Part shown: positions 1 to 64,000 of the stretch, in pieces | How positions within the stretch are numbered: the first letter of the stretch is position 1 | Layout: every line of letters begins with the position of its first letter | NCBI RefSeq assembly: GCF_000002425.4 | Contig: NC_037260.1 | Span: 14,925,372 to 14,989,371, forward strand | Reading direction: 5' to 3' | From: Physcomitrium patens | Lineage: Eukaryota; Streptophyta; Bryopsida; Funariales; Funariaceae | Length of the DNA stretch: 64,000 bases | The notes under the pieces: generated by a model | What the model saw: the letters and a program-made list of their open reading frames with translations, nothing else | Told to the model about the DNA's origin: nothing | The model's database searches: none | Program-made: the position numbers and the translations under genes

Positions 1-1585
1 CTAGTTACAAAATGAATATGATATAAAATAAAGTCCATAATAACTGGTCAGGAATGTTGCGCTTGGCTTTTATGTCATGGATTTCATGGCTATCAATGCC
101 GTGGCAAATGATCTCTGATAAGGTATTAGGGAATGTCAAAGAGGGATGGATGGATGGATGAATAGATGGATATATTAAATTATATTATATTAAACAAGTT
201 CTTTACATGTTCAAATAAATAATAAAAATAAAAAATAAAAAATTGTTGCAGTTGCTGCAGATGCCTTTTTCTTTTTTCTTTACACTTTATTTGAACACTT
301 TCGATCCAAAAGACCAAATGACTTTCAACTACTCAACAATGTCTTCCCAATTTAAAAAAAAGATATATAAATCTTTCTTCAAAAACAAAAACTCTCCAAA
401 TAACTTAGGATTTGCTTTGTTTCAAACGTACATATGTTACAGAAACATTCCACAAATGTCAAAACATCATCACTTCTTCCTCTTCTCCTATCTTCTTTGT
501 TTTATTTCAACATGTAATCATCAATATCAATATCAAAGAACCAGAATACTTTACTCTACTTTTTACTTTTTACTTTTTAATTTCTCAAAAATGGTGTTCA
601 TCAATCCCACCATTCTCGTAAACAATTACACTCCTTTCCTTTCCCATTTCCAGCAATAAGATATAATTCAGGGAAAGGCAGACGGCCGCATAATAAGGCA
701 AGGCAACATACAGTCCCTCACACATGGCAATCTGATAGACTGCGTGGGACAAAGGGCATGAGACCATTGCATGGAACCCCCTTCAGAAAACAAACCAACC
801 ACCATGTGAAAGTGAGAAATTGGGTGTGTCTCCTGATGTGGCAATGCATCAATGCCAACTTGGAACCTGTGGGGCTGACCTGGCAAGCATGTCAGCTGAG
901 CTGGCAACTTAAAAAGCACTAAAATAATACCAAGGAAAGACAGGGTGGACTTTCCAAGCCCACACCCCATCTACTTGTGACTAACTTCTAAGCTTGCCTC
1001 GCCTTAAGGGGGGGCAGGTGGGTGGGTTCCTATCCTATCCTATAACATGTGTTTCCCCATAACACATGCTACCCACGCTAGCCAAAATTGCAATAGAAGT
1101 TGCCAAGAGTGTACATAATAATGTCAAGTCATAAGTTACAAGTGACAAGTCTTGTGTCAAGTTTGTACACAAACTCCATTATTAAAAAAAACATAATTTC
1201 AAACTTACAAGTGAAAAAAACCATTCTTCACCTTGTGGCCACTTCACTTCAAGCATAGGAAAAAGGATTGAGTTGCCTGCCCGCCTGCCCTTGATTAGGT
1301 GCCCGAAGAGAACATTTTAATTTTCTGGCGGCGGCGCGTAATATCGGACCAGTGGTCCACGTCAGTTGGATGAATTTAACGTCAATGATGGATGTGTAGT
1401 GTGAATGGATGGATGAAGTATGATCGAAAGATCCTGCAGTGTATCCGACGCAGCAGAGCCCACTAGACTCTGGAGCCGCAGACAGTGCCTTCGTTTCGTT
1501 CTTGTTCGGAGATTTCTACCTTTTTCCTCTAGATGGGGAAGCGTAAATCCTGTGAGTTGGTTGGCTGAAATGTTTCACCGTCGAG
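1..1585. other. Intergenic region upstream of the asparaginase gene
   Basis: I see no supportable gene here. The first 650 bases are AT-rich. A short GGAT tandem tract lies at about 143-171, and a second GGATGGATG run lies near 1404-1415. Open frames of up to 138 codons exist on both strands, but they are of biased composition, overlap one another and resemble no family I know. From about 1250 the base composition rises towards that of the genes, so the last 300 bases are probably the asparaginase promoter. Confidence 0.6.
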
Positions 1586-1592
1586 TATATAA
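1586..1592 (+). promoter_or_regulatory. TATA box of the asparaginase gene
   Basis: TATATAA follows GAG and is followed by GC-rich sequence. It is the only good TATA motif between 1400 and the start codon at 2036. If used, transcription would begin near 1620 and leave a leader of about 415 bases. That leader contains very short upstream frames (for example near 1770 and 1852) that could dampen translation. This is inferred from sequence only. Confidence 0.5.
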
Positions 1593-2035
1593 GCTTCCCC
1601 CGCCCAGCACTTTCGATCATCGCCGGCTGCTCGGATCCTCCCTTTCAATTTTTCGAAATTGGCGGTTTCCAAACGTACAGCTCCTACTTGCGGTGGACTG
1701 CGCAGATTTCCAATTGCATCTTCATCACTTCCACTTGAAGAGGTTGAGAGGATCTTAGATTGTTGTCCAAAATGACGCGGTGACTGTCATTCTGTGACTG
1801 GAACCGGAGGACCTGGATCTTGCTTTGGTGAAGCATTATTTTGGTTCGGTGATGCTTGCTTGGGGAGAGAGTTGAGAGGCTTGAGTTCAGTGGTGCGGTT
1901 AGTTGGAGAACTCGCTGTTAGCCTGCAGCTGTGAGGCTGCAATTGCTCTCTTTTGCACCTGCGAGGCTGAAGGTTGGTGGCTCTGTGGTTTGCGGTCACA
2001 ATTCGGATCGGGTTGCAGCCATCGAGCGTGGTAGC

Positions 2036-3827
2036 ATGGGGGTCTGGGCAATTGCTCTGCATGGCGGTGCAGGAATGATTGCCAAGGAGAAGATGACCGC
2101 GGATTGGAAGAAACGCACTGAAGCTGCTCTTAACGAGATCTTGGACGTCGGCATTGCCGCTCTTAGGAACAGCCTTCCTGCTGTAGAAGCCGTTGAGCTT
2201 GTTGTGTGTAACATCTCTCACATCCATTTGTTTACATTGTGCTGCAGTTCATTGAGATATCTAATTTGAGCTGCTTGGTAACAGCTATATAGAAGATTTT
2301 TTTACTACATCTATTCCTCAAATCCTTGCACCAATTGGTGTTTGTTCTTACTCGTGCCGAAATCAGAACCATTCTTTCAAGGGAAACAATGGTATCTCAC
2401 GTGCTTCAGCGATAGCTTCTCTCGTTATCCTCTTGTGGTATCCAAATCTCATTCGATACATGTGCAAATACTGTTTTGTAGGTGAGGGCACTCGAGGACA
2501 ACACCTTATTTAACGCTGGAAAAGGTTCTGTGCTTACAAATAAGGGCACTGTGGAGATGGAGGCGTCTATCATGGACGGAAGATCAAAGAATTGTGGCGC
2601 TGTCTCTGGAATCTCTACGGTAGTGCACCCCGTGTCGTTGGCTCGTTTGGTGATGGATAATTCGCCTCACGTCTATCTTGCATTCGATGGAGCAGAAGAG
2701 TTTGCAAGGCAACAGGTCAGCACAGAACCCTAATTATCACAGCACTTAAGCGAAAACTATCTCAATTCGGTGACGCGTCTGTTATGCCGTGTGTCATTTT
2801 GGGAATTCTTAATCTTAGCCGTTTTTTCTGAATCTGTTTCCTTAATTTTCTCCAAAAAGAGTGCTGACGGTTTCGGTCTTTACAGGGAGTTGAGACAGTG
2901 GATACGAACACCTTCATTACCGAAGAGAATCGAGAGAAGTTGGAGAACGCAAAGAAAACGAATTCTGTCGAGGTAATTCTCTTTTGTTCAGACAAGTATT
3001 TCAGTATTTCTTAATTAATCCACACTTCATCTACCTTCCGACTGATATTTGAAAGCTAATGTTGACGCGGTTTTCTTCTTGGGGAACGATCTTGCAGTTG
3101 GACTTCTCTGAGCACGCTCCCGACGATCTAAATAGCGGTGACAACGAGGACACTCGCACCAATGGCAATGGTGCCGCCCATGCAGGCTATAACCCTGGAC
3201 AACGGGAGATCGCAAATGAGAAGACGAATGATCACCCGGATAGGTTTGCAATTAAGAAGAAATGCGCTCTCCATCAGGTCTTCAAGGCAGAATTTGAGAC
3301 TGTAGGTTGTACCGCAGTAGACGTCTGGGGTAATTGTGCCGCAGCAACCTCCACAGGAGGCCTTGTCAACAAAATGTCTGGTCGCATCGGTATGTGGTTC
3401 TGTCCTTGACTATCAATTCGACTTGAAATTGCCACCTATGAGCTTGAAAGGTGATATTGTTGCTCAGTTTAAGATCCTCCATGACAAGTGCATTGACCAG
3501 TATCTTATATCTCATATTTTTACAGGTGATACGCCCATAGTAGGAGCAGGTACATACGCAAACCACCTGTGCGCAGTGTCAGGAACAGGGCGAGGGGAAG
3601 AGTTCATCAAACACACTGTTGCCAAAGAAGTGGCAGCTATAATGGAATACAAGGAGCTTCCGCTTGGTAAAGCTGTGTACAAAGTGATCCATGAGAAGCT
3701 TCCTGAGAACATGGGAGGATTGGTGGCGGTATCTACCTCTGGCGAAGTGGCCATGGCTTTCAACACTCCCAGCATGTTCCGAGCAAGTGCACAGGAAGGA
3801 GGCGAACGCATGATCGGAATTTGGTGA
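2036..3827 (+). CDS. Isoaspartyl peptidase / L-asparaginase (Ntn-hydrolase)
   Basis: The exons are 2036-2203, 2482-2715, 2886-2972, 3098-3389 and 3526-3827, joined by GT-AG introns into 360 residues. Plant enzymes of this family hydrolyse asparagine and beta-aspartyl peptides. The precursor cleaves itself so that a threonine becomes the N-terminal nucleophile of the beta chain. The frame starts [13 protein letters not shown] (HGG at residues 9-11), has the EASIMDG and GAVSGI blocks in exon 2, and ETVGC in exon 4, where Thr231 is the expected nucleophile. TSTGG (247-251) and SGTG (279-282) supply the other active-site residues. The start at 2036 is the first in-frame ATG and matches the family N-terminus. 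The family is usually about 315-325 residues. The excess lies in a hydrophilic linker in exon 4 (about residues 170-215), just before the cleavage site, where linkers vary. No signal peptide is seen, so it is probably cytosolic. AATAAA lies 43 bases after the stop. Confidence 0.93.
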
Positions 3828-3869
3828 ACCATTGCAGTTTTGGACCTGGGTTTTGCACCTTATCTGAGA

Positions 3870-3875
3870 AATAAA
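3870..3875 (+). terminator. Probable polyadenylation signal of the asparaginase gene
   Basis: AATAAA lies 43 bases after the TGA at 3825-3827, followed by A-rich and then GT-rich sequence. This is a typical near-upstream element. Confidence 0.5.
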
Positions 3876-3879
3876 AATC

Positions 3880-5461
3880 CAGCACACGTCGAGTGTTCTG
3901 TGCAGAAGACAAGTTGCATTAATAATGTACTTTAAACACGGAAGGTATGTCTTACGATCACCATGGCACCATCACTTCCAAGATGGGACAACAGCATTTT
4001 GTGAAAAAGTTCATCATTTAGGTGATTATCATGTCATTTTATCATTCATATTCAAATTCCTCTTCATTCTGAGGTTTTTTGACTATAATCGAGTGAGGGG
4101 GGCAGCAACTTCAACTGTTCACCAATTGTGCGACAAGATTTCTGTAAATACAGATAAGACATCTTGTCTCCTTTTTCTCAAGACAATTTGTCCCTACAAT
4201 CTCGAAGGTTTGTTTGCTGCATGGTCTTTACACTCATCCAGAAGAACAATGGTCGCTAATGAGAACATGGTTGTAACACTTTTTCGTTGAGGTGCTCATC
4301 CCTAGCATCATGTGCCATGTCGCTAAAATGTCGAACAGTTAACTGTGGCCATCCTTATTTGTGTGGAATTTGATCCATCCGACAGTTATTCATATTCTCC
4401 ACCTACATTCCAGACTGGGCACTGGATAGCACACCAATAGTTGGTGACCTTAAGTGCACTCCGTCAAGACATCTTTTTGGAAGTAAAATATAGACACAAA
4501 ATTGTTAGATCAGAAGGCCATAACTGGTTCAAGTAACATCTCCCGTACTGACTGAAGAATCATTTAAAGATAAAACACTCATGATAGTGTGTTCGGTCGC
4601 CTTTTCATACGCACATTCCATGCATCTTTCTTCTTCGTTAGGCAGGAGGATGGAAATTGTTTTTCCTATCCAACGATGCCATCATTTCGTGAGTAAAAAG
4701 AGAAGAATCCTTGAGGTGTACAGTATTTAATTTGCATATCAGTAACGTAAAACGAAAATGATGTCATCCTAATAAAACTCCTGCTATGCTGATCAGTCAG
4801 CATTGAGGAAAAATAGGGTTCGTATTAAGAAAAATTGCTTTATATATTTTTACTTCATCTGAATTACCGATGAACTGTTCATGACTGCGTTACTGCCCTG
4901 GAAACAACACAGATTGTAGATCCTCAAGACTCAATTTCGAGGAACTTGGCAATTGTTTACACTTTTGTGGGTTTATCAATCCCAAGGAACGTCCACACTC
5001 TAAAACGATAAAATTTCAATGTCTGCAACGATTATAAAATTAAGCAGGTAGTACTGTTTTCATCGTAACAGTGGCAAGAAGCAATAAACGCAGTTGAATT
5101 ACAAAGACACTTGAGGTTGCATACGAAGTGAAGATATTGAATGACGGGAAATTAACATTAGTTTCTTGTGAACCAATGCAGGGCTAGAGACGAGCCGTGG
5201 AAAGGAAGAAACAGAGAAAACAATGATTTCAAGAAATTGAAGTATATTACCAAGAATTGAGAAGTATGAGAGACGACTAAAATCGACATGCCAGACTCGC
5301 ATTTTACTTTCTCGAAAGACTAAAGATCACATAAGCATCTCTTAAACCAATTCAGTTTGGCGCAGACCTGTGAAGATAACAGTAATTCCTAGTTTTAAGA
5401 AATCGGCACAGAAGTCTCATTATAGATTCACCTAATTGCAGGAATCTTTAAAACCCTAACT
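3880..5461. other. Intergenic region between convergent genes
   Basis: This region separates the 3' ends of the asparaginase gene (+) and the plastid L4 gene (-). It should hold both 3' untranslated regions. Open frames (for example 121 codons from 3925) lack family features and coding bias. I see no RNA gene or repeat. Confidence 0.6.
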
Positions 5462-6388
5462 CTAAGACGAGGTTTCAGGCTCGACAGCCTCTTCACTGGC
5501 CTCCTCGATAGCGCTATCCTCTTCTTCTCCCTCACCATCTCCAACAATAATCTCAAACGAACCGGACGCGCCATACATTTGCTCTAAGTACTCCACCGAC
5601 GACTTGGTAAGAATCAATTTGTCAGCTCTCAAGACATCATAGAGGTTCAGATTTCGGGGTGTAATGAGCTTGACGGTACTTACATTTCTGCTGGACAATA
5701 CCAGAGATTCCGAAGGGTTCACAGAAAACAGCAACGAATTTTCTCCTTGCTTGACGCCCCATCTCTTGAGTGCAGAAATGAATTCCTTCGTCTTAGGCGT
5801 GGTGAATTTGTCCTCAAAATCCTCCACCACCACAGTGTTAACACTTGCAGACTGCAGGGCAGTGCTAATGGCTAACCTTTTCTCCTTCTTGTTAATCTTG
5901 ATGGACCAATCCTTGGGCTTAGGGCCGAATACAACACCTCCACCAGGGCGAAGTGGCGTCCTAATCGATCCCTGGCGAGCCCTTCCGGTGCCTTTTTGCT
6001 TGTAAGGCTTCCTTCCTCCTCCTCGCACCTCACTCCTCGTCAAAGTCGACGCGGTTCCCCGCCTCCTGTTCTGCATCTCACAAATCACACCCCTGTGTAC
6101 AACAGCCTTAGCAGTCTCGGGCCGGGCCGTCCGCAGGTCCATCTCCACCTCCCCGGCTGCCTCGCCCTCGAACGTCAACATGGGAAGCGTCACTGCCATA
6201 GCCACGACCTTCCCGGGCTTGGCAGCTGATTGGCATTGCAATGCCTTCTTCACGCTCGCCCGCTTCAAAGACGGCACCACCTTCAAGCCACTGAAGGACG
6301 CATTGGTCGTGCTGTGCGACAGAGGCGAAGCGAGGGAGGAAGACGAAGAGGTGAGAGGCAACGCCACGCCCGCGGTAGTCGACGCCAT
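5462..6388 (-). CDS. RPL4: Plastid 50S ribosomal protein L4, nuclear-encoded precursor
   Basis: This is a single exon of 308 residues. Bacterial-type L4 binds 23S rRNA early in large-subunit assembly, and its long loop lines the peptide exit tunnel. The first 60 or so residues are rich in Ser, Thr, Ala and Val with almost no acid, as in a chloroplast transit peptide. The L4 core follows: RRRGTAST, EVRGGGRKPYKQKGTGRARQ, and RPGGGVVFGPKP at about residues 108-158. The end is a very acidic tail of about 25 residues (Glu/Asp/Ser), longer than in bacterial L4. The start MASTTAGVALPL is chosen because it begins a normal transit peptide. An in-frame ATG 105 bases upstream (6493) would add 35 residues that look like leader. 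Bacterial L4 is about 200 residues and flowering-plant plastid L4 about 280. The gene is divergent from the fibrillin-like gene. Confidence 0.94.
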   Translation of the reverse strand: MASTTAGVALPLTSSSSSLASPLSHSTTNASFSGLKVVPSLKRASVKKALQCQSAAKPGKVVAMAVTLPMLTFEGEAAGEVEMDLRTARPETAKAVVHRGVICEMQNRRRGTASTLTRSEVRGGGRKPYKQKGTGRARQGSIRTPLRPGGGVVFGPKPKDWSIKINKKEKRLAISTALQSASVNTVVVEDFEDKFTTPKTKEFISALKRWGVKQGENSLLFSVNPSESLVLSSRNVSTVKLITPRNLNLYDVLRADKLILTKSSVEYLEQMYGASGSFEIIVGDGEGEEEDSAIEEASEEAVEPETSS

Positions 6389-6578
6389 CGCCGCAGAAGC
6401 AAAATTGATGCACCAAATTGGAACTGCGAGCTGCTCGAACTGGCTCCCTGGAGAGAAAGAGCAAGCGTCTCTCAGGATAATAGAACGCCGCAATTCTGAG
6501 GCCCCGGATAAGGCACAACCTCAGTGGTTGCACCGAAGCTGGGTCCCAGCCTCGGCTTACACCGAGATAAAACCATGA

Positions 6579-7167
6579 CGTCTATTCCCATGACTAAACT
6601 TTTTTACGAATTACTTATCGCTATCAACAAATGTCAAATAAACCGAAACAAATAATTCCCATGATCACAACTTCAGGAACATCTCCCGCAGCTTTAGAAC
6701 AACAATTCATGAGTTGAGATTTTAGCACAATAATCGGCTCCGCAAATTTTACACACATCGTTAAGATTTGGGCGTTGATTTCAGTTTGAACAAACCACAA
6801 TGTGCCCCGCACGCCCTGTAATTTCGGTACTTTTGCCTCAATCCATGAAGCCCTAAATTTCAACCTTACGTGGACCATCCCAGTTTCAGAACTTTGCATC
6901 AGCGGCATTGAATAACGCTTTGAAGCTCTTATCCCTAGTTTGGATGGTATCCTGCGGATGGAAGGTCAGAATGAGCGACAACAGCTTTGTAATGGAAACC
7001 GAGGCTGGCTTATCCACACACGGCCAACCTGATCCCTGTCTCTGTCTCTCTCGCTCTCTCTCCCTCTCCTCTCCTTCCTTTCTGCCGCAGCTCGTGTCTT
7101 CAATTCCAATTTCATTGCGCTGCGTGTGGATTCCGTCTACACCTCAATTATCTCCGGGCTCACAGAC
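6579..7167. promoter_or_regulatory. Divergent promoter region between RPL4 and the fibrillin-like gene
   Basis: This is the shared upstream region of two plastid-protein genes on opposite strands. A nearly pure pyrimidine tract of about 50 bases (7033-7082, mostly CT repeats) lies about 85 bases before the fibrillin start codon and resembles the Y patch of plant core promoters. I found no convincing TATA box for either gene. The promoter role is inferred from position. Confidence 0.45.
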
Positions 7168-9287
7168 ATGGTAAGTCAATCCATCATTGTCCTCATTGTC
7201 TGGTTCCACTTCGCTCTCACCAGGGATTCTGCATTATTTGCAAGCCACGCATACAGTCTCAGAGAAGTTGTAGTAGTTTTCCATGTGCGTGATGGACCGA
7301 GGAAGTCGGCCCTGGGGAGAGCATATTCTATAGTCAGACGAGGATTGATGTGTTGGAGTATTTTAAGAAGGTCGCTTCAAGTCGTTCTGGCGGAAGGGCA
7401 GAAATACTTATTGGATAATTAGCTTTGTTTTGAACGGATCGCATTGAGTATTATTCATGCTTCGAGTAATAGGGCGAGGTGGCTTTGTAGGATTGCCATG
7501 GAGCTGGTCGTTCGTTGCAGTTTTAGGCACAAGTTTTTGGTCACCTGGAATGTGTTAAATGTCAACCGATATTTTGTGAGGTAGGAACATGTTGGCTTGA
7601 AATGAACTGCGTAGGATTGAGAAGAATGCCATTACTAGAAACCGAATGTCGAGTTTGACATGACCGCGCTGTTTTACGCGCTTTGACGTCCGCATGTATC
7701 GAAGTACTGCAATTTTTTCAACGTGCAGGAATGTGGGTGAATGAATAGCTTAGTGCTTTTAAGCTTTGCCCTGGAGGAGAGAATGAGACGTAATGTTACT
7801 GGATTAAGAAGAATGCCGTTACTCTCTTGTGCAGGCTTTGCGAGCGTCGGCCCAGGCTACGTTGAGTGTAACTGCCATCACGCATATTCAATATGACAAC
7901 CAGTCTGCAGCAACTACAGCTGGAGCCGCAAGTTCAGTGCGGAGGCCTGGTATCTCGCGGACATGCAGAGTGTCCCACTCCCTGCATACGAGCAGGAAGC
8001 CAGCAATTAGTGCGGTGCATCGTACTAGTTCAATAAGGATGGAAGGGGCCCCAGTTGCCACAACCAGCGAGGCAGGTGTGATCTCCAGCTTGTACTAATG
8101 TGAGCTTCCTCGCACTGCATCTTGGTTTCTGAAACATGCTAGGTCAGGTAGGAGGCGCTGCATTAGCATCGCCATATCGGTCATTGCATGTAAGAAAACT
8201 GAAAGCTCCGTGCGTTACTCAAACTCTGGAAATAAGAAGTGAACTTTTACCAATGCAATGAATTGACTTGAGAGATTTTCTCACTTGCTTTTCTATGTTG
8301 AAGTCTGTTTTTCCAGACTACTGACTTTTCCACAGGTTCCCTTGACAAGGAAGAAGGACCTTTACTGTCGGATACTGTGGACGTTTCGGAACATGTTGCT
8401 GTCCTGAAAAGAGCTGCTAAAACAAAGAAGGTCCCTCCGACTGAGGTATTTGCCGCCATTAGAGCTATTGAGAAGGCGAAAGTGAATCCTTCAAACTTTC
8501 TTCAATATCTCGGTGGTACTCAGTCGCCTGGGCGGACATGGATGCTTGTGTTTACTGCTGGCAAGAACTTGGTACGTGTTGTGTAACTTGCGGCAATTCA
8601 ATGAGATATTCGTTTACTCATCTGCTTACTAGCATCCAACCTTGCCCCTCCGTGGTGATGCTTCATTTCGGTATGCTCGGCCACACAATCATTAAAGTTG
8701 ACTATTGCTGTGAATGACACTAGGAGTTTCGGGTCGATACTCATGCCACCTGAACTTGTGCAGGTCAGGGACGCTCTCCAAGGAGGTCCTGGTGGAGGCA
8801 AGTACCTGCCTGTAACAGCAGTACAGAACTTTGATGCAGCGGTAAGTTGAAATGCACCAGCTGCTGTGGACAACTTGTGTTGTTGAAATAACTGCCAAAT
8901 CTCTGACGATTTTGATTTCGACATCTGACCCAATCATGTTTCGACATTCTTACTCTACCATCGGTTTGTATTTATGCTGGTGTGCAGGCCTTGAGAATTG
9001 AGAATGGAGTCTACCTTGGCCCTCTGGGCGCGCTTGCCTTTGAAGGCAGATTTTCAATGAACAAAAGAATCCTAGCTTTTTTGTTTGACAAGGTGAAGAT
9101 CAAGATTGGATCTCTTCCACACTTCTCAATAAATATCGGCAAAAAAGAGGATGAAGGGCGAACTCCTGGTAACACCGACCCATTCTTTATCTGGTTTTAC
9201 GCAGACGATGAGATAATTGTTGCCAAGGGAAGAGGTGGTGGTTTAGCATTCTGGTGTCGCTGCAAGCGGGTTTCTGAAAATTTCTGA
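7168..9287 (+). CDS. Plastid-lipid-associated (PAP/fibrillin-like) protein
   Basis: The exons are 7168-7170 (ATG only), 7835-8075, 8336-8571, 8764-8841 and 8988-9287, with GT-AG introns of 664, 260, 192 and 146 bases, joining to 285 residues. Residues 1-75 are rich in Ser, Thr, Ala and Arg with few acids, consistent with a chloroplast transit peptide. The folded part has SPGRTWMLVFTAG at the end of exon 3, YLPVTAVQNFDA in exon 4, then NGVYLGPLGALAFEGRFSM and a DPFFIWFYADDEI block in exon 5. The GRTW-LxxTA start and the GxFS-KRILAF pattern fit the lipocalin-like PAP/fibrillin fold, which binds lipophilic compounds at plastoglobules or thylakoids. I cannot place it in a numbered fibrillin group. 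The start is chosen because exon 2 has no upstream ATG in frame, while ATG followed directly by GTAAGT at 7168 restores a clean plastid-targeted N-terminus. Confidence 0.8.
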
Positions 9288-9995
9288 ACATCATTGCACC
9301 GTGTGCGTCAAAGCCAAGCATGCACGAGGCCGATGTATCTCTACATCCTTGTAGAATACGCATGTATATGTTAACCCCTGTCCAACTAGAATCTTGTCTG
9401 CATCTAGGATTGCGAACTAGCAGAGTGTCTTACTGAAAATTCTGGAAGTTCAATTGCAGCCTGACGCGAAGGGAGAGCTAGTGAATCAATCAGTCGACAA
9501 GTTAAAGATACTTTTAGGTATCGATACTATGTTAACGTTTGTGTATCTCTGTAAACAATGTGAATGCAATAACTCTGTATGTGCTACTCAGGGATCCTGA
9601 GACCAGTCGAAATTGTGAAACTACGGAAATGGCAGCCTTTGAAGATCATCAGACCTAGGTACAGATGATAGTTTATCTTCAAACTTCTACATGTTTGCAG
9701 AACCTTTGATATTCACGGGATGATTCTAGTACTGACTAACCTAAACATTCTAGTGTTTGCAGCTGCTAACTTCTCGCTCCCCAGCCATTAATAAGTGCAC
9801 CCATGTTATCTCATACTCATCATCAAACTATATCTTTTGAGTATCAGGGTTCGACCTCCCACCTAATAAAATAAAAGTAAAAGTATTCAAACTAAATAGT
9901 CATTTCTCTCAATGACAGTTGATTTGAAACTTCTCTATCGAGTAACCAAAAATTTAAGCGCAGTAAACACTACGAAACGCTCTCGACAGTGGCAT
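9288..9995. other. Intergenic region between convergent genes
   Basis: This holds the 3' ends of the fibrillin-like gene (+) and TIM50 (-). An AATAAAATAAAA run near 9865-9876 could end the plus-strand transcript, though it is about 580 bases from the stop. A tRNA B-box-like GGTTCGACC lies just before it, at about 9848. No gene is seen. Confidence 0.55.
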
Positions 9996-12900
9996 CTACT
10001 GACGCCCTCTCCAAAGACGATTTGTTTGTTTCCGCTCCGCCAGTTTCCTTCATGCAAAGAACGACATACGTGAGATGTATGGAGTGAACGACTAGCAACC
10101 CAGTACAAAAAGAATACATTCATTTAATTGTAACTTGTTAGTGAGAATAAAAGCAATATACGAAGAAGAAACTTGTAGATTACCTTTGCAATTCCTTCGT
10201 TCTTTCTCGAAATTCTGTAGGAATGTCTAAACCATCATATGAAGCTAGCACAGGTCGAATGTCTGCTGGTCTTTGGCGAGCTACAACTGCCACATTCACA
10301 TGACACAACTCGCTAATCAACTGAAGATTCCAAAGACAAAAGCATCTCATGACAGTCTTGAACTTAAACAGCAGCGAGTGTATTCAGACAAAATTAGAGG
10401 AACATGTACACGTCAGTGTACAAAATTAAGGTTGATAATGGACGTGAGAATAATAGTTGATTTGAAGAGTATGTACATTCAAGGAAAGGAAGCATGTCGA
10501 GAAGCACAGTGTCGTCCGGTTCTAATTTCCATGGTTTAATGGGTAGAGCATTTTCAGGTTGTAAAGTTGTATCCTTAGCATGTCCGCTGAGGTAAATTAC
10601 ATGAGTCGGGTCCCTGTTTAGCTTCTCCAGATCCTGTTTGAGAACAGTCGGAAGATCAGAGTTTATAAATACTGGTTTTCATTCAATTGTATACACATCC
10701 GTCACCAGCTGCAACCGAAGACACTGACGAAATATAAATATGAAAATCCGTGATTTGCTCCCACTTCAAGGCACCAATGGGCAAGACATGCTTACCCGAA
10801 GATGTTTACCATTGATGTACTGAGTAGCGTCCCTCGATAATCTGTACCTAATACAACCCTTCTGATCCAGTTTTTCCAGGATTGGATCGACGTACTGTTT
10901 TTCAGAAACATGGCATGCGTTAGTGTCCACGTGTGTAATTTACTCAAAAAGTAGATAGCAGTCAGCTACCACCGAGACAAATGATAGTCGAACAGAAACG
11001 CTGAATCAGAAAGGAACAGAAATAAAAGACAAAAAGGTCGAAAAATGCATACAATTAACTTCCTAAATACTGATAAACGATGGGAAATCCTTTTCGCATA
11101 TTGCTACTTGCTCAGATGAAGTTATGACGGCGGGAGAAGCGCTTACAAAGTTGAGCTGATCTGTGTAGACGACTAGCTCATAGTACTGAGCGAGCTGCTC
11201 CAAGAAAGCTTCTACTCCAGGTCGTTTAAAAGTTCGCCAACCTCTATCCCTCTGTGCATTACAGAGGAAATATGTGTAAATATCGCAACAATCACGAAAA
11301 ATAAGCGCTGAAACCTAAATGTCACAAGGCTTACTTTGAAAACTCTCTGTGATATTGCAACAAGAAATTCCCTAACCCCCGACGGCTATTAAATTGCTTA
11401 CTTTCCAATCCGAATAGACCAAGGTTTCATTAAGGTCCAAGACAACTGTGAACGCGCCCCTCTCCTGTGGAAGTAGATCAGGCAATAACTTGCTGGATGA
11501 TGGAGCTGCAATACCCTGCACCAAAGCACCCAATGAAAACACTAAAAGTCAAGGTACTTGTACGATCTACAACATAAGAGCTCTGATTGTCAGTCTAAGT
11601 GCTAGCAGTGCCTAAAACAACCCCAGCATCTCCTCTAATCGGAATGAAGGTCTCAAAACTATGTAGAAAGTAAGCCACGTATTGGTAGTATTTTCTAGAC
11701 ACTCACAAAGCAAGAAAAAGGTTCAATACTGTCTTAGATTTTCTTTTTGTTTTGAAATTAAAATACTCAAGAATAACAAGTACTTGTCGTAGTCATGTTC
11801 ACTTACGCGAATTTGATCTTCCAGGTTCTTTCGTGTTTCAACATAAAAGTCCGCTACGCTAACGGCAGCTGCCCACCCAATTAATCAAAACAGCCACAAC
11901 ATTCAGGTCCCATAAATGAAACAATGTCGTCTAAAATCGAACAGAAGCCATTCAATCATTCTAAAATGTATCTTTGTAAATCACATAATGCTGTTCAATA
12001 TTATAAAAATCGCATCAATGACGATCAGATACGCACCTCCAAGAGTTGTTGCGTAAACCGTTGAGCGAAGTTTCTACAATAAACATAAAATTCAAAGACA
12101 TTAGTATTTCCCTAAACATTTAACCACAAGCGTCCTAATGTTTTCTGAAGTCCTAAAAGGACAACAACTTCTAGAACTGAATCTTCTTGTTGAGTTAAAG
12201 CATGCATATATGACCTACGAGATCATTCAATTAACACACCAAAACCTAAAGCAGCACAGCAAAGAGTGGTAAATATAAGAGACAATCGGAAGTGTGCAAA
12301 AGTGTTACACCGTAAATGTGGAAATGCTTATCATCTGGTAAATATTATACACAAGGAGGAATTTCAATGTGACGAGTGTCTCAAACTGTATCACAAAAAA
12401 AACATGACGCGATAAGGATTGAATTAAAAACTCACGTCTAGAAGGTTCGACTCATCGAAAGTCAGCTTGCTTATAGAAGACTTCAAAGCTGACAGCTTTT
12501 GCTCCACAGAATCAACATCGTATGCTGTATTACACAAAAACCGACTGTTAAGAACTGGCGAAGAACGCTCCCACGATCAATTAGATCAAATATTCATTCG
12601 AAACATCGCGATGCTCGTTCCTAAGAATAGGAGAGGCAACAATCATACTCTTCGTGATGATCCAGACTTAAAGAAAACTCCGACATGGGTATTGAAAGAA
12701 CAAAGCTCCCCAAGCGATCGGTAATACTTAATCACACTACCTATCGTTCTGAAAATATTCGAATCACTTTCATTAAAGCCTTCCAAAACTTTAACACGAA
12801 GTCCTCTGTCCCAGAATAATTACACTAAAAATCCTACCATTATCTGACAGGCAACACGTCATGTCCAAGACATAGCCGTTATAAACATCCCCGAAAGCTA

Positions 12901-13633
12901 ATTAGCACAACAGTCCCGAAAAAATTGCTTTGATCAACAAACGGAACGGAACCCTAAACCTACATCGATACACTTGCGACGTAAATATCAGCAAACCATC
13001 AAATTTGCCCATACTTAGGCGCCTCCGTGCTCCTAACCGAGATCCGTGGAGACATAAACTACAAATGCGGAGAGACACACGCGATCGGCTGATCGTCATA
13101 TTTCCTGAAATTCCCTCACAATACTCCATTATGTTAGCCCCTAAAACCCTTCGAATCCTTCAAACACGCACGACAACACTCTTCCCAAGATCCCGACCAC
13201 AGCTGCATCAGACATCCTCTCCAGCGTGACCTGACCAGCGATCGCGAAACACCACCAATACAAGAGCCGAAATCCTAAAAACCACACTCTCTCATCTATC
13301 CCGAGAAAGAAGAACCTTACAATAGGTCACATACGCTGCCCCGCCCACAGCCCCCGTGGCCGCGATCAGCAAGCTTGATTTCACCACCCTCCACAGGAAT
13401 CTCTGTTTCAGGCTTCCAACCACGCCCTCTTCACTCGTTCCCACACTCGCAGCTGCGGCCGTGCCGGCCGACGCCGATGACTCCGTTGCCACATTCTGAG
13501 ACGAAGCCACACTGGACAGGCTTGCGGTACTAAACCCCTGCGGTAGAAACGCCGCCAAGGCTCTCTCTCGCTGCCCTTGCAGCACCTCCTGCACGGCCCC
13601 CGCCGATCGCCGCAACATGGTAACCTTGCTCAT
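9996..13633 (-). CDS. TIM50: Mitochondrial inner membrane translocase subunit TIM50
   Basis: Ten exons in coding order: 13633-13321, 12524-12436, 12073-12037, 11868-11807, 11515-11402, 11251-11147, 10894-10796, 10633-10477, 10286-10184 and 10047-9996. They join in frame to 376 residues, the usual plant TIM50 length. TIM50 is the presequence receptor of the TIM23 complex and passes precursors from TOM to the channel. The sequence shows a basic, Ser/Ala-rich mitochondrial presequence (1 to about 45), one membrane span (about 86-104), then the FCP1/HAD-like domain facing the intermembrane space. That domain has VVLDLNETLVYSDW (192-204), GWRTFKRPGVEAFL, VVYTDQLN, HVIYLSGH and RPADIRPVLASYDG. The HAD motif reads DLNET instead of DxDxT, so the second aspartate is absent, fitting a receptor rather than a phosphatase. 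It ends LWRGRQ. The start matches the first ATG that gives a presequence; a longer in-frame start at 13771 adds a non-presequence leader. Confidence 0.95.
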
Positions 13634-14781
13634 CGCATTCAACGGATCCCTCAACCTCTCGCTCAATTGTACGCCCGATTGCTCGCGTGATCGGGGCTTG
13701 TTTCGTGCGATTGCTAACGGCAGCCGCCACTGATCGGACTCCTCTGGAAGAAACGAGATGTGGCCATGCACTACCTGGTGTGAACAAAGTTAAGACGATG
13801 CACACGGCGCAGAATCGTGAAGGATTCTCGAACATCGGTCGCGGGGGCCTTGTCGCTAGCGGAGACCATCTCGTCGGCGTGGCGTCCCACTGCGAGTCTC
13901 TCTCCTCGTCGTCTCGGTCTCTGGAAGTCCATTGCCACGGCTTTTGGATGAATGTTACCATCCAACATCTGGTTACGTTTTCCGTACATCCAATTGTTCC
14001 GGGTATATGCGGGTTTCGGATCTGTTCTCTTTGGAAGCGGAACATTCTATCGAACTTTTCTATTACATCGTTTCTTATAATTCCAAATGATACTTTGGTA
14101 GTGGACTTGTCTTTCTAGCATGATGATTTTTGGTACATGAATTGACGTTTTGAAAGATGGTGGTGATTTTTATTTTAATTTGTACCTTGGGTGGATGAGG
14201 GTGTTAACGATAATTTAATATATTGAATAAATAACGTAAAAAACACAAACAAACAAACAAAGTGTTTCAGAATGCCTTGGTGTAAATGTATCACATCTTT
14301 GAAATATCTACAAAGTTCTTCTATTTAAATGATACAAATTTAAATAAAATAAAATAATAAAATAATAAATAAATAAATAAACATTCAAAACTCATTATAC
14401 AGTACTGTGTAGCTTAGTGCTTTCATCTTAAATATAAAATCTACTTTAGAAGCATCTCATGGGTCTTTCGGAAATAAATATGTAATATTTAAATATGATA
14501 TTTAATATCTTCAGTATTCTTGATTAAAAAGAAAAGAAAAGAAAAAAGAAAAACAAGTTTTAATGGTACATAAAAATAGAAACATGATTTAAGTTACAAA
14601 GAAAAATGATATTAAAAAAATTAGATAATTTTCATTTTTTATAGGATCATGATGTTTTTTGGGTTTTGGTATAATCATCTATACGTAAAAATGTCAAAGT
14701 GTAAGTTTCAAATTTACATTCTCACAATAAAACAAAACTTCCAACATCAATTTTTACTAATCTTCAGAAATAATTGATTCT

Positions 14782-14821
<40 letters not shown>

Positions 14822-15889
14822 GATCATCTCAAATCCCAAGATATGTATTTATTAGATTTTTATTTTATTATTTGGATTTAAATAATATTAAAAAAATTGG
14901 TTTTCAAAAAAGCAATACGTGATTCAATACGGAATTAAACGTTCTTATTTTTAAAAAACTTGATTCTATTCAATATGTGTCTCTATCTCTTAGCAGATTT
15001 TGTAATTTAAAAATCAATCAAAGCATATAAAACATTTCCTAAATTTACATATTTCTTAAATTGAATTAAAAAATAATTTAGACCAAGTATTAAGTCAATC
15101 TTTAAGTAGATACATTTCTTAAGATTCTTATTTTTTCTTCAAGAAATACTAGATAAATCACATTTATTATACATATGTGCATACATACATATACACAAAT
15201 ATTGTTTCATATAATCTATGTACTGAACTAAAATGTAAAACCATCAAATATAACTTCAAACAATCAAGTAAAAATTAAAGATAAATCAGTTTTTTAGAAA
15301 TTACATCTAAACTTAATAAAAAGAATTATAATTTGATATTATAAGCAAATATAGAAATTACTAAAATAATTTATTAGTAAATTTTATATTTAAAATTTTC
15401 ATGAATTTGCTACTCAATATTTTACAAAACAACAACTATTAAATCAGGCTTGTTGCTAACCATCTTGTGGATAGCACAAAAAATATTTATAAATATTTAT
15501 ATTAATAAATAATATCTTAAATTGATCCAAATTATTATGTATGTTTTAATATATCAATCTTTCATATATATATATATATATATATATTGATTCTCAAAAT
15601 TGAGTCAATTAACAAAACAACAAATTGATTCTCAAAATTGAGTCAATTAACAAAACAACAAATTTTGAAAAGCCATTTCTAGAATAATATTGATTTTTTT
15701 GTTAAACCATAAATTTTGAAAGATGTACAATCAAATTAGTAATCATGATTTTAATTTTAGCTTCAAAATTGTATCAATGAAAGAAAAATTTCATTTCAAA
15801 TGAACTTAGGTCTATTAACTTAGATTTGAAATTGATTTTATTAATTACTTGTTATTGCAAGAATGAATTTACAATGCCATTTAGAGTTC
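13634..15889. other. TIM50 upstream region passing into AT-rich repeat block
   Basis: Up to about 14100 the sequence has gene-like GC content and should hold the TIM50 promoter and leader; plus-strand frames here are shadows. After about 14120 the DNA becomes extremely AT-rich and stays so to 61.5 kb. The region holds a pure A tract of 31 bases (14788-14818), a TA microsatellite near 15565-15587 and a 38-base tandem duplication. I recognise no gene and no bounded element in 14120-15586. Confidence 0.55.
15587..15662. repeat. Two-copy tandem repeat of a 38-base unit
   Basis: The unit starting TTGATTCTCAAAATTGAGTC occurs twice back to back without visible differences. It directly follows a TA microsatellite. 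Each unit contains the small palindrome CTCAAAATTGAG. Confidence 0.85.
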
Positions 15890-17155
15890 TGTCTCACCTT
15901 TAGATAATAGTTTAGTCTCTTAGAAAAATATTTCTATATCTATAAAATATATATAAAATCTTGGCTCCCAAAACCTCCTTTACTTTGCATAAAATTATAG
16001 CAAAATCCTTTGAAAATATTTTTCTCCTACAATAGATTTTTTTCTCCAAACTTTAGAAAATCATATCTCTTGATCCAACCATTTCATTTTTTTTCAAATT
16101 TCTAGCTAATATATAATTTATCCTTAAGCTTTACTACAAAAAATGAACCATAAATCAACCATAGATCGTTTGGCATCTTAAAAATCCTAGTAGGTGCTTT
16201 AAACCCTAATTTACAAGCACTTAAATACTATTTTCTCTATATCTCAAAAATCCAAATTCCAAATACTACAAAATTTATGTATAAAGTTTAGTAACATAAT
16301 AACACGTATTTTTAGAATTTTTTAGCCAAAATCTTATCAAATTGCTCAAGATATAGGTCAAATCACAACCACTAGTAAATCAGATTACTTACTGCCCATA
16401 AATTGCAAGCACTAATTTCAACTTCCTAAAACTCCTTCATTTCAACTTAGAATTCATCAAGCAATATATGAAAAGTGTAGCCAAAAAAGTGTCCTTTCCA
16501 ATCTCAGTTATTAATTCTTCATTTTATTTTGTATGCATGTGTTATATCCAAAAGAGTGACAATAGATATAAAATCAAGACCTTAACTTTGAATACTTATA
16601 TCTCTTTCATAAAAATTCCAAATTATCCAAAATTTGCACCAAAATCATGACAAAAACTCTAAAATCTTTGATCTTAGACTTCAAAGTTTGAATGACCTCG
16701 AAAAAATAATCCTAATCCCTAATAATATCTCAGACAACCCCTTTAAAGCCTATTGGATATGCCTTTTGGTTAATAGTAATGGAGATTTTCATTATCTATC
16801 TCCATTCATCCATATAGATACACTAATTATTCTTTTTGCTATTAAAATCCCTCTCCAATTCTATTTCTTATAAAATTTACATAATATATGTCTTAAATAT
16901 TAAATAAAAGAAACAAAATAAGAGTCATCAATGTTTAATAATGGTAGCTCTAAATATCTAAACTATTATTAATATAAAATCAATTTCAATAATAGCCCTT
17001 TTAAACAACCACTTCAAAATAATAATCTTACCATATTTTGTGACTAACAAAAATCTAATAATGTGGATTTTATTACATTGTATAATAAACTATATATTAT
17101 ATATATATATATATATAAATTATTTTCATATGGTAGTTAAGCTACAACACAACAA
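15890..17155 (-). repeat. Probable solo LTR related to element F (minus orientation)
   Basis: This stretch is collinear with 60147-61364 over about 1.1 kb. Both share phrases such as CTAGTAGGTGCTTTAAA, GTATGCATGTGTTAT and ATATCTCTTTCATAAAAA in the same order. On the minus strand both also follow the layout of the F-family LTRs at 37280 and 50453 (AAAGCCTATTGGATAT versus AAAGCCCACTGGATAT on the F reverse strand, and the CACAAAATTTAT phrase). The outer limits are set by TGTC at 15890 and CACAACA at 17149-17155 and are approximate. No target duplication is evident. The copy is old. Confidence 0.5.
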
Positions 17156-17610
17156 TGTAGGCAAGCTTCTTTGATTCTATCATTCTTGAATAATATCAAA
17201 AGTTCTAGAATAGGATGTTCAATCATATCTAAGGTATTTTAGCTTTTAAAATAGAGTAGATAAATTATTGATTTGTAAATAGATATAAGTTACATAACTA
17301 AATTAATAGACCTAATTTATTTAAAATACAATTTTTCTTTCATTGCTATATTTTTTAAGCTAAAATTTGGAAATATGATAGTGAGCTTAGTTACACATAA
17401 TTTGTGATTTGGTAAAAAATTCAATAATCTTTTGGATAGGACTTTTGAAATTTTTTTGTTTAGTTAATTAGCTCAATTTTGAGAGGCATTGTATATATTC
17501 TTAAAAAAATCTATATTCTTGGAATTAATAAAATTTTAAAATATAGAATTTAATATTTATTAAATAGAATAATAATATAATTATAAAAACATAATTGAAA
17601 GCTTTATAAA

Positions 17611-17654
<44 letters not shown>

Positions 17655-19050
17655 GTTAAAACTACATCCAAATATTGTTAAAGCTACAACTCCTAAACTA
17701 TGTAATGATTAATTTTGGAAGATAGAAAAGAAATGATGGAGATAGGAAACAAATATGGAGGATAAAAATGAAAAACAAAGGATATGGAATAAAGAATAAA
17801 GATGGAGATGGATGGAATCGATCATGAAATGGTAATGTGGAATGTGGCTTTAACAACATTAAGGTGTCGCTTTAATAACTCCTTATATATATATATATAT
17901 ATATATATATTTAGAGAGTTACAAAGCCACAACCCTCCTTGCCATCTCATGATTGATGTTTTTTCTATTTCATGTTTCCATCTCTAACTTTTATTCTTAT
18001 TCCTTATTTCTAGCCTCTTTATTCCTAACTTCCTTGTTTCTAACTCCTTTGTTCCTATCTCTAATTTGCAAATTAAAATAAGATCCGTTTTACATTCCCT
18101 TCTTTGCTCCTCCATTTTTAAAGCATCTAACTTGTAAAATCTATTTGTGTACCTCAAGTATAATTCAGATTTGTGTTTGATTTAAAAACAATATAATCAA
18201 AATTAAATAAGATATAAATTTTATTTACAAATGTCTCTATTCAATCCCTCATAAGATTATATTACTAGACACCATGCAGCATCTTACTTTAATGGATTTC
18301 AAAAGTTCCAAAGATTAAAGCATACTAGATGGAAAAATTGACATATCTTGTCTTTTGACAAAATTCAACTTTCGTTGACAATGTGTATTAATGTTTTGAG
18401 TTACACTTTATAGTCAAAGTAAAAACTCATTCAATTTTTAAATGGTTTTTAAATATTATTAATTTTTGAACATGTCTTCACATTGATTCATTTGTACTTC
18501 AAATTTTACTCTAAGAAAATTGTAATTGAGTTTGGATAACATGATAATATAATTAGTCTTGTAACTTATTAGAAATATTAAGTGAGTTTTTACTTTGATT
18601 AATAACATTAAAATGTGGTTTTAATAAATTTATATATTTATAATAATTAGACAATTATAAAAAATTATAAAAAATTATATTTTTAATTAATTTATATCTA
18701 TAATATCATCAAAAAATATTATTAGCAAGAATTATTAAAAAAATGAATAAAATTTTATTATATTTTTTTTATGAAGAATTATTGAAAAAAAATTAAAAAC
18801 ATATTATATCTTCTAAAATTACAAAGTCTTAGTTTAAATTTTTAAAGTCTAAAAGACTCTAAAGTTAATTTTTGTAATAAGTGAAAAGATTAAACTTTAA
18901 ATAAAATACAAAGGCACTAAGAAGATAAATGAAGCACTACTATGCAACTTGAAATACAATTTTAGAAATGGGCCAAAAGCAAATGAATACATAATTATTA
19001 TTATGAAGCTTTTGTAATGAATAAATCTAATATTAATAAAATATAAGCTT
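17156..19050. other. AT-rich repeat region without a gene
   Basis: No gene is visible. The region holds TA microsatellites near 17098-17118 (its left border), 17615-17650 and 17885-17912, and an imperfect foldback structure listed separately. From 18120 to 19050 the DNA is over 75 percent A+T with no recognisable element. Confidence 0.5.
17720..18075. repeat. Imperfect foldback (MITE-like) inverted repeat
   Basis: Two arms of about 160 bases lie on either side of a TA microsatellite at about 17885-17912. The left arm is purine-rich (GGAAACAAATATGGAGGATA, GGAATAAAGAATAAAGATGG, ATCATGAAATGG, GTGGCTTTAACAAC). The right arm, read as reverse complement, gives GGAGTTAGAAACAAGG, GGAATAAGAATAAAAG, ATCATGAGATGG and GTGGCTTTGTAACTC in the same order. 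This is the layout of a hairpin non-autonomous DNA transposon. I could not define terminal duplications. Confidence 0.5.
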
Positions 19051-19232
19051 AAATATATTAAAATATATATCTTATATATTAAAATATATATCTTATATAT
19101 TAAAATATATATCTTATATATTAAAATATATATCTTATATATTAAAATATATATCTTATATATTAAAATATATATCTTATATATTAAAATATATATCTTA
19201 TATATTAAAATATATATCTTATATATTAAAAT
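19051..19232. repeat. 21-base minisatellite, about eight copies
   Basis: The unit TTATATATTAAAATATATATC repeats about eight times with almost no variation. The low divergence suggests recent expansion inside otherwise old DNA. Confidence 0.9.
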
Positions 19233-19537
19233 TATTTTTTATTAATTTCATATTCAATTAATGATATATATTGACGTTAACATTATTTGATACTCAATTA
19301 ATAATTATTATTGATATTATGATTTCTTGCAACATTCACATTTTTATTCTATCTCTAATTTAATTATTTTCAAATCTTATGTTTTTTTGTCACGACCTCT
19401 ACATCTTCATTCTTCATGTCTATAATAGTCATTTTCTATGTATATGATTGTTGTTTCCAATCCTAATTTCTAATCCTTCTCTTCAAATCCACGCTCTTCT
19501 TCCTACCTCTTATCTTCCACTTCTTATTATTTTTATC

Positions 19538-22500
19538 TATTATATATATATATATATATTCTAATAATTATCTAGACAATATGAATAAGTAGAAGTAGAT
19601 AAAAGTAGATAAATTTTATATTATCTTATACAAAAGCTTTCTAAAAGCTTTATAGATACAATTTCATCTTTATACATATCTATAAAAAATTAATAGGTTA
19701 AAAATTTAGCCAACAAGTTAACCACATATCACATGTATTGGTAGCTTGTAAGATAAGCTTATTATATGGTGCACATATAAGAAATATTTTTTGTAAGTTA
19801 GACACGTATCATATGAATTGAATATGTATTAGAGGTCTTATAAAGCGTCATAATATAGCTCTTAGTTAGATAGTATATATAGAGGAAAAAATGATGCATT
19901 TTTCACTCTTGTTTACTCATATCATACTTCTACTCTAATTTTAAGAGTCTTTAGTTTTCTAGTCTTTGGCAATAGCCATTTTAATTTCTTTTTAATATAA
20001 ATACTTTCTTATTTCTATTTTTTCATCGTTTTTAGATACATCTCTCACTTATTTATGTATTTTTTTTTCTTGTCTTTGAAAAATTGACATAAATATATTT
20101 AAAATATTTAAGCTTTATTTTTTTTTTATTAAGAGTGGATTATTTCTTTCTATTAATAAGATATAAGTATATTATAAATTATAGATTATTCTTTTCTAAA
20201 TTTATATTATTTTTAGAATTTTTTTTTATTCTCAAATCATCATTTCTATTTATCCTTAGGAATATTAAATATCTTTTTTATAATTGTGTTATTATAGCAA
20301 AGCTTATTAAAACAAAGAGTGCAATGGCACAAATGCAAGAACAATTGAAGAAGTTAATGCTTGCAATGCATCAATTCAATTTACTACGACAAAAAATAAT
20401 AAGATTAATAAGAAGTAAAAGTATAGAAATAGTTGAAATTACTTCAACATCTATACTAAATCATATTATCTTTCTTATGCTAGAACATCCTTTAAATGTA
20501 AGAGAACTAAGAATTGCCTTGTTTGAAAAGTTTGATGGGATAAGATTAAAGTTTTGAGGATTTATCAATCAAGAACAATTGGTGATTGAATTTTGATTTC
20601 AAAGCTATTTAATTCTATTATTATAAGTTAAATTTATTGAAATATTATTTTTAGATTTTATTTTATTTTATTTTTATTATTATTTAAAAAATAATAATAT
20701 TTAATATTGAATAATTTAGAGAATTTTTTTTATTGAATTTTTATCCATATATAAAAAATATGATGCAATTTGTATTTTAATCAAGAAAATTTGTATTTTA
20801 TAATAAGTCAATTAATTCATAATGATTTATGTTTCATAATTTTGACAACTTAAAATTGATATGAAGTACAATGATACTACAATCATTAACCAATTTTTTT
20901 ATAGATTATAATATGAGATAAAAAAATAGATGCTAAACTTATTTGATCTTCAAACATTAAGTTGAACAATTGACTTTGTTGTGAAATGTGACAATTGGCT
21001 TTTTGATTTTCAATCCGAAAGTTGTATAAGTAGACTTCAACATTATAATAATTTAATGGCTAAACTAATGCCTTTTTAATCATTACATTTAGAAGTAGAA
21101 GACATACAAATTCATACAATATATTTCAAATCTCTTACTGAGCAAGAAAAAAATTATTGTCATTAAAAAGGATTTTGCTCATATTAAAAAAACCTAAGTT
21201 CACTATTCAATCTTATTCAAAGAAGTGATTTAACTACAAGATAAAGAGAAAGATTTTCAAAAAAGATAATATATCAAAAATAAGTTTATTTAGCTATAAT
21301 AAAAATCATATAGATAGAATTTTATACAATGCTTAATGAAGATCCTATTTTTTCTTTAGAATCGTCTAATTTTTTTATAATAGATATTTTTTTAGAATTT
21401 AAACATTACAAAGCTTTTTTCTTGTTAGATTTAAGAGCCTAATCTTGTTTCTTAGATTAAAAATCTATTAAAAGATATAATATAACTTTATTTTTAATTT
21501 TTTTAATTTTAATTTTTTTTTAAAATTTTTTTACATAAAGAAGTTATAAATAATTGTCCATTATCTTCTAGAGAAGGTATCTATGAAATCTTTTCTATAA
21601 AAGTAATAACTAATAGTCGTAATAATTTTGTGATATTTGATATCATTAGATCTCTTTCTAATCAATTTATTTTAGATTTATTATAATTAAAAAATATAAT
21701 CCTCAAATAAATTTGATTTTTTTATAGTCTTGAATGTTTTTAGAATATAACTGAGAGATTTATTAATTAAATAGAAAGTTATAAGTCTAATACAGTCAAA
21801 TTCTAATTTATAGGTATAAGAGTTTTTTTGCATGCTACAAAAGAAAGATAATGTTATGTGATTTATACCACACATTTTTTCTAATAGTGAAAAGACTTCA
21901 AATGGCATTCCAAGCCTATATTGAGATTATTAAGATATTTTTGAGAAGAAAAATATAAATATTCTTTTGAAACATTGTCTTTATGATTATTCAATTGACT
22001 TTCAAGAAAGAGTTCAATCACCATTTGAACTAGTTTATAATTTATCACAAAATGAATTGACTAAATTCAAAGAATACATTGATGAAAACCTAATAAAAAA
22101 TTTCATATTCTATTTAAAATATTGGATATGAGCTCTTATCTTATTTGTGAAGAAAAAAATAGATTATTATTGATATATGTAGATTATTAAGGACTTAATA
22201 AGATATTTATTAAAAATAGATACCTCTACTTTTGATATCTAGACTTTTTGATCAATTGAATTAAGCTAAGATCTATACCAAAATAGACCTATAGGAAGCA
22301 TATAATTTAGTATGCATAAAAGAAGGAGATGAATAGAAGATTGTATTTTGTACCAAGTAAGGGCATTTTGAATATAATGTCATATCATTTGGACTAAAAA
22401 ATGTACCATTTATTTTTCAACATCTAACAAATAATTTTTTTTGAGAATTTTTGTGTGAGTTTGTTGTTTATTATCTAAATATTTGTTTTAATTTACTCTA

Positions 22501-25500
22501 AAAATACAAAAGAATATAAACTTATTAAGGGTATTAAAATCAAACAAATAAAAACTCAATACATTCTTGTATCAGTTAGAGAGAGTAGATATTCAATCAA
22601 AATTAATATAATATTGAAATTGAAATGACTATTGCCAAAGACAAGAAGATTTGAAAGTCTTAAAAAATACTAAGGACTAAAAAGACATTAACAAGAGTAA
22701 AGAAGGCTTCACTCTTACTTCTATATATACTATATAACTAAGAGCTATGTGGTGATATTCTATAGGACCTCCAATATATGTTAAACTTGCAAGACATCTA
22801 TCTTAACTTACAAGGTAAGTTTTCCATATATATGCCACATTGTTAACTTGTACCATAAGCTATCAATATATATAATATGTGATTAATTTATTGGCTAAAT
22901 TTTTGGCTTGTTAATCAATTATAAATATACATAAAATTAAAGTTATATCTATGAAGCTTTTAGAAAGTTATTTTATATAATATTATCAAGTTTATCTATT
23001 TTTATCTACTTTTATTTATTTATATTATTTAAATAATTATTAGAATGAATATATTTTTCATAAAACTTCATATTTTTCATATGTTATAAAAACTTAGAGA
23101 TACAAGATTATATGCCAAAATAAAAAGTGTATATTTCACATTATTTAAGTTAACTTCTTAGACTACATCATTTTAAATGATGTCTTGATGATATATTTTA
23201 AAAAAATCCATACTACTATAAATTAGAAGGTTTCAAAAATAATAAGAGATGTCTAATATTTTTTGAGATTTATTAATTACTATCAAATCTTCATCAAGAA
23301 CTTTCTAAAGTTATAGCTCTACTTATACGTTTAACATGTAAAAAAAAACTTGAGTAGAACAAAGAAGTTGGAGTATCTTTTGAAGCTTTAAAGATAAAAA
23401 TTATTTTAAAATAAATTTAATATTATATTAATTTTTTTAAGGTATTATTTATAAAAATAGATTCATTGAATTTTATCTTAAATATTATATTATTATAAAT
23501 AGGAATAGGTAACAAATTCTAATTAATATATATATATATATATATATTTATTTTTTGAGAAATTTTTAGCAACCAAGATCAATTATGAGATTCATGACAA
23601 AGAACTTTTTACAATCTTGGATTCTTTTCAAGAATAATACCATTATTTAAAAGGTGCTTCTAATCTAGTCATTGTACATATGGATTATAAGAACCTTGAG
23701 TATTTCAAAGTACGACATATTTTAAATTATTGCCAAATGTGTTGAAATATGTCTTTATTAAGATTTTATTTTAAAATTATTTATTGATCAAGAAAATAAT
23801 AAGATTTTTTAAATACTTTTTAATTTTTTTTTAAAAATTTTATACCAAAAAAAATATAGCTTTTAATCAATAAAGAATAAGTTTCTTGAAATTAGAGCAT
23901 TTTTATTTTAGAGTAATAAAATCAACATTGATTTTTGATTCAACCTTTCTCAAGCAAGTTCAATTAAATATATCTTCTAATCTTCTTGTTTATAGCATTA
24001 AAAATAATTCTTAAAATTTTTATGATATTTCTAAGTTTGAAGTAAAGAATAATCTACTCTATTTCAAGAAATGCTTATATATTCCAAAAAAATGAAGTAT
24101 AATTATATGTTCTTTGTGACTTTATAACAGTGAGACATTTTGGATATAAAAATCTTTTGAATCTAATATCTAAAGATATTTGGTGGCCTCAAATGTGGAA
24201 GTTAATTAGAGACTTTATACAATCATGTAACATTTATTTAAGATAGAAATTTCCTTGTTATTAATCTTGTAGACTTCTTTAGCTAATACTTATTTTCAAA
24301 CAACCATGATCTTTTATTTCTATGGATTTTATTATAGATCTTTTAGTTTTAGGTTCTTATGACTTTATATTTGTAATATTAGATTATTTTATTAAGATGG
24401 CATATTTTATACAATGTACAAAATCCATCATAGATAAAAAAAAATTTAATTTTTCTTTAATAACATCTATCACTATCATGGATTGCTTAAGGATTTTATA
24501 TTGGATCAAAGGACTCAATTTATATCAAATTTCTTAAGAACTATTTTTAAAATTCTAAAGGTAGACATAAAACTACCTTTGACTTTTTATTTTTAAATTA
24601 ATAAACAAATAGAGTAAATAAATCAAATTTTAAAATAATATTTGAGATATACCATCAACTACCAAAAAGATGATTTGATAATTCTTTTATTTTTGATAGA
24701 ATTTACTTATAATAATATAATATATTTTTCTATTTAATAAATATCTTTCTTTACTAATTATGATTATCATCTAAAATTGATGCTTTTGGCTTTTCAAAAG
24801 AAGATACTTGCATAGCAAAAGATTTGATAAATTTTTTATTAGAGCTACATACAATAATGAAGGCTTAATTAAAAGAAAATCAAGAACAACAAAAGATCAA
24901 TGTATATGCATACTGCAAGAAATAACTTAATTCGACATTAATAACAAGATATATTTTCTTTATTATAATATCAAGTCTAGCCACTCTTCTGATAAATTTG
25001 ATTATTGTAGGCTTGAATCATTTCATACTTATAAACAAATTGATTATATTCCATTTTAATTACACCTATTTGAGTCCAAGAAGATCCATCTCATATTCCA
25101 CATATCTCTCTTTGAGCCATTTTAGATAGTGATTATTTTGGAAAGAAAGTAATCCCACTTCATTATTTAAAATAGATAATAATCAAGAATTTGAGGTAAA
25201 AGAAGTCTTAGATTCAAGGCAATCCTCAAATAGGTTAAAATATCTTGTCCATTGGCATAGATATGATATTAGTAAACATATGTAGGAGCCAACTAAGAAT
25301 TTTGTAAATTAAATAGAGAAGGTTAAAAGTTTTATCAATAACGTATATTAAAATCAAAATAAATAATAAAGAAATTTTTTTCTATAAAAAAAAGGTTCAA
25401 TAAAGATATCATTTTATTTTCTATTATTATTTTTGATTTATTTTTGTATTGCTAAAAAGATGGAAAACCAACAGCCAACAAATTCATCTTTAAAGCTATT

Positions 25501-26202
25501 AATTATAGAGTTACAAGAGGAGATATTAGGATTGTAACAACCTTCAAGATAACATAATAGAAATGAAGACCTTCAAGAACAATATGTTCTTATTTGAACA
25601 AATAGTAAGATATAATGCATTTGGTATTATAATTTTAGAGGAGTTGTCTAATATTTGATGATGCTATTAGAGGTAAGAACAATTTTTGATGGTATTATAA
25701 ATATTTTATTAGAAGGAAGTTATAAAAACTTTAATAATGATCAAATATGAAGGTGGTCTTTTTATCTTGGAATGAGATATTATTAATGGTTGAAAAGATC
25801 TACTAACTAGCTTAAAAAGAAATATAAATTAAAATATATAATAAATAAAATTTATTGCATCTTAGACTTCTTCAATATATAATCAATGCCTCTCATAGAA
25901 CTCGTCTCTAAAATGAGGAGTAATATTATAGATACACATATTTATTTTAATAATCACCTAGATAATATAAATAAGTAGAAAGAGGTAAAAATAGATAAAT
26001 TTCATAATACCTTGTAGAAAAACTTCTTAAAAGCTTTATAGACACAATTTTGCTTTTATACATATCTATAAAAAATTGATAGGTTGAAAACTTAGCGAAT
26101 AAGTTAGCTATATGTTGTATGTGTTAGTAGCTTGTGATACAAGCCAATTATGTAGTACATATATAAGATTTTTTTTTTTGCAAGTTATACATGTATATAC
26201 TA
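19538..26202 (+). mobile_element. Ty3/Gypsy LTR retrotransposon A (fossil)
   Basis: The 5' LTR is at about 19538-20089 and a partial 3' LTR at about 25922-26202. Between them, in order on the plus strand, lie a gag-like region (about 20130-21100), protease (about 21380), reverse transcriptase and RNase H (about 22000-23720), integrase (about 24130-24860), an integrase C-terminal part (about 25050-25340) and a roughly 500-base block shared with copies B, C and D. Signatures such as the HFGYKNLLNL integrase zinc-finger entry and WWPQMWK are readable. The element is heavily broken, with many breaks in every domain, and extremely AT-rich, so it is old. A solo LTR sits inside its polymerase region, and copy B starts next to its 3' LTR. 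Confidence 0.75.
22524..23063 (-). mobile_element. Solo LTR of the A-D Gypsy family inside element A
   Basis: This 540-base sequence matches, in reverse orientation, the LTRs of copies A to D (for example CTATATATACTATATAACTA, GTTAACTTGTACCATAAGCT). It is flanked by the 5-base repeat AACTT (22519-22523 and 23064-23068). The host element's reverse transcriptase region resumes directly after it. The repeat and the absence of internal sequence indicate LTR-LTR recombination after insertion. Confidence 0.75.
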
Positions 26203-26285
26203 TCTAAGTAAAAATTATGTAGTGATGTTGTATAAGACCTCTAATATATGTTTAAATTACAAGATAAGTTTTCTATATATTTTCA
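26203..26285 (-). repeat. Inverted LTR fragment at the A/B junction
   Basis: TATATACTATCTAAGTAAAA through AAGATAAGTTTTCTATATAT matches the A-D LTR in the opposite orientation to the flanking LTRs. It lies exactly between the 3' LTR of A and the 5' LTR of B. It is probably a leftover of another insertion or rearrangement. Confidence 0.5.
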
Positions 26286-26827
26286 TGTCATGGACATATA
26301 TACTTATTCTAATAATTACTTATATGATTACACAAAAATAGATAAAAGTAGATAAAAGTAAATAAAAGTAGATTAATTTCATAATATCTTTTAAAGAGAC
26401 TTCTTAGAAGCTTCATAAATATAATTTTGACTTTATACGTATTTATAGTTAACTTTTAGATTAAAATCTTGTTCAACAAATTAGCCACATGTCACATATG
26501 TAGATAGCTTATAGAACAAGCTAAGTATGTAGCACACATATAAAAAACTTGTTTTGCAAGTTAAGATATGTAGCTTGTAAAGTCAACACATATTAGAGAT
26601 CTTATAGAATATAGTACTTAGGTGGATATTATATATAAAGACAAGAGTGAAGCCTTCATTCTTGTCAATTCTTTTCTTTCTTTAGTCTAAATTCAAGAGT
26701 CTTTAGTTTTCTTATCTTTTGATAATAGTCATTTCAATTTCTTTATTTTTATTTTATTATACTTCTTTGAGAAAAGTTTCACTTGGTTATTCACTTTCAT
26801 TAGGTTCTTGACCTTAATAGATTGATA
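26286..26827 (+). repeat. 5' LTR of element B
   Basis: It starts TGTCATGGAC and ends near AGATTGATA, 542 bases. It is followed by a primer-site-like CTTACAATATTAGGAC, the decayed equivalent of the CTTACAATATCAGAGC found on the minus strand beside element C. Confidence 0.7.
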
Positions 26828-26874
26828 AGACTATACTTACAATATTAGGACTTTGACTTTTTATGATTAAAGAT

Positions 26875-26911
<37 letters not shown>

Positions 26912-27828
26912 ATAAGACATAAGTGTATTAGAAGTTTTGGATTACTTTCTTTTAAATTGATATTTTTCTTAGTATATTCTTTGTTCTTAAGTCCTTTTTT
27001 CTATTTGTCTTCAGTGATATTTGATATCTTCTCTTTTTTAAGTGTTATTATGATAGAGCTTGTTAAAATAAAAAATAAAATGATAAAAATATAAGAGAAA
27101 TTAAGAGAGTTAAAGCTTACAATGCATTAATTTACTTTACTAGTAAAAAAATAAATATAGATAAGCAGAGAGCAAAGACATAGAAATGATTGGAACTACT
27201 TTAATATCTATATTAAATCATGTCTCTTTTCTTATAGTGGAACATCCTTCTAGTATTAAAGAATCAATGGTTGTATTGTTTGAAAAGTTTGATGGTACAA
27301 GATCCAAGTTTTGAAGATTTATCAATCAAGTACAACTTGTGATTGAACTTCAATTCTAAAGTCATCCAATTCTATGATTGTAAGTTACATTTATTGATAT
27401 ATTCCTTTCAAATTCAGCATTATCATGGTTTTTATTTTTTCTTGAATGACGAGATCTAATATTGGATAATTTAGAGACTTTTTTGGTGAAGTTTCAATCC
27501 ATGTGTGAAAAATATGATGTAATGTATGTTGCAACCAACAAGATCTATATTTTGTAATAAATCAATGAATTAGTAGCATTATATGCTTTACAATTTCAAT
27601 AACTTGCAACTAATATCTTGTGGAATGATGTTGCATTTATTAGCCAATTTTTCTATGGATTACAATATGAAGTAAAAAAATTGATGCTTAACTTAGCTAA
27701 TCCTCAAATATTGAGTCAAGCAATTGATTTTGTTGTGAAATATGACAATTGACTTTGTAAATTTCTTTCTGAGAGTTGTACAAGTGCACTTCAACATTAT
27801 TATAATTTAATGGCAATACAAACATATA

Positions 27829-28258
27829 AGCGGGGGGTTTTTTTTTCTCTTCACTTAAATTTAATTTGATTCGATATTAGATCAAATTAACTTAGATCAA
27901 ATTCAATATTAATCAATGTGGATACATAAATCATAAAATAAATAAATAAATAAATAAATAAATAGAAATAATTAAATGATATAATAATCATAATTAATTC
28001 ATTCAAACATAATAAGTTAAGTATATATTTTTTATGATTTCTGAAATATTATAGTCTAATTAATTAATTTCCTTCCAAAGTTTACTCTATTAAGCTTAAA
28101 CTCTGAAAATTTTGAATAAAAATAAAATAAAATAAAATAAGTTAGAATTAATAATTAAAAATTAAGTGAAGGATTTAAAATAACGACAATAAAAATTTGA
28201 AGGTAAAAAATAAAATTTATAAACTAAGATTAAAAGTAAAAGGTAAAAATAAAAAGTT

Positions 28259-28297
<39 letters not shown>

Positions 28298-28443
28298 TAA
28301 CGTTGGATGAAAAGATAAAATTTTACCATTCATTACGAGAATGAGGGAAAAGTCCTTAAAAATTATTAAATAATATTAATTAATAATAATAGGACAAGTG
28401 AGAGCTCATATAATAGATTAGATGCTAAAAGAATGTGATTAGA
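27829..28443. other. Unassigned repeat inserted in gag of element B, left part
   Basis: The gag-like sequence of B stops at about 27828 and is followed by AT-rich DNA with an AAATA microsatellite (about 27935-27963) and a 30-base T tract (28263-28292). It continues on the far side of the chromovirus at 34654. I recognise no coding sequence. Confidence 0.45.
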
Positions 28444-28606
28444 TGTCATGGACACAGAATATAGACTTGATATCTACCAAGAAGTTCAAGAAGAACTGGA
28501 AAGAACTAGATTAATCAGATGAATACAAGAACAACACCAGAGAGGTGAGCTAGAGCTCCAAGAGATGTGTTGTCGAGACTGAAGAACTCTTCAGCTTCGA
28601 TCCCAA

Positions 28607-28612
28607 TATATA
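28607..28612 (-). promoter_or_regulatory. LTR TATA box (3' LTR)
   Basis: TATATA in the context AGTATATATTGGG on the minus strand. It lies directly downstream of the heat-shock-element array in element orientation, about 40 bases from the nearest perfect array member. The same motif is at 34348-34353 in the 5' LTR. Confidence 0.6.
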
Positions 28613-28622
28613 CTCCTATTTA

Positions 28623-28845
28623 GGAAGCTTCTCAAGAAACTTCTACCAACTAGGAAGCTTCTAGAAGGTTCCAGAGACTTGCTTCAAGAAGGTTCTAGAA
28701 ACTTATCTCTAGAAGGTTCTAAGGACTATGTCCCTAACATCTTCTACCAACTAAAAAGCTTCTAGAAGGTTCCAGAGACTTGCTTCTAGAAGGTTCTAGA
28801 AGCTTGTCTCTAGAAGGTTCTAGAAACTTGTCTCTAGAAGGTTCT
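28623..28845 (-). promoter_or_regulatory. Array of heat-shock elements in the 3' LTR
   Basis: The heat shock factor site is alternating GAA and TTC units spaced by two bases. This stretch has perfect four-unit sites at 28654-28671, 28683-28700 and 28784-28801. It has perfect three-unit sites at 28760-28772 and 28813-28825, plus several two-unit sites. They all lie upstream of the TATA box in the element's reading direction. The pattern is seen directly; heat control is inference. Confidence 0.7.
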
Positions 28846-28864
28846 AAGGACTATGTCCCTAACA

Positions 28865-28879
28865 TCACCCCCTCCTTTA
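28865..28879 (-). other. Polypurine tract of the chromovirus
   Basis: On the minus strand TAAAGGAGGGGGTGA directly abuts the 3' LTR. This is the position and composition expected of the plus-strand primer. Confidence 0.85.
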
Positions 28880-29399
28880 GCTTCGAGGTCTCTGAGAAGC
28901 AATGTTGTTGTCAATCAGTACCAACGCAAGAAAATGAAGATCTGTCGCATAACGTCTGCTATGAACTCCAACTGTTGTTCACGAGGTAAGTGGTTCATCG
29001 GCCCTTGAGGCCAACGGTAGTGGCCCACTCCTTCAACTTCTGACCAAGCATGAACTTCCGTGTCTTCATTGTGAAATTGTCCTGCAAATATGCCTTCTGG
29101 TTGACCATCGTAAGCAGGCTCAGACTCAAATACAATCACCAGTGATCGGTTACTTGGTATCCTCCGTCGTCGTCATGGTGTAGGTAGTTCTTCATCTTGG
29201 GGTCGCCTTCGTGAACTAGTTGGTTGAGATAATCTGACTGGCATAGTATCTATCTCTAGGCTATCCATATCAGAAGACCAAACTATGGCTACTGAAAAAA
29301 TTCTATTTTATCTTGGAGAAAATAACTACATCAACTACGAATTTTGGTGGTGCTCTCCCCCTTTCTTATATTCTTGGGTGAGCAAGCTTCAGAAAGAAG
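28880..29399 (-). other. Chromovirus spacer between chromodomain and polypurine tract
   Basis: About 520 bases lie between the end of the chromodomain region and the polypurine tract. A 74-codon open frame lies on the minus strand at 28915-29139, with no family I recognise. The block does not resemble the 3' block shared by copies A to D. Confidence 0.45.
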
Positions 29400-32300
29400 C
29401 TATTGTCGAATCGGCTTAGGTTTATGAGGATGTTGTTGATGAAATTCCTGTACCTTTTGCGGCGCATTGGTGACATTTTCAGCTGGCTCCCACGTTCGCT
29501 CATTAATGTCGTAGCCGCACCAATGAACAAGATACTCCAACTTGCCCCACCTTCGTCGAGAATCCAACACCTTTTCAACCTCGTATTCCTCGTGGTTCTC
29601 GATCTCAATACTAAATAGCAGACATTGCACTCTTCTAGGAAAAGACGACTCTCGATAAGGCTCCAACAGAGAAACATGAAAGACTGGATGTACCTTCATA
29701 GAAGCTGGTAATTCCAGACGGTACACCACTGGATTGATTTACTTTTGGATGATAAATGGTCCCAATCTTCGATAGTCCAACTTATCACATAGTGGCTTGG
29801 TCTTGATATTTTGTCGAAGAAGCCATGCTTTATCTCCAATTTTGAAAGTAGGTGCTTGATTCCGAAATCTATCTACAGATGCCTTGTAGGATTCTTGAGC
29901 GGATTGTAATTGAAGCTTCAACGTATTTTGAAGCTCTGATAGTTGTTTCGCAAATCCTTCAGCTGTTGGATTGTTATTTGTTGATAGACTCAATAAATCA
30001 AGCTTCGGATGATACCCATAGTTGGAAAAGAATGGTGTGTATTGAGTCGACGCATGAAGGGTGTTGTTATATGCAAACTCGGCTAGTGATAGATATGTGG
30101 TCCTATCGTCTTGTTGATAGTTGATGCTGCATCGTAAGTATTATTCCAAGACTTGGTTCACCCATTCCGTTTGACCGTCAATTTGAGGATGAAAAGCCGA
30201 AGAAAGCTTGATATCCACCTTCAGTATCTCAAAGAGAGATCTCCAAAACTTTGATACAAATTGGGTTCCTCGATCTGATACGATATCATCTAATAGTCCA
30301 TGATATCGATACACATTATCGAGAAAGAGCCTTGCTGTGACTTCACTAGATGATGTCTTCTTGCAAGGGACAAAGTGCGCCATTTTTGTAAGCCGATCTA
30401 CCACGACAAAGATGATGTCAAATGAGTTCGATGATGGCAGGTCCGTGATGAAGTCCATGGAAATTGAAGACCATGGTCGACGTGGAATTGGCAATGGCTG
30501 TAGGAGTCCATAAGGGCGATGCCGAGGATTCTTGGATCTTGAACAGATGTCGCAGGAGAGGACAAAATCTTTCACATCCTTCCACATTTGGGGCCACCAA
30601 AAATCTCGAGAAATAAGCTCCAAGGACTTGTTGAATCCAAAATGTCCCGCAGTTGGAAAATCGTGGCGAGATTGAAGAACTCGGAGTCATGCTGGTCCCT
30701 TTGGGATATATAACCGCTCTTCAAAGTATAAAAGATCTCCCTCCACCTTGAACTTGTTGTCATTGGCATGCTCCTTAATATCAATGGCTACTGAATCTTC
30801 AATGGTTACGGCACGTACCTGTTTTAGGAAGTCAGCATCAATTGGAAAAATAGTAGCGCAAAGCTGAAATTACTCTAGCTTCAATAATGTCGTACATTGT
30901 TGATCAAGCACTATTTCTCCAGCCTTTGGTACACGATACGATCTCCTCGATAAGGCATCAGATAGTCCTTGCTACTTTCCAGGTCGATAAGTGATAATAA
31001 AATCGAACCTAGATAGCAACATACTCCATCGAGCTTGATGTCCATTTAGAACTCGAGCCGACATGAAATACTTCAAATTCTTGTGATCTGTGTATACGGT
31101 CACTGGATGTGCAGCTCCTTCAAAAAAGTGATGCCATTCTTGGAGAGAATCCACTATAGTAAGAAGTTCCTTATCGTAGATTTCATAATTGATTTCAGTG
31201 GCAGAGAACTTTCGAGAATAGAATGCAACAAGATGGAGCTTCTTGTCTTCTCCCATTTGTGAAAGTACAACTTCCAAAGCAAAATCTGAAGCATCAGTTT
31301 CTAAATAAAAGGCCTTTGTAAAGTCTGGATGTACCAAGATTGGAGTCATAGTAAATGCGGTCTTCAGGTTTTGAAACGCCTTCTCTGCTAGAGGTCCCCA
31401 TTCCAGCTTATCCTTGCATGTCAATCGAGTGAGAGGAGCAGCAACTTGAGAGTAATTCTTGATAAAGATCCGATAGAAGTTAGCAAAACCAAGAAAGCAT
31501 TGTACGTCTCTAACCGTCTTCGGAACCTCCCAGGATACGATTGCTTCCACCTTCTTGGGGTCCATCTTCAAGCCTTCCGTAGTCGCAACGAACCCCAGAA
31601 ATTCCATTTGTATTTGATGAAATAAACACTTCTCCAACTTGGCATATAGTCTTCGCTCGCATAGTTTCTCCAATACCAAACAAACGTATTTTTCATGCTC
31701 TTCCTCATTTTTGGAGAATATCAAAATATCATCCAAATAGATGACAACAAAATCGTAAAGGTACTCTCGAAAAATGTCATTCATCATATGTTGAAAGATC
31801 GCTGGAGCATTGGTAAGACCAAAGGGCATGACATTATATTCAAAATAGCCATACCTTGTACGGAACGCTGTCTTCCACTCATCTCCTTCCTTGATTCGTA
31901 CGAGGTTGTAAGCTCCCCTTAGATCAATTTTTGTAAAGATCCTTACACGTCGAAGTTGTTCTAAGAGACTAGAAATCAAGGGTAACGGGTAACGATTCTT
32001 TTTTGTTACCTTGTTGAAGCCTCGATAGTCCACGCACATCCACAACAAGCCATCTTTCTTTTTCACAAATAAGATGGGTGCTCCAGCTGACGATTTTGAA
32101 TGACGGATGAAGTTCTTGGCTAGATTCTCGTCAATGTACTTCCGCAATTCCGCCAACTCCATCTGCGATAGATTGTAGATTGGGCCAAAAGGTGGTTGTG
32201 CTCCTTCCTGTAAGTCTATGGCGCAATCATATGGTTTGTGTTCCGGTAGCATGTCGGCATTTTTCTTTTGAAACACATCTTTAAAATCCTTATATTGCTC

Positions 32301-32873
32301 CGGTATACTTGCTGTCGAGATCTTCTCCCCGGTAGTTGGAGCCGCATAAATGACAAACGGTATGCCTCTCTTAGACAATCTTATAAACGCTCTTGCTCCA
32401 ATAAATAAGGATTTTTCTATTCGAGGTTTTCTACTAGGCTTACTCTTGGGTGGTTTTGTGGGAAAGGTCATCTTTCGCAACTTCCAATCTATGGATGGGT
32501 TATGCTTTTCTAACCAAGAAAGACCAAGAATAACAGGATTTGATGGGGTTCTAATAATATTGAAAATAATATGACTACTATGGTCCTTAAACGTCACTTC
32601 TATAGGTTCTGATTCATAGGTGACACTACTAGACAATAAAGGTCGTCCATCTATGACCTCAACGTGAACAGGTTGGGATTTTTGTACTAAAGGGATCTTA
32701 TGACGCTTTACAAATTCTTCGTCTAAGAAACAAGCAGATGCTCCTGAATCTAATAATACTAAGGTTCTTAGTTTCTGAGGGCCAATAAGCAAAGGGATTG
32801 TAAAACAAAGGGCAGGTTGAGCGGAAAGAAAGGAATCTGGTTGTTGTTGCGATATTTCACTATCCAGCCGCAT
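29400..32873 (-). pseudogene. Chromovirus pol region (fossil)
   Basis: Domains in reading order on the minus strand: an aspartic protease with LLDSGASACFL; reverse transcriptase with the YLDDILIFS active-site motif; RNase H with VTVYTDHKNLKYFM; integrase with the CDICSRSK zinc-finger end and SISMDFITDLP catalytic-core entry; and a C-terminal chromodomain with [16 protein letters not shown]. The aromatic and acidic residues typical of chromodomains are present, a type known to bind modified histone H3 and steer integration. The region is broken. Confidence 0.9.
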
Positions 32874-32878
32874 GTTTC

Positions 32879-33904
32879 CTATTGTGACTGGGCATCCTCG
32901 TTTTCCTGAATAAACGTGCCCCTAGTCTTGATAATACGTCGATTTTGCTTCTTGGGGCAGTTTTCAACTTTGTGGCCTTCTTCACCGCAATACAAGCATA
33001 GACCTTCCTCCATACGCTGCTTTTTTTCTTCTAGAGTAAGAGATTTGACACGTACCGCATCAATTTGTATGTCTTCTATCTCTGAATGTGAATTCACGCT
33101 GCTTGCCGACATAGTTGGGGTGTGGCAAACCATATGTTGTCTTGAACGTTGGTCTTGGTGACGTTGGAATAGGCAGTTATCGCACTTCACAGCTTGGCTA
33201 ATAGCTTCGTTGAGCGTTTGCGGATCAGGAAGAGTTAACAGCAAATCCTTCACATCGTCACTTAAACACCAATAGAATTGACTCATCAACGCTTCTTCGT
33301 CCCAATTGATGTCGCATGCTAATTGCCTGAAGTCCGATGCATAGACTGATGTAGATCGCACCCCTTGTCGTAGTGACCAGATCTTTGTTGTAGCCCATCG
33401 AATCTTGTCGTGTTCACCAAATGCTTTCGTAAATGCCTCCAAAAAGGTTTCAAAGTTGTTTAGTATGGACGATCGTTTCTCAAACAAAGGAGCAAACTAT
33501 GATAGAGCTTGTCCTGTAAGTAAGGTTCTAACAAGCCCAACACGTGACTCCTCCGTTGGATAGCGTTCGGGCTGTAAAACTGTTATTAACCTGATTTGGT
33601 TGACGAATCCTCGAAACTTGGAACGTGTACCATCAAACTTGTCTGGAAGGCTAACTCGGGGTTCCTTATGTTGTAGAACCAGCGGTGCTTGTCGAACCTG
33701 AGGTAAAGTTGCTTCTTCAAGTGTAGAAGTTTGAGGCTGGTGCAACCTAGATTGTGCCATCCGAGATGCTCCATCATTATGAAGCCTTGCGATGACTCCT
33801 TCAATTTCTGCAGTTCTTTGCGATAACGTAGCGAAGGCATTCATGATAGCATCTAACTTGGACTCTGAACTTTTCGTCATACTAATGTCTTGGCCCCCGA
33901 CCAT
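32879..33904 (-). pseudogene. Chromovirus gag region (fossil)
   Basis: This encodes a Gypsy-type capsid segment (PRVSLPDKFDGTRSKF, FLEAFTKAFGEHDK) and a CCHC zinc knuckle, CLYCGEEGHKVENC, near its end. It lies a few bases before the pol region. It is broken. Confidence 0.88.
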
Positions 33905-34145
33905 TCTAAGAGAAGGACAGAAATGACTCTACAAGAAGACAATATTGGTTTAGAGGAAGGTACTCCGCAACCTCTAAAATGCCTTAAGAGCTTCAAGAAA
34001 AGGGGTAATTTACTCTCTCTAAGAAGAATAAGACTCCAATATTGTAACAAAAGAAGTATCAGTTTAGAGGAGGGTAATCTGCAACCTCTAAAGTGCTAGT
34101 ACACTTCTAAACAGAGGAGTAATCCACACTCTAACAAAAAAGAAA

Positions 34146-34159
34146 CTAGCTCTGATATC
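34146..34159 (-). other. Primer-binding-site-like sequence of the chromovirus
   Basis: On the minus strand GATATCAGAGCTAG resembles the TGGTATCAGAGC complement of initiator methionine tRNA. It starts about 25 bases inside the 5' LTR end, further than usual. Confidence 0.55.
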
Positions 34160-34184
34160 TGAAGTGAGTACAGTCCCGACAAAC

Positions 34185-34653
34185 TGTCACGGACACAGAA
34201 TATAGACTTGATATCTACCAAGAAGTTCAAGAAGAATTGAGAAGAACTAGATTAATCAGATGAATACAAGAACAACACCAGAGAGGTGAGCTAGAGCTCC
34301 AAGAGATGTGTTGTCGAGACTGAAGAACTCTTCAGCCTCGATCCCAATATATACTCCTATTTAGGAAGCTTCTCAAGAAAATTCTACCAAGTAAGAAGCT
34401 TCTAGAAGGTTCGAGAGACTTGCTTCTAGAAGGTTCTAGAAACTTATCTCTAGAAGGTTCTAAGGACTATATCCCTAACATCTTCTATCAACTAAGAAGC
34501 TTCTAGAAGGTTTCAGAGACTTGCTTCTAGAAGGTTCTAGAAGCTTGTCTCTAGAAGGTTCCAGAGACTTGGTTCTAGGAGGTTCTAGAAGCTTGTCTCC
34601 AGAAGGTTCTAGAAACTTGGCTCTAGAAGGTTCTAAAGACTATGTCCCTAACA
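34185..34653 (-). repeat. 5' LTR of the chromovirus
   Basis: It is 469 bases and carries the heat-shock-element array at about 34365-34634 and a TATA box at 34348-34353. In element orientation the order is array, TATA, transcribed part, matching a normal U3-R-U5 layout. Confidence 0.9.
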
Positions 34654-36599
34654 TTGGAAGATGATTGGAGAAGAAAAAAATAATATACCTTGAATATGTG
34701 AAGTTAGAAGCAACTACCCTTTGATACTAAAAAATTCACCAAAACTTCTTTGAGATTTCCATGCATGTGAATTTTAGTGTAATCTAAGCTAATTATAGCA
34801 TACTCCTACTTTTCTAAATCTTGTGGCAATCCAATCTGAAATGCTTGAGATATGATTTTTTTCAAGTAGAGCCACTTAGACTACCTTGGTAGTAGATCCT
34901 TTTTTACTTAAAATTCACTAAGAGTTGATTAGTGATTTAAAGTTAATAACTCTAATTTTTCCTAAAACTAAACTTAACAAAATATATTTTTCAAAAAAAT
35001 ATTTGATGAAAAGACATTAGTAGGTATTAAGCTACGTTTTTTCAAAGTGAATTTTTCTAAACTACCAATGCAATAGATCTATCCTTACTTTAAAAACTAT
35101 CAATAATTTGTTATAATTTAAAAATTAGTGAGTCAAATTTTATAATAAATTAAACTTTAAGTTATATTTACAATAGCAAATCACATTAAAGCTGAGTGAG
35201 AGGTCACTAAGTTAAATTTTTTAGAAATTGACGCTATTGTATTACTTGTTGTCTTGCTCAAGAATGCACCAAGTACTTAGCTGTGGAAGGTGAGATTGTG
35301 TTTCACAAGTAGCCAAAAAATCCTAATAGATTTCATCCATACGAGAAGAATATAATCTGAATTTTAATTCAAAAGTACTAAAAATAATCTTTTTAGTAGT
35401 CTTAACCATACATAAATCCCAATTACCTTGTTACTTTCATATTTAAGCAATTTCGATTTTTCTTGTAAGCCCGAATTCTAATCAGTGAGCTTTAACAAGT
35501 TGTAACATCTAATCCGACCGTCTACTTGATGTGGAATTTTTCATGCAATTGTCAATGTAAGTCTTCTATATGCTCAAGAATTTTTAGCCCAATCCAACTT
35601 ACAAACTGTGAAAAAACCTCCAAAAATTGCACTAATGTCACTCGGCCGCCAACTTGAAAAGTGAAGCAAAAATCTCAGCAGTGATTTCTCTCTTTCCAAC
35701 TATTAACTTTTTTTCAAAATTGGTATATAGCTTGATCTTCAAGTCCTTCAATACCATGCCAATTTTCACCTTAATCCAAGTGATACATCTTTAGATATCA
35801 TAGAAATCCTATCTAACTTCAAACTGCCACCTTCCAAAACCCTCTTGTGCTAAAAACTAGATATCTTTAAACCACATTGTTAGATTATCACAAAATTTTG
35901 TATATACTTAGCATACTTAATAATCCAAATAATATCAAATTTTTAACTATATATATTATAACAATTGCACAAACTAGCCAAAATTTCTAGCCCTAATTAT
36001 ATTATATAAAATCCAAATCACTGATACAAACCCTGACTTCAAACAATAATTGATAAGTCCTAAAAAATCCTTGAAAAAAAATCCTTATGCTTCTAAAAAG
36101 AACTTCAAGCTAGCTCTCAAATCCTATCCTTCGATCTTTGAATGAATCTGTAACTTGCCCTCGGCAATCATTTAGTTACTAGAGGTCTGATTTTGACCCT
36201 TGGGTATCAATCTAACTTATTTTAAGGATTTTTTAGTCCAATTCTACCCTTAACTTGACCCTAGTATCAACCATACCAACCATTTATCTCTTCTCTCTTG
36301 ATTTTATCAATTTATGGTCTTTCTAAGGTAGTAGAAGAATCTTTACTATCTAGAAGGTAAAATTACTAACTAACCTTCAACCTACTAACTATGAAGATAA
36401 GAAAATAACCTAAGAGGCTTTTATAAAAGCCATGTTTTGATACCTCAAATTGTACTAAAATTCTAATTTTAGAAATAAAAGAGAATTTAAACCAAATAAA
36501 AAAAAAATAGACCTTTTAAACTTATTATTTTTAGAATTTTTAACAATCACTCAATCTAATAATTAAAAATATCTACCTAAAAGACATAACATATTTTAA
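34654..36599 (-). repeat. Unassigned repeat with an F-like LTR remnant (about 35283-36591)
   Basis: This continues the insertion begun at 27829. From about 35283 to 36591 the reverse strand has the F-family LTR word order: CTAATCCGACCGTCTA (F: TTAATCCGACTGTCTAAAC), TATCACAAAATTTTGTATA, then CTAGCCAAAATTTCTAG. I therefore suspect an old minus-strand LTR element into which the chromovirus inserted. The bounds are uncertain, and 34654-35280 holds no recognisable gene. Confidence 0.4.
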
Positions 36600-37279
36600 G
36601 TAAAGAAAATTAAACCTATTTATGTAGAAGTCATGGATGGTCATCTGTTGTCTTTTTGAGATGTTTCTCATGAAATCTTTCCTATAGAAGTAACAACTAA
36701 TGGTGTTAGTAGCTTTGTAATATTTAATATCATTAGATTTTCTTCTAATTTGGTTATTTTAGGTTTATCATGGTAATAAAAATATGATCCTAAAATAAAT
36801 TGAATTTCTTATAATCTTGACTTTTTTAAAAACATAACTAAGAGTGTAGTTAATAAAAAAAAATGGTCATAAGTCTAGTACAACTAAACTTGTATTTGTA
36901 GGTGCTAGAGCTTTCTTATATACTACAAAAGAAGTATTACCTTATGTCATTTATTCTGTACTTGTTTCTAATGGTGGAAAGACTTCAAGTTGCATTTTAA
37001 GCTAATATTAAGATTTTAAAGATGTATTTGAAAAGAAGAATGTAGATATTCTTTCAAAATATTATTCTCATGATTGTTCAATTGACCTTCAAAAAAAAGC
37101 TCAACCACCATTTGGACCAATCTATAATTTATTATAAATTGAGTTAACTAATCTCAAGGAATATATTAAAGAGAATTTGGCCAAGAACTTCATATGCCAT
37201 TTCAAATCTCCAATAAGAGCTTTAATTTTATTTGTGAAGAAAAAAAAATGGATCATTATGGATGTGTGTTGATTATCGA

Positions 37280-37434
37280 TGTCATAGTGTAAATGCTTAT
37301 AATATGTAAAATATAGTTAAAACATATTATATGTTGACAAATCTAGATGTATGTTAGAGTAGTTAGTAGATTAAATTAAAAGGAGTTGGAAAAAAAAATC
37401 TTACTTTGTTTTTTTTTACTTGTTTTGATTTTGG

Positions 37435-37481
<47 letters not shown>

Positions 37482-38367
37482 ACCTAAATATTTAGTATGA
37501 AGCCTTGGAAGAAGGTGGAAGCTTAAGAAAGAAAATCCAAAGTAGTGGGAGGCTAATTGAGAGGAATGAAATCAAGGCATGGTCAGATAAAGGCAAGGAA
37601 TGGAGAACTTCATCCTTATTAGTCAAATACTATATCCAGTGGGCTTTGAAGAGGCTACTTGTGACCTTAAGAAAGCTTGTGGTGACTTCAAAGGTGACAT
37701 TTGGAAATTAGAAGCCAAGGTTATAAGGTTTAGGATTTGGACTATAATTTGTATATAAAAATTAGAGGATTTGGAATTAGGATGAAGAAGTTATAGATGT
37801 TTGAAGTAAAAGTGTTAATTTAAGATATACTGTTATTCTTTTGTGAATACAAGGAATTATATGATAGTTTTCAAAGATCAAAAGAGGTGACTAGAATGGC
37901 AATTTTAAGGCATATATTTTTTTTATAAAGAATTGTTGCTTTTAAAGTTTATATAAAGGAGATATAAGAAGTTGATGGTGATGCTTCTAAATCAAAGGCA
38001 ATAAGTGAGTGGTTTTGTTCATAGTAATAGTTGGAGCCATATCATGAATTTCTAGAAGAATTTTTAGCTCAAACCTTTTAAAGAAGGTAGATAATTATGT
38101 TAAAAAATTAAATATATAAATTTTGTGGCATTTGAGTATTTAGTTTGTGAGATATGAAGGAAATTATATACAAGTATATAAAAATGAGGGTTTGAAGTGA
38201 CTATTAAAGTTTTTAAGAATTTTCAAGATCCACAATGAATTTGTAATTGAAATTTTTTGTAGAAGTTGATAAGAACATATTAATACTTCATGTAAAATTT
38301 GAGTAAGTTTAGACAGTCGGATTAAGAGCCTAGTGCTTTCTTGAGGCAAACTCTCTCTACTCCGACA
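37280..38367 (+). repeat. 5' LTR of element F
   Basis: This is 1088 bases and shares long collinear stretches with the solo LTR at 50453-51778 (for example GGAAGAAGGTGGAAGC, CTTGAGGCAAACTC). It contains a TA microsatellite at about 37438-37479. Confidence 0.75.
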
Positions 38368-40672
38368 TATTAGTACTTCCATTGAGAGAGTTTTAAAGGA
38401 CTAATTATTTCAATAAATTAAGATGGGGGATCAAATCCCTGGGTTTGCATTACTAGATGGAATAGGTACCCATGATTTATTTAGAGCATTTGTCCAATTT
38501 ATGGAAGAAAGGCAATAGGTGCATGGAAAAGATAGGAATACCACTAAAGTTTTACAAGTAGTGGTGGATAAAATTCGAAGGTTTGATGGGAGGAACATCA
38601 CTAAGTTCCTTAAGATTTATATATGTGAAATAGAGGTACATTAGGTTTCAAAAATAAAGATGATTACCACCTTTGAATTAGTAGTGGCACCAAAAATTAG
38701 AGAGAGGATATATGAATTACATATTGAGACTATATTGTAGAAGAAATTTGAAGAACTCTTGAAAGATGAAATTATTGAAGAAGATTCAAAAAGAATGACC
38801 AAAGTGACTTTTTTGGAATGGATTGAATAAAGGCCAGGGAATCAAATGGCTCCAAATGAATTAATCAAGGAATTTGAGACTAAGTTTGGACAATTACCAT
38901 GGCAAGAATGATAGCTCTTGGAAACAAAGAAAATTGGATTATTCTTATAAATAAGTGATGAATACTTGGAAGACAAGGTGCTCTTTTATCTAGCAAATAA
39001 GACATCTTAGAGTGGTTTTATAAATAATTAGAAGCTAGTAAAAGAGACAATGGGACTTTTGGCTAAACAATAGAAGATTAAGATTTTGGATTTAATATCA
39101 AGGTTAGAACTAGTGCCTACATTTGAGAATCAAGTACCATCTCAAAAGGTGATAAAGATTGTCAAGGATGGTAGTTTTGAAGAATCGATCAAATACATAC
39201 AAGATTTAAAGGTAAAAATGAGTGAGTTGAAGAAATCCCAAATAGCAAATTCATCAAAGATAATTGAAGGCTCAAAGGGATTTGTAGAGAGATATATGTG
39301 GTGTGATAATCCAAACTACAAGCATAGTAAATGTGATAGCTACAAAGGAGTAATCAAGGATGATATTATATATTTTAAAGAGAGTAAGATAAGACTTACA
39401 TGATCAAATGAGCCTTTAAAGACTAATTTTAAAAAGGGTGGCATGAAAAAATTGGTGGAAGAATAAAAATCAAAGAATAATGCCACACAAGGAGAAAGAG
39501 TTGAGTCTTACTCTATTAGAATTGAACAAAAAGTAATTAAGGCTAGTTTCTTACCAACTACAGAAGTCATGATCAAAAGAGCTGAAGCTATCAGAAAAAT
39601 GACTGGATAGAATGATTCAGTTGATGCTATTAATATTAACACATATTTATATGGAAACAAATATGATGATGATTTATATGATGCCATGGTTGAAGAAAAA
39701 AGAGGTAGAACTATTCATGAAGAAGATATTATTGAACTTGGAAGCAAGAAGAGGTCTTTAAGTAATAAAGAAGCTTATGAAGGGCAAAAGATAGTTTTGG
39801 TGCCTTCTTCTACTTATCTTGGAGATATATCAATACCAAATGAGTGGTGGAAGAAAGGCTCAGAGAAGGAGAAGAATGACACATGGAAATCCAAACTTGA
39901 AGCTATTATGGTGGAGGCATAGGATACTCACACAATTAAAAAAGAAGAAGAAATAAAAGAAGAAAAAATTGGCCAAGTATTTATTCTCATGTATGATCCT
40001 ATGATTAATAATGGTCATAAATAGGAACAAAAAATAATTCTAATGAGATTGAAGAGGAAGAAATTGAAGAAATATAAGAATTTTTGAATACTTATTTATG
40101 CTCATAACTACAACTTTGAGTGTGATAAAGAAGAGAAGGTGGATTATTATTATTTATTTTGGATAAAAGTGAAGCTTGGAGAGCTTGAAGATATGATTTT
40201 AGCTTTGATTGTTTATGACTCTAAAATAATAATCATGTCTACGAGACTTTTTCATAGAGAAAAATTAACCATTGGTATCTGCTAAAAATGAATATTGAGA
40301 GTTCCAAATAATATAGAAGATATATGAATAGAGGTTTTTAATAGTATTTTAGACCACCAATATAATATATAGAAGAAATTTGCTTGAAGATAATTTGAGT
40401 CATATATATTTAGAATAATCCAATACAATCAAACATATATATTTTGTGAGTAAGATAGAGCTATCATTAGAATTTCAATAAGAAAAAAGAGGGTAAAGGC
40501 TTTCAAGATAAGAGAGAGCTGGTTTCAAATAGAAGACCTTGGAGAATTCTTATCTCATTATTTGGACTAAGAACATGAAAAAGAAGATGCAAAAAGAGAT
40601 GAAGATGAAAAGAACAGAGATGGTAATGTTGGCACATGCCAGAAAATGTACAGGTTTGGAGGAGGTGGATAT

Positions 40673-41166
40673 TGTATTGTAAAAGCTTATAGTATGTAAA
40701 AATTAGTTAAAATATATTATATGTTAATAAATCTAGATGTATGTTGGAATGGATAATAGATTAATTTAAAGAGAGTTGATATTATTAACTTTACCTTGTT
40801 TTTTTTTACTTGTTTTGATTATAGTATTTAAAAAAATTATAAGACCTAAATGTTTAGTATGAAGTCTTGAGAGAAAATTAGAACTTAAAGATGAAAATCT
40901 TAACTAGTAGGAAGCTTATTGGAAGGGATGAAAGCAAGGCATAGTTGGATGAAGGCAAGGAATAGAGATCTTCATTCATATTGGTCGAAAGCCATGCCCA
41001 AGGTAAATTTGAGTAAGTTTAGACAGTCGGATTAGGAGATAGGAGGTATTGAAGTTCAAGAAAATTTCCACTTACAGGTATACAAGGATTTAGAGGATTT
41101 TATCATATTTTGGGTGTTGTTGGTTACTTGAGGCTTATGTATTTGGAATAATTGCTTCTAAAAGTG

Positions 41167-41215
<49 letters not shown>

Positions 41216-41304
41216 TGTTCTTTCTTATCTCAAGTCTTGATTGAGCAATTAGTGGCAGTCAGAAGTCCAGTACTTTCTTGAGGCAAATTCTCTCTACCTT
41301 CACA
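40673..41304 (+). repeat. 3' LTR of element F
   Basis: It has the same first and last segments as the 5' LTR (AAGCTTATAGTATG and CTTTCTTGAGGCAAATTC) but is shorter. It contains a TA microsatellite at about 41168-41210. Element B's reverse transcriptase region resumes right after it. Confidence 0.7.
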
Positions 41305-42436
41305 TGGAGGACTAAATAAAATCACCATCAAGAACAAATACTCGCTACTTGTGATATTTAGGCTTCTTGATCAATTGAATCAAGCTAAGATCTATATTAA
41401 AAAAGATCTACAAAGAGCATACAATCTGGTATGCATCAAAGAATGAGATGAATAAAAGACTACATTTTGAAGTATGTATGGACATTTTGAAAACAACATC
41501 ATGTCTTTTGGACTTAGAAATGTATCAAAAACTTTTCAACATCTAATGAATAATATATTTTGAAAGTTTTTAGATGACTTTATTATCTATTTCGTAGACA
41601 ACATCTTAATTTATTTTAAGAATATAAAAGAACATAAACTTTATATTCGTAATGTCTTACAAAAACTAAGAGATGTAAGACTTTATGCAAAGATAGAAAA
41701 GTATATATTTTACACTATTCAAGTTGATTTTCTAGGATACTTTATTCTAAGATCAATTATAAGATTCATGACAAAAAACTTCTTACAATTATAGATTTGT
41801 ATCAAGAATGGCACCATTACTTAGAAGGCGCTTTTAATTTAATCATTATTTATAAAAATTAAAATAATCTTAAATATTTTATATAAACACGTGTTTGAAT
41901 TGTTGCTTAGCTAGTTGAACCATGTCTTTGTCTAGATTTGATTCAAGATCACTTATCAATTTAGAAAACAACAAGGTTTGTCAAATTCCCTTTCTAAATA
42001 TTTTTATCTTATATCAAAAGAAGAAAATATATTTTTTGATCAACAAAGAACAATTTTTTGAAGCTATAGTATTTTTGACTTTGAGCGATAAAATCAACAT
42101 TGATTGTTGATTCAACCTTTGTGAAACAAATTTAATGAAGTATGTCTTATAATCTTCTTATTTATAATATCAAAAATCTTTCTTTTAAATTTTATGATGC
42201 TTCTAAGTTTGAATTTAATAACAATTTTTTTTTTTTTTTTTTGAAGAACGTATCAATATTCTATAAACAAAAGCACATTTATATATTCTTCAAGCACATC
42301 ATGACTTTGAAGTAGTCGGACATTTTGGATATAACAAGACTTTGGAGCTTAGGTCTTGAAACTTTTCGTGGTTACAAATGTCGAAGGTAGTGAAAGATTT
42401 TGTCAAGTCATGTAATGTTTATTCAAGATCAAAAAT

Positions 42437-42960
42437 TATCAAAGACATGAATTGAAAGAAAATGCATAAATTTAAAAAATCTCTATGAAAAGAAAAGTAA
42501 TAAAAAAATATATATTAAAAGAAAAATTAAATAGCTATTATCAAAAGATAAGAAAATTAGAGCTTCTTGAATCTAGATTAGAGGTAAGAAAAGAATTGAT
42601 AAGAGTGAAGAAGGCTTCATTCTTGCTTCTATATATACTATCAACTTAGGATCCATATGACAATATTCTATAGGACCTCCAAAAATATATTAACTTTACA
42701 TGATACATATCTTAACTTATAAAATAAGTTTTTTATATGTGTGCCACATAGTTAACTTGTTCCATAAGCTACCAACACATATGGCATATGGGTAACTTAT
42801 TGACTAAGTTTCTAACCTATCAATCAACTATAAACATATGTAAAGTCAAAATAGTATCTAAGAAGCTTTTAAAAAGCTATTTTGGAAGATAATATGAAAT
42901 TAATCTATTTTAATTTTATTTTTTTTAGATAATAATTATAATAGATATATATCCATGACA
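42437..42960 (-). repeat. 3' LTR of element D
   Basis: This is about 524 bases, collinear with the LTR of C at 45376. A purine tract (minus strand CCCCTAAAAAAGGAAGTAA) abuts it at 42961-42980. Confidence 0.7.
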
Positions 42961-45375
42961 TTACTTCCTTTTTTAGGGGCAAGTTCCACAAGGAGCGATA
43001 ATCATATATTGAGGGAGTCTAAGATGTAGCAAATTATATTTGTCATGTACTTTGATCTTTGTTTTCTTCAAAGATAGTTGATAGGTCTTCTCAGCCATTG
43101 ATAATATTTTATTCTAAGCTGGAAAGACCACCTTGTAATTTGATCATTATTGAAACCTTTGTAACTTCTTTCAAAAAAAATATTTATAACACAATCAAAA
43201 ATTGTACCTACCTCCAATAAAATCACCAAACATTGAGAGTCTTTTCTCAGGTTGTGATACCAAATACATTATATTTTGCCATCTATTTGAAGAAGAATAT
43301 ATTATTCTTGAAAGACTTTATATTTATTACATTGTCTTGAAGGACTTTATCTTTATTACATTATCTTGAAGGCTATGATAATCATAATGTCTCATCTAGT
43401 AAGTCAGCAAATGATGACTCTTAGATTAAATCCACCAATTTTTGGTTCTCTATCTCCTTAATGTTACAATTATATAGAAACTACAAATAATGATAGAAGG
43501 TATAATATAATATTTCCTAAATTGTGTTTCTTTTATAGCAAAGATTTGCTATCCTTTATCTTCATTTTGATGGATGTCATCGATAAAAAGCCTCTATCAT
43601 TTTTGTTCCATTTATAAGATTCTTTACTTACTTTCATATACATTCATAATATCATATCTATGCTAATGGATAAGATATTCTAAGTTATTTTGGCACCATC
43701 TTAAGTCTAGAACTTTTTTCACTTTAAATTTTTTATTATTATCTATTTTTATAAGAAGAGGTGAAACTTGTCTTCTTCTTGGTATATTCACAATCTTATA
43801 TGGTTTAAGAAGAGATATGTAGAATATAAGATGAATTTTCATTGACTCCAATAGATGTAATTGATAAGCAATTGGATTGATTTGTCTACAAATAAGGAAA
43901 GGTCCAAGCCTATGGTAGTCCAACTTATCACAAGGATGAATAGTCTTAATATTACAATGAAGTTATCATACCTTGTCACCTACATTGAATTGTAGTTGTT
44001 TCTTTTGATAGGCATCCAAATTAATCTTTTGTTTTTTTTTAGCTTCCTTTAATTGCACCTTCATTATTGTATGTATCTTTAATAAATGATTTGCCAAATC
44101 TTCTACTTCATGATTATCAACTTTTAAAAAATAAAAAATATCAAATCATGGATGATAACCATAATTGGTAAAGAAAGATATTTGATGCTTAGAAGAATAC
44201 ATTGTATTATTATAAGCAAACTCTACCAATGGCAAGAATGTTCTCTAATTGACTTGTTGTTAATTGATAGTACACCTTAAGTATTGTTCCAAAACTTGAT
44301 TTATGTACTCTATCTGTAGATGAATTTAAAGATAAAAAATCAAAAATAGCTTTATTTCTATCTTTAGAATCTTAAAATAATTTTTTTAAAATCTTCATAC
44401 AAATTGAGTCTCTCTATCCAATATGATATCTTTTGATAATCCATGATACTAATAAATATTGTTAAGAAAAAGTTTGGTAGTTTCTTCATCTATGATAGAT
44501 TTTATATATAGTATAAAATATGCTATTTTAAAAAAGTAATCTACTATCAAAAATATAGAATCATATAAACTTGAGATTGAATGATCTATAATAAAATCCA
44601 TAGAAACAGAAGACCATCGTTGTTTTGGAATAATTAATAGCTGAAGAAGTCCATAAGATCAATGATAAGGAGTTTTTGACCGTGAACAAAGTCTTTTACA
44701 GCCTTTTATATTTTTGGCCACTAAAAATCTTTAGATATTAGCTTCAAAGTCTTATTGTATCTAAAATATCATGTTCCTAAAAAGTTGAGATGCGCTTGAA
44801 GAATACGTAAATGTGCTTTTCATTCTATAATATATAGACATCATTTGAAATAAAGTAGGTTATTTTTGAACTCAAATTTGGAAGTATTATAAGACTTAGA
44901 AGAAATATTCTTGATATGATGAATAAGAAGATAAGAGGACATACTTGATTAAATTTACTTAAAAAAAATTAATTCAACAATCAATATTAATTTCATTTCT
45001 CAAAGATGAAATTAATTTAGCTTCAATAAAATTATCCTTTGTTGATCAAAACCTGAATTTCCTTTTTTCAATAGAAGATAAAAATGTCTAGAAAGGGCAT
45101 CAAGCAAATCTTGTTATTTTCTTGACTGATAAGTGATATTAAATTTAAAACTTGACAAAGATATGCTCCAACAAGCCTACAGACTATTCAAAATACATAT
45201 TGACATGAAATACTTCAGATTCTTGTCATCCATATATACAATGACTGGATTAAAAGCACCTTCTAGTTAATGATACCATACTTAAAAGAAATCCACAATT
45301 GCAAGAAGTTCATTGTCATGGATCTCATAGTTAATCTCAGTTACTAAAAATTTCTTAGAATAGAAATCTATTGGG

Positions 45376-45934
45376 TGTCAAGGACATGAACTAAAAGATG
45401 ATGCATAAACCAATAAAATCCGTGTAAAAGAAAGAAAAATAAAATAGAAATAACGAAGTATATATATTAAAAAAAAACTGAAATGGCTTATTGCCAAAAG
45501 ATAAGAAAACTTGAGACTCTTGAAACTAGTCTAGAAGCAAGAAAGGAGTTGATAAAAGTGAAGAGGGCTTCAGTCTTGTCTCTATATATATTATTTAACT
45601 AGAGGCTATGTTGCAATGTTTTATAGGACCTTCAATATGTGTTGACTTTGTAAGACACATGCCTTCACTTACAAGACAAGTTTTTCTACGTGTGGGCCAT
45701 ATATTTAGCTTGGTCTTTAAATTAACAACATGTATGGCACATGGCCAACTTAATAACTACTTTTTTAATCCAAAAAGTCAATTATAGACACCTATAAAGT
45801 CAAAGCAATATTTATGAAGCTTCTAAGAACATCCTATAGAAGATATTATAGAATTAACTTACTTTTATCTACTTCTACTTACTTCTACATATTTATACTA
45901 GTAATTACTAGCTTACATGTATATTTCTGTGATA
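45376..45934 (-). repeat. 3' LTR of element C
   Basis: This 559-base LTR begins TGTCAAGGACATGAAC. It contains GAAGCTTCTAAGAAC, a partial GAA/TTC motif that may be a relic of the heat-shock units found in the young chromovirus. Confidence 0.75.
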
Positions 45935-48900
45935 TTATCCCCCCTTCTAGAGATGAGTTCCATGAAGAGCGGTCATCATATGTTGAAGAAATCTATGATG
46001 CGTCAAATTATATTCAACACATACTCAAATCTTTGTTCTCTTTGAAGATAGTTGATAGGGCCTCTCAACCATTAATAGTATCCCATACCAAGACAGAAAG
46101 ACTACCATGTTATTTGATTGTTGTTGAAGCCTTCATAACTTCCTTCAAATAAAATATTTGGAACACAGTCAAGAATTGTTCCTATCTCTAATAAAATTTT
46201 CAAACATCGAGAGTCTCTTCCAAGTTGTGATACCAAACGCATTATATATTGCCATCTATTTGAAGAAAAACATGTCATTCTTGAAGATTTTCATCTCTAT
46301 TGTCCACTTCTATAGAAAGAGGTGGAACTTGTCTTCTTCTTAGTATGTCCATTATCTTGTATGGTTCAAGAAGAGATATGTGGAATATTGGATGGATTTT
46401 CATTAACTCTAGTAAGTGTAAATAATATACAGGTGGATTGATATGTGTAGAAATAAGAAATGGATCAAGCCTATAATTTTCCAACTTGTCATAAGGACGA
46501 GTGATCTGGATATTACAATGAAGTAATCATACCTTGTCATCTAAGTAGAATTGTAGTTATTTTTTTTGATAGATATTTGCATTGATCTTTTGTTTTTCTT
46601 GAGTTTCTTTTAACTATGCTTTTATTGTTGCATGTAGCTCTATCAAATGATTTGCCAAATCTTTTGCTATAGGATTATTAGCTTTTGAAAACTCAAAAGT
46701 ATCAAGTCATGGATGATAACCATAATTGGCAAAGAAAGGTGTTTGTTTTGTAGAAAAATGTACCGTGTTATTATAAGCAAACTCTGCCAAGGGCAAAAGA
46801 ATTATCCAATCATCTTATTAATAGTTGATAATATATCTTAAATACTGTTCTAAGACTTGATTAATAAACTTTGTTTATCCATCAATTTGAAGATGGAATA
46901 TCAAAGATAGTTTTATATCTACTTTTAGAATCTTGAAAAGAGTCTGCCAAAATCTTGATACAAACTGAGTTCTCCTATCAGATATAATATCTTTAGATAA
47001 TCCATGATAGCAATAGATGTTGTCAAAAAAAAGTTTAGCTATTTTTTTGCTTGTGATAGATTTTGTATATAATACAAAATATTCCATCTTGGTAAAACGA
47101 TCTACTATCATGAATATAGAATCATAAAAACATGAGATTAGAAGATCTATAATAAAATCCATAGAAACAAAAGACCATGGTTGTTCTAGAAAGGATAATA
47201 GTTGAAGAAGTCCACAAGGTCGATGACAAGGAGTTTTTGATCTTGAACCAATGTTGCATGATTGAACAAAGTCTTTCACATCTTTCTACATTTGTAGCTA
47301 CCAAAAATCTCTAGATATAAGCTCCAAAGTTTTTTTGTATCCAAAATGTCCTACTATTGGAAAGTCGTGATGTGCTTGAAGAACATGTTTTAGTACTTTT
47401 TATTTTGGAACATATGATCGACCTTTGAAAAAGAGTATGTTGTTTTTGAATTCAAACTTAGAAGTATATTGGGACTTAGAAGAAGGATTCTTGATATTGT
47501 GAAGAAGAAGATCAGAAGACAAACTTAATAGGATTTGTTTCACAAGGATTGAATCAATAGTCAATGTTGATTTCATTACTCAAAGATGAAAATGCTTTGG
47601 CTTCAAGAGAATTGTTCTTTATTAATCAAAAGATACATCTCCTTCTTCTAGTATAAGATAAGAATGTTTAGAAAGGACATGTGACAAATCTTGTTATTTT
47701 CTGAGTTGATATGTGATTTTGAAATCAAATCTTGATTAAGACATGCTCCAATGGACTTAGTGATGATTTGATAACACATCTTGAGATAAAGTACTCAAGA
47801 TTCTTATGATCCATATTTACAGTAAGTAGATTAGAAGCACCTTCTAGATGATGATGCCATTCTTGAAATAAATCCAAGATTCTAAAATATTCTTTGTCGT
47901 GGATTTCATAATTAATCTTTGCTGCTAAAAAGTTTTTGGAATAAAAAGCTACTAGGTGAAGTTTATTATCTCTTCTCATTTATGATAATACAACATCTAA
48001 AGCAAAGTCTGATGCATCTGTTTCCAAAAAAAATTATCTTAGAAAAGTTGATGCGATACAAGATTAGTGTAGAGATAAAGGTTGACTTCAAAGTTTCAAA
48101 AGATGCTTTACCTTCTTTGTTCTACTTAAGTTTGTCTTTGCAAGACAAATGTGTAAGTAGAGCTGCAAGTCAAGAGAAGTCTTTGATGAAGATTTGATAA
48201 TAGTTGACAAAGTCCAAAAAGTATTAGATATCTTTTATCATTTTTGAAATCTTTCAATCCATAATCCTTTGAACTTTCTTAGAATCCATCATAAATCCAT
48301 CATTTGAAATGATGTATCCTAAGAAGTCGACTTGAGTATTGTAGAATACACATTTTTCTATTTTGGCATAGAGTCCCATATCTCTTAATTTTTGTAACAC
48401 ATAATGAACATGAAGTTCATGTTCATTTGTTTTCTTAGAATAGATCAAGATGTCATCAAGATAACAAACAACAAAATCGTCTAAAAATTCTCAAAAAATA
48501 TCATTCATTAAATTTTGAAAAGTTACCAATGCATTTATAAGTCCAAAAAGGCATGATATGGAATTCAAAATATCCATACCTAGTTCAAAATGCAGTCTTC
48601 CATTCATCTCCTTCTTTAATATGTACTAGATTGTAGTTCTATTTTTATGTAGATCTTAGCATGATTCAGTTGATTGAGAAGTCTAGATATCAAAGGTAAA
48701 GGGTACCTATTCTTGATGGTGAACTCATTGAGTCTTTTATAATCAATACACATCTGCAATGACCCATCTTTCTTCTTTACAAATAAGATTGAAGCTCGTG
48801 CTGTAGATTTGGAATGATGTATGAAATTCTTGGCCAAATTCTCTTCAATATATTCCTTGAGTTCAACCGATTCATTTTGTGATAAAATATAGATTGGTCC

Positions 48901-50064
48901 AAATGACAGTTATGCTCCTTATTTTGTGATTTTGTCGCTTCTTTGGACAATGTTGAGCAGTGTATTTATATTCTCTACAATATAAGGATAATTCTTTTTA
49001 ACGGCAATGAGTCTTTGTTTGCTTGATAAGAAGTTTAAAATGTACTACATCAATTTACATATCCTCTACTTCTAAATATATGTATTAAAGAGATGTTGGT
49101 ATTGCCATCAAATTGTAGTAATGTTGAGGCCTATTTGAGCGACTCTTAGATCAAAATTTAAAAAGTCGATTGTCGCATTTTACAACAAAGTTAATTGCTT
49201 GACTCAATGTTTGAGGATCAAATAAATTGAGTATCAATTTCTTTACTTCATATTGTAATCCATAGAAAAATTGGCTAATAAGTGCTATATCATTTCACTT
49301 GATATTAGTTACAAGTTGTCGAAACTATGAAGCATATAATATTATAGATTGATTGGCTTATTGTAAAATTCAAATCTTGTTGGTTGCGACACGAGTTGCA
49401 TCGTGTTCTCTATACATGGGCCAAAATTCTGCCAAAAATGCCTCTAGATTATCTAATATTGGATCTTGTCATTCAAAAAAAGATGAAAACTATGATAGTA
49501 CTGAACTTGAATAAAATGTACTAATGAATCTAACTTGTGATCATGGAGTTGGATAGCTTTGAGATTGAATTTCAACCACAAGTTGTACTTGATTGATAAA
49601 TCTTCAAAATTTAGATCTTATACTCTCAAATTTCTCAAGCAAAGTAACTTTTCGATCTCTAACACTTGAAAGATGTTCCACCATGGGTGGAGTGACATAA
49701 TTTGGTATAGATATTGAAGCAACTCTAATCATCTCTATATCTTCACTTCCTACCATTCTTGTTGATCATTGTCATAGTAAGCTAAGTTGATGTATCGCAA
49801 GCATCAATTATTTCAATTGCTCTTGTATTTGTATCATAGCACTCTTCATTTCAAAAAGCTTTGCTATAATAACACTCAAAAAAATATCTAATATCACTCA
49901 AGACAAGTAGAAGAAAAAACTTTAGGACAAAGAAAATATTAAGAACAATATCAATTTAGAAGAGGGAATTTGCAACTTCTAATGTGCTTATGTTTTATCA
50001 TGAGAAAGGAATAATCTACTCTTAATCAAGACAAGACAAAGCTCTGATATTGTAAGAGTATTCT

Positions 50065-50349
50065 TGTCAATTTATCAAGAATATGAACTAAAAGATGATG
50101 CATAAACCAATGAAATCTGTTTCAAAAAAAGAGTAAAAATATAGAAATAAGGAAGTATGTATATTAAAAAGAAATTGAAATGGCTTATTACCAAAAGATA
50201 AGAAAACTTGAGACTCTTAAAACTAGTCTAGAAGCTTCTAAGAAGATCCTATAGAAGATATTATAGAATTAACTTATTTTTATCTACTTCTACTTACTTC
50301 TACCTATTTATACAAGTAATTATTAGCTTACATGTGTATGTCCATGACA
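50065..50349 (-). repeat. 5' LTR of element C
   Basis: It begins TGTCAATTTATC and ends TCCATGACA. It matches both ends of the 45376-45934 LTR. Confidence 0.75.
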
Positions 50350-50452
50350 TTGGATGAAGCTCATTATCTTTTCTTATTTGTGAAAAAAATAATATTAATA
50401 ACAAAAATAGATGCATCTATTTCTATAAAAAATATCTTAAAAAAATTAACAC

Positions 50453-50610
50453 TGTTGTACTGTAAATGCTTACAATATGTAAAATATAATTAAAATATAT
50501 TATATATTGATAAATTTAGATGTATGTTAGAGTGGTTAGTAGATTAAATTAAAAGGAATTGGTATAAAAAACCTTACTTTGTTTTTTTTTATCTATTTTG
50601 ATTTTGTTAT

Positions 50611-50697
<87 letters not shown>

Positions 50698-51778
50698 CCT
50701 AAATATTTGGTATGAAGCCTTGGAAGAAGGTGGAAGCCTAAGAAAGGTAATCCAAACTAGTGGAGGGCTAATTGGAGAGATGAAAGCAAGACATGGTCGG
50801 ATGAAGGCAAGGAATGGAGAACTTCATCCCTATTGGTCGAATACCATGTCCAATGGGCTTTGAGGAGGCTATCTACGACCTCCAGAAGGATTTTGGCGAC
50901 TTCAAAGAAAATCTTTGGGAATTCAAAGCCAAGGTTGTAAAGTTTAGGATTTGGACTACAATTTATATGCAAAAATCAGAGAATTTGGAATTAGGATGAA
51001 GAAGTTATAGACGTTTGATATTAAGGTATTAATTTAAGACATACTATTATTCTTTTGTGAATATGAGGAGTTATATGGTAGTTTTTGAAAATCAAAAGGT
51101 GTGGCTAGAACAATGATTTTAAGGCTTACATCTTTTATGAAAGAATTATTGATTTTGGAGTTTATACAAAAGAGATATAAAGAATTGAAGGCAATGCTTC
51201 TAAATCAAAGGTAGTAAGTGAGTTCTTTTATTTATAATAATGATTGGAGCCATAACTTGAATTTTTAGATGAATTTTTAGCTCAAATTTTTGGAAAATAA
51301 AAAATTTTGTGTTATAAAGTTATATATATATAAATTTTATGGAATTTGAGCTTTTATTTTGTGAGATATAAAGAAAATTATACATAGATGTATAAAGATA
51401 AGGGTTTGAAGTGATTTTTAGGATTTTCAAGATATCTCAGGATCCGCAATAAATTTGCAATTAAAATTTGTTATAAAAGTTGATAAAAATATATTAGTAC
51501 TTTGTATAAAATTTGAATAAGTTTAGATGGTCAAATCAAGAGTTATGACGTATTAAAGTTCAAGAAAATTTCTATATAAAGATATATAAGGATTTAGAAG
51601 ATTTTTTCATATTTTGGGTGTTGTTGGTTACTTGAGGCTTATGTATTTGGTGTAATTGCTCCAAAAGGGAAATTTTATATATAAACTTAGGACTTTTCTT
51701 ATTTTGAAGCTTGATTGAGCAATTAGTGACAGTGAAGAGCCTAGTGCTTTCTTGAGGCAAACTCTTTCTACCTCGACA
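50453..51778 (+). mobile_element. Solo LTR of the F family inside element D
   Basis: This runs from TGTTGTACTGTAAATG to CTACCTCGACA, about 1.33 kb, and matches the LTRs of element F along its length. D's polymerase sequence is present on both sides. No internal F sequence accompanies it, so it is a solo LTR. It carries the longest TA microsatellite in the window (about 50613-50692). Confidence 0.75.
50613..50692. repeat. TA microsatellite, about 40 repeats
   Basis: An uninterrupted run of alternating A and T of about 80 bases. It lies at the same LTR position as the shorter TA runs at about 37438-37479 and 41168-41210, so it is a repeat-length hotspot carried by this LTR family. Confidence 0.9.
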
Positions 51779-54020
51779 ATGCGATTTAAGATTGATATAG
51801 AAATAATACCAACTTTAAGGCTTCAAAAGATGCTTCAGCTTCTTTGCTCTAATTAAGTTCGTCTTTGCATGTAAGACATATGAGAGGAGCCACAACTTGA
51901 AAAAAATTCTTGATGAAGATCCAATTAATTGGTAAAGCTTACAAAGTATTATATATTTTTTATTATTTTAAAAATCTTCCAATCTATAATAGTTTGAATT
52001 TTTTCAGATCTATCATAAATTCTTTGCTGGAAATAATATATCATAGAAAATGAACTTGAATAGTATGAAATACATACCTTTTCAACTTGGCATACAATCT
52101 TGCATCTCTAAGTTTTTATTACATGTAACAAACATAAACTTTATACTTTTCAGTGTTCTTAGAATAGATTTAAATATTATTTAAGTAATAGACAACAAAA
52201 TCATCTAGAAACTTATAAAAACATCATTTATAAGATATTGAAAAGCAACAGGTGTATTTGTGAGTCCAAAAGTTTCCATACTTTGTTCGAAATGTAATCT
52301 TCTATTCATCTCCTTCTTTAGTACAAACTAAATTGTATGCTCTTCATAAATCTATTTTTATATAGATCTTAGCTTGATTTTGTTGATCAAAAAGTCTAGA
52401 TATTGAGAAAAAAGGATACTTATTTTTGATGATAATCTTGTTGAATCCTCAATAATCTTTGCATATTTATAGTGATCCATCTTTTTTCTTCATAAATAAG
52501 ATAGAAGCCCTAATAGAAAATTTTGAATGATGTATGAAATTCTTCGCCAAGTTCTTATCAATGTACTTCTTAAGTTTAGTTAACTTATTTTATAATAAAT
52601 TATAGATTGAACCAAATGGTGGTTGACTTCCATCTTTAATATTGATTGAGTAATTATATGGACATTGCTCCAAAATAATATCTACATTCTTTTCAAAAAT
52701 ATCTTAAAAATCTTGATATTGACTTGAAATGCTATTTGAAGTCTTTCCATCATTAAAAAAGGATGTAGCATAAATAAAAAAAGGCAATCTTTCTTTTACA
52801 ATATGCAAGAAAGATTTTATACTTACGAGTATGGATTTAGCTATACTATACTTATGACTTTTCAAAAAAAAATTAATAGTATTTTGAAGAAATTCAAGTT
52901 TATAAAAAATCCAATCTATCAAAAGATTATACTTTTTTAGCCATGATAAATCTATAATAATTGAATTAGAGGGAGACCTAATTATATTAAAAATTATTCA
53001 ACTATTATGACTATTTATAATGGATGGCCATCTATAACTTCTACATGTAGGGATTTAGTTTTTCATATTAATAATATTCTATGGCTTTTAACAAACTCTT
53101 CATCTAAAAAATAAGCTAAGGCTTCTAAATCTATAAAGACAAAGGTTTTGTAATTATAAGGTCTTAAATACACATCTATTATAAAACAAGGAGAGAGTTT
53201 TGAAGAAAAGTTATCATCTTTATTTGTATAAGATCTCAGCCACATGGTCTCTATTATGGCTAGATAAATTTATTTTCTAACATTTTTTCATCTTTGACAC
53301 TTGTACTCTTTATTTTGTAGTTGTATCATTTCTTTGGAAAATATTAAGTAGTATGCTTAGCTTCTCTACATTATAAACATAGTCCTTTTTTATAACAAGT
53401 ATTTTCTTATTCAATAAGAGATTTAAAACATATCGCATTAATTTGTATGTCTTCTACTTTCAAATGTTTAGATTGAGAAGTCATTGGTATTATCATTGAA
53501 TTGTAATAACATGGAGGTTCTCTTGTAAGATTCTCAAATTAAAACTCAAAAGGTTGATTGTCAAACTTCATATCAAAATTAATTGCTTGACTCAATTTCT
53601 AAGAATCAGGTAAGTTGAGTATCAATTTCTTTACCTCATATTATAATCTATAGAGAAATTGGCTTATAAAGACAATATTATTCTACTTGACATCAATCAC
53701 TAGTTGTTAAAATTGTGAAGCATATGATGTCACTGATTGATTGTCTTGTGGCAAGATATAGATCATATTATTTGCAACACAAATTGCATTATGTTTTCCA
53801 TACATACATTGAAATTCTACTAAAAAAGCTTCTAAATTATCCAATATTGGATCTTGTTATTTAAGAAAAGATAAAAACCATGATAATGGCAAATCTAAAA
53901 GAAGTGTATCAATGAATTCAAGTTATGATTCTCACATTAGATAGCTTTAAAGTTGAAGTTCAATCATAAGTTGTACGTGATTAATAAATCCTCAAAACTT
54001 AGAACTTGTGCCATCAAACT

Positions 54021-57000
54021 ATTAAAGTAAGTAAGTATTATCTTAAGTAAGTTGTTAATGGTCAAAGGGCAACAAAAAGGTGAAGGAAAGTAATTAAAGT
54101 GGTGGCTAGGGTTTAGGTGGTGGCTAGGTTAAGAAAGAAATTAGGATTTAGTTGGATGAAGTAGAAATGGATGTAATATGAAGAGGATGGAAGTTATCTC
54201 GTTGGTTAGCAACCACCACTCATAAGTAAAGGATATTGGAAGTGAGAGATATCTCATTCTACACTCTTCTTTTATCTAACCTTGTTGATTTTTATTTACT
54301 TGTGTCTTGCTCATTGTATTTATTCAATAGATTATGGGCCTTCACACACTTAATTGTGCTTCTCAAGTAAGTTGAAGTTATTTGCTAATTTTTACTTTTA
54401 TGTGGAATAGATCTTATGATGTTTGCTGATGTTAGGATTTGTATGACCTAATCTTAAGTTTTGACTTATGGAGGTTCTGATTTGAACCTTATAGATCCCT
54501 AATATCTATTTGAAGGTTTTTAATTCCTAGGATTGAGTGATTAGGACCTTATACAAAGACCTTAATAGTGACTTTGGTGTTGTAGAAGTTTTAGTGAGAA
54601 AGTGAGTTTTATGAATTAAAAAATTTGGTGATGAGGTTGATTGCAGCCCACATACTTGTTAGAAGCTTTGAAAGTTGAATTGAGAGTATTTGGAATGAAA
54701 AAACACTCATTTGTTCAGAAGAGGCATTCTGAGATTTTGCTAATGTAAAATTATTTTGGTGATTTTAAGCACATAGAGACTCTTTTTTTTGATATTTTTT
54801 AATAGACCTATTTTTAGACATGACTTTTAGTGAAGGTGAAGATTTGAGAGTGATTAAAAAGTTTAAAGGTGATAATTTCTATGATTTGAAGGTAAAAATA
54901 GAACTTTTGTTGGTATCTTTGGACCTTTGGGATATTGTAGATGAAAGTGAAGAGCCTCCAAGTATGCATGCTAATGCTAAGGAAAGGAAGGACTTTATAA
55001 GATATAAAAAAAAGGCTTTGGCATGATTGCCATCAATTTGGATGAAGCCAACTTTTTTCACATCATCTCTTGCAAAGGACTAGCAAAAGTATGGAAGATC
55101 CTTTGTAACATTTATGAGAGCAAGAACTTGTCTAATATCATCTTCAAAAGGAGGAAATTCTTCACTTACAAGATAGAAGAAGGTGATGACCTCATGGCTC
55201 ATATCAATAAGGTAAATACACTTGCTAATCAACTTGCAATTATTGACAAGCCTCTTGAAGAGAGTGATATTATCATGATCTTGCTTATAAGCCTTCTCGA
55301 CTCTTACAACTACCTCATTGTGACATTAGAATCCATAAAACGAAAAGAACTCACAATGGATTATGTGACGGCAAGACTTGCTTATGAGGTGACCAAGAGG
55401 AAAGAAAAAGAGCCTCAAAGTGAGGATTTGGCTCTCTTTTCAAGACAAGGTAAGGGGAGTTATTTTAATCAATGTGGCAATACAAGAACTTACTTTATTT
55501 ATAGAAAACTAAATCATTTTTTTAGAAATTGCTACAAGGCTAAAAAAAGAAATAGAAAAAATACAAACAATGCTAGTGATGAATATGGAGGCGATGATTA
55601 TACATTCATAGTAAGTTAAGGTACTTCCATGGCTATTATGTCCAAGTAGATTGTTGATTTAGGTGCTACCAAGCACATGACTCCATACAAGTATTTATTT
55701 GATACTTATGAAGAAATTTCAGCAACAAATATACTCATGGAAGACAATGGCATAGTAAAAGCTATTAAAATAGGCTCTATTATGGTAGAGATTGTTGTCA
55801 AAGGCCAAACTAAGAAGATCAGATTGAAGGATGTCTTATATGTGCCAAAGATGAAGAAAAACCTCCTCTCGATGAATAAACTTATTTCACATGGTTATAC
55901 AGTATAATTTAATAAGAATGGGTGTTTTGTGAAGATATTGAAATGAGATGATGTTGTGTTTTTAGAGCACAAGAGTGCAAAGGGCTTTAGAGATGGCAAC
56001 TTCTACTTTATCAAGTGTAAGAAGGTGAATGAAGTTGAAGTGGCGGTATTTGTTGAATTTTCTCAAAATCAAGAGAAGTTTGGCATTTACCTTTGATGCC
56101 TTGGTCATTTGAATGTTAAGAGCATGAAAAAGCTCCAATCCATAGTAAGTGACTTAGATCTTATAAGCCATAATACTATGACACTTGCTTGTGAAGGTTG
56201 TATTCAAGGCAAACAACAAAGGGCTATATTTTTAAGTGGAGTTGCAACATATACAACCAAATTATTGGAGATAGTCCATTCTAATGTTTATGGACCTATG
56301 AGGATGTCATCAATAAGAGGTGCAAGTTACTTTATCACATTCATTGATGATTTTTCAAGGAAGGTGTGGATTTTCATCCTCGAAGCAAAGAGTGAATGTT
56401 TCACAAGATTTAAAGAGTTTAAGGCACTTGTAGAGAAGCAATGTAAGTACAAAATCAAGATATTGCATATGCATAATGGAGGCGAGTATATGTCAAAGCA
56501 ATTCAATGATTTTTTGAAGATGCATGGTATTGCAAGACAAACCTCCACTTTTTATACTCCACAATAAAATGGAATTGCTGAAAGAGCAAATCACACCATT
56601 GTGGAGATAACAAGGATTATATTACATGTATAAAACTTTGGATTTGAGTATTAAGCAGAAGCCATAGTAACAGTAGTGTATACAAAGAATAGGTGGCCTA
56701 GAAGTGCACTTATATCAAAAACTTCTGAAGAAGCTTGGAGTGGGAAGAAACCTTGTATTTCATATATGAGGACTTTTGGATGCATAGTATATGCAAAGAC
56801 ACCAGATTGTATGAAATCAAAATTTGATGCAAAAGATACAAAATGTATGTTTGTTGGATATTCTGAAGGTACAAAGGCTTGTAGGCTCATGTGTTTGGAA
56901 ACCAAAAAGATCATCAAAAGTCGTGATGTTGAATTTTTAGAGTACAAGAATGCTTGTACGTACTTGGAGATGTGTCGAAGTGAGAGTAATAGTGTATTTG

Positions 57001-58219
57001 TCGACACATCTTCAAATTTAGCAAAGAACGAAGAAAATGAAGACAATAATGGTTGTAAAGATGGAAATGAAGATGAAGAAGAAAAGAAGGTAAAAAACAA
57101 GGCCTTTAAAAATGCTAAGGCCAGCAATGAAGAGCAAAAAGATGTTGATGATGATGGTGATGAGGATTATCAACCTTTGAGTGAGAAAAGACTATCTACA
57201 AAAGAAAAGAAGGTTAGAATGTAACAAGTTGAGTCTTTTCTATATGAAAGGAGATATCTTTTGAGAGATAGAAAACAATGTGGCGAATGGTGGAAGAATC
57301 ACATCTTTCCTTAAGTAAGTGAAGAACATGCCAATATTACACTTCTTATTGATTCATTGAATTTGTATGATGCAGTGAAGTCCACAGATACTTTGAAGGG
57401 GGAAAAAGCCATGGAAGAAGAATATCAATCACTCATGGACAATGGAATATGGAAATTGACTCAACTTCTACTAAATTGAGCTTCAATTTATTGTAAGTGG
57501 GTGTTTAGAATAAAAAGGGATATAATGGGTAATGTTGTGAGATATAAGATAAGATTGATTGCCAAAAGCTACTCACAAGTTGTTGGTATTGATTTTAATG
57601 AAATATCTATTCCTGTGGCTAAATTCACCACCATTAGAACTATTGTGGCAATTGGGGCAGCAAAAGAATTAGAGATGCAAATGATAAAAGGTCAACAAGG
57701 AGATATGTATTCTTTATTGGAATGAGAGCTATTTCATGGAATTATAAGAGACAACCATCAATTGCAAGGTTAAGAATGAAGAGAGAATACATAGCAATAA
57801 GTCATGGTGCAATGGAGGGAATATAGCTAATACAAATTCTAGAAGATATTAGACTTGTGCAATTGGAAGCAACTCCAATGAAGTGTGACAATCAAGGATG
57901 CCTTATCTTTGCAAAGAATCCAAAGCATTACTCAAGAACTAAGTACATTGACATTCAACATCACTTCATAAGAGAAAAAATTGAAATGAGAGTGATTGAT
58001 ATGAAGTATTGTACAATGGAAGACATGCTTGCAGATTTCCTTACAAAAGTACTAGTAAAGAATAGGCATTAGAAGTTAACAAAGGTACTAGGATTAATAG
58101 CCTTTGACCAATAGCAAAGTGGGAGTGGGAAGTAGGAAGTATCTCATTCTACACTTCTTTTGTGTCTAATCTTGCTGATTTCTACTTACTTGTATCTTGC
58201 TTATTATTTTTATTCAAAA
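54021..58219 (+). mobile_element. Ty1/Copia LTR retrotransposon (fossil) inside element D
   Basis: It is flanked by the direct repeat CAAACT (54015-54020 and 58220-58225), and D's gag reads on across the empty site. The 5' LTR is about 54021-54327. A partial 3' LTR lies at about 58128-58219, and the two share ATCTCATTCTACAC and CTTACTTGTGTCTTGCT-like stretches. On the plus strand the order is gag with FKGDNFYDLKVKIELLL and a decayed zinc knuckle (54820-55620), protease near 55650, integrase with HLNVKSM, GPMRMSSIRGASYFITF and FRKVW-like motifs (about 56100-56640), an incomplete reverse transcriptase segment (about 57390-57730) and RNase H ending ADFLTK (about 57780-58075). Integrase before reverse transcriptase is the Copia order. 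It is broken, with several breaks. Confidence 0.88.
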
Positions 58220-58683
58220 CAAACTTCTCGGACAAGATAACTCTAGGTTCTTTAATATTGGAAGGATGTTTTATTATAGGAGAAGAGATGTGATTTGGTG
58301 TGGATATTGAAGGAACTTCAATAATATTTGTATCTTCATTTTTTGCTATTTTTATTATTCTTTGTAGCAATAAACTAAGTGGATGCATCGTAAGCATCAA
58401 CTTTCTCAATTGCTCATGCATTTATGCAATTACACTCTTCATTTCAAGAAGCTGTATTATCATAATACTTAAAAAAAAATTATCTAATATTACTTAAAAT
58501 AAATATAAGACAAGACTTGAAAATAAAAAAAATACTAAGAATAATATTAGTTTAAAAGAGCATAATCCACAACTCCTAATATGCTTTTGTCTTATCAAAA
58601 GAAAGAGGTAATCCACTCTTAATCAAGAAAAGATAAAGCACTAATATTCTAAGTATACTCTTATCAATCTATCAAAGACATGA

Positions 58684-59928
58684 CTTTGTTATTAGCAAAG
58701 TTTGCCTATATTAATATAATATAGTCTTCTATTTATCAAATACCTTTCTTTTCTTATTATGGTTATTATCCACAACTTGATGCTTTTAATTTTTTAAGAG
58801 TTGATAATCATTTAATAAAATATTTGATAAATTATTTGTTAGAGCTACATGCAACAATTAAGGTACAATTAAATGAAGCTCAAGTATGAAAAAAAATAAA
58901 TGCAGATGCCTATTGTAAAGAATAATTACAATTCAAAATAGGTGACAAAGTATGGTTATTTTATTGTAATATCAAGACTACTTGTCTTTGTGACAAGTTG
59001 GACTATTGTAAGTTTGGAACGTTTCTTATTTGTAAACTAATCAATTCAGTTGTTTATTGATTATATCTATTAGAGTCAATGAAGATCCATCCCATATTCT
59101 ATTTGTTTTTTTTGAAGTATATAAGACAGTGAACATACTAAAAAGAAAACAAGTGCCACTTCTTCTTATAGAAATAGACAATAATGAAGAATTTGAAGTA
59201 GAAGAAGTCTAATTTAAAGCGGCACCAAAATAGGTTGAAACATCTTGTTCCTTGGCAAGGATATGATATTAGTGAATGAATATGAGAGCCATCAAAGAAT
59301 CTTGTAAATACAACAAAGAAGATAGAGGCTTTTCATTTACAATATGGATCAAATCTAGATGAAGAATATAAAAACTTTGTTGTAAAAAAACAAGATCAAG
59401 AGAAGATAATATTCTACATTTTATCTTTGTTTGTAGCTTTTGTGTATATTGTGGTGCTTAAGAGATGAAAAATCAATAACCAATAGATTCAACTTAAGTG
59501 CTATCATTTATTAATTTATTGAATGAGATATTATAATTGTCTCAACCTTCAAGATAATGTAATCAAGTTGAAGATCTTCAAGAATGACATATTCTTCTTT
59601 GAATAGACAACAAGATACAATGTGCTTCGTATTATGACCTTTGAAGAAACTCCCAATGTTCAGTGATTTTATTAGAGGTAGGAACAACTCTTAATGATGT
59701 TTTAAATGATTTATTTGAAAGAAGTTATGAATGCTTCAACAATGATAAAATAACAAGGTGGTTTTCTTACCTTGGTATGAAACATTATTGATAGTTAAAA
59801 AGACATATCAATCATCTTCAAAGATAATAAAGATCAAAATATGTGATAAACTTAATTCACTATGTCTTGAATTTTTTCAACATATGATGATCATGCCTTA
59901 TACAACTTGTTCCTAGAAGGTAAAATAA
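58684..59928 (+). pseudogene. Integrase C-terminal part and 3' block of element B (fossil)
   Basis: The plus strand shows FKIGDKVWLF, CDKLDYCKFG and ESMKIHPIFY, the conserved segment after the integrase core in Gypsy elements, then a degraded chromodomain-like stretch to about 59330. Bases 59400-59920 match the 3' blocks of copies A, C and D. An AGAAGGTAAAATAA purine tract precedes the LTR at 59929. Confidence 0.65.
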
Positions 59929-61490
59929 TGTCATAGATATATAATCATGGACATACATACTTATTTTAGTAATTACCTATATGATTAAATAGAAGTAAGT
60001 AAAACTAAATAAAAATAAATTAATTTCAAAATATCTTCTAAAAAAGCTTTTTAGAAGCTTCATAGATATGGTTTTGACTTAATATGTGTTTAAAGTTGAC
60101 TTTTAGATTAGAAACTTCACCAAAAAGTTAGCCACATGTCACACATTGTTGTGTGGTGTGATTTACAATCTAAAAATACACAAGATATGTAACTATAGAG
60201 AATTAAGTTTTAACTTTAAAAATTCATATCTCTTGATTCAATCATTCATTTTTTCTTCAATTTTTATATAACATAGCTATTATGCTTAAGCTTTACTAAA
60301 AAAAAATGAACTATAAATTAGCTACCAAACTTTTAGCATCTTAGAAATCCTAGTAGGTGCTTTAAATCCTAACTTACAAGCATTTAAGCCTTATTTTCTT
60401 TATATCTCAAAAATCCAAAATTAAAATGCCACAAAATTTATACAAAATATTTAATAATATGAATATACACATTCTTAAAAAAATTTAGCCAAAAACTTGT
60501 TAAATTACTCAAGATATAGCTCAAAACATAACTACTAATAAATCGGATTATTTATTACCCTTAGATTGCAAGTGCTGATTTCAACTTCATATAACTCCTT
60601 CATTCTAGTTTAGAATTCATCAAGAAAAATACAAAAAGTATAACTAAGAAAGTGTTCTCTCTAATTCCGGTCGCTGATCCTTTATTACTTTTTGTATGCA
60701 TGTGTTATGTTCAAAAGAGTGAGAGTAGATACAAAATCATCACCTTAACTTTGAGCATCCATATCTCTTTCATAAAAACTCCAAATCACACAAAATTTTC
60801 ACCAAAACCATAGCCAAAACTCTGAACTTTCTAATCCTAGCCTTTTAAAGTTCAAATCACCTCAAAAGAGCAACCCTTATCCCTAATAAGACTTGGGACA
60901 GCCTCCTTGAAGCCCATTAGACATGATTTTTGGCCAATAAGAATAGAGATTTTCATCATCCATCTCTAATCATCCATATGGATGCCTTAACTTCTCTTTT
61001 TGCTACCAAGATCCCTCTCCAATCCTTTTTCTAATAAAATTTACATAATATATGCCCTAATCATTAAATAAATGAAACAAAATTAGATTGCAAGGCTCAC
61101 TAATGTCTACCAAAGGTGACTTTAAGTATATAAAAGTTGCTATCAACCAAAATTAATCTTAAAAGCCATTATCAAAAGAAAATAAAGTTATGTAAATTCT
61201 AATAATACTTCTTTTAAACAACATCCTTTTAAAATAGTAATCTAATCACATTCTGTAAGCAATTAAAATCCATTAATATGCCTTTTATCATATTATTTAG
61301 TAAATTGTAGATTAAACATATAAACACAATGTTTTTTGCATGGTAGCCGAATCACAACATGACAACGTGTAGGTAGCTTGTGGAATAAGTTGACTATGTG
61401 GTACACACATGGAAAACTTGCCTTGTAAATTAAGACATATGGCTTGCAAAATGAACACATGTTGTAGGTCCTATAGAATCTAATTTAAGT
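59929..61490 (+). repeat. 3' LTR of element B, containing a solo LTR
   Basis: 59929-60146 and 61365 to about 61490 together match the 5' LTR at 26286 (for example TTAGCCACATGTCACA then GTAGGTAGCTTGTGGA). The match fades near 61490, where host sequence probably begins. Confidence 0.65.
60147..61364 (-). mobile_element. Solo LTR related to element F inside the 3' LTR of B
   Basis: It starts TGTTGTGTGGTG and ends ACAACATGACA on the plus strand. On the minus strand the start TGTCATGTTGTG resembles TGTCATAGTGTA of element F. It is collinear with 15890-17155, and the words of the B LTR stop and resume at its edges. Target duplication is not clear-cut (CACAT and CGTGT are equal only if transitions are allowed). 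Confidence 0.6.
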
Positions 61491-62373
61491 TATAAATTAT
61501 TGTAGATAAAACATCAAATATTCATGTCCTTTGATTAAAGACATGGGTTAAGATAATCTAAATCAGGTCAATAATCAATTTTTCGACTATTCTCATCCAT
61601 CCAAGAGCAGGTTTTCTGTACGTTAATACAGGACGCCTTTCATTCGTCGGGACTATGAACTTCGTTAATTTCTTCCGAGGCCAATTCGCTAGAGAGAGTG
61701 AGGCTGCAACGCAGGTTCGAATCCGCGTGCAGTCTGGCGGCATCGCTGCGGAGGCTCGGAGGAGACGACGACCACGACCTAAATGTAGTGACAATCCAAC
61801 ACCCACGTGTGCTCCCAGTTACATCACGCCGCGCTGTCTGGCCCTGGACCCAGGTTTTTCCAGGTTCCAATTGCGGAGAATGGTGTTGCTACGCCCACGC
61901 CTCCCCCCCTTTCCACTCACGCACTTTGCGTCTACATTGTCATCACCCCCTCTTTCCCCCGAACCATCCCAACCTACGATCCATGTCCACTGTCTCTCGT
62001 CATCTCACGCTTTTTCTCTGTTTTCTAAGTCTCATACATTGCACTTTTCCGTGATGTAACTATTTGTAATTTGATCGTTTGCGGATCGTTAAATTGCAGG
62101 CAAACCGTTGTGTGTAGCGCAGCGGGTAGAGGGTAGATGTACTTTTCGTTAGTCATTTCTTGCCTGCAGATAACTTGGTTTAGGATTTTGGGTTCTCTGA
62201 CTGCGACGGAATTCGATTTGTGCGTGACTTGGTTGTGAAGCAATGGGCCGGAGAGGATCGTGATTCTGCAGGTGTGCGATCGGATTGTGGGTTGGCTACA
62301 TGAATCGGCGTAGAGACACAATTGGTGCTCAGCTGCAGTTGTATGCTGAGACATATTGAACTTGGGTAGAAGG
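61491..62373 (+). promoter_or_regulatory. Promoter and leader region of the phosphate carrier gene
   Basis: Base composition changes abruptly from AT-rich repeat to balanced sequence at about 61550-61640. A C-rich pyrimidine stretch lies at about 61900-61990, consistent with a plant Y-patch core promoter. No TATA box is evident. Several overlapping open frames on both strands lack any family features. Confidence 0.45.
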
Positions 62374-63995
62374 ATGGTTGGCCAGGCAAGCCTTTTCGTG
62401 GGGTCAAATCGAGTGGAGAGGGAGCCTGAGGTGACATGGGATGCTCAGATCCGGGCGAACAAGTTGGAGCTCTTCACGAGCAAGTACTACGCAGCATGTG
62501 CGGTGGGCGGCATGATCTCCGCTGGCTCTGTTCATCTTCTCATCACCCCATTGGACATGCTCAAGGTTAATATGCAGGTTGATTGATTTCCATTCTTGAC
62601 TCTCTGAGCATTGTGAGAGTGTCATCAATTTCGAGATAAAGATTGTATCACGGTTTGTGTTGTAAGTCGTGTTCTTTCACAACTGCAGTGTTCGTGGAAT
62701 ATCTTTTGAGCTATGTGTTGTATGTCGCGATTATGCAGGCGAATCCTTTGAAATACAGATCTATAATGTCGGGGTTCGGCATTGTTTACCGTGAGCAAGG
62801 AATAGGCGGCATCTGGAAAGGCTGGAGCAGCAAGCTATTTGGTTATGGTGCACAAGGTGCTTGCAAATTTGGGTTGTATGAGTATTTCAAGAAATTTTAC
62901 GCTGATTTGGCAGGTCCAGAGTTCACAAAAGAAAACAAGACTGCAATATTCGCCGCAGGTAGTTTGTCGGCGCAGGTCATCGCAGACGTGGCATTGAACC
63001 CGTTTGAATCGGTGAAAGTGAAGGTGCAAACGGGTTATGCCAAGGGTCTAGTTGATGGGTTTCCTCGCTTGTATCGTGCTGAGGGATTAGCAGGGTAAGT
63101 GTGTCACATATCGTCCTTCACATTTATTCCTTTTAGCATCCCCCTCCCAGTTGTGTGGCTTTGACGAAAGAGATCGTAGTCTTTAACCTCCACTCAACAG
63201 AATGATGTCAATTTTTTATGCACACAAACTAGAAGATTTTGCATTTCTGACATGTGTCTTTGCATCCACAGGCTGTATAGAGGACTTCCACTACTATGGG
63301 GACGAAATATTCCATGTAAATTACTCTGAACAGCTACATTTGTTGTTGTCTTTTGCCATGTGATACTTTAACATGAGTCTTTCCGTTATTTGTTTGTGAT
63401 CATTATCATGCTACTTCTCTAGCAGCTTTTTTTAAGGAACCTTCACAGTTTAATTGTCTAATTTGAGATTCTGTTTGCAGTTTCTGTGCTCATGTTTTCC
63501 ACATTTGAGCACTCTGTTGATTTTCTCTACAAGAATGTTCTTCAGAGACCCAAAAACGATTGTTCCAGAATTCAACAACTTGGGATCACGTGTATGGCTG
63601 GATATATGTCTGGAGTGACGGGCACTATCATCTCCAACCCGGCTGACATTTTGATCACTACTGTCAACAAAAATAGAAAGCTCAGTATGGTTCAGGTTGG
63701 TCACCCTTATTGCTTTCAATTTACTTTCCTATTCTTCAATCTGTACTATTACATCCGCCTTGTTTCCATTTCCTTCATGGAAGTGGCTTCTTGTATGTCG
63801 AGACTCTGAATGGCTTGTATTCTGTGTTTTTGTTTTATCGCAACTTTTGACGTGATCACTGCGCAGGCTGCCAAGCGCATTGGAGTGACGGGTCTTTTCA
63901 CGAGAAGCTTGCCATTGCGAATCATGATTGTAGGGCCTATGGCCACTGCGCAATGGCTTTGTTACGACACCCTCAAGGTGTTGGTTGGCTTGTAA
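62374..63995 (+). CDS. Mitochondrial phosphate carrier (SLC25/PHT3 type)
   Basis: The exons are 62374-62577, 62739-63094, 63272-63315, 63481-63695 and 63867-63995, giving 315 residues in frame across GT-AG introns. The carrier brings phosphate with a proton into the matrix for ATP synthesis. Three carrier repeats are visible, with signature loops PLDMLK (59-64), PFESVK (156-161) and PADILI (255-260). The third loop lacks the final basic residue, as is common in phosphate carriers. YGAQGACKFGLYEYFKK (103-119) is diagnostic of the phosphate subgroup. The N-terminus is short, so a long cleaved presequence is absent. The start is the only in-frame ATG of exon 1 before the first membrane helix. 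The last codons overlap TTGTAAGTTTT. That reads as a stop but could also be a splice donor, in which case a short further exon would lie beyond the window. Confidence 0.93.
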
Positions 63996-64000
63996 GTTTT

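What the first reader, a model, noticed from the sequence alone, without database searches (positions are those of the whole stretch)
28623..34634. Arrays of perfect heat-shock elements in both LTRs of a chromovirus
Seen: both LTRs carry tandem AGAAGGTTCTAGAA-type units. The 3' LTR alone has three perfect four-unit and two perfect three-unit GAA/TTC sites with the exact two-base spacing of heat shock factor binding sites. In the element's orientation they sit just upstream of a TATA box (28607-28612; 34348-34353), where an enhancer should be. Known: the Copia element ONSEN of Arabidopsis is heat-activated through such sites in its LTR. Inference: a Gypsy chromovirus in what looks like a bryophyte has acquired a heat-responsive promoter by tandem amplification. 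The two LTRs also differ in the number of units, so the array is still changing.
Basis: partly seen in the sequence, partly recalled or inferred. Interest (0 to 1): 0.78.

Follow-up and report, generated by a model that had tools for sequence, protein, structure and literature searches.

The report
Heat-shock-site arrays in moss retrotransposon promoters
An abundant jumping-gene family in the model moss Physcomitrium patens carries rows of perfect heat-shock-factor binding sites just above its promoter in every copy sampled, although published expression data suggest that heat does not simply switch the family on.

Summary
Each LTR has five perfect heat-shock elements (HSEs), against two such runs in the other 63 kb. 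The element is a defective minus-strand Ty3/Gypsy chromovirus grouping with fungal and vertebrate elements. Its predicted RNA start, 31 nt below the TATA box, is also a self-primer matching the primer-binding site, which places the core promoter. The host is Physcomitrium patens. Genome-wide there are 11,443 perfect four-unit HSEs against 81 for the reversed pattern. Of 80 LTRs picked by their RNA-start motif alone, 80 have a perfect HSE above the TATA box (279 runs; 1.0 expected). Cores differ less than spacers between distant copies, but alignment artefacts may explain much of this, and tests on near copies are not significant. Heat activation is not shown: the abundant chromodomain Gypsy family of this moss, RLG1, is reported as repressed by heat shock (PMC7466625). 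Best reading: a family-wide, HSF-bound LTR promoter whose direction of response is open. New variant of a known kind.

The parts
34185..34653 (-). 5' LTR (469 bp), TG...CA ends
28444..28864 (-). 3' LTR (421 bp), 96.2% identical to the 5' LTR apart from one 48-bp block
34395..34614 (-). HSE array of the 5' LTR U3: three perfect four-unit and two three-unit sites; 24-bp units inside a longer repeat
28654..28825 (-). HSE array of the 3' LTR U3: three four-unit and two three-unit sites; 24-bp units inside a 101-bp repeat
34347..34353 (-). TATA box of the 5' LTR (LTR position 301)
28606..28612 (-). TATA box of the 3' LTR (LTR position 253)
34311..34322 (-). predicted RNA start and self-primer, LTR positions 332-343, 31 nt below the start of the TATA box
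34171..34182 (-). primer-binding site, 2 nt inside the 5' LTR, complementary to the self-primer (11 Watson-Crick pairs and 1 G-U)
28865..28878 (-). polypurine tract just before the 3' LTR
32879..33928 (-). gag region in two pieces of one frame parted by a stop (Retrotrans_gag by Pfam; zinc knuckle by eye)
30972..32921 (-). protease, reverse transcriptase and RNase H
29400..30686 (-). integrase, SH3 (Tf2-1-like) and chromodomain, in three pieces of one frame parted by stops (no Pfam hit in the middle piece)
34654..34658 (.). flank TCCAA (element orientation), possible target-site duplicate of 28439-28443 (TCTAA), 4 of 5 bases

Best explanation
The arrays are binding sites for heat shock factors (HSFs) in the U3 promoter of a very abundant, self-priming chromovirus family of P. 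patens (probably the Tcn1 clade, probably the family called RLG1). HSF trimers bind above the TATA box and modulate transcription that starts at the CAGTCTCGACAA motif, whose RNA then pairs with the primer-binding site to prime reverse transcription. Shown here: the sites, their place, their presence in every one of 80 LTRs sampled, and the self-priming match. Inferred: that HSFs bind and matter. Open: the direction of the response. Since the likely family is transcribed in unstressed protonema and falls under heat shock, I think the array more likely supports HSF-dependent basal or developmental (or non-heat stress) expression in most copies, with heat induction, if any, confined to some subfamilies.
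For: 80 of 80 LTRs chosen on the R motif alone have a perfect run of three or more units within 300 bp above the TATA box, 78 of 80 a run of four or more; 279 runs against 1.03 in shuffles; 0 runs in 10,960 bp of R-U5 of the same LTRs; GAA/TTC at 5-bp steps ranks first of 288 word-by-spacing combinations. Genome: 11,443 palindromic four-unit sites against 81 for the reversed pattern; AGAAGGTTCTAGAA 8,783 against 7. Core positions differ less than spacers, the more so with distance: core/spacer ratio 0.82, 0.65, 0.50, 0.16 and 0.14 in bands of falling U3 identity, against 0.96 for the two LTRs of one element; caveats under evidence against. Promoter geometry: TATA begins 31 nt above the R motif in 13 of 15 elements and 29 nt above in the other 2, and at 31 nt in 78 of the 80 LTRs. 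ONSEN shows that such LTR sites can bind an HSF and drive transcription (PMC3907296, passages).
Against: No binding or expression data were run. RLG1 is reported as heat-repressed. Among the 16 units of this copy, core and spacer do not differ significantly (inner core 2 of 96, inner spacer 7 of 96, P 0.17; all core 23 of 192, all spacer 10 of 128, P 0.26, the latter with more change in the core). Near inter-element pairs do not differ from the intra-element control (ratio 0.82, CI 0.61-1.19, 113 pairs, against 0.96, CI 0.57-1.70, 24 pairs; Fisher P 0.67). In distant pairs periodic arrays can align core to core without homology: in the 72-80% band spacers differ at 43% of sites, more than U3 outside the runs (24%), which suggests just that; those ratios overstate constraint, and the pairs are not independent.
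Confidence: 0.6

Rival explanations
1. One reading: an ONSEN-like heat-switched promoter; heat-activated HSFs induce the family's transcription and transposition.
For: High-affinity HSEs in the LTR correlate with heat response in Brassicaceae COPIA elements (PMC5059998, passages). A P. patens Gypsy family, RLG2, is induced by heat and ABA. CHG sites are scarcer in the U3 than in R-U5 (6.1 against 19.2 per 100 C; 80 LTRs), recalling ONSEN's CG- and CHG-free promoter, though CG sites are hardly scarcer (6.1 against 7.8).
Against: RLG1, the abundant chromodomain Gypsy of this genome, is reported as repressed by heat shock. At least 3,428 LTRs carry the exact R motif, more than the 1,058 LTRs of the 529 complete RLG2 elements in that paper (incomplete copies and solo LTRs not counted).
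Confidence: 0.25
2. The array is not a regulatory site: it is a repeat prone to expansion, kept for another reason such as RNA structure of the U3 in the 3' end of the transcript, or for none.
For: The U3 of the 5' LTR folds as RNA far better than shuffles (z -7.6); near-palindromic tandem units expand easily; no significant core/spacer difference inside this copy or between near copies.
Against: The exact 5-bp alternation of GAA/TTC recurs in 80 of 80 LTRs and outranks all other trimers and spacings tried, with 13 different word-and-spacer combinations; strong folding is expected of any tandem near-palindrome.
Confidence: 0.15

Closest known systems
ONSEN / ATCOPIA78 (Arabidopsis), PMC3907296 (passages)
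   Same: HSF sites in the LTR promoter of a retrotransposon; promoter poor in CHG sites
   Different: Ty1/copia; no tandem array mentioned in the passages seen; heat induction and HSFA2 binding demonstrated there, not here
Brassicaceae COPIA37, TERESTRA, ROMANIAT5 and ONSEN, PMC5059998 (passages)
   Same: 3P/4P HSEs in LTRs; ONSEN's four-unit site arose by duplication of a two-unit one
   Different: Copia, angiosperms; HSEs of most families species-specific
TCN3 and TCN12 of Cryptococcus, PMC12810828 (passages)
   Same: LTR elements (TCN3 a Ty3/Gypsy) with two and one putative HSEs in the LTR and transposition only or almost only at 37 C
   Different: fungal; no array described; HSF role there also a suggestion
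RLG1 and RLG2 of P. patens, PMC7466625 (sections 3 and 17, and passages)
   Same: same host; RLG1 is an abundant chromodomain Gypsy; RLG2 is heat-induced
   Different: the terms 'binding site' and 'cis-regulatory' do not occur in its main text and no HSE is mentioned in what I saw; sequence identity with this element untested
Tcn1 clade of moss and club-moss chromoviruses, PMC6317226 and PMC2864245 (passages)
   Same: moss host, chromodomain, Tf1/Sushi affinity; self-priming predicted for most members
   Different: no HSEs or heat response in the passages seen; for the Selaginella member SM-Tcn1 neither tRNA nor self-priming was found

Membership tests
Ty3/Gypsy chromovirus | RT and RNase H before integrase, chromodomain at the integrase C-terminus | tested here: met
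   RVT_1, RT_RNaseH, Integrase_H2C2, rve, SH3_Tf2-1, Chromo in this order on the minus strand
Tcn1 clade (plant branch of Tf1/Sushi) | groups with Tf1/Sushi elements apart from other plant chromoviruses | tested here: inconclusive
   29 rows (28 of 120 listed hits, chosen by me); grouped with a fungal (Absidia), a fish and frog rows at 100/99, away from Tanacetum (used as root) and Closterium; no named Tcn1, Tf1 or Sushi reference was in the tree
Tcn1 clade (plant branch of Tf1/Sushi) | self-priming in place of a tRNA primer site | tested here: met
   primer site complementary to the RNA start; 0 of 3000 shuffles at that place, 9 of 3000 over the whole LTR; 1,676 exact junctions in the genome, control 0. 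Absence of a tRNA site judged by eye only
Tcn1 clade (plant branch of Tf1/Sushi) | non-seed plant host and aromatic-cage chromodomain | tested here: inconclusive
   host met; cage residues judged by eye from recalled HP1 positions only
RLG1 of P. patens | sequence match to the published family | not testable with these tools
   no reference sequence held; chromodomain, host and copy number fit
ONSEN-type heat-activated LTR element | perfect HSEs in the LTR above the TATA box | tested here: met
ONSEN-type heat-activated LTR element | transcript rises under heat through HSF binding | not testable with these tools
   published family-level data point the other way for RLG1
ONSEN (ATCOPIA78) itself | Ty1/copia element | tested here: not met
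   Gypsy domain order and chromodomain

The most novel reading that the evidence does not exclude
One retrotransposon family has seeded the moss genome with more than half (by extrapolation) of its 11,443 perfect four-unit HSEs. HSFs drive it in unstressed protonema, and on heat shock HSFs are drawn to chaperone genes, so the family falls when HSF rises; in turn the LTRs act as a large HSF sink that buffers the host heat response.
Probability: 0.14. Interest if true: 0.85.

Novelty: new variant of a known kind. Interest (0 to 1): 0.62.

Why it matters
HSEs in LTRs are known from some Copia families and suggested for fungal elements. Here they are tandem arrays, in a self-priming chromovirus, in every one of 80 LTRs sampled, and so numerous that perfect four-unit sites are 141 times commoner than the reversed pattern in the genome of a model plant. 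Because the likely family is reported as heat-repressed, the case separates 'has HSEs' from 'is heat-induced' and can be tested with existing moss expression data.

Tried and rejected
Relatives by pol in viral contigs: 5 stretches matched a pattern, none confirmed. A 16-mer in viral contigs and a 19-letter unit pattern in prokaryote contigs: 6 and 3 loci, each with only one or two HSE runs, taken as chance. tRNA primer site: a tRNA-Met-like string (recalled) lies about 25 nt from the LTR end and was set aside in favour of the self-primer at 2 nt. Rfam (gathering threshold) and tRNA scans of the window were empty. Core/spacer test inside one copy: not significant; near inter-element pairs: not significant. 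Of 20 stretches fetched because they hold HSEs, 6 (L025, L029, L033, L035, L037, L038) were dropped for lack of one clean LTR pair. Of 100 listed R-motif places (of 3,428 counted), 80 were examined and 20 not fetched; all lie on contig 1. In one search, 1,527 of 3,131 pairs could be placed in an identity band; 1,592 had U3 that aligned poorly or under 72% (6 of these are in the lowest band). Papers by DOI 10.1111/tpj.13801 and 10.1038/s41477-023-01614-7 are not held. I found no report of HSEs in moss chromovirus LTRs in the ten paper searches; they cover open-licence papers only, and several listings were capped (20 of 1,005, 25 of 18,268, 30 of 50, 20 of 24, 15 of 21, 15 of 31).
Full report
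Observation. The two LTRs (28444-28864, 34185-34653) belong to one minus-strand element; the right LTR is its 5' LTR. Both carry three perfect four-unit and two perfect three-unit HSEs, against two three-unit runs in the other 63,110 bp. Shuffles of each LTR give 0.014 runs on average. The units are 24 bp long and lie inside a longer repeat (101 bp in the left LTR) that also repeats the LTR's own start. The LTRs differ by one 48-bp block and 16 substitutions in 421 aligned bases.

Anatomy. Gag, protease, RT, RNase H, integrase and a chromodomain were found by Pfam. Gag and integrase are parted by in-frame stops, so this copy is defective. The sequence 2 nt inside the 5' LTR pairs over 12 bases (one G-U) with LTR positions 332-343, which begin 31 nt below the start of the TATA box. 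No shuffle of 3000 reaches this at that place, 9 of 3000 do over the whole LTR, and of 221 consecutive internal 24-mers only the one at the LTR edge does. This is the self-priming arrangement predicted for most Tcn1-clade elements and described for Tf1/Sushi elements (PMC6317226, passages). It points to the RNA start and so places the HSE array in U3, right above the core promoter. A tree of RT-RNase H (29 rows chosen by me, rooted on the angiosperm) puts the element with fungal and vertebrate rows, apart from the angiosperm and an alga, at 100/99.

Host. The genome holding the window has 470.4 Mb in 101 contigs. The window's chloroplast L4 protein has its best named P. patens hit at 87%. That P. 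patens protein (LOC112277019) is encoded at 100% over 295 of 295 residues on contig 24 of the same assembly; contig 24 has 13,755,829 bases, close to the 13,750,750 listed for that protein's contig. So the hit is a paralogue and the host is P. patens.

Family-wide test. AGAAGGTTCTAGAA occurs 8,783 times against 7 for the reversed word. The palindromic four-unit HSE occurs 11,443 times against 81. The first 18 bases of R occur 3,428 times against 0, and the LTR-end plus primer-site junction 1,676 times against 0. I examined 80 of the 100 listed R-motif places, chosen without regard to U3. All 80 have a perfect HSE run of three or more within 300 bp above the TATA box, 72 have two or more runs, 78 have one of four or more units; 279 runs against 1.03 in 200 shuffled sets; none in 10,960 bp of R-U5. 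Among 32 trimer classes and nine spacings, GAA/TTC at 5 bp ranks first: 80 of 80 LTRs, the next combination 34 of 80. The 80 LTRs, all on contig 1, and the window LTR fall into two large U3 clusters (45, with the window, and 32) and four singletons. At 1.85 four-unit matches per LTR (148 in 80), the exact-R LTRs alone would account for roughly 6,300 of the 11,443 sites; this is an extrapolation.

Older branches. Twenty stretches fetched because they hold HSEs include one with pol 59% identical to the window's, with a four-unit HSE in both LTRs (L022). In 14 clean elements plus the window, the R motif is found in 15 of 15 with 0-2 mismatches; a TATA box begins 31 nt above it in 13 and 29 nt above in 2 (L022, L036); the primer site reads TTTGTCGAGACT exactly in 9, with changes in 4 (the window among them), and was not located in 2. 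LTR pair identities of the 14 run from 82% to 98%, so insertions have many ages. U3 counts against shuffles and the word scan give the same picture in these 15, but 14 of them were picked for their HSEs.

Constraint. [quoted passage not shown]). Between elements, the ratio drops from 0.82 to 0.65, 0.50, 0.16 and 0.14 as U3 identity falls (1,527 banded pairs of 3,131). This fits purifying selection on the cores in the replicating lineages. Against it: alignment of periodic arrays favours core-to-core matches, and in the 72-80% band spacers differ more (43%) than U3 outside the runs (24%), as such misalignment would give; pairs are not independent; the near-pair test is not significant, nor is the test on the units of this copy. 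I count constraint as likely, not shown.

What it does. That HSFs bind such sites is established knowledge and shown for ONSEN (passages). The step from binding to heat induction is not safe here. In P. patens RLG1, the abundant chromodomain Gypsy (5,092 complete elements), is expressed in unstressed protonema and repressed by heat shock and UV-B; RLG2 (529 elements) is induced by heat and ABA (sections 3 and 17). RLG3 is recently mobile but had no detected expression (passage). Copy number and chromodomain point to RLG1 for the family described here, but no reference sequence was available to prove it. So I hold that the arrays are HSF sites in use, and leave the sign of the heat response open.

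Novelty. HSEs in LTRs are known in Copia elements and suggested in Cryptococcus TCN3 and TCN12. [quoted passage not shown]

Change after checking. TATA spacing, the band counts and the spacer-against-outside result were corrected or added; for the last I lowered the main confidence from 0.62 to 0.60 and raised the non-regulatory rival from 0.12 to 0.15.

Noticed in passing
window 34171-34182 and 34311-34322; genome-wide: Self-priming arrangement: RNA start and primer-binding site complementary; 1,676 exact LTR-end/primer-site junctions in the genome.
   Followed up: yes
window 19500-60100: TE island of decayed relatives of the same gag and pol (27-83% protein identity in separate tblastn pieces); outside the element it holds no run of three or more HSE units.
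   Followed up: partly
window 27231-27797 and 36579-37263 (+): Gag and pol pieces of older plus-strand sequence on either side, so the element may be nested in an older one.
   Followed up: no
window 55008-57224 (+): Decayed Ty1/copia element (copia-type gag and SH3 domains).
   Followed up: no
80 U3 regions, L039-L118: CHG sites are scarce in U3 (6.1 per 100 C) against R-U5 (19.2); CG sites hardly so (6.1 against 7.8).
   Followed up: partly
window 5462-6520 (-) and G000 C24 near 6950030: Two paralogous genes for chloroplast ribosomal protein L4, about 86% identical.
   Followed up: yes
P0127, P0133, P0138, P0144: Frog proteins are among the closest named relatives of this moss pol (about 52-57% identity in RT-RNase H); a fungal one (Absidia, P0201) is at 62%.
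   Followed up: partly
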